From assembly GCF_027625935.1 (NCBI RefSeq), contig NZ_CP115300.1:7998001-8062000 (forward strand): a DNA stretch of 64,000 nt, in the 5' to 3' direction. Below, one piece after another: positions 1 to 64,000 of this stretch. Position numbers and translations under genes: made by a program. Within the stretch, counting starts at the first letter, position 1, and each line of letters starts with the position of its first letter. The notes below the pieces were generated by a model. The model made no database searches, had not been told where the DNA came from, and was given only the letters and a program-made list of their open reading frames with translations. Origin of the DNA: Streptomyces camelliae (lineage in GTDB: Bacteria; Actinomycetota; Actinomycetes; Streptomycetales; Streptomycetaceae).

Positions 1-1
1 C

Positions 2-1318
2 GAGGCGGCCCGCGGATACGCCGCCGCCGTCGGCCGCAGTGGCGACGGACCGCTCGTGCTCGTGGTCAAGGGCGCCCCGGAGACCGTGCTGCCCGCCTGC
101 TCCGGAACCCCCGCGCACGCCGCCGAGGCGGCGCAGCGCCTGGCCGGGGACGGCCTGCGGGTGCTGGCGGTGGCGCAGCGGCGGCTCGGCCCGGACGAGG
201 ATGAGACCGATGTCCTCGAACAGCCGCTGGGGGAGCTGGAGTTCACCGGTCTGCTCGCGCTGTCCGACGTACCGCGCGAGACCTCCACGGCGCTGGTCCG
301 GGGGCTGCTTGAGGCGGGTGTACGGCCGGTCATGCTCACCGGCGACCATCCGCAGACCGCGCGGGCCGTCGCGGCCGAACTGGGCTGGCCTGAGGACACC
401 GTGGTGGTCACCGGGGACGAACTGGCGGCCGCGGACCGGGCGGACCGGGCCCGGATGCTGCGCGACGCGGGCGTGGTGGCACGGGTGGCACCCGAGCAGA
501 AGCTCCAGGTCGTGGAGGCGCTGCGGGACGCTGGCCGGGTCGTCGGCATGGTGGGCGACGGCGCCAACGACGCGGCCGCCATCCGCGCCGCCGACATCGG
601 GGTCGGGATCAGCGCGCGAGGTTCGGCCGCCGCGCGCAACGCCGCCGACATCGTCCTCACCGACGAGGACCTGACGGTCCTGATCGCCGCCGTCGGCGAG
701 GGACGGGCGCTGTGGCACAGCGTCGCCGACGCCATCGCCATCCTGATCGGCGGCAACGCGGGCGAGGTCGGCTTCGGCCTCCTCGGCACGCTGCTGTCCG
801 GCCGGGCGCCGCTGTCCACCCGGCAGATGCTCATGGTGAACCTCTTCACCGACCTGTTTCCGTCGATGGCGGTGGCGGTCACCGAGAAGGAGGACGGCGC
901 CGACCCGGCACAGGTGGAGGAGCCGGCCGGGGTGCTGGGCGAGCCCCTGCTGCGGCAGATCCGGCACCGGGCGCTCACCACCTGCCTGGGCGCGGTGACG
1001 GCCTGGCTGATCGGCCGGTTCACCCCCGGAACGCCTCGCCGCTCCAGCACGATGGCGCTGTGCGGGGTGGTCGGCACCCAGCTCGTGCAGACCTGGCTGG
1101 ACCGGCGCGAGAGCCGTCTGGTGCAGCTGACCTGCCTGGGCTCCGCCGTGGCGCTGGCCGTGGTGGTGGAGACCCCGGGCGTCAGCCACGCCGTCGGATG
1201 CACCCCGCTCGGCCCGCTCGCCTGGGCCGGCGTCCTGGCGGCGATCTGCGTGGCGCTGGCGGGACAGCGGGCGCTGCCCCGCCTGGAGGAGACGGTACGG
1301 CGGATCCTGCCGCGGTGA
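2..1318 (+). CDS. Cation-transporting P-type ATPase, C-terminal part (5' end outside window)
   Basis: The frame is open from base 2, so this is the last 438 residues of a longer protein. Visible P-type ATPase motifs are KGAPE (nucleotide-binding domain, about residue 24), LTGDHPQTA (about 112) and GDGANDAAAIRAADIGVGIS (P-domain hinge, about 185). About six hydrophobic segments follow, including MLMVNLFTDLFPSM. The phosphorylated DKTGT motif must lie upstream. The family pumps cations across the membrane using ATP; the ion cannot be told from this part. A GTG at 56 could be misread as the start, but coding similarity continues before it. The 3' end, including the stop codon, merges into a tandem repeat array. 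Confidence 0.9.
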   Translation, partial: EAARGYAAAVGRSGDGPLVLVVKGAPETVLPACSGTPAHAAEAAQRLAGDGLRVLAVAQRRLGPDEDETDVLEQPLGELEFTGLLALSDVPRETSTALVRGLLEAGVRPVMLTGDHPQTARAVAAELGWPEDTVVVTGDELAAADRADRARMLRDAGVVARVAPEQKLQVVEALRDAGRVVGMVGDGANDAAAIRAADIGVGISARGSAAARNAADIVLTDEDLTVLIAAVGEGRALWHSVADAIAILIGGNAGEVGFGLLGTLLSGRAPLSTRQMLMVNLFTDLFPSMAVAVTEKEDGADPAQVEEPAGVLGEPLLRQIRHRALTTCLGAVTAWLIGRFTPGTPRRSSTMALCGVVGTQLVQTWLDRRESRLVQLTCLGSAVALAVVVETPGVSHAVGCTPLGPLAWAGVLAAICVALAGQRALPRLEETVRRILPR

Positions 1319-1614
1319 CCTGGGGGTGGTACGGCGGGACCTGCCGGGGTGACCTCGGACGTCACGGCGGGACTCGCCGTGGTGACCTCGGACGGCCGGC
1401 GGATCCTGCCGCGGTGACCTCGGTGGTACGGCTGGACCCGCTACCGTGACCTCGGTCGTACTGCTGGACCCGCCGCCGTGGCCTCGGACGGTACGGCTGG
1501 ACCCGCTACCGTGACCTCGGTCGTACTGCTGGACCCGCCGCCGTGGCCTCGGACGGTACGGCGGGACCGCTGACATTGCCTCAGGCTGAAGCGACCTCGG
1601 ACGGTGCTCGGATC
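1315..1614. repeat. Tandem 32/33-bp (65-bp higher-order) repeat array between convergent genes
   Basis: About nine degenerate units of 32-33 bp begin with GTGACCTCGG or GTGGCCTCGG, followed by GTAC-GC-GGACCCGC. A 65-bp double unit at 1426-1490 is repeated exactly from 1491 to about 1555. The first unit includes the stop codon of the ATPase gene (GCGGATCCTGCCGCGGTGAC at 1300-1319, nearly repeated at 1399-1418). A diverged unit reaches the stop of the convergent flavin oxidoreductase near 1600-1630. There are no unique spacers, so this is not a CRISPR array. Confidence 0.85.
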
Positions 1615-1627
1615 CAGCCGCGGTGAC

Positions 1628-2719
1628 TCAGACCGAGCGCAGGTACTGCTCCGGCACCCGGACCTCGCCGCCCAGCTCGCGGGCCGCGTGCCGGGCCCAG
1701 GAGGGGTTGCGCAGCAGCTCGCGGCCGAGCAGGACGGCGTCGGCCTCGCCGTTCGTCAGGATCTTCTCGGCCTGCTCCGCCTCCGTGATCAGACCCACGG
1801 CGGCGACGGGCAGCGGCGTCTCGGCCTTCACCCGGGCGGCGAACGGCACCTGGTAGCCCGGCTCGGCCGGAATGGTCACGCCGGAGACGTTGCCGCCGGT
1901 GGAGACGTCCAGCAGGTCGACCCCGTGGGCGTGCAGCTCGCGGGCGAACCGGACCGTGTCCTCCGTGGTCCAGCCGCCGTCCTGGAGCCAGTCGGTGGCC
2001 GAGATCCGGAAGAACACCGGCTTGTCCTCGGGCCACACCTCCCGTACGGCGTCCACGACGTCGAGGGCGAAGCGGGTGCGGTTCTCGTACGAGCCGCCGT
2101 AGGCGTCGGCGCGGTGGTTGGAGTGCGGCGACAGAAACTCGTTGATCAGGTACCCGTGGGCGCCGTGGATCTCGGCGACCTCGAAGCCGGCATCGAGTGC
2201 ACGGCGTGCGGCGGCGGCGAACTCGCCGACGATCCCGGAGATCTGATCCATCGTCAATTCGCTGGGCACGGGGTGCCGTTCGTCGAAGGGTACGGCGCTC
2301 GGTGCGCTCGGCCGCCAGCCGCCCGCCTCCGGTCCGACGGGTGCGCCGCCCTTCCACGGCCGGTCGGTGGAGGCCTTGCGGCCGCCGTGCGCGAGCTGGA
2401 TGCCCGGCACCGTGCCCTGGTCGGCCAGGAAGCGGGTGATCCGGCGGAAGGCCTCCACCTGGGTGTCGTTCCACAGACCGAGGTCGTACGGCGAGATCCG
2501 GCCCTCCGGCGAGACGGCGGTCGCCTCGACGATGATCAGGCCGGCGCCGCCCGTGGCGCGGGCCGCGTAGTGTGCGAAGTGCCAGTCGTGCGGGACGCCG
2601 GTGAGCGGTCCCTCCGGCGCGGCCGAGTACTGGCACATCGGGGGCATCCACACCCGGTTCGGGATGGTCACCTCACGCAGGGTGATGGGCTCGAAGAGCG
2701 CGCTCACGACGGACTCCAT
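1628..2719 (-). CDS. NADH:flavin oxidoreductase, Old Yellow Enzyme family (YqjM/NamA-like)
   Basis: This is a 363-residue FMN-dependent ene-reductase that would reduce activated C=C bonds with NAD(P)H in the cytoplasm. It is collinear with the YqjM class: an N-terminal PITLREVTIPNRVWMPPMCQ, then GIQLAHGGRKAS, the substrate-binding pair H185/H188 in EIHGAHGYLI, the FLSPHSNHRADAYGG segment and C-terminal phosphate-binding loops. Length is normal. The ATG at 2719 is used here; a GTG four codons in (VSALFEP) is a possible alternative. The gene is divergent from an ArsR-type regulator, whose product probably controls it through the palindromic intergenic DNA. Confidence 0.9.
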   Translation of the reverse strand: MESVVSALFEPITLREVTIPNRVWMPPMCQYSAAPEGPLTGVPHDWHFAHYAARATGGAGLIIVEATAVSPEGRISPYDLGLWNDTQVEAFRRITRFLADQGTVPGIQLAHGGRKASTDRPWKGGAPVGPEAGGWRPSAPSAVPFDERHPVPSELTMDQISGIVGEFAAAARRALDAGFEVAEIHGAHGYLINEFLSPHSNHRADAYGGSYENRTRFALDVVDAVREVWPEDKPVFFRISATDWLQDGGWTTEDTVRFARELHAHGVDLLDVSTGGNVSGVTIPAEPGYQVPFAARVKAETPLPVAAVGLITEAEQAEKILTNGEADAVLLGRELLRNPSWARHAARELGGEVRVPEQYLRSV

Positions 2720-2735
2720 TCGTCACGGGACCCCT

Positions 2736-2823
2736 GGTCGACTCGTACCGCCCGGTCGACTCGTACGGCTCGTACGATAACCCTCGTAGTACGAGAGATG
2801 TCAAACTACGATGACTCTCGTAC
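2736..2823. promoter_or_regulatory. Divergent operator region between ene-reductase and ArsR-type regulator
   Basis: The 146-bp divergent gap holds a perfect inverted repeat, GTACGAGAG (2789-2797) and CTCTCGTAC (2815-2823), with a 17-bp spacer. GGTCGACTCGTAC also occurs as a direct repeat at 2736-2748 and 2754-2766. The shared core CTCGTAC recurs at least four times. This is the layout expected for a winged-helix regulator that controls itself and the ene-reductase; that pairing is inference. Confidence 0.6.
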
Positions 2824-2865
2824 AATGCTCGCAGGGCAAGGATCACGCGACGAAGGGCGGCCACC

Positions 2866-3222
2866 GTGACCGACATCGCCACCACCGGTCGCGCACTGCC
2901 GCACCCGGCGCGGGAGGAGCTCCGCCTGGAGGCCGTGCTGCACGCGCTCTCCGACCCGATGCGGCTGCGTATCGTGCGCGAACTCGCCGCGGATGAAGCG
3001 GAGTTGACCTGCTCGGACTTCGCCCTGCCGGTGACCAAGTCCACGTCCACGCACCACTTCCGGGTGCTGCGCGAGAGCGGGGTCATCCGGCAGGTCTACC
3101 GGGGCACGGCCAAGATGAACGTCCTGCGCCGGGACGACCTGGACGATCTCTTCCCGGGACTGCTCGACAGCCTGCTCGCCGCAGCCGAGCTACAGACCCG
3201 CCGGCTCGGCGACGGAGCCTGA
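2866..3222 (+). CDS. ArsR-type winged-helix transcriptional regulator
   Basis: This 118-residue protein has the ArsR/helix-turn-helix layout: LHALSDPMRLRIVRELA (residues 25-41), a recognition region KSTSTHHFRVLRESGVI, and a beta-wing with VYRGTAKM. No cysteine pair of the metal-sensing ArsR type is present; the single Cys lies in LTCSDF, so a metal ligand is unlikely. The start is GTG at 2866. It is divergent from the ene-reductase, with inverted repeats between them, so autoregulation and control of the reductase are likely. Its last 33 bases overlap the 3' end of the permease gene on the other strand. Confidence 0.88.
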   Translation: MTDIATTGRALPHPAREELRLEAVLHALSDPMRLRIVRELAADEAELTCSDFALPVTKSTSTHHFRVLRESGVIRQVYRGTAKMNVLRRDDLDDLFPGLLDSLLAAAELQTRRLGDGA

Positions 3223-4554
3223 ATCCGACGAACCCGGTGCGCCCGAACCCGCCCTCGCCGGAAGGTGGTTGAAGAGCAGGTTCAGTACGATCGCGGACAG
3301 ACAGCCCGCGCTGATGCCGCTGTTCATCACCGTCTGGAACCAGTCGGGGAACTTGTCGTACACCGTCGGCACACCCACCGGCAGCATGCCGATCGCCACC
3401 GAGACGGCCACCACCGTCAGATTGTGGTTGCCCTTGAAGTCCACCCCGGCCAGGGTCCGCAGCCCGCTCGCCGCGACCGTGCCGAACATGACCAGACCCG
3501 CGCCGCCCAGCACCGGCGCCGGGATCGCCGCGACCACCGCGCCCAGCTTGGGCAGCAGCCCGAGCAGCACCAGGATCCCGCCGGCCGCCGCGACCACCCA
3601 GCGGCTGCGCACCCGCGTCATACCGACCAGGCCCACGTTCTGCGCGTACGCCGTGTAGGGGAAGGTGTTGAACACTCCGCCGAGCACGGTCGACAGACCG
3701 TCCGCGCGCAGCCCGTCGGCGAGGGGACGCGGCTCGACCTTCCGCTCGGTCAGCTCACCGACGGCGATCAGGTCACCGGTCGTCTCGGTCATGGACACCA
3801 GCGCCACCACCAGCATCGACACGATCGCGGAGACGTGGAAGGCCGGCGCCCCGAAGTGGAACGGCGTGCTGATGCCCACCCAGTCGGCGTCCTTCACCCC
3901 GCTGAAGTCGGTGAACCCGAACGGCACCGCGACCGCCAGGCCCACCGCGATGCCGACCAGGACGGCGATCCGGGAGAGGAAGGCGGGCGCGAACCGCTGC
4001 ACACCCAGCACCACCGCCAGCACGAACGCCGCCAGCGCCAGGTTCCTGGGCTCCCCGAAGTCCTTGGCGCCGACCCCGCCGGCCGCCCAGTTGCCCGCGA
4101 CCGGCAGCAGCGAGACCCCGATGATGAGGATCACCGTGCCGGTCACCAGCGGCGGGAAGAAGCGCAGCAGCCTGCCGAAGACCGGCGCGAGCAGCATGAT
4201 CGCCAGCCCCGCGACGATCACCGCGCCGTAGATCGCGGGCAGTCCGCCGCCCGTCGTCCCGATCAGCACCATCGGCGACACGGCCGCGAACGTACAGCCC
4301 TGCATGATGGGCAGCCGGACGCCGAACCGCCAGAAGCCGACACACTGGATCAGCGTGGCGATACCGCACACCAGCAGATCGGCGGTGATCAGATACGCCA
4401 GATCGGCGGGCGACAGCTTCATCGCGCCGCCCACGATCAGCGGTACGGCGACGGCGCCCGCGTACATCGCGAGCACATGCTGCAGGCCGAACGCGGCCAG
4501 CTGCCGTACCGGCGGTATCTCGTCGACGGGGTGCATCTCTGCGGTGGTGGCCAT
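3190..4554 (-). CDS. Nucleobase:cation symporter-2 (xanthine/uracil permease)
   Basis: This is a 454-residue integral membrane protein with about 12-14 hydrophobic helices. NCS2 features include LAAFGLQHVLAMYAGAVAVP near the N-terminus, the QGCTFAAVSPMVLIG half-helix, and the family region SMTETTGDLIAVGE with the acidic residue used for substrate binding. It would import a purine or uracil with protons. The start is ATG at 4554 with TTGGAG five bases upstream, although the frame stays open much further upstream. The 5' side contains a short AACAG/CTGTT inverted repeat (4619-4644) of unknown meaning. It overlaps the ArsR gene tail to tail. Confidence 0.9.
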   Translation of the reverse strand: MATTAEMHPVDEIPPVRQLAAFGLQHVLAMYAGAVAVPLIVGGAMKLSPADLAYLITADLLVCGIATLIQCVGFWRFGVRLPIMQGCTFAAVSPMVLIGTTGGGLPAIYGAVIVAGLAIMLLAPVFGRLLRFFPPLVTGTVILIIGVSLLPVAGNWAAGGVGAKDFGEPRNLALAAFVLAVVLGVQRFAPAFLSRIAVLVGIAVGLAVAVPFGFTDFSGVKDADWVGISTPFHFGAPAFHVSAIVSMLVVALVSMTETTGDLIAVGELTERKVEPRPLADGLRADGLSTVLGGVFNTFPYTAYAQNVGLVGMTRVRSRWVVAAAGGILVLLGLLPKLGAVVAAIPAPVLGGAGLVMFGTVAASGLRTLAGVDFKGNHNLTVVAVSVAIGMLPVGVPTVYDKFPDWFQTVMNSGISAGCLSAIVLNLLFNHLPARAGSGAPGSSDSGSVAEPAGL

Positions 4555-4675
4555 GGGGACTCCAACAAGCTGCGGGTGGACAGTGGCATCCGGACAGGAG
4601 GAGACCGTAAGCGCCTTGAACAGTTTGTTGATTTCCGGACTGTTGCCGCGGTGTGTCCTACCCGACCGCTCTGTG

Positions 4676-6025
4676 TCACACCCGGCCGGGCTGGGCCGAG
4701 CGGGCCGCCGCGCGCAGCGCGTCCCAGTCGGCCAGCTTGACCACGCTCCGCCCGAGCCGGGCGCCCAGCTCGGTCTCGGCCCGCTGGATCGCCAGCCATC
4801 CGGTCCACGGCACCGGTTCGAACCCGGCCGCCCGCAGCGCCGGCACCGGATCCTGAAGCGCCCGCTCGCCGAGCAGGCCGGGCGCGTCCGCGAGCAGCGA
4901 GGCCGCCGTCTCCTTGGCGCAGGGCCGGTTGGTGCCGATGACACCCGTCGGGCCGCGCTTGATCCATCCGGCGACGTACTCGCCGGGGGAGGGCACACCG
5001 CCGCGCACGACCCGGCCCTCCTCGTGCGGCACGGTGCCGCTCGCCGGGTCGAACGGCAGCCCGTCCAGCGGCACTCCGCGATAACCGACCGACCGCAGCA
5101 CCAGCTGGGCCGGCACCTCCTCGTACCGCTGTGTGCCCGTCACCCCGCCGTGTCCGTCCGGTGCCGTCCTCTCGAAGCGGACGGCGCCCACCCTGCCGCC
5201 GTCCGCGAGCAGTTCTACGGGCCGCAGAAAGAAGCGCAGGCCGATCCGCCGGCCGGCCGCCGTCCGCGGACGCTCCGCCCAGTCGCGCAGCACCTCCAGA
5301 TTGCGCCGCTGCACCCCGGGCAGCATGCCGGAGTCGGCCGGGTCGAGTGCCAACTCGCCTGGCTGTACGACCACTTCGGTGTCCGGCAGGTCGCCCAGCT
5401 CGCGCAGCTCCTTGGTGGTGAAGCGGGCCTGCGCCGGACCGCGCCGGCCCACCATGTGCACCTCGCGGACCCCGCTCGCCGTCAGCGTGTCCAGGGCCGC
5501 CTGCGGGATGTCCGTCGGACTCAGCTCCGCGGCACCCCGGACCAGCATCCGGGCGACGTCCACCGCCACATTGCCCACGCCGATGACGACGGCCGACCGC
5601 ACCCCGCGCAGGAAGCCCGCGTCGGCCGCGTCCGGATGCGCGCTGTACCAGGCCACGAAGTCGGTCGCCGACCAGCTGCCCGGCAACTCCTCGCCGGGGA
5701 TCCCGAGCCGGCGGTCGCCCGCGGCGCCCACGCAGTACACCACCGCGTGATACAGCTCCCGCAGCCGCTCCACCGGCAGCCCGCCCGGGCCGCCCACCCG
5801 GACCCCGCCGAGGAAGCGCACCCGCTCGTGCTCCAGCACCGCCGCGAGGCTGCCCTGCAGGGACTTGATCTTCTCGTGGTCCGGGGCGACGCCGTAGCGG
5901 ACCAGGCCGTACGGGCACGGCAGCCGGTCCAGGACGTCCACCCGGACCCCGGGATCTCGCTGGACCAGGCTCTGGGCGGTGTAGCACCCGCTCGGCCCCG
6001 AACCGACGACGGCGACACGCAGCAC
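4676..6025 (-). CDS. Ferredoxin--NADP+ reductase-like FAD protein (FprA/adrenodoxin reductase type)
   Basis: A 449-residue flavoprotein. An N-terminal FAD Rossmann motif GSGPSGCYTAQ is followed by PYGLVRYGVAPDH, typical of adrenodoxin-reductase-type enzymes. A second, NADP-binding motif is VIGVGNVAVDVARML, and the C-terminal AGWIKRGPTGVIGTN contacts FAD in this family. It would pass electrons between NADPH and a ferredoxin. The longest frame begins at 6076, but GTG at 6025 directly precedes LRVAVVGSGPSG and has GAGGAG eight bases upstream, so that start is used. No ferredoxin or P450 gene is adjacent. Confidence 0.88.
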   Translation of the reverse strand: MLRVAVVGSGPSGCYTAQSLVQRDPGVRVDVLDRLPCPYGLVRYGVAPDHEKIKSLQGSLAAVLEHERVRFLGGVRVGGPGGLPVERLRELYHAVVYCVGAAGDRRLGIPGEELPGSWSATDFVAWYSAHPDAADAGFLRGVRSAVVIGVGNVAVDVARMLVRGAAELSPTDIPQAALDTLTASGVREVHMVGRRGPAQARFTTKELRELGDLPDTEVVVQPGELALDPADSGMLPGVQRRNLEVLRDWAERPRTAAGRRIGLRFFLRPVELLADGGRVGAVRFERTAPDGHGGVTGTQRYEEVPAQLVLRSVGYRGVPLDGLPFDPASGTVPHEEGRVVRGGVPSPGEYVAGWIKRGPTGVIGTNRPCAKETAASLLADAPGLLGERALQDPVPALRAAGFEPVPWTGWLAIQRAETELGARLGRSVVKLADWDALRAAARSAQPGRV

Positions 6026-6202
6026 AGCGGAACTCCTCGGCGGAAGGAGGGTGTGCGGACGGCTCCAGCATGACACCGCCCCGCGCGTGGCGGCAGGGGC
6101 CGGCGGGGTGACGCGGCCGCGTGTTCCTTCGTATGGAGTGTGATCACGCGGCTACGTCGCGTATGTGCCAGGCGTGAGGGGAGTTGACCATCACCAGGGG
6201 CG

Positions 6203-6871
6203 TCAGCTGAGGTCCGTGCGCTCCTCCGTCGCGAAGAACCGGGACAGATCCCGTTCCCGAGCCCCGGAACCCGTCTCGCTCTCCGGCGGCACCCCCAGCG
6301 ACCAGTCGAGCCCGTACCGCTGGAACAGCTCGGCCCGCAGCGCCGGAATCGGCATCGGCACCCCCGGGATCAGTGCCGCGTACACCGCCCCCATCAGCAC
6401 GGCGCGCAGCATCGGGTAGTCCGCGGCGACGTTCTGGGAGCCGTAGCGGGCGACGGTGTCCCCGAGCAGTTCCCCGAGCCGCTGTTGCTCCGGACACTGC
6501 ACGAAGCCCTCGCCCTGGAGCAGTCCGGCCATGTGCTGCCGCATCAGCACGGGATGGTCGCGGGCCAGGCCCAGGATCGCGTCGATGGCCCGGGCCAGCC
6601 GCTCCGGGCCGTCCTCGGTGCGCGGCTCGCGCTCCAGGGCCTCCTCCAGCGTGCGGTGCATCAGCCGGTGCACCGCGGACTGCACCAACTGGCGCTTGCC
6701 GGGGAAGTAGTACGACACCAGCCCGCGCGCCGAACCCGCCCGGTCGGCGATGTCGCCCAGCGTGGTGGCCTCGAAGCCGTGCTCGCCGACCAGTTCAACG
6801 GCCGCCTGCAACAGCCGTTCCCGGGAACGCCGTCGCAACTCTTCATTGACCGAGGCGCTGCGCGGGGACAT
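6203..6871 (-). CDS. TetR-family transcriptional regulator
   Basis: A 222-residue protein with an N-terminal TetR DNA-binding domain: RERLLQAAVELVGEHGFEAT, then the recognition helix region SARGLVSYYFPGKRQLV (about residues 46-62). The remainder is a helical ligand-binding domain with no recognisable ligand class. The ATG at 6871 is preceded by CAGGAG. The ORF remains open upstream to 7627 only because of GC bias. Neighbours are the FprA-like reductase downstream and a HAD hydrolase upstream; the target is unknown. Confidence 0.88.
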   Translation of the reverse strand: MSPRSASVNEELRRRSRERLLQAAVELVGEHGFEATTLGDIADRAGSARGLVSYYFPGKRQLVQSAVHRLMHRTLEEALEREPRTEDGPERLARAIDAILGLARDHPVLMRQHMAGLLQGEGFVQCPEQQRLGELLGDTVARYGSQNVAADYPMLRAVLMGAVYAALIPGVPMPIPALRAELFQRYGLDWSLGVPPESETGSGARERDLSRFFATEERTDLS

Positions 6872-7049
6872 CCTGTAACTCCTGCGTTGACTGGCTGCCA
6901 GCCAACTATACTCACGCAGGGAAGCACCGCCGTGTGCGGGGCCCGTCCAGGGCTGCCGTCCGTCTGGGGCGACGCGGGGGATCGTCTCAGGCGGACGGCG
7001 TGCGGGCGAGCCCGTGTTCTCGGCCCACCTCCCAGGCCTCCGGCGACGC

Positions 7050-7742
7050 TCAGCCGACCAGGTCCAGCACCGGCAGCAGCGCGTCGGGCCGTTCCGTGAC
7101 CGGCAGATGGTCCACGAAGTGCACCCGGCAGCCGAGCGCGGCCGCGCCGCCGTCCGCCTCCTTGCTGTCGCCGACCATGACCACCTGCCGGGGATCGGCG
7201 TCCAGCGCCCCACAGGCGACTGAGAACAGCCGCGGGTCCGGCTTCTGCACCCCATGCTCGTACGACAGCACGTACGCGTCCACGTACGGGTCGAGCCCGT
7301 GTGCGCGGAACACCGGTCGCAGGTCCCAGCCGATGTTGCTGACCACACCGACCCCGATCCCGCGCTCGCGCAGGGTGCGCAGCACCTCGGCGGCGTCCGG
7401 GTACGGGGACCAGGCTGCCGGGGCCATGTGTCGCTCGTACAGGGCGTCGTACAACCCCGGGTCGGGCAGCGGCACTTGCCGGGCCGCGCCGGTGTAGGCG
7501 GCCCGGTGCAGTTCCGCCGTCTCGTCCCGCACCGCCCAGAGTGCGGCGAGGTCCGCCGGCAGCTCGACCGGATCCACACCGCCGCCCGGCAGCGCACCGG
7601 CCGCGTCCAACGCCCGTGCCGTCTCACTCAGTCGGGGCTCGGGCAGGGTGTGCCCCGACGCGTCGAGCGTCGCGCGCAGCCAGGACTCGGCGGACTCGAT
7701 CCGGAACAGCGTCCCGGAGAAGTCGAACAACACAGCAGTCAT
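7050..7742 (-). CDS. HAD-superfamily hydrolase with variant DxSGT motif
   Basis: A 230-residue cytoplasmic HAD phosphatase-like protein. Motif I is VLFDFSGTL, so the nucleophile Asp7 is present but the second Asp (acid/base) of DxDGT is replaced by Ser. Motif II is VVSNIG, the motif III lysine lies in HGVQKPDPR, and motif IV is VMVGDSKEADGG. The cap domain lies between residues 15 and 110. Loss of the second Asp usually changes chemistry, for example in phosphonatase or P-type ATPase-like members, so simple phosphatase activity should not be assumed. ATG at 7742. Confidence 0.85.
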   Translation of the reverse strand: MTAVLFDFSGTLFRIESAESWLRATLDASGHTLPEPRLSETARALDAAGALPGGGVDPVELPADLAALWAVRDETAELHRAAYTGAARQVPLPDPGLYDALYERHMAPAAWSPYPDAAEVLRTLRERGIGVGVVSNIGWDLRPVFRAHGLDPYVDAYVLSYEHGVQKPDPRLFSVACGALDADPRQVVMVGDSKEADGGAAALGCRVHFVDHLPVTERPDALLPVLDLVG

Positions 7743-7910
7743 GTCCTTGACTCTATCGGGGCCGCTTTACGGGCGTTTACGGGCGAGTTGACGCTTCCGG
7801 GCCGTTGCCACTCGTACGCCGTCACCGCCAGGGCCACCACTGCCGCCCCGAACGGCGCAGCCGGTCATCAGCCCGAAAGCCAACCATCACACGATCGAGC
7901 TGAACCGCCC

Positions 7911-8881
7911 TCATGCCGGCGGGCGGGAGGCTCGGCCGAGTGCCCGCAGCCCCGGTACCAGCGTCACCAGCACCGGGATCACCGGCACCAGCGCCGCCAG
8001 TGCTGTCAGGCGGAGCCGGTGCAGGGCGGGGAGGCGATCCGGGGCGGTGAGCAGGCGGTGCGCGCGCTGCGGCACATGGGCCTGCGGGGTGGGGGAGGGG
8101 TCGAACACGCCCCGTTCCTCGTTGAGTTCGACCAGGGCCGGCGCGGTCGTCAGCCGGCCGAAGCGCCGGGAGGCCATGTCGTCGGCGGCCGGCTCGACCA
8201 GCCGGTGCATCTCGTCCCGGAACGCGGCGAACACCGGCACCTGCGGGAACCCGCTCGCCGGCGCGGCCGAGCTGCGCAGCAGCCAGTCGTGCCGGGCCTG
8301 TGCGTGCCCCTGCTCATGGACGAGGAGCGCGTCGAGCTGACGCCCGCTCAGGCGGCGCAGCGCGGCCGTGGTGACGACCAGCTGAGGTGCCGTACCGGAC
8401 AGCCACCAGGCGTCGGGACGCCCGCCCTCCAGCACCACGAGCCGGCCGCTTCCCGGCCCTCACGCGGCAACAGCGGCGCGCGTACGAGGAGTTCGGCCCG
8501 TCGGGCACGGCGTCGCGCCCGGGACCGCACGACCTCACTCACCAGCATGGCGAGGCTCCACAGGCCCCCCGCGGCGAGCAGCAGGGCAGTGGCGGCGGCC
8601 CACGGTCCGGCCGTCCCGAGCGCGTACGCGTCCACGACCGCGCGCGGAGCCGGGGCGCACACATGCCCGCGCACCGCCTGCCGGGCCGCGGCCGCGCTGA
8701 GCGTCATCGACAGCGCGCAGCACAGCAGGACGGCCACCACGACGCCTCCCCAGAGGGGGTACCCCCAGCCACGCCCAGAGAGCCACGATCGGTTCGCGGT
8801 CCGCCCCGTCGGCCCGGGCGAGCAGCCGGGGGCGACGACGGCGGTCAAGGCACCGAGCGGCAGCAGTGCCATGGGGACCAT
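7911..8881 (-). pseudogene. M56-family membrane metallopeptidase, frameshifted
   Basis: The N-terminal part (8881 down to about 8460, starting MVPMALLPLGALTAVVAP) and the zinc-site part (about 8450 to 7911, with HEQGHAQARHDW as HExxH) lie in different frames. Together they match the layout of Streptomyces M56 peptidases. Between about 8830 and 8768 a third frame encodes LLARADGADREPIVALWAW, which fits the family better than the main frame. Reading it needs one missing C in a C-run (8828-8832) and then a 22-bp extra piece centred on GGGGGTACCCCC (8747-8768), which restores frame. A last shift near 8440-8460 separates the catalytic half. It lies downstream of a DUF5134 gene. Sequencing error could explain the single-base shifts but not the extra piece. 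Confidence 0.75.
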
Positions 8882-8979
8882 CGTGGGCAACACCCTGTGA
8901 GCCCGTGGCCGCTCACCGTGCGGCCCATGGGGCCGACGTGGCGCAGACAACGCTCCCGGCGCGCCGCTGCCCGAGCCGT

Positions 8980-9531
8980 TCACATGGTGAGCAGCATGGC
9001 CACCATGCCGATCCCCATCGACAGCCGGCACGCCCGCGCCAGCTCCGGGCGGTCGCCCCAGCGGGCGGACCCGGGCCCTGCCACCGCGACGGCGGCGGGC
9101 ACCAGCCGGGCGCCGGCGAGCAGCACGTACCCCATGAAGTACACCAGGAGCGCGCCGGTCAGCGGCGGCACCCCGATGCCGCCGTGCGCATGGTGGGCGG
9201 CGGGCGGGGCGGTGGCCATCGCCGCCGCCATGTAGACCATCGCGCACGTGCCCACCAGGTGGTGCAGATGATGCGAGGCGGTGCGGGCGGCCCACAGTGC
9301 GCGCAGCGCCGCCGCGCCGAACACCGCCGCGTACACCGGCCACGCCCATTGCGGCGGCGTGAAAACGGCCGCCGGTACGGCCATCAGGGCCATCCCGAAA
9401 CCCATCAGCGCCTCGCCGCCCGCGGACCGGCGCTGCTCCTCGACCCGGCTGCGCATCCGCAACAGGCAGTAGGCCCCGGTCGCCGCGCACAGCGCGACCA
9501 GCAGCCAGGCCGCCGGTACCGGTCCGTGCAC
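8980..9531 (-). CDS. DUF5134 family integral membrane protein
   Basis: A 183-residue protein with five to six hydrophobic segments and a His-rich centre (TASHHLHHLVGTC and AAHHAHGGIG). The N-terminus HGPVPAAWLLVALCAATGAY and the overall length match DUF5134 membrane proteins of Streptomyces. The His clusters suggest metal handling, but function is unknown. GTG at 9531 is chosen because GGGGAG sits six bases upstream; a GTG at 9537 abuts the RBS. It is probably co-transcribed with the decayed M56 gene downstream and is divergent from the FUSC operon. Confidence 0.75.
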   Translation of the reverse strand: MHGPVPAAWLLVALCAATGAYCLLRMRSRVEEQRRSAGGEALMGFGMALMAVPAAVFTPPQWAWPVYAAVFGAAALRALWAARTASHHLHHLVGTCAMVYMAAAMATAPPAAHHAHGGIGVPPLTGALLVYFMGYVLLAGARLVPAAVAVAGPGSARWGDRPELARACRLSMGIGMVAMLLTM

Positions 9532-9670
9532 GTGCACCTCCCCGCTCGACGGTCGGTCGAAGGACGTCGATGGATGCGATGCCCATGCCGTGCGGGGCGC
9601 ACGCGAGCGCAAGGGTGTACACGGGGAGCGTTCGGCGGAGCACGGCTGGTGAGGGCCGCCGATGTAGAGA

Positions 9671-9699
9671 TGTTTTACGAGTAAAACACATGCTAAATT
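9671..9699 (+). promoter_or_regulatory. 18-bp palindromic operator with overlapping promoter for FUSC-MarR operon
   Basis: TGTTTTACGAGTAAAACA at 9671-9688 is an 8+8 bp perfect inverted repeat with a 2-bp centre, the size of MarR operators. It is AT-rich in a roughly 72% GC setting. TAAATT at 9694-9699 could be a -10 element, placing transcription start at or near the ATG at 9707, so the message may be leaderless. A MarR protein would then block the -35 region. The operator role is inference. Confidence 0.7.
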
Positions 9700-9706
9700 G
9701 ATGGGT

Positions 9707-11389
9707 ATGAGCAGTGTGACCCGCCGTCTTCCCCTCGCTGGAGTGCTCCGCCTCGGGCGGCCCTCGGACATCTGGTTCAAGCCCGCGCTGAGCGTGGTCG
9801 CCGCGGTCGCCCCGCCCAATCTGATCCTGCTGGCGCTCGGCCGCCTCGACCTCGCCATGTACACGATGGCCGGATCGCTGTGCGCCCTCTACGGCCACAA
9901 CCGGCCCTACGCCGCCCGGGCCCGCGTCCTCGCGTGGGTGGTGCTCGGCATGGTCGGCGGCCTCGCGCTCTCGCTGCTCGCGGCGTCGCTCACCACCGAC
10001 GCCGTCGTCCTGGTCACCGTCGGCGCCGTCATGGCGGCCGTGCAGAAGGCCGTGTGCGACGCCACCCGGGTCGGACCGCCCGCCAACGTGGTCCTCACCT
10101 TCATCAGCTCCGCCTCGCTGTTCGCCCCGCAGACTCTCGGCGAGGTCCCCGGGCATGTCGGGCTGGCCCTGGCGGCGGGCACCTGGGCCTGGCTGGTCGG
10201 CATGGCACCCGGGCTGCTGCGCCCGCACGGCCCCGAACGCCGCGCCACCGCCCAGGCCCTGAACTCCGCCGCCGCGTACGCCGCCACGGACGGCGCCGGC
10301 GACGGACACGCCAGGGCCCGTGCGGCGAGCGCCGCCGCGATCCACGCCGCCTGGCAGTCCCTGCTCGCCGCCCGCCCCGACCGCGCACGACGCGCCCTCG
10401 AACAGCTTCTGGTGCGGGCGGAGGTCGCCCTCGCCGCCCCCGCCGACAGCGACCCCGACCGGCTGCGCGCCTGGGCCCGCGAACTGCGGGGCACCGGCCG
10501 GATCCCGAGGGTCGAGCTGCCCCGCGAGTCGGCCGACGAGCTCCTCGGCCTGGAGCTGGAACTCGACCGTCCGCAAAGGAAGTCGTGGCAGCGGCTCGCC
10601 CCACTGGCGCCGATCGCCGCGCGCACCGCGATCGGCTGCGCCCTCGCCGGCTATGCCTCTCTTGCGCTCGGCGTCGGCCGCCCGTACTGGGCCCTGGTCA
10701 CAGCGGCCTCCCTCTATCAGGCGAACGTCACCCTCACCTGGAGCCGGGGCGTCCAGCGCGTCGTCGGCAACCTCGTCGGCGTGCTCGCCTTCGCCGCCCT
10801 CGCTCCGTTCGCCCATCTCCACCCGGCCGTCCTGGTGCTGTGCTGCCTCGCCCTCAACTTCGGCGCCGAGGCGCTGATCGGCCGCAACTACTGGCTCGGC
10901 AGCGTCTGCGTGACCCCGATGGCCCTGCTCATCACCGAGTTCGCCCGCAGCCAGGATCCGGGCCGCCTGATCACCGAACGGGTCCTGGACACCCTCGTCG
11001 GCGCGCTGGTCGGCTTCGTCGCGGCCGTCGCCGTCACCAACCGGCGCGCCGGCGACCGCCTCGAACACGCCCTGACCACGGCGGAACGCGCCCGCGAGAA
11101 TGCCGCCCGGCTGCTCGCCGAGCCGCACCCGGCACCCCACGCCCTGGAGTCCGCCCGCCGCGGCCTCACCGCCGCCCTCGCCGACCTGCGCGCCACGGCC
11201 GACGCCGCGGCCGGCGAGTGGTGGCAGCGCGCTCTGCCCGAGGAGCGGGTCGTGCTCGCCGAGCAGAGCGGACACCGTACGCTCGCGGCGACGGTACGAC
11301 GCCAGGGGTTCGTACCGTGGCAGAACGAGGCCCAGACCCGGGACCGGGGCCAGGGCCCGGGCAGGGCGACGGAGGACATACGGCCATGA
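9707..11389 (+). CDS. FUSC family (aromatic acid exporter-like) membrane protein
   Basis: A 560-residue protein with two blocks of membrane helices. The N-terminal block covers residues 25-170 (LILLALGRLDLAMYTMAGSL and so on). The second covers residues 300-445 (RTAIGCALAGYASLALGVGRPYWALVTAASLY and following). Soluble helical regions lie between and after. This is the FUSC/AaeB-like arrangement used for efflux of aromatic or other toxic acids. ATG at 9707 is chosen over 9698/9701 because a -10-like element lies just upstream and no RBS is seen. It overlaps the MarR gene by ATGA, so the two are translationally coupled, and the pair is probably repressed through the palindrome at 9671. Confidence 0.82.
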   Translation: MSSVTRRLPLAGVLRLGRPSDIWFKPALSVVAAVAPPNLILLALGRLDLAMYTMAGSLCALYGHNRPYAARARVLAWVVLGMVGGLALSLLAASLTTDAVVLVTVGAVMAAVQKAVCDATRVGPPANVVLTFISSASLFAPQTLGEVPGHVGLALAAGTWAWLVGMAPGLLRPHGPERRATAQALNSAAAYAATDGAGDGHARARAASAAAIHAAWQSLLAARPDRARRALEQLLVRAEVALAAPADSDPDRLRAWARELRGTGRIPRVELPRESADELLGLELELDRPQRKSWQRLAPLAPIAARTAIGCALAGYASLALGVGRPYWALVTAASLYQANVTLTWSRGVQRVVGNLVGVLAFAALAPFAHLHPAVLVLCCLALNFGAEALIGRNYWLGSVCVTPMALLITEFARSQDPGRLITERVLDTLVGALVGFVAAVAVTNRRAGDRLEHALTTAERARENAARLLAEPHPAPHALESARRGLTAALADLRATADAAAGEWWQRALPEERVVLAEQSGHRTLAATVRRQGFVPWQNEAQTRDRGQGPGRATEDIRP

Positions 11390-12336
11390 CGGCGACGAAC
11401 GACGGACCGGCGCCCGGGGACAACGGGGCGGGCGCGGGCGCGGGGGCAGAGGCCTGGGCGGGCGCGGCTTCGGCTCCGGTTTCGGGTCCGGTTTCGGCTC
11501 CAGGGGCGGAGGCGAGGCCTGGCGGCGGAGCGGAGCGGGGTGGTGGGGGGCGAGGGGACGTTGAGGTCCCGGTCGGTGGAGTGCGAGGGGACGACGAGGT
11601 TTCGGCTGGCGTGCGGCCGGGGGAAGCGGAGGCCCCGGCGGGTGTGCGAGCGCGGCGCGGGGCGCCCATGGCCGACGCCGGCGCCGGGACTGGGGCGGAG
11701 ACCGGGGGCGGCGCGGATTCCGGGTCCGGAACCGGCATCGACCCTCGCTCCGACACTGCATCCGGGACTGGTTCCGGCTCCGGCGCCAACTCCGGCACCG
11801 GAGTACCCGCCGGTATCGGGCGTGGCACCGTGGCGGGTGACACCGTCGCGGGCGTGGTTCAGCAGTGGCGGGTGGTGCATCCCGGGCTGGACACCGGGCC
11901 CATGGAGGTCATCGGACGTATCAACCGATGCGCCGCTCTCCTCCAGCAGGCCGAGGACGCGCCGCTGCGGCGGGACGGTCTCAGCCGTGCGGAGTTCGAC
12001 CTGCTCGGCGCGCTGCGCCGCACCGGTCACGAGCTGACCCCGGGGGAGCTGGCCCGGGAGACCTTCTCCTCCGGAGCCGCCGTCACCAAGCGGCTCAAGC
12101 AGCTGACCGAACGCGGACTGGTCGAGCGGCGCGGCGACACCCGCGACCGCCGCGTCGCCCACCTCCGGCTCACCGACGCCGGCCGTGACCTGGTCGACGG
12201 CATCCTCCCTGAGCAACTCGCCTACGAGACCGCCGTACTGGCGGTCCTGGACCCGGATGGGCAGGGTCAACTCGCCGGTCTGCTGGGTGAGTTGCTCAGC
12301 CGGCTGGAGGGCCGCATGGGGGCGCTGCGCGCATAG
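11386..12336 (+). CDS. MarR-family regulator with ~155-residue Gly/Ala-rich N-terminal extension
   Basis: The protein is 316 residues, about double a normal MarR. Residues 1-155 are low-complexity Gly, Ala, Ser, Glu and Pro, for example GAGAGAEAWAGAAS and GSGTGIDPRSDTASGTGSG. From about residue 160 the fold is normal: VVHPGLDTGPMEVIGRINR, ELARETFSSGAAVTKRLKQL (recognition helix), and the wing VERRGDTRDRRVAHLRLT. The ATG at 11386 overlaps the FUSC stop (ATGA), which supports the long form. A start nearer the domain (GTG codons around 11840-11870) cannot be excluded. It likely senses the FUSC substrate and binds the palindrome at 9671. Confidence 0.82.
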   Translation: MTATNDGPAPGDNGAGAGAGAEAWAGAASAPVSGPVSAPGAEARPGGGAERGGGGRGDVEVPVGGVRGDDEVSAGVRPGEAEAPAGVRARRGAPMADAGAGTGAETGGGADSGSGTGIDPRSDTASGTGSGSGANSGTGVPAGIGRGTVAGDTVAGVVQQWRVVHPGLDTGPMEVIGRINRCAALLQQAEDAPLRRDGLSRAEFDLLGALRRTGHELTPGELARETFSSGAAVTKRLKQLTERGLVERRGDTRDRRVAHLRLTDAGRDLVDGILPEQLAYETAVLAVLDPDGQGQLAGLLGELLSRLEGRMGALRA

Positions 12337-12359
12337 CGGCGCGGTGTCGCAGGACGGTG

Positions 12360-12985
12360 TCAGGGGACGTCGTGCGCCGTACGCCGATGGGTGGAGCGGC
12401 GGTCGTCGATGTCCGCCCAGCGGTCGCCGTAGACGTTCCGCGTGACCGACGGCTCGCGCAGGAAGTCGTGCGGGAAGCCCAGCGGGACCGCGCTCACCTC
12501 GTTCAGCCGCCGTACCGCGTCCGAATCCAGCCGGACCTCGGCGCTCGCCAGATTGCCGGCGAGTTGGGCCCCTTGGTGGCCGCGATGATCGGTACGACGT
12601 ACCGGGGCCGGCCCAGCAGCCAGGCCGGCGCCACCTGCGCCGGGTTCCAGCCGCCCTGCTCGGCGATCTCCAGGACGGGTGCTGATCACGTGCTCCTCCC
12701 AGGCCTCAGGCTTGGTCGCCCGTGGCAGTCGGCCCGCCCGGCTCCCCGCGCCGGTACTTGCCGGTGAGCTTGTCCGACGCCAGCGGTGCCCAGGCGGACA
12801 CGCCTGGTCGAACGCCCGGGCCTGCGGCAGGAGTTCGCACTCCGGAGTGCGCTCCAGCAGGCTGTAGCGCAGCCGCGAACCCGCCAAGATCATCCAACTC
12901 CTCGGCTCTGCAAGGGTGTTGGCCTGGGCGACCTACCAGGCGGTCCAGTCCGACACGCCCACGCACTGCACCTTGTCGGGGGTCC
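12360..12985 (-). pseudogene. Aldo/keto reductase, degraded C-terminal fragment
   Basis: Pieces of an aldo/keto reductase are recognisable in order but in several frames: VQCVGVSDWTAW then an in-frame TAG (12933-12935) then VAQANTLAE; RYSLLERTPECELLPQARAFD; VSAWAPLASDKLTGKYRRG; VLEIAEQGGWNPAQVAPAWLL; and the C-terminal LREPSVTRNVYGDRWADIDD. The N-terminal catalytic Asp-Tyr-Lys region is absent upstream of about 12985. At least three frameshifts plus a stop make it non-functional. Confidence 0.85.
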
Positions 12986-13035
12986 CTGTCGCGCGTGCCG
13001 CATGTGTACGTGCCGGCTGGAGGGCAAGCCGCGGC

Positions 13036-13800
13036 TCAGCTCTCCGTGCCGGCGAGGTGTACCCCGAACGCCGCGCCCTGCGGATCCCGCAGCACCGCGA
13101 TGCGCGGGCCGTCCGGCACCGTCACGGGGGCCAGCACGACGGCACCGCCCGCCCGGTCCGCGACCTCCGCGGTGGCGTCCACGTCGGCCACCGCGAAGTA
13201 CGGCATCCAGTGCGCGGGTGCCTCGGGCGGGAACCGGTCGCCCATGTCGGCCATGCCGCCGAACTCCGCACCGCCGAGGGCCCACTCCGTGTACCACTCG
13301 GAGGACTCGGCGCTCCAGTCGAACACCGTGGTGTAGAAGTCGCGGGCCCGGTCGGTCTCCCGGGTGGCCAGCTCCACCCAGCCGAGGGCGCCGGGCGCGT
13401 TGAACAGGCCGGCGCCCGGGAAAGTCCGGGCCTGCCACAGCTGGAACGCCGCGCCGGTCGGGTCGAGGACGACCGCGAACCGGCCCGCGTCGAACACGTC
13501 CATCGGGCCGAGGACCACCGTCCCGCCGGCCTCCTCCACGCGCCGAACCGCCGCGTCCGCGTCCGGCACGGCGAACGAGACGTTCCACACCACCGGCTGG
13601 GACTCCTGGTACAGCGGGGTGAGCCCGGCGACGGGCGCGTCACCCAGATGCGCCACCGTGTACCCGCCCGCCTCCGACCGCGTGTCCGTCTCCGGCCGCC
13701 AGCCGAACAACTCGGCGTAGAACCGTTTGGCCCCCTCCAGATCCCTGGTCCCCAACTCGACCCAGCACGGGCCACCGATCACCGGCTTGTCGAACTCCAT
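13036..13800 (-). CDS. VOC-family (glyoxalase/bleomycin-resistance) two-domain protein
   Basis: A 254-residue protein made of two VOC modules, about residues 8-125 and 135-250. Both start with a W-V-E-L-x-T-R signature (GPCWVELGTRDLEGAKRFYA and GWVELATRETDRARDFYTTVF) and end with a DPTGAAFQLWQ or DPQGAAFGVH strand. Such tandem proteins are usually cytoplasmic and bind a small molecule or metal; the substrate is unknown. ATG at 13800 has AAGGAG just upstream. The 240 bp upstream is purine/pyrimidine-biased and holds no gene. Confidence 0.85.
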   Translation of the reverse strand: MEFDKPVIGGPCWVELGTRDLEGAKRFYAELFGWRPETDTRSEAGGYTVAHLGDAPVAGLTPLYQESQPVVWNVSFAVPDADAAVRRVEEAGGTVVLGPMDVFDAGRFAVVLDPTGAAFQLWQARTFPGAGLFNAPGALGWVELATRETDRARDFYTTVFDWSAESSEWYTEWALGGAEFGGMADMGDRFPPEAPAHWMPYFAVADVDATAEVADRAGGAVVLAPVTVPDGPRIAVLRDPQGAAFGVHLAGTES

Positions 13801-14042
13801 GACGGCTCCTTCCGGAGGGGCAGAGGCGGGAGAAGGGAAGAGAGACAGAGACGCACGGGGGACAGAAGGACACAGGGACAGGCAGTCGGGCCTCCCGCGC
13901 GCGAAGCCCCTCCCGGCACGCTAACCCCGGCCCACGGACCCGGCCATCCGAGCGGGCCCGAGTACGAGCCGGCCGCCCGATCCCCAGCCGCCCCGCACCA
14001 CTTCCCTCCTCCCCCCGACCCCCTCCCTCGACCCTCACCCCC

Positions 14043-14435
14043 TCAGACCCCCGGCCGATACCGCATCGGATGATCCGCCGGGACCTCCACCAACGCGATG
14101 CGGACGCCGTCCGGGTCGCTGATCCACATCTCGATCAGGCCCCACGGCTCCTTCACCGGCGCCCGGAGGATGTCGACGCCCTTGGCCCGCAACTCCTCGT
14201 GCGCGGCCGTCGCGTCGTCCACCTGGAGCCACAGCCGTACCGCGGGCGACGGTGGGGTCTCGGAGCGGCCGGAGATCTCCAGGAAGCCGCCGCCGAGGAA
14301 GTAGACCGTCCCGCGCTCGGGACCGGTACCGAACTCGCGGTAGACGGACAGCCCCAGCAGCTTGCCGTAGAAGGCGCGGGCACGCTCGGGGTCGGTGGGG
14401 GTGAGCAGCGTCCGGCTGCTGAGTACATGCACCAT
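14043..14435 (-). CDS. VOC-family protein, single domain
   Basis: A 130-residue glyoxalase-fold protein. LLTPTDPERARAFYGKLLGL opens the fold, with VYFLGGGFLEI, VRLWLQVDDATAAHEEL and WISDPDGVRIALVEVP following in normal VOC order. Conserved Glu in FLEI and VEVP could bind metal. The ATG at 14435 (MVHVLSSRTLL) fits the fold start; the longer frame to 14732 runs into the divergent GNAT gene's upstream DNA. It is divergent from the acetyltransferase at 14506 with a 70-bp gap. Confidence 0.83.
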   Translation of the reverse strand: MVHVLSSRTLLTPTDPERARAFYGKLLGLSVYREFGTGPERGTVYFLGGGFLEISGRSETPPSPAVRLWLQVDDATAAHEELRAKGVDILRAPVKEPWGLIEMWISDPDGVRIALVEVPADHPMRYRPGV

Positions 14436-14505
14436 GCCGGCGGAGCCTACTGGCAGGGTTACCCTCGACCCTGGCTCAGCCACGCCCGAGATCGAAAGGC
14501 CGCCC

Positions 14506-15045
14506 ATGGACACGCCCGCCGCCGGACTCACCTTCCGTGACGCCACAGACGCCGACGTCGACGCCCTGGTCGCGCTGATCGAGTCGGCGTACCGCGGTGA
14601 CGCCAGCCGGGCCGGGTGGACCACCGAGGCGGACATCCTGGAAGGACAGCGCACCGACCCCGAGGGCGTGCTCGATGTGATCAAGTCGCCGGACAGCCGG
14701 CTGCTGGTGGTGGAGCGGGACGGCCGTATCATCGCCTGCTGCCAGCTCGAACATCGCGGTGACCACGCCTACTTCGGCATGTTCGCGGTCCGCCCCACGC
14801 TCCAGGGCTCCGGCCTCGGCAAGGCCGTCATGGCCGAGGCCGAACGCCGGGTGCGCGAGGACTGGGGCGTCACCGCGATGCACATGACGGTGATCTCCGT
14901 ACGGGACGATCTCATCGCCTGGTACGAGCGCCGAGGCTACCGCCGTACGGGACAGATGAGCCCGTTCCCGTACGGCGACGAGCGCTTCGGCATCCCGCAG
15001 CGCGCCGACCTCCAGTTCGAGCTGCTGGTCAAGCCACTGGCGTGA
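14506..15045 (+). CDS. GNAT-family N-acetyltransferase
   Basis: A 179-residue acetyl-CoA-dependent transferase. The N-terminal strand LTFRDATDADVDALVALIES is followed by the acetyl-CoA loop VRPTLQGSGLGKAVMAEAE (motif A, about residues 99-117) and motif B IAWYERRGYRRTG. ATG at 14506 has GAAAGG upstream. The acceptor is unknown. It ends three bases before the convergent glycerophosphodiesterase gene. Confidence 0.87.
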   Translation: MDTPAAGLTFRDATDADVDALVALIESAYRGDASRAGWTTEADILEGQRTDPEGVLDVIKSPDSRLLVVERDGRIIACCQLEHRGDHAYFGMFAVRPTLQGSGLGKAVMAEAERRVREDWGVTAMHMTVISVRDDLIAWYERRGYRRTGQMSPFPYGDERFGIPQRADLQFELLVKPLA

Positions 15046-15048
15046 GCC

Positions 15049-15732
15049 TCACGCGGTGAAGCGGCCGGTGCGCTTGATCTCCGGGAAGTCGGTCGTCGCG
15101 CCGTCCAGCTCCAGCGCGCGCACCAGCCGCAGATGGTCCTGCGTGTTGACCACCCAGCCGATGGTCCGCAGGCCGGACGCGCGCGCGTGCTCGACGATCT
15201 CCAGGGTGATCCGGCGGATGTTCAGACACAGGGTCGGGGCGCCGACCGCCACGGCCCGCTCCACCACGTCGGGGCCGTAGCTCCCCGCGACCAGCGCGGT
15301 GCGCACCCCCGGCACCAGCCGGGCGATCTCGGCGACCGCGTCGTCGTCGAACGAGGACACCTCCACCCGCCCGACGAGGTCCCGCTCGTGCATCACCTTC
15401 GCCAGCGCCCGGGCCGCCGCCACATCCTTGATCTGGGCCTGGAGCGGCGTGCGCACCGCGTCCAGCACCTCCTCGAACACCGGCACCCGCTCACCGCGGC
15501 CCGCGTCCAGGGAGCGCAGCTCGGCCAGGGTCTTCTCGGCGATCGGCCCGGAGCCGTCGGTCGTACGGTCCACCTCCGCGTCGTGCATGACGACCAGGGC
15601 GCCGTCCTTGCTCAGGTGGAGATCGAGTTCGATGAGATCGAGGCCGGCGTCCTGCGCGGCGACGAAGGAACGAAGGGTGTTCTCGGGTTCTACACCCATG
15701 ACCCCGCGGTGACCGATGGTAAGGAAGTTCAA
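15049..15732 (-). CDS. Glycerophosphodiester phosphodiesterase family protein
   Basis: A 227-residue cytoplasmic GDPD-fold enzyme with no signal peptide. IGHRGVMGVEPENTLRSF gives the catalytic HRG and the metal-binding Glu. LIELDLHLSKDGALVVMHD holds the second metal site and catalytic His. The barrel ends with GWVVNTQDHLRLVRALELDG. The family cleaves glycerophosphodiesters to glycerol-3-phosphate and an alcohol. It starts at ATG 15732. Confidence 0.88.
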   Translation of the reverse strand: MNFLTIGHRGVMGVEPENTLRSFVAAQDAGLDLIELDLHLSKDGALVVMHDAEVDRTTDGSGPIAEKTLAELRSLDAGRGERVPVFEEVLDAVRTPLQAQIKDVAAARALAKVMHERDLVGRVEVSSFDDDAVAEIARLVPGVRTALVAGSYGPDVVERAVAVGAPTLCLNIRRITLEIVEHARASGLRTIGWVVNTQDHLRLVRALELDGATTDFPEIKRTGRFTA

Positions 15733-16125
15733 GGTTCGACTCGCTTCCGTCGACGGCGGCTCGGCGCGCGCGGGACGGGCGGACGCCGTCGTCCGCGCGG
15801 GCCAGGCTCGCAGCCTAATCGCCGGGACCCGCGATGAACCCGCACGTGCACGCCGTCCGGGTGCACGTCGCGCGCCTCAACTGGCCGGTTTGCGCCCCTG
15901 CCGTCACCCACTCGTGGGCGCGTCCCCGTTCTCCTGGCCGACCGGATCGGCACTGCGTCCGGATCCCGTGCACGCGACGGAAGTGAGCGTCGTCACGCTG
16001 CGATGCAGGAAAATCGGCGGCTACCACACGATCGAACAGAAAAATTTCCCGGGCTGCCTCTTGATGGCGTAAACGGGGTACGCATACGGTGTCCATACGC
16101 GAGGTTCTCCCGTGGAGGATGGGAC
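15733..16125. other. Intergenic region with candidate promoter for the DUF6421 operon
   Basis: This 393-bp divergent gap has no convincing coding sequence. Near its right end TTGATG (16061-16066) and TACGGT (16085-16090) are 18 bp apart and could be a housekeeping-type promoter. GGAGG at 16114-16118 is a good RBS for the ATG at 16126. A small inverted repeat around GCACGTGCACG (about 15842-15868) has no evident role. Confidence 0.45.
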
Positions 16126-17523
16126 ATGACGGAAATTCTTGTGCAGGCGGCTGCGAAGGGGCAGATTCCTTCGTCGACCAGGGTGATCGAGCACCCGGCC
16201 TGGCCCGTGCTCAAGGATGCCGTGGAGCAGATCCGGCCATGGCAGAGCAAGGACGGGTCGATCGACTTCACCGCCGAGGGCGCCCCCGCCCAGGCCGACG
16301 CCGAGGCCGCCGTACGGCGTGTCGTCGACGCGGTCGAGCAGCTCTCCCCGCTGCTCCCGCACGACAAGGCGTACCACGAGGCCCTCGTGCGTGACCTGGG
16401 CCGCTGGGCCGAGGGCGGCTTCGAGGTGCCCGACTTCCTGGACTCCCTGCTGGCCTTCCAGCCCGCCGCGAACCGCGCGGACGGCCTGCAGCACCTGGTC
16501 GTCTTCCCGATGTACACGCAGAACGGCAACCTGGACCGCAACCTGGAGGCGGTCGTGCTGCGCATGGTCTGGCCGGACTGGCTGGCCGAGCTGGAGCGCA
16601 CCCGTTACGACAACCCGCTGTTCTGCGGCATCACCTTCGAGGACTTCACGTCCGGCTACGACACGAACTCGGCCGTCCTCTTCCCGGAGACCATTGCCGT
16701 ACGTGAGGCGCCGGAACGTTTCTCTTGGGGTGGCATCTTCTGCGACCGCGAGGCCGCCCGCTTCCGCCGGGTCACCGAGGCGGCCGTGGACCTCCTGGGC
16801 GTATCGCTGCCCGAGGACGTCGCCGCGATGGTCCACGACCAGAAGCGCTGCGAAGAGGCCTTCGTGCTCTGGGACATGGTGCACGACCGCACCCACAGCC
16901 ACGGCGACCTGCCGTTCGACCCGTTCATGATCAAGCAGCGCCAGCCGTTCTGGATGTACGGCCTGGAGGAGCTGCGCTGCGACCTCACCGCCTTCAAGGA
17001 GGCCGTGAAGCTCCAGGCGGACGGCATCCCGCAGGCTCGTGACGTGCAGTACGCGGTGCTCTTCGACCGGATGTTCCGCTTCCCGGTCACCGGCGACCGC
17101 GTCCGCAACTACGACGGCCTCGGCGGCCAGCTGCTCTTCGCCTACCTGCACAAGCACGACGTCCTGCGCTGGACCGACAACAAGCTCTCCATCGACTGGG
17201 AGCGCGCCCCGCAGGTCACCAACCAGCTGTGCGCCGAGATCGAGAAGCTCTACAAGGACGGCATCGACCGCCCGAAGCTGGTGCACTGGTTCGCCGGCTA
17301 CGAGCTGGTCGCGACCTACCTCGCCCCGCACCCCGGCTCCAAGTGGGCCAAGGGCCCGGACGCGCTGGACCTGACCCAGCCGCCGCGCAAACTCGTGGAC
17401 GACGTGCTTGCGGACGAGTTTCCGCTCAGCATGTTCTATGAGGCGCTGTCCAAGAAGCTCAAGAACGTGATCGCCGCGACCAAGGGCATCAGGGCGGACG
17501 ACGCCGAGCGGATCGCCGCGTGA
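16126..17523 (+). CDS. DUF6421 family protein, possible metallopeptidase-like fold
   Basis: A 465-residue cytoplasmic protein with no signal or membrane segment, belonging by overall sequence to DUF6421. The centre contains HDRTHSHG (residues 253-260), followed about 24 residues later by MYGLEELRCDL with E281/E282. That spacing resembles the HExxH...E zinc site of gluzincins such as dipeptidyl peptidase III (HELLGH...EECRAE), but with Asp for Glu, so catalysis is uncertain. ATG at 16126 has GGAGG eight bases upstream. It heads an operon with an SDR enzyme and a threonine-aldolase-type enzyme; the SDR's possible GTG at 17520 overlaps its stop. Confidence 0.8.
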   Translation: MTEILVQAAAKGQIPSSTRVIEHPAWPVLKDAVEQIRPWQSKDGSIDFTAEGAPAQADAEAAVRRVVDAVEQLSPLLPHDKAYHEALVRDLGRWAEGGFEVPDFLDSLLAFQPAANRADGLQHLVVFPMYTQNGNLDRNLEAVVLRMVWPDWLAELERTRYDNPLFCGITFEDFTSGYDTNSAVLFPETIAVREAPERFSWGGIFCDREAARFRRVTEAAVDLLGVSLPEDVAAMVHDQKRCEEAFVLWDMVHDRTHSHGDLPFDPFMIKQRQPFWMYGLEELRCDLTAFKEAVKLQADGIPQARDVQYAVLFDRMFRFPVTGDRVRNYDGLGGQLLFAYLHKHDVLRWTDNKLSIDWERAPQVTNQLCAEIEKLYKDGIDRPKLVHWFAGYELVATYLAPHPGSKWAKGPDALDLTQPPRKLVDDVLADEFPLSMFYEALSKKLKNVIAATKGIRADDAERIAA

Positions 17524-17561
17524 GCGACCGCCCGAAGAACACTCCTCAAGAGGGGAAGAAC

Positions 17562-18311
17562 ATGGTGGGGAACGGGTCTCTCAGTGGTGCGGTGATCGCG
17601 GTGGCCGGCGCGGGCGGACCCGCCGGGCACGCGACGCTGGTCCGGCTCGCCGAGGCCGGCGCGGTCGTCGTCGGCGCCGACAACAACCCCGAGCGCCTGG
17701 CGGAGGCCGTGGACGCGGCCCGCTACGCCCGCGGCGGCGCCACGGTCACCGGCGAGACGGTCGACCTGCTCGACCTGGAGGACACCCGGGCCTGGGCCGA
17801 CCGTATCGAGAAGGACCACGGCCGGATCGACGGCCTGGTCCACCTCGTCGGCGGATGGCGCGGCGGCGCGACCTTCGCCGAGACCGACCTCGCCGACTGG
17901 GACCTGCTGGAGAAGCTGCTGATCCGCACCGTCCAGCACACCTCCCTGGCCTTCTACGACGCGCTGCAGCGCAGCGACCGCGGCCGCTATCTGCTGATCA
18001 GCGCGGCCGGCGCCTCGAAGCCCACCGCGGGCAACGCGGCGTACTCCGCGGCCAAGGCCGCCGCCGAGGCCTGGACGCTCGCCATGGCCGACGGCTTCCG
18101 CAAGGCGGGGGGTGAGGAGGGGCCGCGCTCGGCGGCTGCCATCCTGGTGGTGAAGGCGCTGGTGCACGACGCGATGCGCGCCGAACGCCCCAACGCGAAG
18201 TTCGCGGGCTTCACGGATGTCAAGGACCTGGCCGCGGCCATCGAGGGCGTCTGGGGCAAGTCCGCCGCCGAAGTGAACGGAAACCGTCTGTGGCTGACCG
18301 AGAAGCCGTGA
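17562..18311 (+). CDS. SDR-family oxidoreductase
   Basis: A 249-residue Rossmann-fold short-chain dehydrogenase. The cofactor motif is AVAGAGGPAG near residue 15, the active site is Y161-SAA-K165 (YxxxK), and the upstream Ser lies in YLLISAAGAS. ATG at 17562 is preceded by GAGGGGAAGAAC and fits the fold; a GTG at 17520 overlapping the DUF6421 stop would add 14 residues. The substrate is unknown, but the operon partner is a PLP aldolase acting on beta-hydroxy amino acids, so a keto or hydroxy acid intermediate is plausible. Confidence 0.85.
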   Translation: MVGNGSLSGAVIAVAGAGGPAGHATLVRLAEAGAVVVGADNNPERLAEAVDAARYARGGATVTGETVDLLDLEDTRAWADRIEKDHGRIDGLVHLVGGWRGGATFAETDLADWDLLEKLLIRTVQHTSLAFYDALQRSDRGRYLLISAAGASKPTAGNAAYSAAKAAAEAWTLAMADGFRKAGGEEGPRSAAAILVVKALVHDAMRAERPNAKFAGFTDVKDLAAAIEGVWGKSAAEVNGNRLWLTEKP

Positions 18312-19378
18312 ACCCTCCCAGGACCGACGCGCGTCGCCACCACGACCCGCAGGTCCGCGGTTTCGCCAGTGACAACTACGCCGGAGCCCACCCCGAGGTG
18401 CTGGCCGCCCTGGCCCTGGCCAACGGCGGCCATCAGGTGGCGTACGGCGAGGACGAGTACACCGAGAACCTCCAGCGGATCATCCGCGGCCATTTCGGGG
18501 CCACCGCGGAGGCCTTCCCGGTCTTCAACGGCACCGGCGCGAACGTCGTCGCGCTCCAGGCGGTCACCGACCGCTGGGGCGCGGTGATCTGCGCCGAGAG
18601 CGCGCACATCAACGTCGACGAGGGCGGCGCCCCCGAGCGTATGGGCGGCCTGAAGCTGCTCACCGTGCCCACGCCCGACGGCAAGCTCACGCCGGAGCTG
18701 ATCGACCGGCAGGCGTACGGCTGGGAGGACGAGCACCGCGCGATGCCGCAGGTCGTCTCGATCACCCAGAGCACGGAGCTCGGCACGCTCTACACGCCGG
18801 ACGAGATCCGCGCGATCTGCGAGCACGCCCACGCCCGTGGCATGAAGGTGCACCTGGACGGCTCGCGCATAGCCAACGCGGCCGCCTCGCTGAACGTGCC
18901 CATGCGGACGTTCACCAACGCGGTCGGCGTCGACATCCTCTCGCTCGGCGGCACGAAGAACGGCGCCGTCCTCGGTGAGGCCGTCGTCGTCATCAACCAG
19001 GACGCGGTGCGGCAGATGAAGCACCTGCGCAAGATGTCGATGCAGCTCGCCTCCAAGATGCGCTTCGTGTCGGTGCAGTTGGAGGCGCTGCTGGCGAAGG
19101 ACCTGTGGCTGCGCAACGCCCGGCACGCCAACGAGATGGCCCAGCGGCTCGCCGAGGGCGTGCGCGCGGTGCACGGGGTGGAGATCCTCTACCCGGTGCA
19201 GGCCAACGGCGTCTTCGCCCGGCTTCCGCACGACGTGAGCGAGCGCCTGCAGAAGCGGTTCCGGTTCTACTTCTGGGACGAGGCCGCCGGAGTGGTGCGC
19301 TGGATGTGCTCCTTCGACACCACGGAGGAGGACGTCGACACCTTCGTGGCGGCTCTCAAGGAGGAGATGGCGCGTTAG
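18308..19378 (+). CDS. Threonine aldolase family PLP enzyme (beta-eliminating lyase)
   Basis: A 356-residue fold-type I PLP enzyme. SDNYAGAHPEVLAAL opens the family, FNGTGANVVAL binds the cofactor phosphate, VHLDGSRIAN supplies the Asp that binds the pyridine nitrogen, and SLGGTKNG carries the Schiff-base lysine K217. Such enzymes cleave L-threonine or other beta-hydroxy amino acids to glycine and an aldehyde. GTG at 18308 overlaps the SDR stop (GTGA), showing translational coupling; GTG at 18290 is a weaker choice. A strong terminator follows. Confidence 0.87.
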   Translation: MNPPRTDARRHHDPQVRGFASDNYAGAHPEVLAALALANGGHQVAYGEDEYTENLQRIIRGHFGATAEAFPVFNGTGANVVALQAVTDRWGAVICAESAHINVDEGGAPERMGGLKLLTVPTPDGKLTPELIDRQAYGWEDEHRAMPQVVSITQSTELGTLYTPDEIRAICEHAHARGMKVHLDGSRIANAAASLNVPMRTFTNAVGVDILSLGGTKNGAVLGEAVVVINQDAVRQMKHLRKMSMQLASKMRFVSVQLEALLAKDLWLRNARHANEMAQRLAEGVRAVHGVEILYPVQANGVFARLPHDVSERLQKRFRFYFWDEAAGVVRWMCSFDTTEEDVDTFVAALKEEMAR

Positions 19379-19390
19379 CTATACATAGGT

Positions 19391-19432
19391 ATGCGATCAC
19401 CCGAAAAGTCATCGACTCTCGGGTGATCGCAT
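19391..19432. terminator. Bidirectional stem-loop terminator
   Basis: A perfect 14-bp stem, ATGCGATCACCCGA (19391-19404) with TCGGGTGATCGCAT (19419-19432), has a 14-nt loop. It lies between the convergent threonine aldolase and acyltransferase genes and can serve both. Confidence 0.85.
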
Positions 19433-19468
19433 TCCTGTGCTCTGCGTCTGCCGGCGAGGTGAACGGGC

Positions 19469-20197
19469 TCAGTGGGCCTCGGCCGTGCGCAGCTGGTCCA
19501 CTGTCGGTGCCGTGCCGCCCAGGTGGGCGGGGAGCCACCAGGAGTCCTCCGAGCCCTTGGGGCGGCCGGGGTAGGCGCGCTGGGCGGCGTCCAGGAGCTC
19601 CTGGACGGCTTCGCGCAGGCGGCGGGTGATGGCGCCCGCGTACTGGTCGCGAGGGGCCTCGACCGCCTCGCCGACGCGGATCGTGACGGGCAGGTGGCTG
19701 CGCTTGAAGTTGCGCGGGTAGCCCTTCGTCCACAGCCGCTGCGTGCCCCACACCGCCATCGGGATCAGCGGGACACCGGCCTCCTGGGCGAGGCGGGCCG
19801 CACCCGACTTGAAGCTCTTCAGGGTGAAGGACTGGGAGATCGTGGCCTCCGGGAAGACCCCGATGATCTCGCCGGAGCGCAGCGAGTCCAGCGCGTGCGC
19901 GTAGGCCGCCTCACCCTGCTCGCGGTCCACCGGGATGTGCTTCATGCCGCGCATCAGCGGGCCGGAGACCTTGTGGCGGAAGACCGACTCCTTCGCCATG
20001 AAACGCACCAGGCGCTTCTGCGGCAGGGCCGCCAGGCCGTTGAAGATGAAGTCCAGGTAGCTGATGTGATTGCTCACCAGCACGGCCCCGCCCGAGCGCG
20101 GGATGTTCGCCGAGCCCTGGCAGTCGATCTTCAGGTCCCAGACCTTGAACAACGTCTTGGCGAAACCGACGACGGGACGATAGACCAGCTCTGCCAT
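19469..20197 (-). CDS. 1-acyl-sn-glycerol-3-phosphate acyltransferase (PlsC family)
   Basis: A 242-residue membrane-associated acyltransferase. The catalytic HX4D is NHISYLD (H44, D49), the phosphate-binding block is FPEATIS, and the third conserved block is VPLIPMAVWGTQR. It would acylate lysophosphatidic acid in phospholipid synthesis. ATG at 20197. Upstream DNA (about 20249-20275) carries TTACGCAGCCGTAGGTTTAC, with TACG/CGTA half-sites that might be an operator, which is only a guess. It is convergent with the DUF6421 operon and divergent from the thioredoxin gene. Confidence 0.9.
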   Translation of the reverse strand: MAELVYRPVVGFAKTLFKVWDLKIDCQGSANIPRSGGAVLVSNHISYLDFIFNGLAALPQKRLVRFMAKESVFRHKVSGPLMRGMKHIPVDREQGEAAYAHALDSLRSGEIIGVFPEATISQSFTLKSFKSGAARLAQEAGVPLIPMAVWGTQRLWTKGYPRNFKRSHLPVTIRVGEAVEAPRDQYAGAITRRLREAVQELLDAAQRAYPGRPKGSEDSWWLPAHLGGTAPTVDQLRTAEAH

Positions 20198-20450
20198 GGG
20201 CGGGACGGACCCTTTCTGCTCTGCTCGGGAAAGGGGGCTCCCGGCGGGAAAGTTACGCAGCCGTAGGTTTACGGCGTCTCGCAGATCGTGCCCGAAGAAC
20301 GGACGGGTAGCCAGCCCTGGTGCCCCGCGGCGGCGAGATCCTCGTCACGTCGGCCTACATCCGGCGTGTCTCTTCCGCCGTCCGGGAATCTTCGCGGCCC
20401 GACCGACGCTGGTGCAGGGTGAGCGGTAGCGGCGGAGCGGGAGGGTGCGG

Positions 20451-20777
20451 GTGCGCGGGCAGGACGACGCGGTGCGGCTGGGAGCCGTCGAACTGGGCGG
20501 CGAACTGGGGGAGCGGGCCACTCTCGTGCAGTTCTCCAGCGCCTTCTGCGCGCCCTGCCGGGCCACCCGGCGCGTCCTCGGCGAGGTGGCGGCGCTGGTC
20601 CCCGGCGTGGCACACGTCGAGATCGACGCCGAGGCCCATCTGGACCTCGTACGCGCGCTGGAAATCCTGAAGACCCCCACCGTGCTCGTCCTCGACGCGA
20701 CCGGCCGCGTGGTGCGGCGCGCCGCCGGACAGCCCCGCAAGGCCGACGTCATCGCGGCTCTGGGGGAGGCCGTGTGA
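20451..20777 (+). CDS. Thioredoxin-family protein
   Basis: A 108-residue thioredoxin-fold protein with the redox motif C33-A-P-C36 and the cis-proline segment EILKTPTVLVLD. The usual WC is replaced by FC. It would be a cytoplasmic dithiol oxidoreductase. GTG at 20451 has GGGAGG six bases upstream; GTG at 20445 is too close to that RBS. It lies upstream of a flavin reductase in the same direction but is separated by a leader peptide region. Confidence 0.87.
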   Translation: MRGQDDAVRLGAVELGGELGERATLVQFSSAFCAPCRATRRVLGEVAALVPGVAHVEIDAEAHLDLVRALEILKTPTVLVLDATGRVVRRAAGQPRKADVIAALGEAV

Positions 20778-20860
20778 GGGGGCCTCAGGAAACGGTACGG
20801 CGCCTTCCGGATCCCGGACCGCACTTGACTGCGCGCACCACCTATCGTCAGCCTGACCGT

Positions 20861-20941
20861 ATGCCGATCGAACTCCTTCTCCACCGGCGGGCCCACGTCG
20901 ACCTCGCCCGCACCGCGAGCGCGTGCTGTCCGGGCTGTTGA
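20861..20941 (+). CDS. Cysteine-rich putative leader peptide (attenuator uORF)
   Basis: A 26-codon ORF reads MPIELLLHRRAHVDL... and ends ACCPGC before TGA. The RR-HVDL-R-SA core is the signature of actinobacterial leader peptides found before sulfur-metabolism genes. Three of the last five residues are cysteine (codons TGC, TGT, TGT), the hallmark of cysteine-responsive translational attenuation. No RBS is seen, consistent with a leaderless uORF. It ends 44 bases before the flavin reductase start, so that gene is probably derepressed when cysteine is low. Too short for standard ORF calling. Confidence 0.75.
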   Translation: MPIELLLHRRAHVDLARTASACCPGC

Positions 20942-20985
20942 GCAGCTACGCATCGACACGTCCCCCTCGGCAGAAGGACAACTCC

Positions 20986-21495
20986 ATGACGGCCACGCCC
21001 CAACTCGGCACCCCTCGGCTCGCCTCTCCCGACCTGCTCCGCTCGGCCTTCCGCCGGCACGCCGCCGGTGTCGCGGTGATCACCGCGCGCGGCGCCTCCG
21101 GCCCGGTCGGCTTCACTGCCACCTCGCTCACCTCGGTCTCCGCCGAGCCGCCGCTGATCTCCTTCGGCATCGGCACGGGTGCCTCCAGTTGGCCGGCGAT
21201 CGCCGAGGCGGAGCATGTCGGCGTGCACATACTCGGCGAGCACCAGAGCGAGCTGGCCGGCACCTTCGCCCGCAGCGGCGCCGACCGCTTCGGCGCCCCC
21301 ACCTCCTGGCGCGAGGGCCCGGAAGGCGTACCGGTGCTCGACGACGTGCTCGCCTGGCTGGTCTGCCGGATCGTCGGCCGGGTCCCGGCCGGTGATCACC
21401 GGATCGTGCTCGCCGAGGTCGTCCTGGGCGACCCCACGGGGGCCGGCCGCCCGCTCCTGTACCACCAGGGGCGTTTCAACGGCCTGCGGGATTGA
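20986..21495 (+). CDS. Flavin reductase family protein (FMN-binding split barrel)
   Basis: A 169-residue flavin reductase-like protein: LRSAFRRHAAGVAVITARG, GFTATSLTSVSAEPPLISFG (flavin-binding) and HIVLAEVV-type strands, with PLLYHQGRFNGL at the C-terminus. It would reduce FMN or FAD with NAD(P)H and feed a monooxygenase. The cysteine leader peptide upstream suggests a sulfur role, for example supplying reduced flavin for sulfonate desulfonation, but no monooxygenase is adjacent. ATG at 20986 has AGAAGGA upstream. Confidence 0.85.
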   Translation: MTATPQLGTPRLASPDLLRSAFRRHAAGVAVITARGASGPVGFTATSLTSVSAEPPLISFGIGTGASSWPAIAEAEHVGVHILGEHQSELAGTFARSGADRFGAPTSWREGPEGVPVLDDVLAWLVCRIVGRVPAGDHRIVLAEVVLGDPTGAGRPLLYHQGRFNGLRD

Positions 21496-21567
21496 TCACG
21501 CCGGCCTCTCCTGCGAAGGCGTCGAGTTCCGGTTACGCTGCGTTGCGAAGGTCACAGTTCAAAGCGC

Positions 21568-21596
21568 TTGCTTAGCGGGCGTGAACTGGGTGTACT
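21568..21596 (+). promoter_or_regulatory. Candidate promoter for etfBA
   Basis: TTGCTT (21568-21573) and TGTACT (21591-21596) are 17 bp apart, about 115 bp upstream of the etfB start. The match is partial, and other AT-rich stretches (TAATATTT near 21602) could be used instead. Confidence 0.35.
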
Positions 21597-21712
21597 GACG
21601 AGTAATATTTCGTTCGGAGCGCGCGGACGCCCCGATCGGGATCGGCCGCTTGAGGCGCCTATGCTGCCTGCAAGAGGCAGCCCGGAAATGACGATGCAGT
21701 AGGAGAGCCGGC

Positions 21713-22501
21713 GTGAGCTTGAGGATCGTTGTCACTGTGAAGTACGTGCCCGACGCCACTGGCGACCGGCACTTCGCCGATGACCTGACCGTCGACCGCG
21801 ACGACGTGGACGGCCTGCTCTCCGAGCTGGACGAGTACGCGGTCGAGCAGGCGCTGCAGATCTCGGAGAACTCGGACGACGACGTCGAGGTCACCGTCCT
21901 GACCGTGGGCCCCGAGGACGCCAAGGACGCGCTGCGCAAGGCCCTGTCCATGGGTGCCGACAAGGCCATCCACGTCGAGGACGACGACCTGCACGGCACC
22001 GACGCCATCGGCACCTCGCTGGTGCTGGCCAAGGCGATCGAGAAGGCCGGCTTCGACCTGGTCGTCTCCGGCATGGCCTCCACCGACGGCACCGGCGGTA
22101 TCGTCCCGGCCCTGGTCGCCGAGCGCCTCGGCGTCCCGCAGGTCACCCTGCTCTCCCAGGTCTCCGTCGGGGACGGAGTGGTCAAGGGCCGCCGTGACGG
22201 TGACGCGGCCTCGGAGCAGCTGGAGGCCTCCCTCCCGGCGGTCGTGTCCGTGACCGACCAGTCCGGCGAGGCGCGCTACCCGTCCTTCAAGGGCATCATG
22301 GCGGCGAAGAAGAAGCCGGTGGAGTCCTGGGACCTGTCCGACCTGGACATCGAGGCCGAGGAGGTCGGCCTGGAGGGTGCGTTCACCAAGGTCGAGGTCG
22401 CGAACGAGCGCCCGGCGCGCACGGCCGGCACCATCGTCAAGGACGAGGGCGAGGGCGGCAAGCAGCTCGCTGAGTTCCTCGCGAGCCAGAAGTTCATCTA
22501 A
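21713..22501 (+). CDS. etfB: Electron transfer flavoprotein subunit beta
   Basis: A 262-residue EtfB. RIVVTVKYVPDATGDRHF at the N-terminus and the internal GADKAIHVEDDDLHGTDAIG and VVSGMASTDGTGGIVPALVAE segments match the family. The typical PSFKGIMAAKKKPVE signature is present. With EtfA it forms an FAD/AMP-binding heterodimer that accepts electrons from acyl-CoA and other dehydrogenases. GTG at 21713 follows GGAGAG. The alpha subunit gene follows after 53 bp. Confidence 0.95.
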   Translation: MSLRIVVTVKYVPDATGDRHFADDLTVDRDDVDGLLSELDEYAVEQALQISENSDDDVEVTVLTVGPEDAKDALRKALSMGADKAIHVEDDDLHGTDAIGTSLVLAKAIEKAGFDLVVSGMASTDGTGGIVPALVAERLGVPQVTLLSQVSVGDGVVKGRRDGDAASEQLEASLPAVVSVTDQSGEARYPSFKGIMAAKKKPVESWDLSDLDIEAEEVGLEGAFTKVEVANERPARTAGTIVKDEGEGGKQLAEFLASQKFI

Positions 22502-22554
22502 AGGCTCGCCCCCGCTGACCGCCCCTCAACTTCGTTTCGCAGGAGAGCATTCCC

Positions 22555-23517
22555 ATGGCTGAAGTCCTCGTCTACGTCGACCACGTGGACGGTGCCGTCC
22601 GCAAGCCCACCCTGGAGCTGCTGACCCTGGCCCGCCGCATCGGCGAGCCCGTCGCCGTCGCGCTGGGCAACGGCGCCGCCGACACCGCCGCGGCGCTCGC
22701 CGAGCACGGCGCGGTGAAGGTCCTCACCCACGACGCCTCCGAGTACGCCGAGTACCTGGTCGTGCCGAAGGTGGACGCCCTGCAGGCCGCCTACGACGCC
22801 GTCTCCCCGGCCGCCGTCCTCGTTCCCTCCTCCGCCGAGGGCAAGGAGATCGCCGCCCGTCTGGCGCTGCGTATCGGCTCCGGCATCATCACCGACGCCG
22901 TCGACCTGGAGGCCGGCGACGAGGGCCCGGTGGCCACCCAGTCGGTGTTCGCCGCGTCCTTCACCACCAAGTCCCGTGTCATCAAGGGCACCCCGGTCAT
23001 CACGGTCAAGCCGAACTCGGCCGCCGTGGAGGCCGCCCCGGCCGCCGGCGCGGTCGAGACGCTCGCCGTGACCTTCTCGGACCAGGCGACCGGCACCAAG
23101 GTGACCGCCCGCACCCCGCGCGAGTCGACGGGCCGTCCGGAGCTGACCGAGGCCGCGATCGTGGTCTCCGGTGGCCGTGGCGTCAACGGCGCCGAGAACT
23201 TCTCGATCATCGAGGCGCTGGCCGACTCTCTCGGCGCGGCCGTCGGTGCCTCGCGTGCCGCCGTCGACGCCGGCTGGTACCCGCACACCAACCAGGTCGG
23301 CCAGACCGGTAAGTCGGTCTCGCCGCAGCTGTACATCGCCAACGGCATCTCCGGCGCGATCCAGCACCGCGCCGGTATGCAGACCTCCAAGACGATCGTG
23401 GCCGTCAACAAGGACGCCGAGGCCCCGATCTTCGAGCTGGTCGACTACGGCGTCGTCGGCGACCTCTTCGACGTCGTCCCGCAGCTGACCGAGGAGATCA
23501 AGGCCCGCAAGGGCTGA
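22555..23517 (+). CDS. etfA: Electron transfer flavoprotein subunit alpha
   Basis: A 320-residue EtfA. The N-terminal domain begins [20 protein letters not shown]. The C-terminal FAD-binding domain shows [33 protein letters not shown] and [16 protein letters not shown], in standard order. It holds the FAD of the ETF dimer. RBS AGGAGAG precedes ATG 22555. A strong terminator follows, so etfBA is a two-gene operon. Confidence 0.96.
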
Positions 23518-23533
23518 GCCTCGCCCGGCCCAC

Positions 23534-23572
23534 CCGAGGCCCCGGTGACCGCGTCGGTCACCGGGGCCTCGG
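23534..23572 (+). terminator. Intrinsic-type terminator after etfA
   Basis: A perfect 17-bp stem (23534-23550 with 23556-23572; arms CCGAGGCCCCGGTGACC and its complement) has a 5-nt loop, 16 bp after the etfA stop. There is no U-tract, as is usual in Streptomyces. Confidence 0.88.
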
Positions 23573-23655
23573 TGCATCCTGGTGAGGATCCCCCAGGGGC
23601 CGCCCAAGGTCCGGACGGGGTGTTGACCAGCGGGAACCACCCAGATAACTTCATT

Positions 23656-23684
23656 CTACGGATTATTGATTCCGTAGAGCGGAA
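23656..23684 (+). promoter_or_regulatory. Candidate IclR-type operator upstream of DUF6986 gene
   Basis: TTCCGTAGAGCGGAA (23670-23684) is a 5+5 bp inverted repeat with a 5-bp centre, the shape of IclR-family sites. CTACGGA/TCCGTAG (23656-23662 with 23671-23677) overlaps it as a second inverted repeat. Both lie 18-46 bp before the ATG at 23702. No IclR gene is in this window, so the regulator is unknown. Confidence 0.5.
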
Positions 23685-23701
23685 AAATTGGAGGGTGTGG
23701 G

Positions 23702-25006
23702 ATGGGTCAGCAGGAGAAGGTGGCGACGAGCCTCGCGGGAGCCGTCAGCGAGGAGATCAGCGCCTCCCTCGCACCGGTCGACGCGGAGCTGGAGCGCCGC
23801 TACCCCGGGGACCCCGGCACCCGGCAGCCCGTCCACACCGTCTACGTCCCCGGTGACGCCTTCGCCGCCGACACCATCCGCTCCTGGGGCGACCAGGCCC
23901 TCGCCGCCCTCGACCAGCACGCCCCCGACGCCGCCTCCTTCGCGGCCGTCCTCGGCCTCGCCGACGAACTCGCCGAGCCGGTCTACTCCCGCGTCCGCGC
24001 CAAGCTGGAGCGCGAGCCCGTCGAGGACCTGCGCGTCGACTTCGAGGACGGCTACGGCCCCCGCCCCGACGCCGAGGAGGACGAGACGGCCGCCCGCGCG
24101 GCCCGCCTGATCGCGGAGGCGTACAAGAACGGCACGGCGGCGCCGTACATGGGCATCCGCATGAAGTGCATGGAGGCGGCCGTCCGCGACCGGGGCATCC
24201 GCACCCTCGACGTGTTCCTCACCGGGCTGATGGAGGCGGGCGGGCTGCCCGAGGGCCTGGTCCTGACCCTGCCGAAGGTGACGTACCCCGAGCAGGTCGG
24301 CGCCTTCGTACGTCTCCTGGAGGCCTTCGAGAAGGCGCACGGGCTGGCGGCCGGGCGGCTCGGCTTCGAGATCCAGATCGAGACCAGCCAGTCCATCCTC
24401 GCCACCGACGGCACCGCGACCGTCGCCCGGATGATCCAGGCCGCCGAGGGCCGCGCCACCGGCCTGCACTACGGCACCTTCGACTACAGCGCCTGCCTCG
24501 GCGTCTCCGCCGCCTACCAGGCCAGCGACCACCCGGCCGCCGACCACGCCAAGGCGGTCATGCAGGTCGCGGCGGCGGGCACCGGCGTACGCGTCTCGGA
24601 CGGCTCCACGAACGTCCTGCCCGTCGGTCCGACCGCCAAGGTCCACGACGCCTGGCGGCTGCACTACGGCCTCGCCCGCCGTGCCCTCGCCCGTGCCTAC
24701 TACCAGGGCTGGGACATGCACCCGGGCCACATCCCGACCCGCTACGCCGCCGTCTTCGCCTTCTACCGCGAGGGCTTCGAGCAGGCCGCCGGCCGTCTCG
24801 CCCGCTACGCGAACCGGGCCGGCGGCGATGTGATGGACGAGCCCGCCACCGCCAAGGCCCTCAGCGGATATCTGCTGCGCGGCCTGGACTGCGGCGCCCT
24901 CGACATCGCCGAGGTCGCCCGCCTCACCGGCCTGACCCGCGCCGACCTGGAGGGCTTCGCCGCGCCCCGGCGCGGCGACCTGACCGCCTCGGCCCAGCAC
25001 AACTGA
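23702..25006 (+). CDS. DUF6986 / HpcH-HpaI aldolase-like protein
   Basis: A 434-residue cytoplasmic protein. The central TIM barrel resembles citrate lyase/HpcH-HpaI and malate synthase folds: DLRVDFEDGYGPRPDAEED has the acidic metal-binding pair, LTLPKVTYPEQV and LGFEIQIETSQSIL supply the conserved Lys and Glu, and GLHYGTFDYSACLG follows. The C-terminal GWDMHPGHIPTRYAAVFAFY is typical of the family. It likely cleaves or forms a C-C bond in a 2-keto acid or CoA intermediate; the substrate is unknown. ATG at 23702 has GGAGG seven bases upstream and palindromic operator DNA in front. Confidence 0.82.
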   Translation: MGQQEKVATSLAGAVSEEISASLAPVDAELERRYPGDPGTRQPVHTVYVPGDAFAADTIRSWGDQALAALDQHAPDAASFAAVLGLADELAEPVYSRVRAKLEREPVEDLRVDFEDGYGPRPDAEEDETAARAARLIAEAYKNGTAAPYMGIRMKCMEAAVRDRGIRTLDVFLTGLMEAGGLPEGLVLTLPKVTYPEQVGAFVRLLEAFEKAHGLAAGRLGFEIQIETSQSILATDGTATVARMIQAAEGRATGLHYGTFDYSACLGVSAAYQASDHPAADHAKAVMQVAAAGTGVRVSDGSTNVLPVGPTAKVHDAWRLHYGLARRALARAYYQGWDMHPGHIPTRYAAVFAFYREGFEQAAGRLARYANRAGGDVMDEPATAKALSGYLLRGLDCGALDIAEVARLTGLTRADLEGFAAPRRGDLTASAQHN

Positions 25007-25076
25007 CAGCGGGCACAGCCCGGTTCACCGCCGCCCCGGCCGCCGACCCGGGGCGGGCGGCGCGTGGACCGACGGC

Positions 25077-25805
25077 TCAGGCGGGCCCGGCATACGGTTC
25101 GAGCCCCGACCCCGTGAGCCACCTCTGCTCCGCGAACAGCCGTGTGCCGAGGGTGCTGAGCCCCGGATCGGCCTGCACCCGGCTGACGAACTCCTCCGGT
25201 GTACCCCCGAACAGTCGGCGCAACGGGGCGGACTCCAGGAGCAGTTCGGTGAGCAGGGCGCGCTGTCCCGGATGCCGGCGCGGCGCGCCGCCGCCGTCGC
25301 GCAGCACCCCGTGCCGGTTGACGTACGCGTGCACGTCCGAGAGTGCCGCACCGTCCGGCAGTTCGATCCGCACGTGCTGCGCGGGCAGCGCGACCCGCCA
25401 GTAGTGGGGCTCGCTCGCGTCGACCACTTCCAGCTGGCGCCGGTCCAGCCAGATCACGAATAACTCCCTTGAGGAATCAGGTGACTTGACCGGGGAAGCG
25501 GAGATGTATCCCGAGAGGCTGACATGCCCGGAGACGCCCACGTCGAGGCCCGTCACCCGTGTGCGCACCATCGGCACCGGGGCGTCGATCCCGAACGCGG
25601 CCATCTTGTACCGCAGATGGCCCGGACAGGCGTTGGAGCCGACGGCGAGCACCGGCATCCGGTCGTCGTACACCAGGCGCTCCAGCGGGAGCATCCGGTC
25701 GCCGTGCAGCAGCCCGGAGTCGACGGGCCAGGCGCCGGGATAGGTCAGCGGATGGTCGCGGGGGGTGTCGGCCAGGCCGAGTTCCGCCAGGGTGCGTCCG
25801 GTCAT
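25077..25805 (-). CDS. Conserved hypothetical protein, gamma-glutamylcyclotransferase-like N-terminal motif
   Basis: A 242-residue cytoplasmic protein. PVLAVGSNACPGHLRYKM (about residues 51-68) resembles the YGSN loop that opens gamma-glutamylcyclotransferase-like folds. ISASPVKSPDSSRELFVIWLD and ASEPHYWRVAL could form the rest of that small beta-barrel. The C-terminal third is helical and unassigned. No catalytic assignment is claimed. It lies immediately upstream of the LacI regulator end (7-bp gap, same strand), so it may share a transcript with it. Confidence 0.65.
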   Translation of the reverse strand: MTGRTLAELGLADTPRDHPLTYPGAWPVDSGLLHGDRMLPLERLVYDDRMPVLAVGSNACPGHLRYKMAAFGIDAPVPMVRTRVTGLDVGVSGHVSLSGYISASPVKSPDSSRELFVIWLDRRQLEVVDASEPHYWRVALPAQHVRIELPDGAALSDVHAYVNRHGVLRDGGGAPRRHPGQRALLTELLLESAPLRRLFGGTPEEFVSRVQADPGLSTLGTRLFAEQRWLTGSGLEPYAGPA

Positions 25806-25812
25806 GCGCGGC

Positions 25813-26862
25813 TCAGTCGGCCGGCGGCAGCTCGCCCGAGCCGCGCGTGATCAGCCGGGTGGGCAGTTCGATGCGCTCCGGGGAGACGAGGCCGCCGTCC
25901 AGCTGACGGAAGAGGCGCTCGGCGGCCGTACGGCCGAGGGCGGCCGCGTCCTGGGCGACGACCGTGACGCCCGGCTGGAGCAGATCGGCGAGCTCGAAGT
26001 CGTCGAAGCCGACCAGAGCGACCCGGCGGGAGCGCTCGGCCAGCACCCGGACCACGGTGACCGTCACCCGGTTGTTGCCCGTGAAGATCGCGGTGACGGG
26101 CGCCGGCCCGGCGAGCATCTCCTCCGCCGCCCGGCGCACCCGCTCGGGGTTCGTCTGCCCGAGGGACATCCAGCTGTCCTCGACCGGTATCCCGGCGTCC
26201 TCCATGGCTGCCCGGTAGCCGCGCAGCCGTTCGGCGGCGGTGTGGATGCGGGGCATGTCGCCGATGAACCCGATCCGGCGGTGGCCGTGCGCGATCAGAT
26301 GGGCCACGCCGTCCCGGGCACCGCCGAAGTTGTCCGACAGGACCACGTCGGCGTCGATCCGCCCGGCCGGACGGTCCACGAACACCGTCGCCACCCCGGC
26401 CCTGATCTCCGGTTCCAGATACCGGTGGTCGTCCCCGGCCGGGATCACCACCAGCCCGTCCACCCGGCGTGCGCACAGTGCCAGCGCCAGCTCCTGCTCG
26501 CGCTCCGGGTCCTCGGCGCTGGAGCCGTTGATCAGCAGGGCGCCATGGGCCCGGGCCACCTCCTCGACGGCGCGGCTGAGCGGGCCGTAGAACGGGTCGG
26601 CGAGGTCCTCCAGCACCAGGCCGATGCTCGCCGTACGGCCCTTGCGCAGCACCCGGGCGCTGTCGTTGCGGCGGAAGCCCAGCGCGTCGATGGCCTCCTG
26701 CACCCGCCGCTCGGTGTCCGGGGTGACTCCCGGTTCGCCGTTGACCACCCGGGAGACCGTCTTCAGCCCGACACCGGCCCGCGCCGCCACGTCCTTCATC
26801 GTCGGGCGGTTGCCGTAGCGGTTCCCGGGCAGGCGGTCTGCGGGGCTGGTGGTGTCGGGCAC
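25813..26862 (-). CDS. LacI-family transcriptional regulator
   Basis: A 349-residue repressor. The HTH is MKDVAARAGVGLKTVSRVVN followed by the hinge-helix region RRNDSARVLRKGRT. The rest is a periplasmic-binding-protein fold with GLVLEDLADPFY, VFVDRP and ALVGFDDFELADL. GTG at 26862 gives a 21-residue lead before the HTH; ATG at 26799 would start exactly at the HTH. It is divergent from a ROK sugar kinase, with a perfect palindrome between them, so it most likely represses the kinase and itself in response to a sugar. Confidence 0.9.
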   Translation of the reverse strand: MPDTTSPADRLPGNRYGNRPTMKDVAARAGVGLKTVSRVVNGEPGVTPDTERRVQEAIDALGFRRNDSARVLRKGRTASIGLVLEDLADPFYGPLSRAVEEVARAHGALLINGSSAEDPEREQELALALCARRVDGLVVIPAGDDHRYLEPEIRAGVATVFVDRPAGRIDADVVLSDNFGGARDGVAHLIAHGHRRIGFIGDMPRIHTAAERLRGYRAAMEDAGIPVEDSWMSLGQTNPERVRRAAEEMLAGPAPVTAIFTGNNRVTVTVVRVLAERSRRVALVGFDDFELADLLQPGVTVVAQDAAALGRTAAERLFRQLDGGLVSPERIELPTRLITRGSGELPPAD

Positions 26863-26997
26863 AGTGTGGTGTCCTGTCCTGTCGTCCGGTTTGTCGTATC
26901 CGTCCGGTCCGCGGGGTCGGAGCGCCCCTCCGTGCGTACCGAGGGGGTGCGCCGATCCGGCGTTCGTATGAGGATGTGGCGTCGAGCATAGAGCCTG

Positions 26998-27009
26998 GAC
27001 AACGTTGTC
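26998..27009. promoter_or_regulatory. LacI-type operator palindrome
   Basis: GACAACGTTGTC is a perfect 12-bp palindrome with the central CG typical of LacI/GalR operators. It sits in the 261-bp divergent gap between the LacI gene and the ROK kinase, 115 bp before the kinase start. Confidence 0.8.
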
Positions 27010-27123
27010 AGATGCGCGAGAGACTGTCCACCGCTGTCTGTCGGCCTGCGTCCCCACCGCTTGACCGGCCTGCTTCGTCTTTGGTCTTTGGTTCTCAAGC
27101 TTCGACGGGGAGATCTGACTCTC

Positions 27124-28068
27124 ATGCACACCGACTTCGTGGCGGCTCTGGACATCGGTGGCACCAAGATCGCCGGCGCCCTGGTGGACGGCGACGGCCG
27201 TATCCTGGCGCGCGCCCAGCGCGGTACGCCCGCCCAGCAGGACGGCGAAACGGTCATGCGGGCCGTCGAGGAGGTGCTCGCCGACCTCACCGGCTCGCCG
27301 CTGTGGGACCGCGCCGGCGCCCTGGGTATCGGCAGCGCCGGCCCGGTGGACGCCTCGGCGGGCACGGTCAGCCCGGTGAACGTGCCGGGCTGGCGCGACT
27401 TCCCGCTGGTCGACCGGGTTCGCGCGGTCACCGGTGGCCTCCCGGTCGAGCTGATCGGCGACGGCGTCGCGATCACCGCGGCCGAGCACTGGCAGGGCGC
27501 CGCGCGCGGCCACGACAACGCGCTGTGCATGGTGGTCTCGACGGGCGTCGGCGGCGGCCTGGTCCTGAACGGGCAACTGCACCCCGGCCCGACGGGCAAC
27601 GCCGGGCACATCGGCCACATCAGCGTCGACCTCGACGGCGACCCGTGCCCGTGCGGCTCGCGCGGCTGCGTGGAGCGGATCGCGAGCGGCCCCAACATCG
27701 CCCGCCGTGCCCTGGAACAGGGCTGGCGGCCGGGTCCCGACGGTGACACCTCGGCCGCCGCGGTGGCCGCCGCCGCCCGCGAGGGCGACCCGGTCGCCGT
27801 GGCCTCTTTCGAACGGGCGGCCCAGGCACTGGCCGCCGGCATCGCGGCCACCGCGACCCTGGTCGAGATCGACATCGCGGTCATCGGCGGCGGCGTCGGC
27901 AAGGCGGGCGACATCCTCTTCACCCCCCTGCGCAAGGCCCTCACCGACTACGCGACGCTGTCCTTCGTCCAGCGGCTGACGGTCGTGCCCGCGCAGATGG
28001 GTACGGACGCGGGGCTGGTGGGGGCGGCAGCGGCGGCCTTGCGCGTCGCCGCCTCAACTTCCGTGTGA
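27124..28068 (+). CDS. ROK-family sugar kinase (glucokinase-like)
   Basis: A 314-residue cytoplasmic kinase. The ATP phosphate-binding motif is ALDIGGTKIAGALVD (residues 8-22). The ROK catalytic region includes VELIGDGVAIT, where D is the base, and GNAGHIGHISVD. The zinc site CPCGSRGC (about 174-181) is complete. It lacks an N-terminal HTH, so it is an enzyme and not a ROK repressor. It would phosphorylate a hexose such as glucose or an N-acetylhexosamine. ATG at 27124 follows GGGGAG at moderate spacing. Control by the divergent LacI regulator is likely. Confidence 0.88.
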   Translation: MHTDFVAALDIGGTKIAGALVDGDGRILARAQRGTPAQQDGETVMRAVEEVLADLTGSPLWDRAGALGIGSAGPVDASAGTVSPVNVPGWRDFPLVDRVRAVTGGLPVELIGDGVAITAAEHWQGAARGHDNALCMVVSTGVGGGLVLNGQLHPGPTGNAGHIGHISVDLDGDPCPCGSRGCVERIASGPNIARRALEQGWRPGPDGDTSAAAVAAAAREGDPVAVASFERAAQALAAGIAATATLVEIDIAVIGGGVGKAGDILFTPLRKALTDYATLSFVQRLTVVPAQMGTDAGLVGAAAAALRVAASTSV

Positions 28069-28080
28069 AAAACGGAAGTT
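28056..28080. terminator. Stem-loop overlapping the kinase stop codon
   Basis: AACTTCCGT (28056-28064) and ACGGAAGTT (28072-28080) form a perfect 9-bp stem around a 7-nt loop that contains the kinase stop codon (28066-28068). It probably acts as a terminator or 3' stabiliser. Confidence 0.6.
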
Positions 28081-28183
28081 GGCGATCCATTCGGCGGTTG
28101 GCGCTCCGTTGGCCGTCTGTTGGAGCCGTCCAGGAAGATCCCTTACGTGCGGCGGACGCTGCACATGAGGGAGGGAACGGAAC

Positions 28184-28594
28184 ATGAACGCACGCAGCAT
28201 CGTGCGCCGGGCCGCCGTCGGGGCCGGCACGCTGGCCGGAGTCGCCACGCTGGTGCTGGGCGGCGGCGGGGTCGCCTCCGCCGAGACCACGCAGTATACG
28301 GTCTGGAGCAACGGCTGCTCGGGCAGCCTGATGACCCAGTACGTGTCCGGCGGCGGGGGCTGGCAGGTCCGCAACTACGTGAACAACAGCGGTGGCAGCA
28401 CCACCTGTTCGGGCTGGATCGACTGGGCCCCGGACGGCGACACCAACCACTTCTACGGGCTGCAGAACCGGGTCTGGGTCGACCCGTGGAACACCCAGGA
28501 GTCCACCTACATCCCGGACAACGACCCCGCGCTGGCCCGCGTCTGCGTGCAGGCGAACGGCGACAACTACGCGCGCTGCACCGCGTGGTGGTAG
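28184..28594 (+). CDS. Small secreted protein, unknown function
   Basis: A 136-residue protein with a Sec signal peptide: MNARSIVRRAAVG, a hydrophobic core AGTLAGVATLVLGGGG, and an ASA-E cleavage site near residue 32. The mature part is about 104 residues, rich in Trp, Asn, Gly and Tyr, with four cysteines (NGCSG, TTCSG, RVCVQ, ARCTAWW) that could form two disulfides. It is not a recognised enzyme or inhibitor family. RBS GAGGGAGGGAAC precedes the ATG. A terminator separates it from the convergent alpha-galactosidase. Confidence 0.8.
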   Translation: MNARSIVRRAAVGAGTLAGVATLVLGGGGVASAETTQYTVWSNGCSGSLMTQYVSGGGGWQVRNYVNNSGGSTTCSGWIDWAPDGDTNHFYGLQNRVWVDPWNTQESTYIPDNDPALARVCVQANGDNYARCTAWW

Positions 28595-28604
28595 GCCGAT
28601 GACA

Positions 28605-28655
28605 GTCACCGCGTGATGGTCGAGGGTGGTGAACACCCGACGATCACGCGGTGAC
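28605..28655. terminator. Stem-loop terminator between convergent genes
   Basis: GTCACCGCGTGAT (28605-28617) pairs perfectly with ATCACGCGGTGAC (28643-28655). An inner, slightly bulged stem (GTCG...GGGTG with CACCCGAC) caps it. It lies between the secreted protein gene and the alpha-galactosidase gene and can serve both strands. Confidence 0.82.
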
Positions 28656-28674
28656 CTCGGTCAGGGCCCGTCGC

Positions 28675-30714
28675 TCAGCACGTGAGCTTCGCGTCCGCCC
28701 AGTCCGCGTGGTCGTAGTCGATGCCGTCGCCGCCGTCGGTGACGACGAGGCGGACGACCTGGGCCCCGGTCACGTCGGCTGACATGGCCTGGGCGGGTGT
28801 CGCGTGGGTGAGCACACCGGTCGACGCGGCCTTCCTGCCGTCCGCCAGGATCTCGAAGGCGACGGTTCCCCGGGTGCCCGTCTCGTCGTCGAGGCCCACC
28901 CGGGCGGTGACCGTCGAGCACCTGCCGCCGGTGTAGAACTCGACGGCACTTTCGGCATGGACGCCGAGCCCCTTGGCGTACACGGCCCCGCCGACGGTGA
29001 TCGGATGCCCGTCGCCCGCAGCGTTCTCGCCGTTGCTGGTGTCACGCTCCACCGGCCCCCAGCCGTTGGTGGTCGACAGCCAGGGCAGGTCGCTGAGGTA
29101 CGACGCCCCGGCGGGCGGTGGCACCACCACGGTGGCGGTCAGCGGGAGGACGGCGGTGACGTGCCGGCCGGACGGTGAGCCGTAACTCGCCTTGAGGGAG
29201 ACGGCGTACGCGCCGGTCGGGGTGCCGGTCGGGGCGGTCACCGTCCAACCGGTGCGCAGCGAGCGGCCCGTGGCGAGCGCGGCGGTGGTGGTCGCCGAGG
29301 TGGGCCGGACGGTCCAGCCGGCGGGGCCGGTCAGGGACACGGACACCTGCCGGGTCGAGGTGCGGCCCAGGTCGGTGACCGTGGTGGTCAGCGCGGCCGG
29401 CGTGCCCGCCTCCACCAACGGGCTGCCGTGCAGGCCGAGTTCGACGGCGGGCGGGTGCGTGGCCCATGCGGGGTCGGCCGTGACCCGCAACAGGACCGTG
29501 CCGTGCGCCGGGACGGTCGCCGCGAGGGTGCCGGCGGTGTTGTAGCTGCGGTGCTGCCACAGGTCCCGCAGGGTGTACGCGGGCGCGCCGGGCAGGCCGA
29601 CGGCGCTCGCGCTGGTGGCGATCCGCTGGGCCGTGCCCGACTCGTTGAACAGGGCCACCGCGCGGCTGCCGTCCTTCATCTCCTTGGCGATCACCCAGCG
29701 TCCGCCCGCGGAGGAGACGACCGTGCCCTGCTTGCCGAGCGGGTCCTGGTCGACGGCGACGACCTCCTTGTTGTCCAGGATGTCGAAGGTCGCCTGGGAG
29801 GCCTTGCGCAGATCGGTGCCGATGAGCAGCGGCGCGGCCATGACCGACCAGAGCGAGAAGTGCGAGCGGTACTCGGTGTCCGTCATGCCGCCGTTGCCGA
29901 CCTCCAGCATGTCGGGGTCGTTCCAGTGGCCGGGGCCGGCGTAGGGCGCGAGCGGCAGGTTCTGCTTGAGGATCGACACCATCGAACCCCAGTCGTCGCT
30001 GATGTCGCCGGTGGTCCGCCAGAGGTGACCGACGTTCGCCGCCCACTCCCAGGGCTTGTTCTCGCCCCATTCGCAGATGCTGTAGACGATGGGCCGGCCG
30101 GTCGCCCTGAGCGCGTCACGCATGGTCGTGTAGCGCTTCTTGGCGTCGACGCCCTGGTTGTTGCAGTTGTCGTACTTCAGGTAGTCCACGCCCCAGTCGG
30201 CGAACTGCCGTGCGTCGCTGTACTCGTGACCGAGCGCGCCCGGGAAGCCCGCGCTGTTGCAGGTCTTGGTGCCGGCGCTGGTGTAGATGCCGAGCTTCAG
30301 CCCCTTGGCGTGGACGTAGTCGGCGACGGCCTTGATGCCGTTCGGGAAGCGGGCCGGGTCGGGCACCAGCTTGCCGTCGGCGTCGCGGTTCGGCAGGGCC
30401 CAGCAGTCGTCCAGGTTGACGTACCGGTAGCCCGCGTCCTTCAGGCCCTTGGCCACGAAGAGGTCCGCGATCCCCTTGACCATGGCTTCGTCGAAGTCGG
30501 CCCGGCAGTGGGTGGAGTTCCAGTTGTTGAAGCCCATCGGCGGGGTCAGGGCGAGGCCGTCGGCCAGGGCGGGGGCGGCGGACGCGGCGGGGGCCCGCGT
30601 GGGGGCCGCGACGGCCGGGGCGGCGAGGCCCGCTGTGCACAGCAGGCCGGCGGTGAGTGCTCCGGCCAGTCTCAGGCGGGTGGTGCGGGTCGTGCGGGTG
30701 TGAGGGTGACGCAT
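28675..30714 (-). CDS. Secreted alpha-galactosidase, GH27 with C-terminal NPCBM domain
   Basis: A 679-residue extracellular glycosidase. The signal peptide runs to about residue 36 (ALTAGLLCTAGLAAPAVAAP). The GH27 catalytic barrel (about 55-340) has LTPPMGFNNWN, YRYVNLDDCWA, the nucleophile D182 in YLKYDNCN, and the acid/base region RTTGDISDDW. A beta-sandwich follows (to about 430), then an NEW3-like Ig-type domain (about 430-530), then an NPCBM carbohydrate-binding domain (about 545-679) starting YLSDLPWLSTTNGWGPVERD. It would release galactose from plant galactomannan or oligosaccharides. The 5' region (about 30744-30788) has an imperfect inverted repeat GCTGAC...GTCAGC that may be an operator. 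Confidence 0.93.
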   Translation of the reverse strand: MRHPHTRTTRTTRLRLAGALTAGLLCTAGLAAPAVAAPTRAPAASAAPALADGLALTPPMGFNNWNSTHCRADFDEAMVKGIADLFVAKGLKDAGYRYVNLDDCWALPNRDADGKLVPDPARFPNGIKAVADYVHAKGLKLGIYTSAGTKTCNSAGFPGALGHEYSDARQFADWGVDYLKYDNCNNQGVDAKKRYTTMRDALRATGRPIVYSICEWGENKPWEWAANVGHLWRTTGDISDDWGSMVSILKQNLPLAPYAGPGHWNDPDMLEVGNGGMTDTEYRSHFSLWSVMAAPLLIGTDLRKASQATFDILDNKEVVAVDQDPLGKQGTVVSSAGGRWVIAKEMKDGSRAVALFNESGTAQRIATSASAVGLPGAPAYTLRDLWQHRSYNTAGTLAATVPAHGTVLLRVTADPAWATHPPAVELGLHGSPLVEAGTPAALTTTVTDLGRTSTRQVSVSLTGPAGWTVRPTSATTTAALATGRSLRTGWTVTAPTGTPTGAYAVSLKASYGSPSGRHVTAVLPLTATVVVPPPAGASYLSDLPWLSTTNGWGPVERDTSNGENAAGDGHPITVGGAVYAKGLGVHAESAVEFYTGGRCSTVTARVGLDDETGTRGTVAFEILADGRKAASTGVLTHATPAQAMSADVTGAQVVRLVVTDGGDGIDYDHADWADAKLTC

Positions 30715-30928
30715 CGTTGACGTTCCTCCGACTCGCGAGACGTGGCTGACGACATGAGCGCCCCCTGGGCGTCATGTGTGTGTCAGCTGTGCGCGTTTAC
30801 GGTAGGACCTGTCGGACTGTGTTGGAAGAGGCGCGCCCGACCGTTCGATATCCCGTCAGAAGCCTTGAAAGCTGGGCAGATTCACCTCGTGCGCGCGCCG
30901 CGTGTTCGGATGTGTTGGCTTCCCGGGC

Positions 30929-31705
30929 TCACGTCTCGTCGTCGACGCGGCCCCATCCCGGCAGCGGTGGCTGGGGCCAGGCGGGCGGATGCGGCAGGAG
31001 GCGGGCCGGGTGGCGGGTCGTCAGTACGCCGGCCGGAAGCCGTCCGGTGAGCCAGCCGAGCACCTGGTGTCCGGCCCCGGTGACCGACGGGCCGTCCGCC
31101 GCCACGGCCCAGCTCCGGCCGAGGTCGGCGGCCTCCACCGAGGCGAGCGGAAAGCCCTGGGTCCGCAGCGTGCCGAGGGTGTCGTCGAGCGCCCAGGAGA
31201 CGTACGCGTCCGGCCACTGCTCGGTGCCGTGACCGACACCCAGGTCGACGTGATGCGTCTCCAGCTCCCGCAGGCAGCGCAGCAGGAGGTACCAGGCCGG
31301 GTGCCGCCAGCCGGCCAGCGCCGCGACGGGCCGGTCCCAGGCAGGAGCGGGCATCGCGCGCGCCTGCGCCGTGAACCGGTCGAGGCTCTCCCGCAGCAGG
31401 GCCGTGAGCCGGTCGGCGGACAGCGCCGCGTCCCGCTTCAGCGCCGCGGCCAGGGCCGCCGCGTCCGCGCGCGGACCCGGCTCACGGCCCGTGCGCGCGA
31501 GCCGCAACAGCCACACATAGGCGTCGGCGGAGTGGGCGACATGGGCGAGCACATGGCCGCGCGTCCACCCGGGCAGCCCCGAGGGGGCGCGCAGCCCGGC
31601 GTCGGACAGGGCGGCGGCGGAGCGCACGAGCCGGTCGCCGGAGAGCACGACGTCCGCGACGCGATCGTCCAGGGCGCCGAGGACCGTGAGCGCGCTCACC
31701 GGCAC
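30929..31705 (-). CDS. Maleylpyruvate isomerase N-terminal domain / DinB-like protein
   Basis: A 258-residue protein with the mycothiol-dependent MDMPI/DinB four-helix fold. LSGDRLVRSAAALSDAGLRAPSGLPGWTRG leads to HVLAHVAHSADAYVWLL, and LRELETHHVDLGVGHG supplies the other His residues of the metal site. The C-terminus (VTGAGHQVLGWLTGRLPAG) is the SCP2-like MDMPI C domain. The full four-helix and C-domain layout suggests a mycothiol-linked isomerase or transferase, but no aromatic catabolism genes are adjacent. GTG start at 31705. Confidence 0.83.
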   Translation of the reverse strand: MPVSALTVLGALDDRVADVVLSGDRLVRSAAALSDAGLRAPSGLPGWTRGHVLAHVAHSADAYVWLLRLARTGREPGPRADAAALAAALKRDAALSADRLTALLRESLDRFTAQARAMPAPAWDRPVAALAGWRHPAWYLLLRCLRELETHHVDLGVGHGTEQWPDAYVSWALDDTLGTLRTQGFPLASVEAADLGRSWAVAADGPSVTGAGHQVLGWLTGRLPAGVLTTRHPARLLPHPPAWPQPPLPGWGRVDDET

Positions 31706-31953
31706 TCCCGCACGAGGCCGCGCGGCGAGTGGTCGGGGCCCGCGGGGCGCCGGAGGGCGGTACGGGGGCGGGGTCCGGTCATGGCGGCCGCCTTCCTGGT
31801 CGGCGAGGGCACTGCGGCCCGGACGATACCGGTCGCGTGATCGTCCGGGCCACGGGAAATCCGCTCACCCGCGGGCCGGACGGCGATCGAGCCGAAGGAC
31901 GGATCTGCGGTGGTCCGCGTGACCCGAGGGCCGCCTCCGTAGTTGATCAGCGC

Positions 31954-32148
31954 ATGAAGAAGCGCAGCATTCTCGCCCTCGCCACCCTGGCCACCGGATT
32001 TGTCGTGGCCGCCGTCACCCCGTCCCACGCGGCGGACGAAGGCCCCCTCGGAGACCTCGGCGTCCAGGACACCGTGCACTCGGCCGGTGACCTCGTCAGC
32101 CAGGACAGCCTGTCCCCGGTCGGCGATCACGTCCTCGGGCAGGAGTAG
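31954..32148 (+). CDS. Small secreted peptide, unknown function
   Basis: A 64-residue ORF with a signal peptide: MKKRSILALATLATGFVVAA followed by TPSHAAD with likely cleavage after SHA. The mature part is only about 37 residues, acidic, with the repeated flavour DLGVQDTVHSAGDLVSQD. No cysteine and no known family. The RBS is poor. A strong stem-loop follows at 32166-32207, which supports it being a real transcription unit. Confidence 0.65.
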   Translation: MKKRSILALATLATGFVVAAVTPSHAADEGPLGDLGVQDTVHSAGDLVSQDSLSPVGDHVLGQE

Positions 32149-32165
32149 CCCCGGCGGCTCGGCGC

Positions 32166-32207
32166 GCGAGTGCCGGTGTCCCCGTCGTGGGGGGCACCGG
32201 CACTCGC
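32166..32207 (+). terminator. Stem-loop terminator
   Basis: GCGAGTGCCGGTG (32166-32178) pairs with CACCGGCACTCGC (32195-32207), with further C/G pairing inside. It lies 17 bp after the small secreted peptide gene. Confidence 0.83.
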
Positions 32208-32291
32208 GTACGGGCACCCTCACCGGGGCGGGGTTTCCGTGGCAGGGTGGAGCGGGCAAGCCACAGGGGGCCAACAGAAGAGGGGGAGTCC

Positions 32292-33335
32292 GTGACCGTC
32301 GTCTGGATCAACGGCGCGTTCGGTGCGGGGAAGACCACGACCGCACGGGAACTGATCGAACTGATCCCGAACAGCACGCTCTTCGACCCCGAGGTCATCG
32401 GTGGGTCGCTCACGCACCTGCTGCCGCCCAAGCGCCTCGCCGAGGTAGGTGACTTCCAGGACCTGCCGATCTGGCGCCGGCTGGTCGTCGACGCGGCGGC
32501 CGCGATGCTCGCCGAGCTGGGCGGAACCCTCGTGGTCCCCATGACCCTGCTCCGCCAGGAGTACCGCGACGAGATCTTCGGCGGCCTCGCCGCCCGCAGG
32601 ATCGCCGTCCACCATCTGCTGCTCGCTCCGGCTGAAACGATCCTGCGAGAGCGGATGGCCGAGCGGGAGATCCCACCGGAGCCGGCCGAGGGCGAGATAC
32701 GCCAAGGCCAGTGGGCGTACGACCACATCGAGCCCTACCACGCCGCCCTCGCCTCCTGGCTCACCGCCGACGCCCATCTCGTGGACACCAGCGCCCTGAC
32801 CCCGTACGAGACCGCCGTCCGCATCGCCGACGCCGTCGCGAGCGGTGCCGTACCGTCCTGTGACATCGTGCAGACCCCGGAGCCGACCGCCGAGACGCTG
32901 GCCGCCGGGGTGCTGCTCTTCGACGAGCACGACCGGGTGCTGCTCGTGGACCCCACGTACAAGCCCGGCTGGGAATTCCCCGGCGGTGTGGTGGAGCGCG
33001 GCGAGGCACCGGCCCGCGCCGGGATGCGTGAAGTCGCCGAGGAGACCGGGATAGAGCTGCGGGAGGTGCCCCGGCTGCTGGTCGTGGACTGGGAGCGGCC
33101 CGCGCCGCCCGGCTTCGGCGGGCTGCGGCTGCTGTTCGACGGCGGCCGGCTGCAGCCCGGCGAGGCCTCCCGGGTGCTGCTGCCGGGCCCGGAACTGCGC
33201 GCCTGGCGCTTCGCGAGCGAGCAGGAGGCCGCCGGCATGCTCCCACCGGTGCGCTACGAACGCCTGTGCTGGGCCCTGCGGGCCCGGGAACGGGGGACGG
33301 TGCTGTATCTGGAGGGCGGGGTACCGACCGGCTGA
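32292..33335 (+). CDS. P-loop kinase (TmrB-like) fused to a Nudix hydrolase
   Basis: A 347-residue two-domain enzyme. Residues 1-185 are a small P-loop NTPase with Walker A GAFGAGKTT (8-16) and the TmrB-like opening VVWINGAFG, plus RRIAVHHLLLAPAETILRER. Residues 200-330 are a Nudix domain with a canonical box near 231-254 (G-VVERG-E-APARAGM-RE-VAEETGI). The combination suggests phosphorylation or detoxification of a small molecule coupled to hydrolysis of a nucleoside diphosphate derivative. TmrB confers tunicamycin resistance in Bacillus, but that role is not implied here. GTG at 32292 after GGGGGAG. Confidence 0.85.
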   Translation: MTVVWINGAFGAGKTTTARELIELIPNSTLFDPEVIGGSLTHLLPPKRLAEVGDFQDLPIWRRLVVDAAAAMLAELGGTLVVPMTLLRQEYRDEIFGGLAARRIAVHHLLLAPAETILRERMAEREIPPEPAEGEIRQGQWAYDHIEPYHAALASWLTADAHLVDTSALTPYETAVRIADAVASGAVPSCDIVQTPEPTAETLAAGVLLFDEHDRVLLVDPTYKPGWEFPGGVVERGEAPARAGMREVAEETGIELREVPRLLVVDWERPAPPGFGGLRLLFDGGRLQPGEASRVLLPGPELRAWRFASEQEAAGMLPPVRYERLCWALRARERGTVLYLEGGVPTG

Positions 33336-33433
33336 CCGCCCGCCCGGGCGCCTGGCTCACCGCCGGTTCATGTGGCGGGTCCTCGGTGCGCGGGTCGGCC
33401 GGGCCCCTGGCTCACCGTCGTCCACGTGCCGTC

Positions 33434-33488
33434 CGTCCGGCACGTGCCTTCGCGTCGTCCACGTGCGCCCGTCCGGCACGTGCCTTCG
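33434..33488. repeat. Short tandem repeat, 36-bp period
   Basis: CGTCCGGCACGTGCCTTCG occurs at 33434-33452 and 33470-33488. Between and before these copies lie further CGTCCACGTGC variants (33418-33428, 33456-33466). Each unit carries the palindrome GGCACGTGCC. It sits in the gap between the convergent Nudix fusion and MBL genes and could fold into stems. Confidence 0.75.
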
Positions 33489-33528
33489 TGTCGTCCCGGA
33501 CGGGCGGCGGACTCGGCCGGCCTCGTGG

Positions 33529-34233
33529 TCAGCAGGCGGCTGCCAGCCCGCGCAGTGCCGCCGCGGCGTGCTTCCGTACCGGGGCGCCGTGGCCGAAGCA
33601 GGCCATCTCCGGGTCCAGCTCCGCCAATCGCCGTACGGAGTCGAGGAGTTGGGGGCGGTTGAGGTTGAACACCCCTGGGATCGGAGTTCCGTCGGAGGGT
33701 GCGGCCGCGATCGTGTCGCCGGTGAAGAGCACGCCCTCGGCGGGGAGGAACAGCGCGATGCTGCCGTCCGTGTGCCCCGGGACGTGGATCACCCGCGCCC
33801 CGCCCCCGAAGTCGAGGATCTGACCGTCCGACACGCCGGTGACCGCGGCCGGCGGCACCGGTGTCCCCTGGGGCAGCCGCTCGGCCGCCGCCGCGTGCAG
33901 CGGCAGCTCCCAGTCCTCGAACCGGGGCGGCGGGCCCGGGAGTTCACCGCGCACGAACGGGGCGTCCAAGTGGTGCGCCAGCACCTCGGCACCGCTCAGC
34001 GCCGCGAACTCGCCCGCCCCGCCCGCGTGATCCTCGTGGAAATGGGTCAGCACGATCCGTCGTACGTCCCCGGGCGCCCGGCCCAGTGACCCGACCGCGT
34101 CGGCGATCGCCCGGCCGGCCCCGAGCGCGCCCGCGTCGATCAGTGTCAACTCGTCGTCGTCGCGCCAGAGATAGGCCTGGCCGACAGGGAAGCGCAGCAG
34201 GTGCAGCCGGGGCAGCAGTGCGATGACGTCCAT
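33529..34233 (-). CDS. MBL-fold metallo-hydrolase
   Basis: A 234-residue cytoplasmic metallo-beta-lactamase-fold hydrolase. The zinc motif is THFHEDHAGG (H64, H66, D68, H69), with further ligands H in VIHVPGHTDGSIALF and D in LFTGDTIAA, and the final H in ACFGHGAPV. This is the glyoxalase II/RNase Z-like class of unknown substrate. ATG at 34233. It is on the same strand as the M20 dipeptidase 72 bp upstream. Confidence 0.88.
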   Translation of the reverse strand: MDVIALLPRLHLLRFPVGQAYLWRDDDELTLIDAGALGAGRAIADAVGSLGRAPGDVRRIVLTHFHEDHAGGAGEFAALSGAEVLAHHLDAPFVRGELPGPPPRFEDWELPLHAAAAERLPQGTPVPPAAVTGVSDGQILDFGGGARVIHVPGHTDGSIALFLPAEGVLFTGDTIAAAPSDGTPIPGVFNLNRPQLLDSVRRLAELDPEMACFGHGAPVRKHAAAALRGLAAAC

Positions 34234-34305
34234 GGGCCGACGGTAGGCAGCGCCCCCGCCGGGAGGCGAGGGCGCTCTGCCAGGGGCAGAAGAGAGCGGA
34301 AGGTG

Positions 34306-35661
34306 TCAGCTCGCCGCGTAGTTGCGCAGGAACAGCGCCTCGGCGACCGACAGTCGCTCCAGCTCCTCGGGCGAGACGCTCTCGTTGACCGCGTGGATCT
34401 GCGCCTCCGGTTCGCTCAGCCCGATCAGCAGGATCTCCGCCCGCGGGTACAGCCCGGCGAGGGTGTTGCACAGCGGGATCGAGCCGCCCTGCCCGGCGTA
34501 CTGCATCGTCTCGCCGGGGTAGGCCACGGCCATCGCGTCGGCCATCGCCTGGTAGGCGGGGCTGGAGGTGTCGGCGCGGAACGCCTGGCCCTGCCCGACC
34601 TGCTCGGTGGTGACCCGGGCGCCCCACGGGGTGTGCGCCTCGACGTGCGCCTGGAGCAGCTTGGTCGCCTCGGCGGCGTCCACGCCCGGCGGCACCCGCA
34701 GGCTGATCAGGGCCCGGGCGGTGGACTGCACCGACGGGGTCGCGCCGACCACCGGCGGGCAGTCGATGCCGAGGACGGTGACCGCCGGGCGGGCCCACAG
34801 CCGGTCGGCGACGGAACCGCCGCCGGTCAGCCGTACGCCGTCGAGCACCCGGGCGTCGGCGCGGAACTGCTCCTCGCTGTACTCCAGGCCGTCCCACGTC
34901 GCCGAGGCGTCGAGACCGTCGACCGTGGTCGAGCCGTCGGCGGCGCGCAGCGAGTCCAGGACCCGGATCAGCGCGGCGAGGGCGTCCGGGGCGGCACCGC
35001 CGAACTGGCCGGAGTGCAGATTGCCCTCCAGGGTGTCGATCTGCACCCGGATCATGGTCATGCCGCGCAGGATGGTGGTCACGGTCGGCAGGCCGACGCG
35101 GAAGTTGCCCGCGTCGCCGATCACGACGGTGTCGGCCTGCAGCAGGTCGGGGTGCTGCTCGGCGTACCGCTCCAGGCCGCCGGTGCCCTGCTCCTCCGAG
35201 CCCTCGACGATCATCTTCACGTTCACCGGCACGCCGCCGTTCGCCTTCAGGGCGCGCAGCGCGAGCAGGTGCATGATGAAGCCGCCCTTGCAGTCGGCGC
35301 TTCCGCGGCCGTACCAGCGGCCGTCGCGCTCGGTCAGCTCGAACGGCGGGGTGGTCCAGCCGGCCTCGTCCAGCGGCGGCTGCACGTCGTAGTGCGCGTA
35401 GAGGAGAACCGTTTTGGCGCCCTCGGGGCCCGGCAGGTAGCCGTAGACGGACTGTGTGCCGTCGGGGGTGTCCAGTAGGGCCACATCGACGAAACCCTCG
35501 GCGGTGAGGGCGTCGGTGATCCAGCGCGCGGCGGCCTCGCTCTCGCTCTTCGGGAACTGCGCGAAGTCCGCCACCGACGCGAAGGCGACCAGCTCGGTCA
35601 GCTCCTCCTTCGCCCGGGGCATCAGCGAGGCGACGGTCTCGGCGACCGGATTCGACGACAT
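34306..35661 (-). CDS. M20-family dipeptidase
   Basis: A 451-residue zinc peptidase of the M20 family. LLYAHYDVQPPLDEAGWTTPPF holds the first His ligand and catalytic Asp, GRGSADCKGG the bridging Asp, and VEGSEEQGTGG the catalytic Glu pair. EGNLHSGQFGG is the dimerisation-domain signature, and the final His ligand is in IHAVNESVSPEE. It would cleave dipeptides or related amides in the cytoplasm. ATG at 35661 has GAGGAG eight bases upstream; an upstream in-frame start at 35691 lacks an RBS. Confidence 0.9.
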   Translation of the reverse strand: MSSNPVAETVASLMPRAKEELTELVAFASVADFAQFPKSESEAAARWITDALTAEGFVDVALLDTPDGTQSVYGYLPGPEGAKTVLLYAHYDVQPPLDEAGWTTPPFELTERDGRWYGRGSADCKGGFIMHLLALRALKANGGVPVNVKMIVEGSEEQGTGGLERYAEQHPDLLQADTVVIGDAGNFRVGLPTVTTILRGMTMIRVQIDTLEGNLHSGQFGGAAPDALAALIRVLDSLRAADGSTTVDGLDASATWDGLEYSEEQFRADARVLDGVRLTGGGSVADRLWARPAVTVLGIDCPPVVGATPSVQSTARALISLRVPPGVDAAEATKLLQAHVEAHTPWGARVTTEQVGQGQAFRADTSSPAYQAMADAMAVAYPGETMQYAGQGGSIPLCNTLAGLYPRAEILLIGLSEPEAQIHAVNESVSPEELERLSVAEALFLRNYAAS

Positions 35662-35792
35662 GGGCACGCTCCTCGTGGGTGCGACGTTCAACAGGGTGAG
35701 TCCCCCGATACTCCCACAGTGGCCTGCGACGACGTCCGCCGTAGGATGCGAGGGACACTTCGGCAGCGGCTGGATCGGAGCGGTAGACCATC

Positions 35793-37037
35793 GTGAGCGG
35801 CGAGAACTCTTCGGCGGACGGCGTTCAGCGGGTGTGGGACGTCGTCGTGGTGGGCGCGGGACCCGCGGGGGCCTCGGCCGCCTACGCGGCCGCGGTCGCG
35901 GGACGGCGCGTGCTGTTGCTGGAGAAGGCCGAGTTGCCGCGCTACAAAACCTGCGGCGGCGGCATCATCGGCCCCTCGCGCGACGCGCTGCCCCCGGGCT
36001 TCGAGGTGCCCTTCCAGGACCGCGTGCACGCGGTCACCTTCTCCCTGGGCGGCCGCTTCACCCGCACCCGCCGTGCCAAGCAGATGCTGTTCGGGCTGGT
36101 CAACCGCGCCGAGTTCGACCAGCAGCTGGTCGAGCACGCCCAGAAGGCGGGCGCCGAGCTGCGTACGGGCGTCACGGTGCAGCGCGTGGAGCAGCACGGC
36201 GCCGCGGTTCCTGACCGGCGCACCGTCGCCGTCGTCCTGCAGGGCGGCGAGACGGTGCTGGCCCGCGCGGTCGTCGGCGCCGACGGCAGCGCGAGTCGCA
36301 TAGGGGCCCATGTCGGGGTGAAGCTGGACCAGGTGGACCTCGGTCTGGAGGCGGAGATCCCGGTCCCGGTGCCGGTCGCCGAGGACTGGAGGGGCCGCGT
36401 CCTCATCGACTGGGGCCCGATGCCGGGCAGTTACGGCTGGGTGTTCCCCAAGGGCGACACCCTGACGGTCGGCGTGATCTCCGCGCGCGGCGAAGGCGCC
36501 GCCACAAAGCGGTACTTGGAGGACTTCATCGCTCGGCTCGGTCTGTCCGGCTTCGAGCCCGCCGTCTCCTCCGGGCACCTGACCCGCTGCCGTGCCGACG
36601 ACTCGCCGCTGTCCCGGGGCCGGGTGCTGGTCTGCGGTGACGCGGCCGGTCTGCTGGAGCCGTGGACCCGCGAGGGCATCTCCTTCGCGCTGCGCTCGGG
36701 CCGGCTCGCGGGGGAGTGGGCGGTGCGCATCGCCGAAGCGCACGACGCGGTGGACACCCGCCGCCAGGCCCTGAACTACGCGTTTGCGGTCAAGGCCGGG
36801 CTGGGCGTCGAGATGAGCGTCGGCAAGCGGCTGCTGACCGTGTTCGAGAAGCGTCCCGGCCTCTTCCACGCGGCCCTCACCGGCTTCCGCCCCGCCTGGC
36901 GGGCGTTCCGGGAGATCACCCAGGGCAAGAGCTCGCTCGGCGAGATGGTCCGCTCCCACCCGCTCGCCCAGCGTGCCCTGACCGCGCTGGAGCGGGGGCA
37001 GACCGAGGCTCCGGCGGAGGAGCCCGTCGGTTCGTGA
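35793..37037 (+). CDS. Geranylgeranyl reductase family FAD-dependent protein
   Basis: A 414-residue flavoprotein with FAD motif DVVVVGAGPAGASAAYAAA near residue 17, the family PRYKTCGGGI segment, and the second FAD motif CGDAAGLLEPWTREGISFALRSG. The C-terminus lacks a membrane anchor. The family reduces isoprenoid double bonds, for example in menaquinone tails or lipids, or acts as a halogenase-like monooxygenase; reduction of polyprenyl chains is the likeliest role. GTG start at 35793. It is divergent from the dipeptidase and ends 4 bp from the deazaflavin protein gene on the other strand. Confidence 0.85.
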   Translation: MSGENSSADGVQRVWDVVVVGAGPAGASAAYAAAVAGRRVLLLEKAELPRYKTCGGGIIGPSRDALPPGFEVPFQDRVHAVTFSLGGRFTRTRRAKQMLFGLVNRAEFDQQLVEHAQKAGAELRTGVTVQRVEQHGAAVPDRRTVAVVLQGGETVLARAVVGADGSASRIGAHVGVKLDQVDLGLEAEIPVPVPVAEDWRGRVLIDWGPMPGSYGWVFPKGDTLTVGVISARGEGAATKRYLEDFIARLGLSGFEPAVSSGHLTRCRADDSPLSRGRVLVCGDAAGLLEPWTREGISFALRSGRLAGEWAVRIAEAHDAVDTRRQALNYAFAVKAGLGVEMSVGKRLLTVFEKRPGLFHAALTGFRPAWRAFREITQGKSSLGEMVRSHPLAQRALTALERGQTEAPAEEPVGS

Positions 37038-37041
37038 CGGT

Positions 37042-37491
37042 TCAGTTCGTGACCGTGATGCGGAAGACGGGGTGGTCGGGGGCGATCCGGCGCAGGTCCT
37101 CGTCCGGGGAGTCGGGGCCGACGCCGTTGAAGAAGACGCCGACCTCCGCCTTCCAGCGCTTGAGGTAGGCGCGCAGCAGCGGGACCTTGTCGTCGTCGGC
37201 GACCTCGGTGGCGGTGAAGACGTCCACGTTCTTGCCGAGCCGCAGCTCGCCACCGCCGGCCGCCCGCATGTTGCGGGTCCACTGGACATGGCCGCGCGGG
37301 GCGAGCAGGTACTGCTGCCCGTCCACCGTCAGCAGGTTCACCGGGGTGGTGCGCCACTCCCCGCTCTTGCGGCCGCGCACCGCGAGGACCCGGGAACCCC
37401 AGACGCTGAGGCCGCGCCGGGTGAGCCAGGCCACCGCCCGGTTGAAGACGTTGACGGTGAACCAACCGGGCTTCTTGACATGTGCCGACAT
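37042..37491 (-). CDS. Deazaflavin (F420)-dependent nitroreductase family protein
   Basis: A 149-residue split beta-barrel protein of the Ddn family: FNRAVAWLTRRGLSVWGSRVLAVRGRKSGEWRTTPVN-type opening, then YLLAPRGHVQWTRNMRAAGGGEL (F420-binding region) and a C-terminal PVFRI strand. It would bind F420H2 to reduce a quinone or nitro compound. ATG at 37491. It is divergent from a TetR regulator, with repeated operator-like palindromes between, so it is probably the TetR target. Confidence 0.88.
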   Translation of the reverse strand: MSAHVKKPGWFTVNVFNRAVAWLTRRGLSVWGSRVLAVRGRKSGEWRTTPVNLLTVDGQQYLLAPRGHVQWTRNMRAAGGGELRLGKNVDVFTATEVADDDKVPLLRAYLKRWKAEVGVFFNGVGPDSPDEDLRRIAPDHPVFRITVTN

Positions 37492-37510
37492 GGTGACCCC
37501 CACTGTTTGG

Positions 37511-37616
37511 GAGAGCGGTGCTCTCGCTTGTCTTCAGTGTGGGGCAGGTCGGCACAAGAATGCAAGAGCGCTGCTCTCTTTTGTGTGCACCGATCTATTT
37601 TGTGTGCACCGCTCTC
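37511..37616. promoter_or_regulatory. Repeated TetR-type operator sites
   Basis: GAGAGCGGTGCTCTC (37511-37525) and AGAGCGCTGCTCT (37565-37577) share the core AGAGC-N3-GCTCT. A half-site CACCGCTCTC is at 37607-37616. TTTTGTGTGCACCG is directly repeated at 37579-37592 and 37598-37611 (19-bp period). The pattern fits a TetR protein controlling both divergent genes. Confidence 0.72.
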
Positions 37617-37636
37617 CTTCGTGGGAGACTTTCGGC

Positions 37637-38323
37637 ATGAGCACCCCACAGGGCGCCCGTGCACGGGCCAGGATCGAAATCACCGCCGCGATCAAGGAAG
37701 CGGCCCGCAGACAACTGGCGGAGGAGGGCGCGGCGAAGCTCTCGCTGCGGGCCGTCGCCCGCGAACTGGGCATGGTCTCGTCGGCCCTGTACCGCTACTT
37801 CCCCAGCCGTGACGAGCTGCTGACCGCTCTGATCATCGATGCCTACGACTCTCTCGGCGAGGCCGCGGAGCAGGCGCGCGACGCGGCCGACGGCGCTACC
37901 CCTGTGGCCCGCTGGACGGCTGTGTGCGAGGCGGTGCGCGGCTGGGCGCTCAGGCATCCGCACGAGTACGCGCTGATCTACGGCTCGCCTGTGCCCGGCT
38001 ACTCCGCCCCTCAGACCACCGTCCGCGCCGCCTCCCGCGTCGGCCTGGTCCTCATCGGCATCATCCGTGACGCCCACGAAGGCCCCGGCCTCGCCGACCT
38101 GCCCCTGCCCGCCGCCCTGCGCCCCGAGGCCGAGCGCATGGCCGCCGACCTCGCTCCCGACCTGCCCCCCGAGGTCGCCGCGGCGATGGTGGCGGCCTGG
38201 GCCCAGCTCTTCGGGCTGGTGGGCTTCGAGCTGTTCGGCCAGTTCACCAACGTGGTGGAGGACCGGGAGGCCTTCTTCCGGCATGCGGTGACGCAGCTGG
38301 CGCACGGGGTGGGGATCCGGTAG
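37637..38323 (+). CDS. TetR-family transcriptional regulator
   Basis: A 228-residue regulator. The HTH is AAIKEAARRQLAEEGAAKLS then RAVARELGMVSSALYRYFPS (about residues 37-56). The ligand domain has the WHG-like TetR C-terminal form (residues 85-220). ATG at 37637. It is divergent from the F420-dependent reductase with AGAGC-N3-GCTCT sites between, consistent with local repression. A stem-loop follows its stop. Confidence 0.9.
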   Translation: MSTPQGARARARIEITAAIKEAARRQLAEEGAAKLSLRAVARELGMVSSALYRYFPSRDELLTALIIDAYDSLGEAAEQARDAADGATPVARWTAVCEAVRGWALRHPHEYALIYGSPVPGYSAPQTTVRAASRVGLVLIGIIRDAHEGPGLADLPLPAALRPEAERMAADLAPDLPPEVAAAMVAAWAQLFGLVGFELFGQFTNVVEDREAFFRHAVTQLAHGVGIR

Positions 38324-38327
38324 CCCG

Positions 38328-38350
38328 CGACGCCGGCGGAACCGGCGTCG
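38328..38350 (+). terminator. Stem-loop after TetR gene
   Basis: CGACGCCGG (38328-38336) pairs with CCGGCGTCG (38342-38350) around a 5-nt loop, 4 bp after the TetR stop. Confidence 0.65.
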
Positions 38351-38426
38351 TACTTCCCTGGGAGTACGAGTGATCACCTCGCCCGGCTGACGCCTCGCCG
38401 CGCCGCCGGCGTCTAGCGTGGCGGGC

Positions 38427-39707
38427 ATGGAAGAGCAGCACGGCCCCTCGCCGGGGTGGCGGCACGGGCCCCCGTGGTGGCGGCATGGACCTCCGTGGCC
38501 GTCGTACGGGCCTCCGTGGTCGCGGTACGGGCTCCCGTGGCGAGGTGGTCCGGACGACGACGAGCCGTACCGCGGGCACCGCCTGCCCTGGCGCTCCACC
38601 GTGGTGCTCACCGCGTTCGTGCTGATCGGCAGCAACTTCGCCGCGCACGGCCAGCCGCACCGGGTGCCGCTCGACCCGTACGCGCGCGTGCTGCTGCTCG
38701 TGGCCTCGCTCCTGCTGCTGTGGCGGCGCCGCCATCCGGTGGCCGTGGTGTTCGGGACGGCGGCGGTGACCTTCGGGTATCTCGCCGCGGGATATCCGTA
38801 CGGGCCGGTCTATCTGACGGTCGCGGTGGGGTGCTTCAGCGCCGTCGTCGCCGGGCAGCGCAGGGCCGCCTGGACGGCCGTGGGCCTGCTGTGGGCCGGG
38901 CAGGCGCTGGTCGCGCTCTGGCTGTACCGCTTGCTGCCGCCCTCGGGGGACAAGGGCGCGGGTCTCGCCCAGGAGGTCGTCATCGGCACCTGGGTGCTGG
39001 CCGTCGTCGCCGTGTCCGAACTCGCCCGGGTGCGGCGCGAGCAGTGGGCGCGCGAGCGTGCGGACCGGGCCCAGGCGGCCAAGCGCCGTGCGGACGAGGA
39101 ACGGCTGCGGATCGCCCGCGAGCTGCACGACGTCCTCGCGCACAGCATCTCCGTCATCAACGTCCAGGCGGGTATGGGGCTCGCGCTGCTCGACAGCGAC
39201 CCCGAGCAGGCGAGGGCCGCGCTCACCACCATCAAGGCCGCCAGCAAGGAGGCCCTCGGCGAGGTGCGCCAGGTGCTCGACACCCTGCGCACCTCCGGCG
39301 CCGCCCCGCGCACCCCCGCGCCGGGCCTCGACCGGCTGCCGGAGCTGGTGGACCAGGCCGCGGCGGCCGGACTGACCGTGGAGGTCGAGGGGCAGCTGCC
39401 GGCCCTGCCGCCGGGGGCCGACCTGGCCGCCTTCCGGATCGTGCAGGAGGCCCTGACCAACGTCGTACGACACTCCGGATCGCGGCACGCGCGCGTGGCG
39501 TTCACGTACGACGGCGACGCGCTGCGGCTGCGCATCGACGACGACGGACCCGCGACCGGCGCGGATGCCGGGGGCAGCGGGAACGGGCTGGCCGGCATGC
39601 GGGAGCGGGCGGCCGCGCTGGGTGGCACCATCGAGGCGGGCCCGCGCCCCGACGGCGGCTTCCGGGTGCTCGCCGTACTGCCGTCGCAGCTCAGGGAGGA
39701 CCAGTGA
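38427..39707 (+). CDS. Sensor histidine kinase (NarL/DesK-type) with GPPW repeats
   Basis: A 426-residue membrane kinase. Residues 11-38 are four 7-residue repeats of the form HGPPWWR, YGPPWSR and variants. Four to five membrane helices follow (about 55-185), then the dimerisation/phosphoacceptor domain with H234 in ARELHDVLAHSISVINVQ, and a HATPase_c domain with N-box ALTNVVRHSG (about 341) and GNGLAGMRERAAALGG. It is the sensor of the pair with the next gene, which overlaps it by GTGA. TAGCGT (38414-38419) lies 7 bp before the ATG, so the message may be leaderless. Confidence 0.9.
   Translation: MEEQHGPSPGWRHGPPWWRHGPPWPSYGPPWSRYGLPWRGGPDDDEPYRGHRLPWRSTVVLTAFVLIGSNFAAHGQPHRVPLDPYARVLLLVASLLLLWRRRHPVAVVFGTAAVTFGYLAAGYPYGPVYLTVAVGCFSAVVAGQRRAAWTAVGLLWAGQALVALWLYRLLPPSGDKGAGLAQEVVIGTWVLAVVAVSELARVRREQWARERADRAQAAKRRADEERLRIARELHDVLAHSISVINVQAGMGLALLDSDPEQARAALTTIKAASKEALGEVRQVLDTLRTSGAAPRTPAPGLDRLPELVDQAAAAGLTVEVEGQLPALPPGADLAAFRIVQEALTNVVRHSGSRHARVAFTYDGDALRLRIDDDGPATGADAGGSGNGLAGMRERAAALGGTIEAGPRPDGGFRVLAVLPSQLREDQ
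38457..38541 (+). repeat. 21-bp in-frame repeats encoding GPPW motifs
   Basis: Four imperfect 21-bp copies of CGG-AYGGRCCTCCGTGG-type sequence encode the His/Tyr-Gly-Pro-Pro-Trp heptads at the kinase N-terminus, before the first membrane helix. Copy number may vary between strains. Confidence 0.75.
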
Positions 39708-40369
39708 TCCGGGTACTGCTCGCCGACGACCAGTCCCTCGTGCGGGCCGGTTTCCGAGCGCTGCTGGACGCGCAGCCGGACATCGAGGTGGCCGGCGAGG
39801 CGGCCGACGGCGAGGAGGCAGTGCGCCTGGTGCGTGAACTGGCCCCGGACGTCGTCCTGATGGACATCCGGATGCCCGTGCTCGACGGCCTCGCCGCGAC
39901 CCGGCGCATCACCGGCGACGCGGCTCTGCGGGACGTGAAGGTGGTCATGCTCACCACCTTCGAACTGGACGAGTACGTCTTCGAGGCGATCCGTTCCGGT
40001 GCCTCCGGCTTCCTGGTGAAGGACACCGAACCGGACGAACTCGTGCGCGCCGTAAGGGCGGTGGTCGAGGGCGACGCACTGCTGTCGCCCGGTGTCACCC
40101 GCCGCCTCATCTCCGAGTTCGCGGCCCGCTCCAAGGAACCCGCCGCGGCCGGTGCCCTCGCCCGGCTCACCGAGCGGGAGCGGGAGGTGATGGCCCTGGT
40201 CGGCATCGGCCTGTCCAACGACGAGATCGCCCGCCGCCTGGTGGTCAGCCCTCTGACGGCCAAGACCCATGTGAGCCGCGCGATGGTCAAACTGGGCGCC
40301 CGCGACCGCGCCCAACTCGTGGTACTGGCCTACGAGTCGGGACTGGTACGACCGGGCTGGCTGGGCTGA
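39704..40369 (+). CDS. LuxR/NarL-type response regulator
   Basis: A 221-residue regulator. The receiver domain has acidic D8/D9, phosphorylation site D54 in VVLMDIRMPV, and K in FLVKDTEPDEL. The C-terminal HTH is LTEREREVMALVGIGLSNDE followed by AKTHVSRAMVKLGARDRAQL. GTG at 39704 overlaps the kinase stop, so the two are coupled. The target is not evident; neighbours are a DUF6332 protein and MFS genes. Its 3' end overlaps the DUF6332 gene by 40 bp on the other strand. Confidence 0.93.
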   Translation: MIRVLLADDQSLVRAGFRALLDAQPDIEVAGEAADGEEAVRLVRELAPDVVLMDIRMPVLDGLAATRRITGDAALRDVKVVMLTTFELDEYVFEAIRSGASGFLVKDTEPDELVRAVRAVVEGDALLSPGVTRRLISEFAARSKEPAAAGALARLTEREREVMALVGIGLSNDEIARRLVVSPLTAKTHVSRAMVKLGARDRAQLVVLAYESGLVRPGWLG

Positions 40370-40614
40370 GCCGTCTGCCGGAAACGCACCATGACGCTCA
40401 CCACCCGGGCCACGAACAGGGCCGGTGCGAGTGTCATGGCGAGCCATGTCAGCGCCGTGGACAGCAGGTCCGGCAGCTCGAAGAGCAGGACGGGCACGCC
40501 CAGGGCCCCGCACAGCACCGCCGCCGCGAACGCGGCGCTGACCAGCGCGTAGCCGACCTCGACCGTCGCCGCGTCCTGCTCGGCTTTGGTCCGCCGTCCC
40601 CCGTACCTGTCCAT
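40330..40614 (-). CDS. DUF6332-like small membrane protein
   Basis: A 94-residue protein with two membrane helices: VEVGYALVSAAFAAAVLCGALG and LLSTALTWLAMTLAPALFVARVVSV. The opening MDRYGGRRTKAEQDAATVEVGYA matches the small DUF6332 family of Streptomyces in my recollection. ATG at 40614 is better than the longer frame to 40650. It overlaps the response regulator tail to tail. Function unknown. Confidence 0.65.
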   Translation of the reverse strand: MDRYGGRRTKAEQDAATVEVGYALVSAAFAAAVLCGALGVPVLLFELPDLLSTALTWLAMTLAPALFVARVVSVMVRFRQTAQPSQPGRTSPDS

Positions 40615-40688
40615 CCACCCAGTCTCACGGACGTGCGCCCGGCGGAGCAAGCAACTCCGGCCGGGCGCACGTCTGGAGGCGGTTCCCC

Positions 40689-42179
40689 CTAGTCGCGGAC
40701 CGCCACGCGCTCCGCTTCCGCCTCCCGCTCCGTGGACTTGGCGACGACGAGCGACGGCCGGTCACGGCGGCTGCGCAGGCCGGTGAGGGTGATCAGCAGG
40801 CCGGCCAGGGCGATGCCCGTCACGACGAGGAAACCGGGGCGGTAGCTGTCGAGGACGGCCTGCGGGGTGGCGTGTGCGGGGGCGCCCGCGGTGACCACGG
40901 CCGTCACCACCGCCAGGAACAGCGCGCCGCCCACCTGCACCGAGGTGTTGAGCAGACCGGAGACCATGCCCTGCTCGTGGTCCTCGACCCCGTTGGTGGC
41001 CTGGATGTTGAGCGAGGGGAAGACCAGCGCGCAGGCCGCGCCGATCAGCAGCATCGACGGCAGGACGACGGCCGCGTACACCGGGTCGAGGTCGACGCGC
41101 AGGAACAGCGCGTACCCGAGGGCCATGAAGGCGAAGCCGAGCGCGATCAGCCGCGGGGTGCCGAACCGGTCGACGATCGCGCCGACCTTCGTGGAGGACA
41201 CCGCCACCAGCGCGCCCGCCGGCAGGAACGCGAGCGCCGTGTGCAACGCCGACCAGCCGAGCAGGGACTGCATGTAGAGCGTGGTGAGGAACTGGAAGCC
41301 CACATAACTGCCGAAGAAGGCGATCGCGCCGAGCTGGGCGCGCACCTGGCTGCCCGAGCGCAGCACACCCAGCCGGATCAGCGGGCTCGGCGAGCGTCGC
41401 TCGACCAGGACGAAGGCGGTCAGCAGCACCGCGACGGCGAGGAACGACAGCAGCGTACGGGCCGAGGCCCAGCCGGCCTCGGGAGCCTGCACGACGGTGT
41501 AGACCAGCAGCAGCATCGAGGCGGTGCCGAGGACGGCGCCCGGGATGTCGTAGCCGTCGTGGTTCTCCTCGCGGGCGCTGCGCGGCAGCAGCCTGAGGCC
41601 CGCGACCAGCGCGATCAGGGCGATCGGCGCGGGCAGCAGCATGGTGAGGCGCCAGCTGGCCTCGGTGAGCAGGCCGGAGAGCACCAGGCCCATGGAGAAG
41701 CCGGTGGCGGCGCAGGTGGTGTAGATGGACAGGGCCCGGTTGCGCAGCGGGCCCTCCGGGAACGTCGTGGTGATGATCGACAGGCCGGCCGGCGCTGTGA
41801 AGGCCGCGCTCAGGCCCTTGATGAAGCGGCTGGCGATAAGCAGCGGATCCGAGTCCACGAGCCCGCCGAGCAGCGAGGCGAGCGCGAAGACGCCGAGGGC
41901 GACGAGGAACACCTGGCGCCGGCCGAGCAGGTCGGCGGTGCGTCCCCCGAGGAGGAGCAGGCCTCCGTAGCCCAGGATGTAGCCGCTGACGATCCATTGC
42001 AGCGTCGACGTGGACAGGTGCAGGTCGGAGCCGATGGACGGCAGCGCGACGCCGACCATCGACACGTCCAGCGCGTCGAGGAACATCGCCGCGCAGAGCA
42101 CCAGCAGGGTGCCCCACAGCCGGGGAGTCCAGCGGACCGTAGGGGACGGGGCCGCGGAGGTGGTGAGCGGAGAGGTCAT
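40689..42179 (-). CDS. MFS drug/solute exporter (DHA2, EmrB/QacA type)
   Basis: A 496-residue transporter with about 14 hydrophobic helices. MFLDALDVSMVGVALPSIG is the motif D1 of DHA2 exporters and GGRTADLLGRRQVFLVAL is motif A. It would export drugs or metabolites by proton antiport. ATG at 42179. It is divergent from a MarR regulator with TGCAT-rich inverted repeats between, so it is probably that regulator's target. Confidence 0.9.
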   Translation of the reverse strand: MTSPLTTSAAPSPTVRWTPRLWGTLLVLCAAMFLDALDVSMVGVALPSIGSDLHLSTSTLQWIVSGYILGYGGLLLLGGRTADLLGRRQVFLVALGVFALASLLGGLVDSDPLLIASRFIKGLSAAFTAPAGLSIITTTFPEGPLRNRALSIYTTCAATGFSMGLVLSGLLTEASWRLTMLLPAPIALIALVAGLRLLPRSAREENHDGYDIPGAVLGTASMLLLVYTVVQAPEAGWASARTLLSFLAVAVLLTAFVLVERRSPSPLIRLGVLRSGSQVRAQLGAIAFFGSYVGFQFLTTLYMQSLLGWSALHTALAFLPAGALVAVSSTKVGAIVDRFGTPRLIALGFAFMALGYALFLRVDLDPVYAAVVLPSMLLIGAACALVFPSLNIQATNGVEDHEQGMVSGLLNTSVQVGGALFLAVVTAVVTAGAPAHATPQAVLDSYRPGFLVVTGIALAGLLITLTGLRSRRDRPSLVVAKSTEREAEAERVAVRD

Positions 42180-42200
42180 GGCGACGACACTACATGCGCA

Positions 42201-42234
42201 TGCATCGAATGCAAATGCATTTAATTACGATGCA
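42201..42234. promoter_or_regulatory. TGCAT-rich operator between MFS and MarR genes
   Basis: The arms TGCATCG (42201-42207) and CGATGCA (42228-42234) form an inverted repeat. Between them AATGCAAATGCATT holds more TGCAT copies. The stretch is AT-rich in a GC-rich genome and is centred in the divergent gap, as expected for a MarR operator. Confidence 0.7.
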
Positions 42235-42264
42235 ACAAACTCGTTTCTCTGCTACCGTGCGCTC

Positions 42265-42663
42265 ATGGCGGCGAACAAGGCCGAGCAGGAGCTCGTGGAG
42301 CAGTGGCGGGACATCCTGGCGCTGCATGCCCGGACCCAGAGCGAGCTGGACCGGGCGCTGAGCGGACACGGCCTGTGCTCCAGCGACTTCGAGGTGCTCG
42401 ACCTGCTGGCCGAGGGCGGGGCGGCGGACGACGGCACCACCTACCGCGTGCAGGAGATCTCCGAGCGGATCCATCTCAGCCAGAGCGCACTGTCCCGGCT
42501 GATCGGCCGGCTGGAGAAGGAGGGCCTCGTCGACCGCGCCATGTGTGCCGTGGACCGGCGCGGGGTGTGCGTGGCGCTGACGGCCAAGGGGCGCGCGCTG
42601 CACGGCGAGGTACGTCCGGTGCAGCGCGCGGTGCTGGCCCGGATGCTGACCGAGGCCGGCTGA
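42265..42663 (+). CDS. MarR-family transcriptional regulator
   Basis: A 132-residue winged-helix regulator. ELDRALSGHGLCSSDFEVLDLLA begins the fold, the recognition helix is HLSQSALSRLIGRLEKEGLV, and the wing is MCAVDRRGVCVALTAKG. It has three cysteines (CSSDF, MCAVD, GVCVA) that could sense oxidants, which is a guess. The ATG at 42265 has no RBS but TACCGT lies 6 bp upstream, suggesting a leaderless message. It likely represses the divergent MFS gene. Confidence 0.88.
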   Translation: MAANKAEQELVEQWRDILALHARTQSELDRALSGHGLCSSDFEVLDLLAEGGAADDGTTYRVQEISERIHLSQSALSRLIGRLEKEGLVDRAMCAVDRRGVCVALTAKGRALHGEVRPVQRAVLARMLTEAG

Positions 42664-42706
42664 CGGAGCCGGCCCGCGCAGCCGGCTCACCGGGGCCGGT
42701 CAGGGG

Positions 42707-43459
42707 TCAGAAACCGCCCTTCTCCCGCCACAGTTCGGCCAGCGAGCGATCGCCGCTCACGTTCGGCACCGGCGCGCGGTTCCACAGAGCCAGGTACAAC
42801 TCGTCGGCGGGGCCCGACAGTTCGGCGTCGGCCTCACCGTCCGCGCCCCGCACGCTCACCGGCGGCTCGGCCGAGAGCCGTACGGTCCACACCGCGTCCG
42901 CCCCCGCGTCCAGCGCGCGCACCCGCAGGACACGCGGCTCCGGGGTGCGCAGCCGGCTCCGGGAACGGGCGTGGAAGCCGAGCAGCAGCTCGTCGATGCC
43001 GTCCACGGCGAAGTCCGGCGCGAGATCCGGGGCGACGGGGGACGCCGTACCGCCGCGCGCCGCCTCGGCGTCGTAACGGTGGACGGTCGTCTCGTGCGCC
43101 TGCCGGCGGGTCCAGAACGCCAGCGGTGACGGGTTGGGCGCCGGATGGAACGTCCAGCACTCCAGGTCGGCGGGTGCGGCGGACAGGGTGTCGACCAGCA
43201 GGCGGTGACTGTCCCGGTACCAGTCCACCAACTCGGTGCCGTCCAGGTCGGGCAGGTCGCCGAAGGGGCGGGGCGTGGTGTCCCCGTCGGCGACGATGCC
43301 GGCCGCCCAGCGGTGTACCGCGCCGGTGTGCCGCAGCAGGTCGCCCACCTGCCATGCGGGGCAGGTCGGCACCTTGGCGTCGGTTCCCGCGGCGTCGGCG
43401 GCCGCCGCGAGCAGCCGGCCCTCCCGGTCCAGGGTCTTGAGGAAGTCCGCAGTGTTCAT
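42707..43459 (-). CDS. Maleylpyruvate isomerase family mycothiol-dependent protein
   Basis: A 250-residue MDMPI-type protein. CPAWQVGDLLRHTGAVHRWA and RRQAHETTVHRYDAE supply the His ligands of the metal site in the four-helix domain. The C-terminal half (VRLSAEPPVSVRGADGEADAELSG and LWNRAPVPNVSGD) is the MDMPI C domain. It would be a mycothiol-dependent isomerase or transferase; the substrate is unknown. ATG at 43459. It is the second such protein in the window (compare 30929-31705) and is not close in sequence. Confidence 0.88.
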   Translation of the reverse strand: MNTADFLKTLDREGRLLAAAADAAGTDAKVPTCPAWQVGDLLRHTGAVHRWAAGIVADGDTTPRPFGDLPDLDGTELVDWYRDSHRLLVDTLSAAPADLECWTFHPAPNPSPLAFWTRRQAHETTVHRYDAEAARGGTASPVAPDLAPDFAVDGIDELLLGFHARSRSRLRTPEPRVLRVRALDAGADAVWTVRLSAEPPVSVRGADGEADAELSGPADELYLALWNRAPVPNVSGDRSLAELWREKGGF

Positions 43460-43514
43460 GGGGTGAGTGTGCCGGATGGAGCGCGCTTCACGGGTTCGCC
43501 ACGGTCCGGTGTCG

Positions 43515-44720
43515 TCAGCGGCCCATGGCCCGCCGTGTCGTGACGCCGATGACCGCGGCGACGGCGGCCAGCGCGGCCACACTGGTGAGCGCGGCCGGCA
43601 GGGAGAACCAGTCGGCCATGAAGCCGATCGAGGGCGGCCCGAGGAGCATGCCGCCGTAGCCCAGGGTGGAGGCGACGGCGACGCCGGACGGGCCGGTCAG
43701 CGCGCCGGCCCGCTCCACGGCGACCGGGAAGAGATTGGCCAGCCCGAGCCCGGTGACGGCGAAGCCGATCAGCGCCGCCCACACGGTGGGCGCGAGGGAG
43801 CCGAGCAGCATGCCGGCCGCCGCGACGGTGCCGCCGGCGATCACGGTCCGGGCGCGGCCGAGGCGTTCCAGGAGCGTCGTCCCGGTCGCCCGGCCGACGG
43901 TCATGGCCAGCGCGAAACACGCGTACCCGGCCGCCGCCACCCCCGAGGAGGCCGCGAGGTCCTGCTGGAGGTGCAGCGCACCCCAGTCGGCCATGGCGCC
44001 CTCGCCGTAGGCGGTGCACAGCGCGACCAGTCCGAAGACGAGAACCAGCCCGCGCCCGCCGGTGCGCGGTGCGCCCCCAGGGGCCGGCTCCGCGCGCTGC
44101 GGCGCACGCGGCGCCGGCGGCCGCTGCCGCAGCAGAGTGCGCCCGGCCACGGCCGTGACGAGCAGCCCGATGAGGGTGAGCCCGAGCAGATGCCGGGTGG
44201 GGGAGAGGGCACCCGCGACCAGTCCGCCGAGACCGGCGCCGATCATCCCGCCGAGGCTGAACGCGGCATGGAACGTGGGCATGATGGGCCGCCCCAACGC
44301 GGCCACCAGATCGACGGCGGCGCTGTTGAAGGCCACGTTTATCCCGCCGTAGGCGGCGCCGAAGACCAGCAGCACCACGCCGAGCGCGAGCGCGGAACGG
44401 GTGAGCGGAGGCAGGGCGACGCTGAGCGAGAGCAGGACGGCACAGACCACGGTGACCGGATGGCTGCCGTAGCGCCGGCACAGCCGCCCGGTGAGGGTCA
44501 TCGTGATCACGGCACCGGCGGAGACACCGAGGAGCGCCAGACCGAGATCGCCGGCGGAGGAGTGGGTCTGCTCCTTGATGGCGGGGATCCGGACGACCCA
44601 CCCGGCGAAGACGAAGCCGTCCAGGGCGAAGAAGGCGGTGAGGGCGATCCGGAGGCGGGTGAGTGCGTGACTGCTGCCCGGCACGACGCTGTGCGATCGG
44701 GTTTTGTTTATTTGCGGCAC
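43515..44720 (-). CDS. MFS transporter (YbjJ-like)
   Basis: A 401-residue protein with about 12 helices. GFVFAGWVVRIPAIKEQTHSSAG in the first loop and LGVSAGAVITMTLTGRLCRRYG are typical of YbjJ-type MFS proteins, and the second half mirrors the first (TVGRATGTTLLERLG). It might export sugars or small amides. GTG at 44720 gives MPQINKTRSHS; the region just upstream (TTTATTTGCGGCACAAAC) is AT-rich. It lies 55 bp downstream of the MDMPI gene start and is on the same strand. Confidence 0.85.
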   Translation of the reverse strand: MPQINKTRSHSVVPGSSHALTRLRIALTAFFALDGFVFAGWVVRIPAIKEQTHSSAGDLGLALLGVSAGAVITMTLTGRLCRRYGSHPVTVVCAVLLSLSVALPPLTRSALALGVVLLVFGAAYGGINVAFNSAAVDLVAALGRPIMPTFHAAFSLGGMIGAGLGGLVAGALSPTRHLLGLTLIGLLVTAVAGRTLLRQRPPAPRAPQRAEPAPGGAPRTGGRGLVLVFGLVALCTAYGEGAMADWGALHLQQDLAASSGVAAAGYACFALAMTVGRATGTTLLERLGRARTVIAGGTVAAAGMLLGSLAPTVWAALIGFAVTGLGLANLFPVAVERAGALTGPSGVAVASTLGYGGMLLGPPSIGFMADWFSLPAALTSVAALAAVAAVIGVTTRRAMGR

Positions 44721-45100
44721 AAACTCAGGTTAGGGGCGGGCGGCGGGGAGGAGCAAGGGCTGGCCCGGGTATGCGCGCGTCACCCGCGGGCCGGCGGTGT
44801 TCACATGGCGAGACGGCCGGGGCGGCACCTCGCCCGCTCCGGCGGCACCGGCCGGGTCGGTGGCGCGGGCCACCCACTGGCTCCGGGTGAGGGTGCACCG
44901 GCGTCCGCGGAGTGAACGATGTGCCCTTGACCTGTGGCTATTTGTCCGCTCTCACGTCGCCGGTGTCGTCAACGGGCTGCGGACAACGCCCCGTTCGGGG
45001 TGGCCGGTGTGTCTCCCCGGGCGTTCTCCACACGGATACAGGTCGGTTAATGCTTGCTCACGAGCTGGTTGCCGACGGGTGAGCGGGCCATGATGGGCCC
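44721..45100. other. 380-bp intergenic region without a recognised gene
   Basis: This divergent gap holds GC-rich DNA with no ORF of normal codon use. The left end carries the MFS promoter region. The right end has CATGAT (45089-45094) six bases before the ATG at 45101, which could be a -10 element of a leaderless message. Nothing else stands out. Confidence 0.5.
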
Positions 45101-45496
45101 ATGACGTTGGCCTCGCGCGCGCTCGCGCAACTGGCGACCTGGCCCGACCTGAGCCAGGCGGTCCCGAGCTGCGGCCTGGGACAGGCGGTGAGTTCGGCCC
45201 AGGGCGAGATCGCCCACTTCCACTCGGACCGGGATGTCGATCTACGCCTGACCGACCGGGCCATCCGGCGCTTCGCCAAGGACCTGAAGGGCTCCGGGGC
45301 GATCAGGATCGTGCCCGGCTCGCAGTGGGTGACCCTGCGCCTCGACGCCGCGAGCGACGTCGACCTGCTGCTGACCCTGGTGAGTGTGGCGCTCCAGGCC
45401 CAGCAGACCTGGCCCGACCCGGCCGACCGGCCCGTGACCGGCTGCAACGACCAGCGCGGCGCGGGCTTTGTGAAGGCCGACCTCGGCCGGATCTGA
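45101..45496 (+). CDS. DUF5519 (luciferase-like domain) family protein
   Basis: A 131-residue cytoplasmic protein. Segments GQAVSSAQGEIAHFHSDRDVDLRLTD and IRIVPGSQWVTLRLDAASDVDLLLTLVSVALQ match the small DUF5519/luciferase-domain family. The conserved His pair HFH could bind a ligand. Function unknown. ATG at 45101 has no clear RBS. Confidence 0.7.
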   Translation: MTLASRALAQLATWPDLSQAVPSCGLGQAVSSAQGEIAHFHSDRDVDLRLTDRAIRRFAKDLKGSGAIRIVPGSQWVTLRLDAASDVDLLLTLVSVALQAQQTWPDPADRPVTGCNDQRGAGFVKADLGRI

Positions 45497-45591
45497 GCCG
45501 GCGACGGGCAGCCTCTGCGGCCGCCTGGCGCCGGGGACTTGTGCCGCGCGGGCTCTGTGCGGACGGCGGCCGTCGTCGAGGCGGCCGGCCC

Positions 45592-46371
45592 TCACACCGC
45601 CAGGACCCTGACCCCCGCCTCCTCGAACCGGCGTACCGTCTCCTGCGCCACCGCCGAGTCCGTCACGAGCGTGTCCACCAGCTCCGCCCCGCAGATCCGG
45701 GCGAACGCCCGCCGGCCCAGCTTGCTGGAGTCGGCGGCGACCACCACCCGCTCGGCGCGCTCGCACAGCAGCCGGTTGATCGCGGCCTCCGCCTCGTCGT
45801 GCGCCGCCGCGCCGTGCGTGACGTCGAAGGCGACGACCCCGAGCACGGCCACGTCCAGCGTGATCTGCCCGAGCACCCCGTCCGCGAGCGGGCCGATGAG
45901 CTCGTACGACTGCGGACGCGCCACCCCGCCCGTCACCACGATCTTGAACTGAGGGCGTACGGCGAGCTCGTTGGCGATGTTGAGCGCGTTGGTGACGATC
46001 GTCAGCGCCGGTGAGCCGCTGGACAGATCCCCGCGCACGGCCAGGGCGCGGGCCACCTCCGTGGTGGTCGTACCGCCGGTCAGCCCCACCGCCTCGCCCG
46101 GCGCCAGCAGTTCGGCCACGGCCTTGGCGATGCGCTGCTTCTCGGAGGCGCGGCGGGCCGTCTTGTAGCGCAACGGCAGTTCGTACGACACCCCGTGCAC
46201 CACCGCTCCGCCCCGGGTGCGCACCAGCATCTGCTGCTCGGCGAGCTGGTCGAAGTCCCGGCGGATCGTCGCCGCCGACACCCCCAGCTCGGCCGCCGCT
46301 TCCTCGACGTCCAGCCGGCCGCGCTCCACGAGCAGTTCCAGCAGCGCCTTCCAGCGGGCGTCCCGGGACAT
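45592..46371 (-). CDS. DeoR/GlpR-family transcriptional regulator
   Basis: A 259-residue regulator with an N-terminal DeoR HTH (ALLELLVERGRLDVEEAAAELGVSAATIRRDFDQL, about residues 9-43). The sugar-phosphate sensor domain includes GLTGGTTTTEVARALA and VAADSSKLGRRAFARI. The family binds phosphorylated sugars. It is divergent from a SIS isomerase and a class II aldolase, so it likely senses a hexosamine or tagatose phosphate and represses that pair. ATG at 46371. Confidence 0.92.
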   Translation of the reverse strand: MSRDARWKALLELLVERGRLDVEEAAAELGVSAATIRRDFDQLAEQQMLVRTRGGAVVHGVSYELPLRYKTARRASEKQRIAKAVAELLAPGEAVGLTGGTTTTEVARALAVRGDLSSGSPALTIVTNALNIANELAVRPQFKIVVTGGVARPQSYELIGPLADGVLGQITLDVAVLGVVAFDVTHGAAAHDEAEAAINRLLCERAERVVVAADSSKLGRRAFARICGAELVDTLVTDSAVAQETVRRFEEAGVRVLAV

Positions 46372-46434
46372 CCGCAGCCTCCGTTCTGAAGTGTTCCCGG
46401 TGACCCTAGCGCACCACTCTCTGCGCGTGGATGC

Positions 46435-46477
46435 TTGATTGTGCTCGAAATCTGGCTATATCTTGCAGGAACAATCA
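46435..46477 (+). promoter_or_regulatory. Promoter with flanking inverted repeat for SIS-aldolase operon
   Basis: TTGATT (46435-46440) and TATATC (46457-46462) are 16 bp apart and resemble a housekeeping promoter. TGATTGT (46436-46442) and ACAATCA (46471-46477) form an inverted repeat that brackets it, a likely DeoR operator. Confidence 0.7.
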
Positions 46478-46496
46478 GCGAGGGAGAGTGTGGGCC

Positions 46497-47378
46497 ATGA
46501 CCCATGTCGAGGACGAGCTGAACAGCCAGCCGGAGTGCTGGACCAGGGCCGCCGAGGGCGCGGAGCGGCACAAGGCCGCGCTGCCGGAGCCCGGGGAGAG
46601 GGTCGCGATCGTGGGGTGCGGGACCTCGTACTTCATGGCACAGGCGGCGGCGGGGCTGCGCGAGGGCGCCGGGCAGGGCGAGACCGACGCGTTCGCCGCC
46701 TCCGAGTTCCCGTACGGGAGGCCGTACGACCGGATCGTCGCCCTCACCCGCTCCGGTACGACCACCGAGGTGCTGGAACTGCTGGGCAAGGTGCGGGGGC
46801 GGAGCCGTACCACCGCCGTCACCGCCGACGCCGCCACGCCCGTCATGTCCGCCGCCGACGACCTCGTCGTGCTGGACTTCGCCGACGAACGCTCCGTCGT
46901 GCAGACCCGGTTCGCGACCACCGCACTCACCCTCCTGCGCGCCCATCTCGGCCTGCACACCGACTCCGTCGTCGCCGACGCGCGCGCGGCCCTCGCCACT
47001 CCTCTTCCCGAACAGCTCATCGCCTGCACCCAGTTCACCTTTCTGGGGCGCGGCTGGACGGTCGGACTCGCCAACGAGGCCGGACTGAAGATGCGCGAGG
47101 CCTCGCTGGCCTGGACCGAGGCCTACCCGGCGATGGAGTACCGGCACGGCCCGATCAGCATCACCACCGCGGGCACGGCCACCTGGATGCTCGGTGAGGC
47201 ACCCGAGGGCCTCGCCCGACAGGTCGGCGCCACCGGGGGGTTGTGGATCGGGGGCGGACTCGACCCGCTCGCCGAACTCGTCCGCGTCCAGCGCCTCGCG
47301 GTCGCCGTAGCCGCCGCGCGCGGCCTCGACCCCGACCGGCCGCGCCACCTCACCCGCTCGGTGATCCTCGCGCCCTGA
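46497..47378 (+). CDS. SIS-domain sugar phosphate isomerase (AgaS/GlmS-type)
   Basis: A 293-residue protein with two SIS domains. Loops that bind the sugar phosphate are visible: AIVGCGTSYFMAQAA (about 39), LTRSGTTTEVLELL (about 82) and LGRGWTVGLANEAGLKMREA. The GlmS-like AYPAMEYRHGPISI carries the catalytic Glu and His. Such proteins isomerise or deaminate hexosamine phosphates such as galactosamine-6-phosphate. ATG at 46497. It forms a sugar module with the following class II aldolase and the divergent DeoR regulator. Confidence 0.88.
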   Translation: MTHVEDELNSQPECWTRAAEGAERHKAALPEPGERVAIVGCGTSYFMAQAAAGLREGAGQGETDAFAASEFPYGRPYDRIVALTRSGTTTEVLELLGKVRGRSRTTAVTADAATPVMSAADDLVVLDFADERSVVQTRFATTALTLLRAHLGLHTDSVVADARAALATPLPEQLIACTQFTFLGRGWTVGLANEAGLKMREASLAWTEAYPAMEYRHGPISITTAGTATWMLGEAPEGLARQVGATGGLWIGGGLDPLAELVRVQRLAVAVAAARGLDPDRPRHLTRSVILAP

Positions 47379-47386
47379 GGACACGA

Positions 47387-47475
47387 AGTCCCGAAGTCCG
47401 GAGGACCTGAACTCCCGAAGCCCTGAGGCCTTGAGGTCCCGAGGCCCCGAAGCCCGGCCGCCTTCGCCCGGCCGC
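47387..47475 (+). repeat. Degenerate CCCGAAG(T/C)CC-type tandem repeats in operon spacer
   Basis: The 139-bp spacer between the SIS and aldolase genes contains about eight degenerate 8-10-bp units (CCCGAAGTCC, CCCGAAGCCC, CCCGAGGCCC, CTTGAGGTCC). It ends before the RBS GGAAGGAC at about 47502 that serves the aldolase. Confidence 0.7.
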
Positions 47476-47517
47476 CCCCCGCCCGACCCCGGTCCGCGTC
47501 ACGGAAGGACACCCCAC

Positions 47518-48372
47518 GTGCCCCTCGCGTCCACCGGCGAGCTGGTCACCGCCGCCGCCACGGCCCGCTCCGCCGTCGCCGCCTTCAACGTCATCACCCT
47601 GGAACACATCGAGGCCGTCATCGCCGGCGCCGAGACGGCCGGCTCGCCCGTCGTCCTCCAAGTCAGCGAGAACGCCGTCAAGTTCCGCTACGGACGGCTG
47701 CTGCCGCTCGCCCGCGCGGCCGTCGCCGCCGCCGAACGGGCCGTCGTACCCGTCGCGTTGCACCTGGACCACGTACAGAGCGACGACCTGCTGCGTCAGG
47801 CGCCCGGCGCCGGGTTCAGCTCGGTGATGTACGACGCGGCCCGCCTGCCCTACGCCGACAACCTCTCCGCCACCCGGGCCGCCGCCGACTGGGCCCACGC
47901 CCAAGGGCTGTGGATCGAGGCCGAGCTGGGGCAGATCGGCGGCAAGGACGGCCGCCCCCCGCTGGAAGCCCACGCGCCCGGCGCGCGCACCGACCCCGAC
48001 CAGGCGCTGGACTTCGTCAGCGGGACCGGCGTCGACGCCCTGGCCGTCGCCATCGGCAGCGTGCACGCGATGACCACCCGCACCGCCGATCTCGACCACG
48101 CCCTGCTCAAGCGGCTGTCCGCCGCGCTCGCCCTCCCGCTCGTCCTGCACGGCTCCTCCGGCGTACCGGACGCCGGGCTGGTCGAGGCGGTCGTCGGCGG
48201 CATCACCAAGGTCAACGTCGGCACGGCGCTCAACGCGGCCATGACCGGCGCGATCCGGGAGTTCCTCGCCGCGCATCCCGAGGCCGTGGACTCGCGCAAG
48301 TACCTCAGCGTGGGCCGGGAGGCCATGGCCCAGGAGGTGCGCCGGATCATCGGAGTGCTGGCCCGGACCTGA
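47518..48372 (+). CDS. Class II fructose/tagatose-bisphosphate aldolase family protein
   Basis: A 284-residue zinc aldolase of the GatY/KbaY/Fba class II type. AVAAFNVITLEHIEAVIAGAE opens the barrel. VALHLDHVQSDDLL has the catalytic Asp and first His ligand, FSSVMYDAARLPYADN the phosphate loop, WIEAELGQIGGKDG and GSVHAM further metal ligands, and LVLHGSSGVPDAGL the third His. It would split a ketose-1,6-bisphosphate (tagatose likely, given the SIS neighbour) into DHAP and glyceraldehyde-3-phosphate. GTG at 47518 after GGAAGGAC. Confidence 0.9.
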   Translation: MPLASTGELVTAAATARSAVAAFNVITLEHIEAVIAGAETAGSPVVLQVSENAVKFRYGRLLPLARAAVAAAERAVVPVALHLDHVQSDDLLRQAPGAGFSSVMYDAARLPYADNLSATRAAADWAHAQGLWIEAELGQIGGKDGRPPLEAHAPGARTDPDQALDFVSGTGVDALAVAIGSVHAMTTRTADLDHALLKRLSAALALPLVLHGSSGVPDAGLVEAVVGGITKVNVGTALNAAMTGAIREFLAAHPEAVDSRKYLSVGREAMAQEVRRIIGVLART

Positions 48373-48395
48373 GGCCGGCCGCGCGAGCGCCCGGG

Positions 48396-49541
48396 TCAGT
48401 CCTTCCGGACCGCCCGCAGCACCACGAACTTCGGGTCGGAGGCCACCAGTTCACTGTTCCCGAACAACCGCCGCAGCTTCACGTGATACCCCAGATGCCG
48501 ATTGCCGATCACCCACAGCTCGCCGCCCGGCCGCAGCGCGCGCTTCGCGCCGGTGAACATGCGCCACGCCGTCGCGTCGGTCGTCGCCTGGTGGGAGTGG
48601 AACGGCGGGTTGTTCAGCACCAGGTCCACACTGCCCGGCGCGACCCCGGCCAGCCCGTCCCCGACCCGGAACTCCGCGTGCCCCGGCACCCCGTTGGCCT
48701 TGTACGTCGCCTCGGCCGAGGCGACGGCCTGGAACGACTCGTCCACGAACAGCACCTCGGCCGACGGGTCCGCCAGTGCCACCGCCGTACCCACGACACC
48801 GTTGCCGCAGCCGAGGTCCACCACGCGCCCCGCGCCCGGACCGGGCAGGTGCTGGAGGAAGAAACGCGTGCCGATGTCGAGCCGGTCGGCGCAGAAGACG
48901 CCCGCGTGGTTGACGACCGTGCGCCCCGACACCGGCCCGACGCCTTGAGGGAGGGCGTAGCTGTACGGCCACGGGTTCGCCGGCCGCTTCAGCGCCGGAT
49001 CCGGGGTGCAGAGGATCAGCCGGGCCTTCTGCCGCGCCAGTGAGGTGCGGGTCGGCCCGAGGATCCGCTCGAACAGCTGGAGCGTGGAGGTGTGGATCTC
49101 CTTCACCATGCCGGTACCGACGACGACCGTGTCCGCGTGCACGGCGGGCGCCAGCCGCAGCAGCTGGTCCTCCAGCAGCGCCAGGCTCTTCGGCACCCGG
49201 ACCAGCAGCACGTCCACCCGTTGCGGCGGCGGATCCTGGGTGGTGAGCAGCTGGACGGCACCGGGCTCGACGCCGGCCCGGGCCAGGTTCACCCGGGTCG
49301 CCTCCTGGCTCAGGAAGGAGTCGGTGATCTGCGTCGGCCGGTGCTCCGCGAGCGCCGTGGCCAGCGCGCCCCAGCGGTCCCCGACCACCACGACCGCGCC
49401 GGTGAGCGGCACCCCCTCCTCGGCCAGATGGCGCAGCAGGTACGCGTCGGAGGCGTCCCAGGCGCGCAGCCGGTCGCGGGGATCCTCGGGGAAGCGGGTC
49501 AGCTCGACCTCGCCCCACGGTGTCGTCATACGGTCGCTCAT
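48396..49541 (-). CDS. rlmG: 23S rRNA guanine methyltransferase RlmG-like
   Basis: A 381-residue SAM-dependent methyltransferase with the RsmC/RlmG two-domain layout. The N-terminal half is a degenerate methyltransferase fold (VVVVGDRWGALATALAE). The C-terminal catalytic domain has VVDLGCGNGVVGTAVALADP (SAM loop) and LVLNNPPFHSH, the NPPF motif of N2-guanine methyltransferases. RlmG methylates G1835 of 23S rRNA in E. coli; RsmC is the paralogue. ATG at 49541. It is convergent with the aldolase gene (23-bp gap). Confidence 0.85.
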   Translation of the reverse strand: MSDRMTTPWGEVELTRFPEDPRDRLRAWDASDAYLLRHLAEEGVPLTGAVVVVGDRWGALATALAEHRPTQITDSFLSQEATRVNLARAGVEPGAVQLLTTQDPPPQRVDVLLVRVPKSLALLEDQLLRLAPAVHADTVVVGTGMVKEIHTSTLQLFERILGPTRTSLARQKARLILCTPDPALKRPANPWPYSYALPQGVGPVSGRTVVNHAGVFCADRLDIGTRFFLQHLPGPGAGRVVDLGCGNGVVGTAVALADPSAEVLFVDESFQAVASAEATYKANGVPGHAEFRVGDGLAGVAPGSVDLVLNNPPFHSHQATTDATAWRMFTGAKRALRPGGELWVIGNRHLGYHVKLRRLFGNSELVASDPKFVVLRAVRKD

Positions 49542-49596
49542 CGTGTGTCCAGGCTAGCCGAGCCGCAGATCAGGGGTGGTGCGGCAGCATGGGAGC

Positions 49597-50247
49597 ATGG
49601 AGGACGAGCTGTTTTCCCGGGGGCGTGCGGAGGTCGCGCCGGGCGCCGTGCACGCCCCGGCCTGGCTGGACCGCGCACGGCAGCGCGACCTGCTCGCCGC
49701 CTGCCGGGACTGGGCGCGGCCCCCGGCCGGGCTGCGCACCGTCCGCACCCCGGGCGGCGGCACGATGACCGCCCGGCAGGTCTGCCTCGGCTGGCACTGG
49801 TACCCGTATTCCTACGCCCGTACGGTCGTCGACGGCGACGGGGCTCCCGTCAAGCCCTTCCCGGCCTGGCTCGGCGAGCTGGGCCGCCGCGCGGTGGCCG
49901 ACGCGCTCGGCCCGGACGCGGTCCCGGCGGCGCCGTACGACATCGCGCTGATCAACTTCTACGACGGCGACGCCCGCATGGGCATGCACCGCGACGCCGA
50001 CGAGCGTGTGGACGCCCCGGTGGTCTCGCTGAGCCTCGGCGACACCTGCGTGTTCCGCTTCGGCAACACCGAGACGCGCGCCAGGCCGTACACCGACGTG
50101 GAGCTGCGCAGCGGCGATCTGTTCGTCTTCGGCGGGCCGTCCCGGCTCGCCTACCACGGGGTGCCGCGCGTGCGCCCCGGTACGGCACCGCCCTGGCTGG
50201 GCCTCGCCGGACGGCTGAACATCACCTTGCGGGTGAGCGGGCTGTAG
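49597..50247 (+). CDS. AlkB-family 2-oxoglutarate/Fe(II) dioxygenase
   Basis: A 216-residue dioxygenase of the AlkB class. The Fe(II) ligands are H131 and D133 in MGMHRDADE and H187 in LAYHGVPRV. The 2-oxoglutarate-binding arginines are in LNITLRV, and ALINFYDGDARMG is the typical strand before the iron site. It repairs alkylated bases (1-methyladenine, 3-methylcytosine) by oxidative demethylation. ATG at 49597. It is divergent from rlmG with a 55-bp gap. Confidence 0.9.
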   Translation: MEDELFSRGRAEVAPGAVHAPAWLDRARQRDLLAACRDWARPPAGLRTVRTPGGGTMTARQVCLGWHWYPYSYARTVVDGDGAPVKPFPAWLGELGRRAVADALGPDAVPAAPYDIALINFYDGDARMGMHRDADERVDAPVVSLSLGDTCVFRFGNTETRARPYTDVELRSGDLFVFGGPSRLAYHGVPRVRPGTAPPWLGLAGRLNITLRVSGL

Positions 50248-50293
50248 CGGGCGGCCGGGAACCACTCCAGCGGATCATGGGAGACTCGCCCTC

Positions 50294-51532
50294 ATGAGCG
50301 GCAAGGCGGACCCCCGGACGGCGGGGGAGAGAACGACCCCGAGGGCGCGGCTGGACCGGGGGCGCGGTGCGCTCGGACCCGCGCTGGAGCTCGTGCACAC
50401 CGGACGGGCGCCGACCCGGGCCGTGCTCACCGCGGAACTCGGGGTCACCCGGGCGACGGCGGGCGCGGTGGCCGCCGAGCTGGAGGCGCTCGGGCTGATC
50501 CGGGTGGACGCCCGGCCCGGCGCGGCGGCCGGATCGCAGGGGCGCCCCTCGCACCGGCTGGAGGTCGCCGAGGACGGGCCCGTGGCGCTGGCGGCCCAGG
50601 TCCACGCCGACGGGTTCCGGGCCGCGCTCGTCGGTCTCGGCGGGCGGATCGTGGCGACCGCGCCCGGTTGCGAGACCGTCGACGCCGACCCGGCGAAGGT
50701 GCTCGGCTCGGTCGTGGAAGCGGGCGCCGAGCTCCTGCGCACGACCGGCCGCCGCTGTGTGGGCGCCGGACTCGCCGTGCCGTCCGCCGTCGCCGAACCC
50801 GACGGACTGGCCCTCAACCCCCTCCACCTGGCCTGGCCCGTCGGCGCCCCCGTCCGGCGGATCTTCGCGGAGTGCGTGCGCGCCGCCGGCCTCACCGGCC
50901 CCGCGTTCGCCGGCAACGACGTCAACCTCGCCGCGCTCGCCGAACACCGGCACGGCGCCGGCCGGGGCGCCCGCGATCTGCTGTGCGTGGCCACCGGGCA
51001 CCGGGGCGTCGGCGGTGCCCTGGTGCTCGACGGCCGTCTGCACACCGGCAGTTCGGGCCTGGCTCTGGAGGTGGGCCACCTCACCGTCAACCCGGAGGGC
51101 CGCCCCTGTCACTGTGGCAGCCGGGGCTGTCTGGACGTCGAGGCGGACCCGCTGGCGCTGCTCGTCGAGGCGGGCCGCGAGCCGGGCCCCGAGGTGTCCC
51201 TGCTCCAGCAGGCCAACGACCTGCTGCGCACGCAGTACGACGACCCGGCCGTCCGCACGGCCGCCGAGGCCCTGATCGACCGTCTCGGCCTCGGTCTCGC
51301 CGGACTGGTCAACATCCTCAACCCCGACCGGATCATCCTCGGCGGCCTGCACCGCACCCTCCTGGACGCCGATCCCGGCCGGCTCCGCGCGGTCGTCGCC
51401 GACCGCAGCCTGTGGGGCCAGAGCGGGGGCGTGCCGATCCTGGCCTGCACGCTGGACCACAACAGCCTCGTCGGCGCGGCCGAACTGGCCTGGCAGCCGG
51501 TCCTGGACGACCCGCTGGCGGCACTGCGGTGA
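50294..51532 (+). CDS. ROK-family transcriptional regulator
   Basis: A 412-residue protein with an N-terminal winged HTH (ALELVHTGRAPTRAVLTAELGVTRATAGAVAAELEALGLI, about residues 30-70) followed by the ROK fold. ROK features include FAGNDVNLAALAEHRHGAG, LEVGHLTVNPEG and the zinc site CHCGSRGC. The ATP-binding DxGGT loop is degenerate (VGLGGRIV), so it is probably a repressor and not a kinase. The ligand is a sugar or sugar phosphate. It overlaps the Nudix gene by GTGA. Confidence 0.88.
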   Translation: MSGKADPRTAGERTTPRARLDRGRGALGPALELVHTGRAPTRAVLTAELGVTRATAGAVAAELEALGLIRVDARPGAAAGSQGRPSHRLEVAEDGPVALAAQVHADGFRAALVGLGGRIVATAPGCETVDADPAKVLGSVVEAGAELLRTTGRRCVGAGLAVPSAVAEPDGLALNPLHLAWPVGAPVRRIFAECVRAAGLTGPAFAGNDVNLAALAEHRHGAGRGARDLLCVATGHRGVGGALVLDGRLHTGSSGLALEVGHLTVNPEGRPCHCGSRGCLDVEADPLALLVEAGREPGPEVSLLQQANDLLRTQYDDPAVRTAAEALIDRLGLGLAGLVNILNPDRIILGGLHRTLLDADPGRLRAVVADRSLWGQSGGVPILACTLDHNSLVGAAELAWQPVLDDPLAALR

Positions 51533-52326
51533 CCGGTCCGGCCGGGGACGGCGTGGACATCCTGCCCGCAGCCGGCATCCGCCTGGTCGAGACCGCCCTG
51601 CCGGAGCTGTCGCGGCCGCACCGCGCGGCGATGGACCAGGCGTGGGCGGAGTCGGTACGGGCCAACCCGGCCCTCTTCGACGGACCGGTGGCCGCCCTCG
51701 TCGCGGTGGAGCGGGACGGGACGGACGGCCTGGTGCTGTCCTGGGCGCGGGCCAGTTACCGATACCGCGCCCTGCGGCACGTGCCCGGCTCGCCCGCGCT
51801 GTCGTCCCTGTTCGTGTCCGTGCTGCAGCCCACCGACGACGGCCGTGTGCTGGTGGGCCGGATGGCCCCCTCGACCTCGGCCCCGGGCCGCTGGCAGCTC
51901 CCCGGCGGGACCGTCGAACCCCCCGATCCCGACGGGGAGTTGGACCTCGCCGCGCTGCGCGCCCACGCGGCCCGCGAACTGGCCGAGGAGACCGGCTCCG
52001 CCACCCCGGCCGACGCCCTCGCCCCATGGCTGACCACCCGGGGCGCACGCGGCAGCGTCGGCGTGGCGTTCACCGCCCCGCCGCGCCCCGCACGGGAGTT
52101 GTACGACGGCTACGCCGAGCTGGTCCGGACGGAGAGCGCCCGTGGCGCCGAACCGGAGTTCGACCGCGTCGAGTTGATCGGCTCGCTCTCCGATCTGGAC
52201 GGCCTCGAAGGCCCCGTCGTCGACTATCTGCGCCCGGTCGTACGCCACCACAGGGGCACGGGGAACCGCGCGGCAGGCCACGCACGGTCCGTGGCCGCCG
52301 AACGACCGGACCACGCGGGTGCGTAG
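51529..52326 (+). CDS. Nudix hydrolase with expanded Nudix box
   Basis: A 265-residue protein. The Nudix core starts near SLFVSVLQPTDDGRVLVGRM, and the box is recognisable but stretched: QLPGGTVEPPDPDGELDLAA then RAHAARELAEETG. There are about 10 residues between the glycine and the first Glu and 11 before RELAEETG, against 5 and 7 in the canonical box. An N-terminal region of about 90 residues precedes it. Substrate unknown. GTG at 51529 overlaps the ROK regulator stop, so the pair is coupled. Confidence 0.8.
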   Translation: MTGPAGDGVDILPAAGIRLVETALPELSRPHRAAMDQAWAESVRANPALFDGPVAALVAVERDGTDGLVLSWARASYRYRALRHVPGSPALSSLFVSVLQPTDDGRVLVGRMAPSTSAPGRWQLPGGTVEPPDPDGELDLAALRAHAARELAEETGSATPADALAPWLTTRGARGSVGVAFTAPPRPARELYDGYAELVRTESARGAEPEFDRVELIGSLSDLDGLEGPVVDYLRPVVRHHRGTGNRAAGHARSVAAERPDHAGA

Positions 52327-52337
52327 GCGAAGACCGG

Positions 52338-53249
52338 CTACCGCCAGTCGACCCCGAACGCCCGCCCCGGATGCTCGGTGAGGATCCGGTCGACCAACTC
52401 CGCGCCCAGCTCGGCCTCAAGCCGGGGCCGAGTCCTGCGCAGCAGGTACGGCATGCCGGGCCCGCCGTCGACCGAGCGCGCACCGGCGAGCACCGTGTCG
52501 CCGCCGAGCAGCAGCCGGTCGGCGAAGCCGGCCTCGGCCAGGGCCCGTACCGCCTCCGGCATGCGCCAGTCGGTGGCGTGATGGGCGCGGGAGGGCCCGT
52601 CGAAGGCCAGCCAGCAGCCCGACGCGGCGGCCTCCCGCTGCACCACCGGGTCGGGGGAGCGGTTCAGATGGCCGAGGATCACCCGGTCACCCGGCACCCC
52701 GGACTCGCCGCACAGCAGGTCCAGTACGTCCAGCGCGCCGGTGCCCAGCTCCAGGTGCACGGCGATGGGCGCGCCGGTGGCGTGGTGGGCCTCGGCCGCC
52801 GCCTTCATCGTCCAGCGGGTGTGTGCGTCGAGGGCGTGGAAGCCGCCCGCCACCTTGATCAGCCCGGCCCGCACCCCCGTCGTACCGATGCCCTCGGTCA
52901 GTTCGGCCACGAACAGCTCGGCGAGACCGGCGCCGCGCAGCTGGTCGAGCAACTCGGGGTCGTAGTGCGCGGCTTGGTGCAGGCCCGTCGCGCAGACCAG
53001 CCGTACACCGGTGGCCCGGGACAGCTCCGGCAGGTCCGCCGCCCGACGGCCCATGCCGTGCGGTGTCCACTGTACGACGGCCGCTCCGCCCACCGCCCGG
53101 AACGCGGTCAGCTCGGCCCGGGCCGCGACCGTGTCGTCCAGCTCCTGACCGGGGAACCGCGGGCTGCTCAGGAAGAGATGGTCGTGCGCGTCGCACACGC
53201 CCAGCTCCTCGGGCGGGAGGTCGCCGAGGACCGTGCGGACACGGCTCAC
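52338..53249 (-). CDS. Phosphotriesterase-family amidohydrolase
   Basis: A 303-residue TIM-barrel hydrolase. The N-terminal metal motif is GVCDAHDHLFL (HxH). LIKVAGGF supplies the carbamylated lysine or equivalent, HLELGTGALDVLDLL and ILGHLNRSPDP the further His ligands, and LLLGGDTVLAG the final Asp. The family includes lactonases and phosphotriesterases; a lactone or amide substrate is likely. GTG at 53249 overlaps the DUF4865 stop by GTGA. Third gene of the TetR-DUF4865-hydrolase operon. Confidence 0.87.
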   Translation of the reverse strand: MSRVRTVLGDLPPEELGVCDAHDHLFLSSPRFPGQELDDTVAARAELTAFRAVGGAAVVQWTPHGMGRRAADLPELSRATGVRLVCATGLHQAAHYDPELLDQLRGAGLAELFVAELTEGIGTTGVRAGLIKVAGGFHALDAHTRWTMKAAAEAHHATGAPIAVHLELGTGALDVLDLLCGESGVPGDRVILGHLNRSPDPVVQREAAASGCWLAFDGPSRAHHATDWRMPEAVRALAEAGFADRLLLGGDTVLAGARSVDGGPGMPYLLRRTRPRLEAELGAELVDRILTEHPGRAFGVDWR

Positions 53250-53830
53250 CACTGCCGGCCCCGGGGGAGCCGGTCCCGGCCGGGGGCGGACAGGTGCAGC
53301 ACCTGGAAGAGGTCCCCGTCGGCTTTGGGCGCATCGTGCTCCCAGAGGGAGAAGTGCACCAGCTCCCATGCGCGCGTGTCCACGGCGGCCGCCGCCAGCA
53401 CCGCGCCGTCCTGGGCTGCCAGCCGCGCGGTCTCGGCCGCCGCGTCCGTCATGAACGCCGCCAACTCCACACCCTCCGGGACGGGTTGACGCCGACGCAC
53501 GGCGAACGCCGGGGCGGATCCGGTGGCGGTGCCCTCCTCGAAGGCCAGGCCGGTCCACTGTCGTATGTCCGGCCGGCCGAAGTCGCGGACGGGGCCCTGG
53601 AAGGTGCCGCCCCACAGGAAGCTGTTCATGCCCTCCATGGTGTTCCAGAGGTAGAACGGCCCGTACTGGTTCACCGGCGAGCCGTGCACCCCGCGCTCGC
53701 GCAGGATGTACGTCTTGATGCCGAGGCCGTCCCAGTCGTCCAGCAGGTGCGCGACGCGGGCGACGCGCGAGCGGATGATGCCCATGTCGTAGTCGGCGGG
53801 CAGGGTGAACTCGTACTGCATGGCGTGCAT
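53246..53830 (-). CDS. DUF4865 family protein
   Basis: A 194-residue cytoplasmic protein. MQYEFTLPADYDMGIIRSRV, YLWNTMEGMNSFLWGG and PVRDFGRPDIRQWTGLAFEEG are characteristic of DUF4865 proteins, commonly encoded next to TetR regulators. The fold resembles small monooxygenase-like barrels, but no catalytic residue is evident. ATG at 53830 has GAAGGGA upstream; the internal ATG at 53821 does not. It overlaps the downstream hydrolase by GTGA. Confidence 0.85.
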   Translation of the reverse strand: MHAMQYEFTLPADYDMGIIRSRVARVAHLLDDWDGLGIKTYILRERGVHGSPVNQYGPFYLWNTMEGMNSFLWGGTFQGPVRDFGRPDIRQWTGLAFEEGTATGSAPAFAVRRRQPVPEGVELAAFMTDAAAETARLAAQDGAVLAAAAVDTRAWELVHFSLWEHDAPKADGDLFQVLHLSAPGRDRLPRGRQW

Positions 53831-53852
53831 GTCGCGATTCCCTTCGCAGGTC

Positions 53853-54419
53853 TCAGGCGGAGGTTCGGGGTGTGAGCAGAGACAGCAGACCGCGGACGCC
53901 CGCGTCGAACGCGGCGGGGGAGCCGGAGGCGCGGGCCAGGACATAGCCGCCCTGGATGGTCGCGAGGACGGCCGCGCCGATCTCCTCGCCGTCCAGTTCG
54001 GGCGCGAACTGCCCCTGCCGCCGGCCCTCTTCGACGGTCTTTGCGATCAGCTGCCGGATCCGGGTGATCGTCTCGTCCACCGGCGCGCGCAGCTCGTCGC
54101 TGGCGATCACGTCGGGGTCCATCGTCAGCCGGCCGATCGGGCAGCCGCGCAGCACGTCACGCTCCCGCAGCAGATACGTCTCGATGCGCTCGTACGGCGT
54201 GCCCGGTCCGGCGAGGACGCGCTCCGCGGTGGCGCACAGCTCGTCGGCGGTGCGTCTGATCGCGGCCAGGGCGAGGTCCGGCTTGCCCTTGAAGTGGTGG
54301 TACATGCTTCCCTGGCCCGCGCCCGCGCGTTCCAGGATCGCCTTGGGGCTCGTCCCCACGTATCCGCGCTCCCACAGCAGCTCGCGGGTGGACTCGATCA
54401 GCCGTTCCGAGGTGCTCAT
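53853..54419 (-). CDS. TetR/AcrR-family transcriptional regulator
   Basis: A 188-residue regulator. HTH: RLIESTRELLWERGYVGTSP then AILERAGAGQGSMYHHFKGK (about residues 26-45). The C-terminal domain includes RGCPIGRLTMD, common in the YcdC/LmrA-like TetR group. It heads an operon with DUF4865 and phosphotriesterase-family genes and probably represses it through the palindrome just upstream. ATG at 54419. Confidence 0.92.
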   Translation of the reverse strand: MSTSERLIESTRELLWERGYVGTSPKAILERAGAGQGSMYHHFKGKPDLALAAIRRTADELCATAERVLAGPGTPYERIETYLLRERDVLRGCPIGRLTMDPDVIASDELRAPVDETITRIRQLIAKTVEEGRRQGQFAPELDGEEIGAAVLATIQGGYVLARASGSPAAFDAGVRGLLSLLTPRTSA

Positions 54420-54421
54420 GA

Positions 54422-54444
54422 AACTACCGTACATACTAGTAGTT
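54422..54444. promoter_or_regulatory. TetR operator palindrome
   Basis: AACTAC (54422-54427) and GTAGTT (54439-54444) flank an AT-rich core CGTACATACTA. The 23-bp dyad touches the TetR start codon region, as expected for autoregulation. Confidence 0.72.
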
Positions 54445-54611
54445 ACAGAAGGCCAGTGTCTTCGGGGAGCAGTGCGCCACTCTCGTCGTACTCCCCGGGA
54501 GGTACGCGCACGGCCGCCGGGCGCACGACGACCCGGACCCCCTGCCGGAGGGAGGCTCGTGTCATCCCCGCAAGAACGACGACGAGCAAGGCGACGAGGG
54601 AGATGACCGAG

Positions 54612-54902
54612 ATGCAGACCCTGGCGAGCTGGCACGGCGGGCCCGGCCCGTGGATCCTGTTCTTCCCGCTGATCTGGGCGGTCGTGGTGATCGGCGCCGT
54701 GACGGTGCTGCGGCGCACCGCGTGGCGCGGCCGCGGCGGCCCCTGGGGTCCCGTCGCGGGCGGCCGCCCGGCCGGTGACTCACCGGTCGCCGTCCTCGGC
54801 CGCCGGTTCGCCTCCGGCGAGATCGACGAGGACGAGTACTGGCGCCGCCTGTCCGTCCTGGAGGAGCAGTTCGGCCGCACGGGCAAGGGCGGTCCGGCAT
54901 GA
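54612..54902 (+). CDS. Small membrane protein with SHOCT domain
   Basis: A 96-residue protein with one membrane helix (PWILFFPLIWAVVVIGAVTVL) followed by a basic stretch and a C-terminal SHOCT motif (LGRRFASGEIDEDEYWRRLSVLEEQF, about residues 66-91). SHOCT segments are oligomerisation elements. ATG at 54612 has GGGAG nine bases upstream; ATG at 54603 abuts it. The hairpin-like CCCGCCCTTCGGGGCGC near 55047-55063 may be its terminator. Confidence 0.8.
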   Translation: MQTLASWHGGPGPWILFFPLIWAVVVIGAVTVLRRTAWRGRGGPWGPVAGGRPAGDSPVAVLGRRFASGEIDEDEYWRRLSVLEEQFGRTGKGGPA

Positions 54903-55093
54903 CCCCGCCCCGGCCGTCGTCGGTCGCGACGGCTGACTCCCTTGCTGCGCACAGGGGTTGAAACGCACGTGTGCCTTTCCGGGCGCGTGCACCACAGGTG
55001 CCGGGACCGTGCGCGGCCACGGGTCGGTCATGGCTGGTCGCGCAGTCCCGCCCTTCGGGGCGCTCCACCCGGAGGCCGGGTCTCACCGCCCGG

Positions 55094-55792
55094 TCAGCCG
55101 GAAACGGCCGGCCGGGCGGGAGTTTGTACCCCGGACGCGATGGAGGCGTGCACCACGGTGGGCGCGGGCGTCGCCCCCGGAGTCGCGCTCCCGACAGGAG
55201 CCGTGGCGCCGACGGGCGTCCCGGCGGACAGGGGAACCGCGGCGGACACGGGGGCCCCGGCCGCCACCGAAGCCCCGGCGGCCGCCGGCACCGCGGCGCT
55301 GACCCGGGCCGGTTCCGGTGCCGGTCGTGCCGTCTGGGTCGTACCGCGCGGTGGGCCCGCCGGGTGGGTCCGGGCGGCCGCGGGCGCGGGCAGCGTGAAC
55401 CACACGATCTTGCCGTTCTCGCCGTCCGGCCGCGCGCCCCAGCTCTCGCTGACCGCCGCCACCATCGCCAGCCCCCGGCCGCAGGTGGCCAGCGGACCGG
55501 CGTCCGGGGTGTCCGCGGTGTCGACCGGCACCGGCAGCCGGGGGTCGTTGTCGCGCACCGAGACGGTGAGCCGGTCCGGGCGCAGCTCCAGCTCGACCGT
55601 GCACGACTTGTCGGGCCTCGCGTGCCGGTGAACGTTGCTCAGCAACTCCGTCACACCGAGCGCGGCCCGGTCTATCAACGGGTCCATATGCCAGTACCGC
55701 AACTGTGCAGATACGATTCTGCGGACCTGACCGATCCGCGACGGCAGGGCTTGAAGCTCCACCGTGCAGTGCCTGCTCGGATGACTGATCAC
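55094..55792 (-). CDS. RsbW-like ATP-binding protein with Ala/Pro-rich tail
   Basis: A 232-residue protein. Residues 1-135 form a HATPase_c domain of the anti-sigma kinase type: ALGVTELLSNVHRHARPDK (N-box, about 45-63) and CGRGLAMVAAVSESWGA (G-box). No transmembrane region. Residues 140-232 are a low-complexity Ala, Pro, Gly, Thr and Val tail, probably disordered. Such proteins regulate sigma factors or development in Streptomyces by partner switching. ATG at 55792. The 257 bp upstream hold no gene. Confidence 0.85.
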   Translation of the reverse strand: MISHPSRHCTVELQALPSRIGQVRRIVSAQLRYWHMDPLIDRAALGVTELLSNVHRHARPDKSCTVELELRPDRLTVSVRDNDPRLPVPVDTADTPDAGPLATCGRGLAMVAAVSESWGARPDGENGKIVWFTLPAPAAARTHPAGPPRGTTQTARPAPEPARVSAAVPAAAGASVAAGAPVSAAVPLSAGTPVGATAPVGSATPGATPAPTVVHASIASGVQTPARPAVSG

Positions 55793-56049
55793 TGCTGCGA
55801 CTCCCCGATGTAGAGGTCCGGACGGACCGGAAGAACACGGAGAACAACGGATCCAGCAGGGTGCTTGCGTCCAAACGTCCGCCTGCTGTCATGGCCGGCG
55901 GGCTGGTTCGCAGCGTTATCGCCGGTAAACCCAGAGTGACGTGAGAACAGCGTGACAGGGCGGATGCGCTACCGCAACTCGCCGCGACGGAACGCTGCTC
56001 GGAGTAATGACGGCCGGTGGCCGGCGCCGGCCCCCGGCCGGCGTGTGGC

Positions 56050-56373
56050 TCAGCCGCCGCGCCCGGCGGCCCTGCGTACCGCCTCGATGAACCGCCGTGC
56101 CGCGGGCGGCCCCGGCTCGCCCGGAGCGGGGTCGTGCTCGCCCAGCGTCAGCAGGTACCGGTGGCCGTTGAGGTCGGCCAGCGCGCGGTCGTCCGGCGCG
56201 AACCACGGCTTGGACGCCCGCACCGCCTGCACCGGGGCGCTGTCGATCTCGCTGCCGTAGCTGTTGAGCAACTCCAGCCTGCCGTCGTTGATCCGGACCT
56301 GCCCGGCCCGCGTGAGCGAGCGCAGCCGTTTGCCGATCCGCACGCCCGTGGCCGTGAACTCCGGCTCCGCCAT
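56050..56373 (-). CDS. Conserved hypothetical protein
   Basis: A 107-residue soluble, basic protein of unknown function. It opens MAEPEFTATGVRIGKRLRSL, continues INDGRLELLNSYGSEIDSAP and RYLLTLGEHDPAPGE, and ends with FIEAVRRAAGRGG. Codon use fits a real gene. ATG at 56373. It lies on the strand opposite the Cds1-like gene and divergent from it, 308 bp away. Confidence 0.68.
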   Translation of the reverse strand: MAEPEFTATGVRIGKRLRSLTRAGQVRINDGRLELLNSYGSEIDSAPVQAVRASKPWFAPDDRALADLNGHRYLLTLGEHDPAPGEPGPPAARRFIEAVRRAAGRGG

Positions 56374-56681
56374 CGTGTGCCGCCCCCTTGCGCGTGTGCT
56401 TCCGCGATCCAGTGTGCGCCCCCGTTCGGGACGATCGGTCCCGTCGCGTGCAGTCTGCCCCGAGGGCGCCGAGAGCACCAGTGCACGCGGAGCGCGTGCG
56501 GTCGCCGACCCGGAGCACTCCCGCCAATGCGCCCCCGCCGTTCTCGCACGCGCCCGGTCCCAGGGTGGCTTTGAGTCGCCCAAAGATGCGTTTATGCAGG
56601 TGGGAAGCGGTGTGAAAGATGCCTATGCTCGACGTGCCGACCGCGTCAGCGCCGTCGGCGCCCAGCGTAAGGAGCACCGCC
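56374..56681. other. 308-bp divergent intergenic region
   Basis: No gene is seen. It holds a short inverted repeat CTTTG-AGTCGCC-CAAAG (56569-56585) and an imperfect direct repeat AAAGATGCGTTTATGC/AAAGATGCCTATGC (56583-56598, 56615-56628). Both sit about 55-115 bp before the Cds1 start and may be operator or promoter DNA. Confidence 0.4.
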
Positions 56682-57806
56682 GTGAGCACCACCCCTCAGG
56701 CGCGGACCGGCGCCACACTCGACGTCGACCGCAGTGACGCCGCCTACCGCGACTGGCTGAAAGACGCCGTGCGCAAGGTCCAGGCCGACGCCAACCGCTC
56801 GGCGGACACGCACCTGCTGCGCTTCCCGCTGCCCGAGCGGTGGGGCATCGACCTCTACCTGAAGGACGAGTCGACCCACCCCACCGGCAGCCTCAAGCAC
56901 CGCCTCGCCCGCTCCCTGTTCCTCTACGGCCTCTGCAATGGCTGGATCCGACCCGGCCGCCCCGTGATCGAGGCGTCCAGCGGCTCGACCGCCGTCTCGG
57001 AGGCCTACTTCGCCAAGCTGATCGGCGTGCCCTTCATCGCGGTCATGCCCCGCACGACGAGCGCCGAGAAGTGCCGCCTGATCGAGTTCCACGGCGGCCG
57101 GTGCCACTTCGTGGACGACTCCCGGAAGATGTACGAGGAGTCGGCCCGCCTCGCGGTGGAGACCGGCGGCCACTACATGGACCAGTTCACCTACGCCGAG
57201 CGGGCCACGGACTGGCGCGGCAACAACAACATCGCCGAATCCATCTTCCGCCAGCTTCAGTTGGAGCGGTTCCCGGAGCCGACGTGGATCGTCGCCACGG
57301 CGGGCACCGGTGGCACCTCGGCGACCCTCGCCCGCTACGTCCACTACATGCAGTACGACACCCGGATCTGTGTCGCCGACCCGGAGAACTCCTGCTTCTT
57401 CGAGGGCTGGACCAGCGGCGATCCGGACGTCACCTGCGACTGCGGCTCACGGATCGAGGGCATCGGCCGGCCGCGCATGGAGCCGAGCTTCGTGCCCGGC
57501 GCGATCGACCGGATGATGAAGGTCCCGGACGCGGCCAGCGTCGCCGCCGTACGCTCCCTGGAGCGGGCCATCGGGCGCAAGGCGGGCGGCTCCACGGGCA
57601 CCGGGCTGTGGAGCGCGCTGAAGATCGTCTCCGAGATGGTGGCCGAGGGCCGTACCGGCAGCGTCGTCACCCTGCTGTGCGACCCGGGCGACCGCTACCT
57701 CGACAAGTACTACTCCGACGCCTGGCTCGTGGAGCAGGGTCTGGACATCACGCCGTACACGGCGGCGATCGAGGCCCTGCTGTCGACGGGTGTCTGGCCG
57801 GACTGA
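56682..57806 (+). CDS. cds1: Cds1-like PLP-dependent L-cysteine desulfhydrase
   Basis: A 374-residue fold-type II PLP enzyme. The Schiff-base lysine is in [20 protein letters not shown]. The phosphate loop is [17 protein letters not shown], and [12 protein letters not shown] and [16 protein letters not shown] follow. This closely resembles, in my recollection, the mycobacterial Cds1 (Rv3684), which releases H2S, pyruvate and ammonia from L-cysteine. GTG at 56682 is chosen over ATG at 56619 because AAGGAG lies eight bases upstream and the homologous start is near. It is convergent with the SRPBCC gene. Confidence 0.88.
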
Positions 57807-57819
57807 ACGCGCGGGCGGG

Positions 57820-58293
57820 TCAGCGGGCCGGTGAGCCCAGTCGGCGGTCCAGTGCCGCGACCGCCTGACGGACGGACCGTCCGACGCCCGGCCGGATGAG
57901 CCGGGACACCGTGCGGAAGGCCGCCGTACCGTCGAGGGCGAAGGTCATCCGCACCCGGGTGCCGGTACCCGCCGGGGCCAGCCGCCACTCCTCTACCCAG
58001 GCGCGGGTGCCCGGGATGTTCGTCACGTCGACCCGGTACGCGTACACCTCGGGCGCTTTCGCCACCAGCACCGTCTCCTGGAAGCGGATGCCGCCGCGCA
58101 GCCGTACCTCACGCCCGCCCTCGGCCGGCCGGGCGGAGGCCACCGCCGGGAACCATGCGGGCCAGCCGGGCACGTCCTCGGCGAGGGCGTGGAAGACCGC
58201 CGCCGGGGCGGCGGCCATGTCCCGCGTGAACACCAGCCGTACCGGCGCGCCGTCGACGAACTCCGGCCCGACCGGGCGCAGACGCTGCGGCAT
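57820..58293 (-). CDS. SRPBCC (START-like) family protein
   Basis: A 157-residue hydrophobic-ligand-binding protein. RLVFTRDMAAAPAAVFHALAED, GWPAWFPAVASAR and WVEEWRLAPAGTGTRVRMTF match the polyketide cyclase/SRPBCC helix-grip fold. It would bind a lipid or aromatic ligand or act as a chaperone; no catalytic residue is assigned. ATG at 58293 has GAGGGGG upstream. Confidence 0.85.
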   Translation of the reverse strand: MPQRLRPVGPEFVDGAPVRLVFTRDMAAAPAAVFHALAEDVPGWPAWFPAVASARPAEGGREVRLRGGIRFQETVLVAKAPEVYAYRVDVTNIPGTRAWVEEWRLAPAGTGTRVRMTFALDGTAAFRTVSRLIRPGVGRSVRQAVAALDRRLGSPAR

Positions 58294-58361
58294 GACGCGA
58301 ACCCCCTCGTGAAGTCCCGTGCGGAAGCGGGGCGTTGCGGGGCAGGGTAGCTGACGGGCTG

Positions 58362-59204
58362 TCAGATGTCCTCGTCCGCTTCGGGCTCGGGTTCGGGTTC
58401 GCCCGCCACGATCAGCCGCGGCAGATGCTCCGAGATCTCCGTGCGCGCCTCGGCCGGCAGCCCCGCGTCGGTGACGAGCGTGTGCACCTGCTCCAGCGCG
58501 GCGAACGAACTCAGGCCCACCGTGCCCCACTTGGTGTGGTCGGCGACCACCACGACCCGGCGCGCGGAGTGCACCAGCCGACGGTTGGTCTCGGCCTCCG
58601 CGAGGTTCGGCGTGGACAGCCCCGCCTCCACCGATATGCCGTGCACACCGAGGAAGAGCAGATCGAAGTGGAGGGCGGCGATCGCCTGGTCGGCGACCGG
58701 GCCCACCAGCGAGTCCGAAGGGGTGCGCACCCCGCCGGTCAGCACCACCGTCGCCGCGCCCTGCCGCTGGCCCGAGGTGCGCTGCGCCGCGTGAAAGACG
58801 TCCGCGACCCGCACCGAGTTCGTCACGACGGTCAGATCCGGCACCTCCAGCAGGTGCTGCGCGAGCGCGTACGTCGTCGTACCGCCGGACAGAGCGATCG
58901 CCGTCCCCGGCGTGACCAGCCGGGCCGCGGCCCGCGCGATGTCCTCCTTGGCGGTCAGCTCCAGACCCGACTTGGCCTCGAACCCCGGCTCATGGGTGCT
59001 GGCCTCGACCACCGGCACCGCACCGCCGTGCACCTTCTCCAACATGCCCTGGCGGGCGAGGGAGTCCAGATCCCGGCGCACGGTCATGTCCGACACGCCG
59101 AGCTTGCGGGTCAGCTCGTTGACCCGCACACCGCCCCGGCGCCGGACCTCGTCCAGGATCAGGGCGCGGCGCTGCTCCGCGAGGAGGTTCTGATTCTCGC
59201 TCAC
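58362..59204 (-). CDS. DeoR/GlpR-family transcriptional regulator
   Basis: A 280-residue regulator. The HTH is ALILDEVRRRGGVRVNELTR followed by KLGVSDMTVRRDLDSLARQG. The sensor domain contains ALSGGTTTYALAQHL and VVVADHTKWGTVGLSSFA. The C-terminus EPEPEPEADEDI is an acidic tail. GTG at 59204 has GGAG six bases upstream; the longer frame to 59252 is not needed. It is divergent from the large membrane hydrolase gene; the sugar phosphate ligand is unknown. Confidence 0.9.
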   Translation of the reverse strand: MSENQNLLAEQRRALILDEVRRRGGVRVNELTRKLGVSDMTVRRDLDSLARQGMLEKVHGGAVPVVEASTHEPGFEAKSGLELTAKEDIARAAARLVTPGTAIALSGGTTTYALAQHLLEVPDLTVVTNSVRVADVFHAAQRTSGQRQGAATVVLTGGVRTPSDSLVGPVADQAIAALHFDLLFLGVHGISVEAGLSTPNLAEAETNRRLVHSARRVVVVADHTKWGTVGLSSFAALEQVHTLVTDAGLPAEARTEISEHLPRLIVAGEPEPEPEADEDI

Positions 59205-59408
59205 GTACGCTCCGGTCCTTTCGCCGCCAACGGTCCGACACGCCCGGCACACCGGCTTCGACCAGGAGATTCCGTACGACCGGAGGTGCGCGGGCGTCCC
59301 ATCTTTTCACGGGTGGGTACCGGTTGCGCCACCCGCCTGTCACGAAGCGCACACGCCACTCGGGTCTCCGCTGTTCCCGTCCGTTGTCACACGGATCGGG
59401 GAGATTCC

Positions 59409-62159
59409 GTGACGAGCGGTGTGCGGCGCCGGTGGAGCGGAGATCCTGATGCCCGCATCGACTCAGGCCTTCGGGCGCGTCACGGGGGTGCGACGACAGT
59501 GGACCGCGCGCAGGACCGCCCCATCGGGCGGCGGACGGGCACACACGACGAACAGCAGACCGATCTGGCGGCCGGCGACACCGCCCCGGACACCGACCGG
59601 ACCGGCAGCGGTGCGGGGAAAGAGAGTGACCGGACACGCGTGGGTGCCGGGGCGGGGGCCGACCGCACGGATCCGGGTGCCGGGACCGACAGCGAGGGCA
59701 CGGGTACGGGTGCGGGGACGCAGACCCGGCGGACGAGCACCGGTGCCGGGGCGGGAATCGAGCGTATGGGTGCGGGTGCCGGGAAGTGGACCGAACGGGC
59801 GGATACGGGTGCCGGGGCGGGGGTGGAGCGTACAGGTACGGAGCCCGAGGCGCGGACCGGGCGGGCGGAGCCGGATGCGGGGCCGGCGGCCGGTCGTAAG
59901 GGGCTCCAGCCCGAGTCCGAGCTGGAGCTGCTGGTGCACGGGGTCGGTGGCACCACGCCCGAGAAGATGCTCGGCGATCCGCGCACGGTCCGGATCACCG
60001 GTGACGACACGGCCGCGGTCTTCCGGCGCGCGGCCGACGCCGGCCGCCGCAAGGGGGCACGCGGCGAGCCGGTGCAGGAGGCGTACGTCTGGTGCAACCT
60101 GACCTCCGGCGACAGCAGCCGCGCCCTGTGGCTCTTACTGCTGCCGTTCATGGTGGTCAACCTCGCCCACTGGATGCGCCCCGCCACGACCGGCCGGCCG
60201 CGCGCCGTCCGCCTGTACGGCCTCCTCGTCCGCCTGACCGCCCTCACCCTGACGGTGCTGCTGGTGGCCGCCGCCTGCGAGGTGGCGCTGGACCTGGTGG
60301 CCTGGCAGTGTGCGGGCGTCCACGACTGCGCTCGCCGCCACTCCTGGCTGACCTTCTCCGCCGCCGGAGCGCCCGGCGGCGACGGCGGCTGGTGGAGCCT
60401 GCCCGGGCGCCGGCTCGCGCTCGCCGCGCTGGTTCCGGCCGCGCTGACCCTCCTCCTGTGGTATCTCTCGCGCCGCACCTGGAGCGCCTACGAGTCGCAC
60501 CGGCCCATGGACCGCGACCCCGAGCCGGAGACCGACGGCAGCGCGCTGGCCCGGCCCGGCTTCTGGTACGGGCGCCGCCTGGTGGCCCGGCTGCGCGCCG
60601 CGCACACCGCGGCGGCCCTGCTGACGGTGGCCGCCGCCGTCGTGACCCCGGCGGCCCGCTACGACCACCGGCCAGGCGGTCCCGCGGCCCTGAACGCCCT
60701 GAGCTGGCTGCTGACCGCGGCCCTGCTGGCCTGGGCGGCCGCGGCGGTGGGCGTGGTCTGCCGCCGGGGCCGCAGCGAGAACCGCCTCGACCGGCGACTC
60801 GACCGGCATCTCGTACGCCGGCTGCCGCTCGGCGCGCTCGGCCTGCTGCTGCTCACCGCTCTGTACGCCGGCTGGTCCCGGCCCGGCTGGCACTCCACCG
60901 GGCGGCTGCCCGGCGACCCGGCCTTCGGCGCCCTGATGCTGGCCCAGGGGCTCCTCATCATCGCCCTCGCCGTCGTCGCGCGGAACCTGCACCGCCGGAG
61001 CCCCGACCGGCGCGCCGGGATGCGCGGCCTCGGCGGTCCGGCGGTCGCCCTGCTCGCCTGTGCGCTGGGCGGTGTGATGTCCGGCGGGGTCGCCCAGCGC
61101 GTCGCCGGCTGGCTGTCCGGCACCGGCGGCCTGCCCGCCGGTCCGCCCGTGCTGCTGACCTGGCAGGCGTCCACCATCCCGCCGGTTCTCGCGGTCCTGC
61201 TGCTCCTCGCCGTCCGGCTCGGCTCCGATGCCGCCCGGGTCGCCCGCGCCGAACGCGGCCGGATCCGCCACGAGCACCCCGGCGAGCCCGAGGACCCCGG
61301 CCGCACCCGGGCCATCGCCCATGTCCGGGCCATGGCCACCCTCACCGACCGGGCGCCCCTCGTCGTCGCCGTACTCACCGCCACCACCTTCGTGCTCGGC
61401 GCCCTCGCCCTTGCCGGTGCCATGGCCACCGGCAAGACACCCGACGGAGCGGCCCGCCGCACCTACGACGTCCTGCGGACCGCCGCCGACACCTCGCAGG
61501 CGCTGGGCTCCTGGCTGGTCGGGTTCGGCTTCCTGCTGTTCGTGACCTGGGGCCGGCGCGCCTACAAGGACGCCTCGGCCCGGCGCACCATCGGCATCCT
61601 CTGGGACGTCGGCACCTTCTGGCCGCGTGCCGCCCACCCCTTCGCGCCCCCGTGCTACGCCGAGCGCGCCGTACCCGACCTGACCTGGCGGATGGCGACC
61701 TGGACGCAGCGCACCGGAGGCCGGCTCGTCCTCTCCGGGCACTCGCAGGGCAGCGTCCTGGCCGCGGCCGCCGCCTGGCAGCTGACCCCGTCGGCACGCA
61801 AGCGGATCGCCCTGCTGACCTACGGCTCTCCCCTGGAGCGCCTCTACGGTCGCTGGTTCCCCGCCCATTTCGGGCCGCCCGCGCTCGCCGCCCTGCACCG
61901 CGACGTCGCCTGCTGGCGCAACCTCCACCGCCGTACCGACCCCATCGGCGGCCCCGTCCGCGTCCCCGACGACGACACCGCCCCCGAGGTCGACCACGCC
62001 CCCTTGCGGGACCCGCTCGCCTACGGCCGCACGCCCGACCATCCCCTCCCGGCGCCCATCCTCGGCCACTCCGACTACCAGGCGGACCCTGTCTTCGCCC
62101 GGGAACGCGCCCGCTTGCTGAGCCGACTGCGCCCAGAGGTGCCGGGACAGCGAAGTTGA
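59409..62159 (+). CDS. Large membrane protein, alpha/beta-hydrolase fold split by a transmembrane insertion
   Basis: A 916-residue protein from GTG 59409 with GGGGAG upstream. Residues 50-165 are Gly/Thr/Ala-rich repeats of GAGAGIERTG type. Residues 173-190 (ELELLVHGVGGTTPEKMLGD) give an HGxGG oxyanion motif. Then comes a roughly 500-residue region with about 10 membrane helices. After it, VLSGHSQGSVLAAAAAW holds the nucleophile elbow S779, D844 lies in RRTDPIGG and H887 in LGHSDYQADP. This order matches a Ser-Asp-His hydrolase whose core strands flank a membrane domain. The enzyme role is inferred; the substrate could be a lipid. It is divergent from a DeoR regulator. Confidence 0.75.
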   Translation: MTSGVRRRWSGDPDARIDSGLRARHGGATTVDRAQDRPIGRRTGTHDEQQTDLAAGDTAPDTDRTGSGAGKESDRTRVGAGAGADRTDPGAGTDSEGTGTGAGTQTRRTSTGAGAGIERMGAGAGKWTERADTGAGAGVERTGTEPEARTGRAEPDAGPAAGRKGLQPESELELLVHGVGGTTPEKMLGDPRTVRITGDDTAAVFRRAADAGRRKGARGEPVQEAYVWCNLTSGDSSRALWLLLLPFMVVNLAHWMRPATTGRPRAVRLYGLLVRLTALTLTVLLVAAACEVALDLVAWQCAGVHDCARRHSWLTFSAAGAPGGDGGWWSLPGRRLALAALVPAALTLLLWYLSRRTWSAYESHRPMDRDPEPETDGSALARPGFWYGRRLVARLRAAHTAAALLTVAAAVVTPAARYDHRPGGPAALNALSWLLTAALLAWAAAAVGVVCRRGRSENRLDRRLDRHLVRRLPLGALGLLLLTALYAGWSRPGWHSTGRLPGDPAFGALMLAQGLLIIALAVVARNLHRRSPDRRAGMRGLGGPAVALLACALGGVMSGGVAQRVAGWLSGTGGLPAGPPVLLTWQASTIPPVLAVLLLLAVRLGSDAARVARAERGRIRHEHPGEPEDPGRTRAIAHVRAMATLTDRAPLVVAVLTATTFVLGALALAGAMATGKTPDGAARRTYDVLRTAADTSQALGSWLVGFGFLLFVTWGRRAYKDASARRTIGILWDVGTFWPRAAHPFAPPCYAERAVPDLTWRMATWTQRTGGRLVLSGHSQGSVLAAAAAWQLTPSARKRIALLTYGSPLERLYGRWFPAHFGPPALAALHRDVACWRNLHRRTDPIGGPVRVPDDDTAPEVDHAPLRDPLAYGRTPDHPLPAPILGHSDYQADPVFARERARLLSRLRPEVPGQRS
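59640..59880 (+). repeat. In-frame GGTGCCGGGGCGGG-type repeats in the hydrolase N-terminus
   Basis: Degenerate copies of GGTGCCGGGGCGGG followed by -GAGCGTA- or -GACCG- encode GAGAG-ERT-type peptide repeats. The segment precedes the conserved HGVGG region and is likely disordered. Confidence 0.7.
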
Positions 62160-62176
62160 GCGCCCCGAAAGGGCGC
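62160..62176 (+). terminator. Stem-loop terminator after the membrane hydrolase
   Basis: GCGCCC (62160-62165) and GGGCGC (62171-62176) enclose CGAAA right after the stop codon, a form common at Streptomyces 3' ends. Confidence 0.7.
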
Positions 62177-62202
62177 GGGGCCGTGCCTGATGCGCGGAGC
62201 GC

Positions 62203-62550
62203 TCACGTGTGCTCGACGTACTCCAGCACGGCCCCGCCCGGATGCCGTACCGTCGCGTTGCGGCCGGTCGGCACCTTGTTCGGGCCGTCGAGGATCTCGC
62301 CGCCGTGCTCGGCGAGCAGCGAGCGCAGGCCGTCCAGGTCGTCCACGAGCACCGTGCTCTGCACACGGCGGAACGGGGCGAGGGCCTGCTCGGTGCCCGC
62401 GACGAGCAGAAAACCGCCGATGCTCGCCACCTCCACCTCGCCGTGGAAGAACCGCGTGCGCACGTCCTGGCCCGTCAGCGCGCGCAGGGCGGGCAGCGCC
62501 TCGTCCAGGTCGGCCACATAGAGCCGGGCGAGCGTCGCCAGCGCCTTCAT
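62203..62550 (-). CDS. VOC-like small protein
   Basis: A 115-residue protein with a glyoxalase-like beta-alpha-beta pattern: LARLYVADLDEALPALRALTG, VEVASIGGFLLVAG, STVLVDDLDGLRSLLAEHGG and HPGGAVLEYVE. A C-terminal Glu could be a metal ligand. ATG at 62550 has GGAGG upstream. It follows the AAA ATPase gene by 41 bp on the same strand, so they are probably cotranscribed. Confidence 0.78.
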   Translation of the reverse strand: MKALATLARLYVADLDEALPALRALTGQDVRTRFFHGEVEVASIGGFLLVAGTEQALAPFRRVQSTVLVDDLDGLRSLLAEHGGEILDGPNKVPTGRNATVRHPGGAVLEYVEHT

Positions 62551-62591
62551 ATCCGTGCCTCCAGAAGCTTGTCCGGTTCGGGCCTCGCCGC

Positions 62592-64000
62592 TCAGGGCAG
62601 CTCCGGCAGGTCCTGCGCGTACAGCAGGGTCAGATCGTCGGTGCTCGGGTCCGCGAGCTGGGCGACCCGGCTCGCGTGCCGCTCCACCATCGCCTCGAAG
62701 GTCTGCCGGGCCGTGCGGCCGTTGCCGAAGGCCGGGCCCTTCGGGATCGCCGTGAAGTACTTCAGCAGCGCCTCGGACGCGCCCTCCGCCAGCCGGTACT
62801 CGTGCTCGTCGGCCTGCTGCTCCACGATCCGCAGCAGCTCGTCGGGGCCGTAGTCGCCGAAGGTGATGGTGCGCGAGAAGCGGGAGGCGACACCGGGGTT
62901 GACGGACAGGAAGCGCTCCATCTCCGCCGTGTACCCGGCGACGATCACCACCACCGCGTCCCGGTGGTCCTCCATCAGCTTCACCAGGGTGTCGATGGCC
63001 TCCTTGCCGAAGTCCCGTCCGGCGTCCTCCGGGGACAGCGCGTACGCCTCGTCGATGAACAGCACCCCGCCGTGCGCCCGTTGGAAGGCCTCCTGGGTGC
63101 GGATGGCCGTGGAGCCGATGTGCTCGCCGACCAGGTCGACCCGGGAGACCTCGACCAGGTGGCCTTTCTCCAGTACCCCGAGCGAGGCGAGGATCTCGCC
63201 GTAGAGCCGGGCCACCGTCGTCTTGCCGGTGCCGGGGGAGCCGGTGAAGACCAGGTGCCGCTTGACCGAGGCTGCCTTCAGACCCGCCTGCTGCCGGCGC
63301 CGGCCCACCTCGATCATGTCGGTCAGCGCCCGCACCTCGCGCTTGACGCTCTCCAGGCCCACCAGCGCGTCCAGTTCCCCGAGCACGTCCTTCGACGTCC
63401 GCACCGGCTTCTCGGGCTCCGCGGCGGCGACCAGCGGCTCCTGCTCCGTGCTGCGCTGCCCGGGGATCGAGCCGAGCAGCCCGGGGGAGGGCGTCACCGT
63501 CTCCACTGCGGTCTCGCGTACTGCAGCCGGCCGCAGGCCTCCGCTCTCGTCGCTGGTGCAGTCCTCCACGACCGGGCCCGTACCGGAACCTGCGTCCGGG
63601 CCGTTGTCGGCGAACTCGTAACCGCCGCGCGCGCAACGCTCCGTACGGCACTTGCGCAGGGTCGCCCGGCAGCCGTCGATCACATGGAAGCCGTAGCCAC
63701 CGCTACCGCTCACCCGGCAGTTCAGGAAGCTGCCGCGGCCGCCCGCGGAGACGTAGAAGCCGGCCTCGGCAGGGGACTCGACCGTGCAGCGCTCGATGGT
63801 CGGGTCGGCGCCCTTGGTGACGATCACGCCGGTCTGGGTGCCGTCCAGGGTGCAGTTGTTCAGTGTGCCGCCGCTGCCGTGGTCGCGGAACCACGCGCCG
63901 GTCGCCGCCTCCCGGATCCGGCAGTCGTCGAGCTGCGCGGTCGCCCCGTCGCTCACCGACACCGCCGTGTTGCGCACCTGGGACAGATCGCTGTCCACGA
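62592..64000 (-). CDS. AAA ATPase (CbbX/SpoVK type) with N-terminal beta-helix, 5' end outside window
   Basis: The frame runs off the right edge, so at least 469 residues are seen and the start is missing. The first 150 visible residues are parallel right-handed beta-helix coils (SVSDGATAQLDDCRI, LNNCTLDGTQTGVIV, TIERCTVES, FLNCRVSGSGGYGF). A linker then leads to a CbbX-type AAA domain: LDALVGLESVKREV, Walker A GSPGTGKTT, pore loop region VGEHIGSTA, Walker B GVLFIDEAYAL, and sensor/arginine-finger region NPGVASRFSRTI. Related AAA proteins remodel other proteins, as EccA does in type VII secretion, but no ESX genes are adjacent here. Confidence 0.85.
   Translation of the reverse strand, partial: VDSDLSQVRNTAVSVSDGATAQLDDCRIREAATGAWFRDHGSGGTLNNCTLDGTQTGVIVTKGADPTIERCTVESPAEAGFYVSAGGRGSFLNCRVSGSGGYGFHVIDGCRATLRKCRTERCARGGYEFADNGPDAGSGTGPVVEDCTSDESGGLRPAAVRETAVETVTPSPGLLGSIPGQRSTEQEPLVAAAEPEKPVRTSKDVLGELDALVGLESVKREVRALTDMIEVGRRRQQAGLKAASVKRHLVFTGSPGTGKTTVARLYGEILASLGVLEKGHLVEVSRVDLVGEHIGSTAIRTQEAFQRAHGGVLFIDEAYALSPEDAGRDFGKEAIDTLVKLMEDHRDAVVVIVAGYTAEMERFLSVNPGVASRFSRTITFGDYGPDELLRIVEQQADEHEYRLAEGASEALLKYFTAIPKGPAFGNGRTARQTFEAMVERHASRVAQLADPSTDDLTLLYAQDLPELP

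Follow-up and report, generated by a model that had tools for sequence, protein, structure and literature searches.

The protein analysed here is encoded in a stretch of 64,000 nucleotides from Streptomyces camelliae, hereafter the window. With moderate confidence, we read it as an integral-membrane serine hydrolase whose discontinuous alpha/beta-hydrolase core closes at the inner face of the membrane. An earlier note on this DNA had proposed that the catalytic fold is interrupted by a large membrane domain. Three elements are established by computation: the order of the catalytic motifs, the conservation of the triad and the presence of one predicted core. Judged on the model, they support the split-fold reading. 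With such a split core, the active site would by design sit at the lipid surface. Furthermore, if the core forms only after the domain of about ten helices has folded, assembly of the enzyme would be tied to membrane insertion.

The frame 59409-62159 (+) is open throughout and, as previously described, encodes 916 residues without internal stop; its first codon, GTG 59409, is less likely to be the start. The nearest relative (P0002, 98% identical across the query region and among the best 120 of 2716 database matches) begins with MDRAQDRPIGRR, which aligns with the window protein from residue 31 onward. GTG 59499 is therefore preferred over 59409, and the true product probably comprises 886 aa. 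The odd low-complexity N-terminus is indeed present and is encoded by a tandem repeat with a 33-bp period at 59642-59841 (65% matches), which a 66-bp reading extends to 59883. Of the 18 other rows in a 19-row alignment (the query and 18 database proteins), 17 have a much shorter leader. The oddity is thus local and looks like a repeat expansion. Table 1 gives the coordinates of all features.

Table 1. Features of the gene and of its predicted catalytic and membrane parts
Feature	Position	Strand	Basis or remark
Coding sequence, likeliest start GTG 59499	59499..62159	+	886 aa; P0002 start MDRAQDRPIGRR, codon checked
Tandem-repeat region coding the low-complexity N-terminus	59642..59883	+	33-bp unit, 66-bp reading at end
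N-terminal catalytic half: strand beta3 with HGVGG, short helix, hairpin, strand beta4 (EAYVW)	59910..60113	+	DSSP on model
HGVGG oxyanion motif, H177-G181	59937..59951	+	H in 290/292 rows reaching H177
Weakly hydrophobic conserved helix LWLLLLPFMVVNLAHW	60114..60173	+	hydropathy, model, column conservation
Inserted membrane domain, about ten transmembrane helices	60198..61568	+	hydropathy, model
C-terminal catalytic half: WDVGTFWPR segment, beta5 and nucleophile elbow, beta6, beta7, acid and His loops, last helix	61569..62138	+	model, structural alignment
GHSQG motif	61737-61751	+	read in sequence
S779, predicted nucleophile in GHSQG	61743..61745	+	319/319 covering rows
D844, predicted catalytic acid, TDPIGG, after beta7	61938..61940	+	319/319 covering rows; Glu in L117
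H887, predicted catalytic His, GHSDY, before last helix	62067..62069	+	319/319 covering rows; DSSP on model
Stop TGA	62157-62159	+	read in sequence

The motifs reported by the earlier note, HGVGG (H177-G181), GHSQG with S779, D844 and H887, all lie at the positions it gave, as verified by coordinate checks, and the order nucleophile, acid, histidine is that of alpha/beta-hydrolases. H177 and S779 are separated by 602 residues. Conservation was assessed in a 320-row alignment, mostly of Streptomyces, which comprises the query, 239 database proteins from best-120 lists and 80 of 574 confirmed loci. These loci were collected via the pattern F[WF]PR..HP, and the conservation of that motif among them is therefore by selection. 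S779, D844 and H887 are identical in the 319 rows which cover them, one partial protein being without the region. At the H177 column, 290 rows have His, one Arg and one Val, and 28 show a gap, of which 22 start at Met 187 and six start later or are fragmentary. The spacing between G178 and S779 ranges from 397 to 829 residues with a median of 609 (291 rows). Homologues with the same split are thus found and, at the level of sequence, the split of the fold is a property of the whole family. The triad is also invariant across the 19-row alignment and in all seven rows of a divergent phylum set (25-37% identity to its first row). As S, D and H are kept in 319/319 and 7/7 rows, the motif pattern is beyond chance. 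Eleven distant members, six of which also belong to the seven-row divergent alignment, keep Ser and His in every case and Asp in ten. The sole exception is L117 (genome G352, same phylum), where Glu replaces the catalytic Asp and Ser and His are kept: it reads TEP, with altered surroundings (WHHLFGMTEPFAF), where other distant members read TD or SD.

In the predicted structure, both halves form one hydrolase core. DSSP places the predicted nucleophile (S619 in 756-aa numbering) between strand 612-618 and helix 620-630, so that S779 occupies a nucleophile elbow, a strand-turn-helix after beta5. The model is confident, its fold matches solved alpha/beta-hydrolases over most of the domain, and solved whole hydrolases align across the insert. 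A Foldseek search gave no match at E<=0.001, perhaps because the core is split. It is extremely improbable that the sequence merely holds two unrelated hydrolase-like motifs with no shared core. HGVGG and GHSQG are short and common, and for the window protein Pfam and NCBIfam contain nothing above cut-off. Neither the N half alone, compared with the sister group described below, nor the N half joined to the C half, compared with contiguous relatives, gives a significant profile match. This reading is nevertheless already disfavoured by the confident model, by the whole-hydrolase alignments which span the insert and by the conservation of both motifs in the 320-row alignment.

Hydropathy averaged over 68 homologues shows ten strong segments and a weak one at 79-96 (756-aa numbering), and the earlier count of about ten membrane helices is therefore correct. 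Simple segment counts over ten single relatives vary from 9 to 11 passes, with 11 in three of the ten, so that counting alone leaves the pass number unfixed. With ten passes, the K+R density reaches 0.19 per residue on the loops of the C-terminal side versus 0.07 in the others and alternates loop by loop, loop 98-114 and the C-terminus being on the positive side. Since the side is assigned from the same charges, this pattern constitutes one piece of evidence and not two. On charge bias only, an even number of passes with both catalytic halves on the cytosolic side is supported; with both halves cytosolic, the site would close at the inner membrane face. Of the 12 columns conserved best in the membrane part, seven fall in the weak segment. 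The corresponding helix LWLLLLPFMVVNLAHW probably lies on the inner membrane face as an interfacial joint between core and membrane. The same enzyme could be imagined with its site facing outward, or with the halves held differently and segment 79-96 as an eleventh pass. The segment is hydrophobic and the relatives with 11 segments would agree with such a pass, but it would put the halves on opposite sides, contradicting the predicted single core, and the charge bias alternates with ten passes. We regard this arrangement as very unlikely.

Modelled alone, the membrane domain folds confidently (pLDDT 89.8, pTM 0.91). Moreover, it keeps a few polar or charged columns (T122, D135, E202 and H239 in 756-aa numbering; T122 and H239 in all of 24 non-redundant sequences). 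Both observations would suit a true transporter or channel whose hydrolase processes or traps arriving cargo, for instance an ester cleaved upon entry into the cytosol. We consider this rather unlikely. The transporter-like part of the earlier reading is not supported. Comparison of the domain with solved folds gave no Foldseek match at E<=0.001.

In ordinary alpha/beta-hydrolases, helix alphaB occupies the crossover between beta4 and beta5. In the split hydrolase that we favour, the membrane domain of about ten helices would fill this crossover. The first ~70 residues of the conserved part would contribute the oxyanion strand and beta4, and the last ~190 residues would supply the nucleophile, the acid and the histidine. 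Catalysis by alpha/beta-hydrolases involves attack of the serine on an ester or thioester carbonyl, with His and Asp relaying protons. By extension from the superfamily, the Ser-Asp-His triad would hydrolyse an ester or thioester, and backbone amides near V179 and Q780 may hold the oxyanion. From location and fold, the likeliest substrate would be an acyl lipid or lysolipid residing in the inner leaflet. The placement of the membrane domain is consistent with a bilayer anchor which could also offer the substrate a lateral access path.

The database search returned 2716 relatives at E<=0.001; those named by organism among the best 120 are all Streptomyces. Of the 101 genomes sampled from the window's genus, 91 give a profile match (89 of the 98 good-quality ones), genome G274 being counted through a 50-residue piece only. 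The profile search found no match in 10 of the 101 (9 of the 98), and the gene is therefore probably dispensable. Phylum-wide, 23 of 296 genomes match, nine of them from the window's genus. Three of the 14 others differ: G008 and G013 carry contiguous hydrolases (L115 and L116), and G078 carries a sister-group protein (L114). Named loci include Nonomuraea, Micromonospora, Microbispora, Actinoplanes, Nesterenkonia and an Acidimicrobiia bin. Queried with the window protein, a plasmid collection yielded one Nonomuraea record. The Nonomuraea sequence NZ_LT559118.1 (11.85-Mb) sits among plasmids, and its size suggests a chromosome.

The window's own genome has one copy, and a second, divergent full-length copy is present in 4 of the 101 genus genomes (G203, G258, G161 and G278). 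The G161 copy, L017, reads PGIGL for HGVGG and AQSMG for GHSQG, with S, D and H kept. Such altered motifs could point to a membrane sensor or scaffold which keeps the hydrolase fold without catalysis. We judge this improbable in view of the triad, kept in every covering row and in L017 itself. Glu can serve as catalytic acid in the alpha/beta-hydrolase superfamily, and the Glu of L117 may still act as one. Among the 239 database gene models, 22 (P0024, P0083, P0167 and others) start at an internal Met, at MLGDP, MLDDP or MLNDP, after the oxyanion strand, which is thereby dropped. These starts are probably mis-annotated; with the strand lost in automated gene calls, the split would escape annotation.

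The window protein and the 10 relatives or sister-group proteins scanned score above cut-off for no Pfam family; NCBIfam gave none for the window protein and five such proteins, and PADLOC none for the window protein. Relatives scored weakly, below cut-off, for Tle3, DUF2243 or DUF4079. Lipase class 3 (PF01764) reached 14.6 bits in the elbow region only, below its gathering score of 22. PGAP1 (PF07819) does not come up for the window protein in Pfam at E<=1, a range in which HMMER filters may mask weak matches. When the PDB was searched with the profile, PAD4, EDS1, cutinases and a feruloyl esterase matched weakly in the elbow region (best E 0.0094); the other matches were membrane-protein noise. 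Narrow phrase searches of open-licence PubMed Central for the split arrangement retrieved nothing pertinent, and we do not claim that it is unpublished. With matches in 91 of 101 genus genomes and no Pfam or NCBIfam family above cut-off, this is a common putative membrane enzyme awaiting its substrate. As a common family, it would represent a candidate membrane enzyme design rather than a one-genome curiosity.

The family has relatives outside its phylum. L114 led to 35 further database proteins, among them P0274, a partial Gemmatimonadaceae protein with its N-terminus missing. A plasmid search (one Cupriavidus record) added a full-length betaproteobacterial member, Cupriavidus pinatubonensis WP_220631949.1 (P0277). 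P0277 has the layout of the window family: an HGV motif, a hydrophobic middle, HSQG, GDYxGR and AHTxY. It shows a WADLS segment, some ten hydrophobic segments by rough count, GDYVGR and AHTHY, and its H-to-S spacing is 596 residues. All 36 sister-group rows keep S and D, and 35 keep H; the His position of HGV reads A in 26 rows, H in seven and P in two. By hhalign, the C halves of this group and of the window family are homologous (probability 99.5, E 3.6e-23). In contrast, the N halves align weakly, around HGVG alone (probability 2.9), and the membrane parts have no detectable sequence homology (probability 4.0); these two sets hold 28 of 35 and 34 of 36 sequences, those which did not fit the search pattern being left out. 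Six matches to the sister-group pattern in viral contigs include no relative.

In the contiguous relatives from the same phylum, L115 and L116, the region from nucleophile to acid matches the window family's C half, with hhalign probabilities of 97.6 and 93.3. They are without insert, and their H-to-S distances are 142 and 171 residues versus 602 in the window protein; their N halves do not align with that of the window family. L116:538-2658 (+) joins a trypsin-like (Trypsin_2) domain to the contiguous hydrolase-like region. The simplest history has a compact soluble hydrolase acquiring a membrane domain by insertion, either once, followed by divergence, or twice. Tentatively, and at less than even confidence, we suggest that the beta4-beta5 crossover of bacterial alpha/beta-hydrolases is an insertion site for whole polytopic membrane domains. 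It may have been used more than once: the Actinomycetota family and the Cupriavidus group share the C half and the split layout, with membrane parts of no detectable kinship. If true, a widespread unnamed architectural class of membrane enzymes would exist in which the chain connectivity of the catalytic fold itself includes a bilayer domain.

Gene neighbourhoods were compared over 81 loci (80 related loci and the window) by clustering ORFs of at least 90 aa after a GC3 filter. Neighbours shared among Streptomycetaceae include an AAA ATPase (62/81), a DeoR-containing cluster (59/81) and a PALP enzyme (51/81). In the window, the ATPase at 62595-63998 (-) is fused to a right-handed beta-helix (Pfam AAA, AAA_lid_6, Beta_helix) and belongs to the cluster found in 62 loci. 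A DeoR-type regulator lies just upstream on the opposite strand (58365-59252, -) and is not among the top 14 recurrent clusters of the other-family loci. A PALP-family (PLP-dependent) enzyme (56619-57803, +) and a small Polyketide_cyc2 protein (57823-58296, -) are nearby. In the top 14 clusters of the 18 loci from other families, no neighbour is widely kept and no pathway clue emerges. These clusters consist of the gene itself, its antisense frames and Nonomuraea-only ORFs; an ATP-binding-cassette-like ORF occurs in four of the 18 (Micromonospora, Microbispora).

Minimal alpha/beta-hydrolase lipases and cutinases are soluble and contiguous. LipA of B. subtilis (1isp) and the cutinases aligned here were solved as single small domains. 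Their core of ~160 residues aligns end to end with the prediction, starting at the oxyanion strand and finishing with the last helix, whereas the window protein places ~490 residues (helix 76-95 and the membrane domain) between beta4 and the nucleophile half. A parallel is offered by PGAP1/Bst1, the GPI inositol deacylase, which has ten membrane helices and a lumenal lipase triad, Ser327-His443-Asp407 (PMC10761859). As predicted for the window protein, it seats a Ser-Asp-His lipase on a ten-helix membrane part, and its substrate is a membrane-held acyl lipid. It differs in its lumenal location, in its jelly-rolls and in a lipase domain termed typical and uncut by the membrane domain: oxyanion Asn230 and Ser327 are 97 residues apart (PMC10761859). 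In the window protein, H177 and S779 have hydrophobic helices between them. Something like the mechanism proposed here operates in PGAP1, on a lumenal face. Prolyl oligopeptidase (S9) is a discontinuous alpha/beta-hydrolase (residues 1-71 and 428-710) and a peptidase whose large second domain is a seven-bladed beta-propeller (PMC5446394). The insert of the window protein is helical and hydrophobic and, unlike the S9 domain, polytopic, and it parts the oxyanion strand from the nucleophile strand. The case of prolyl oligopeptidase demonstrates the viability of a hydrolase made discontinuous by a large second domain (PMC5446394).
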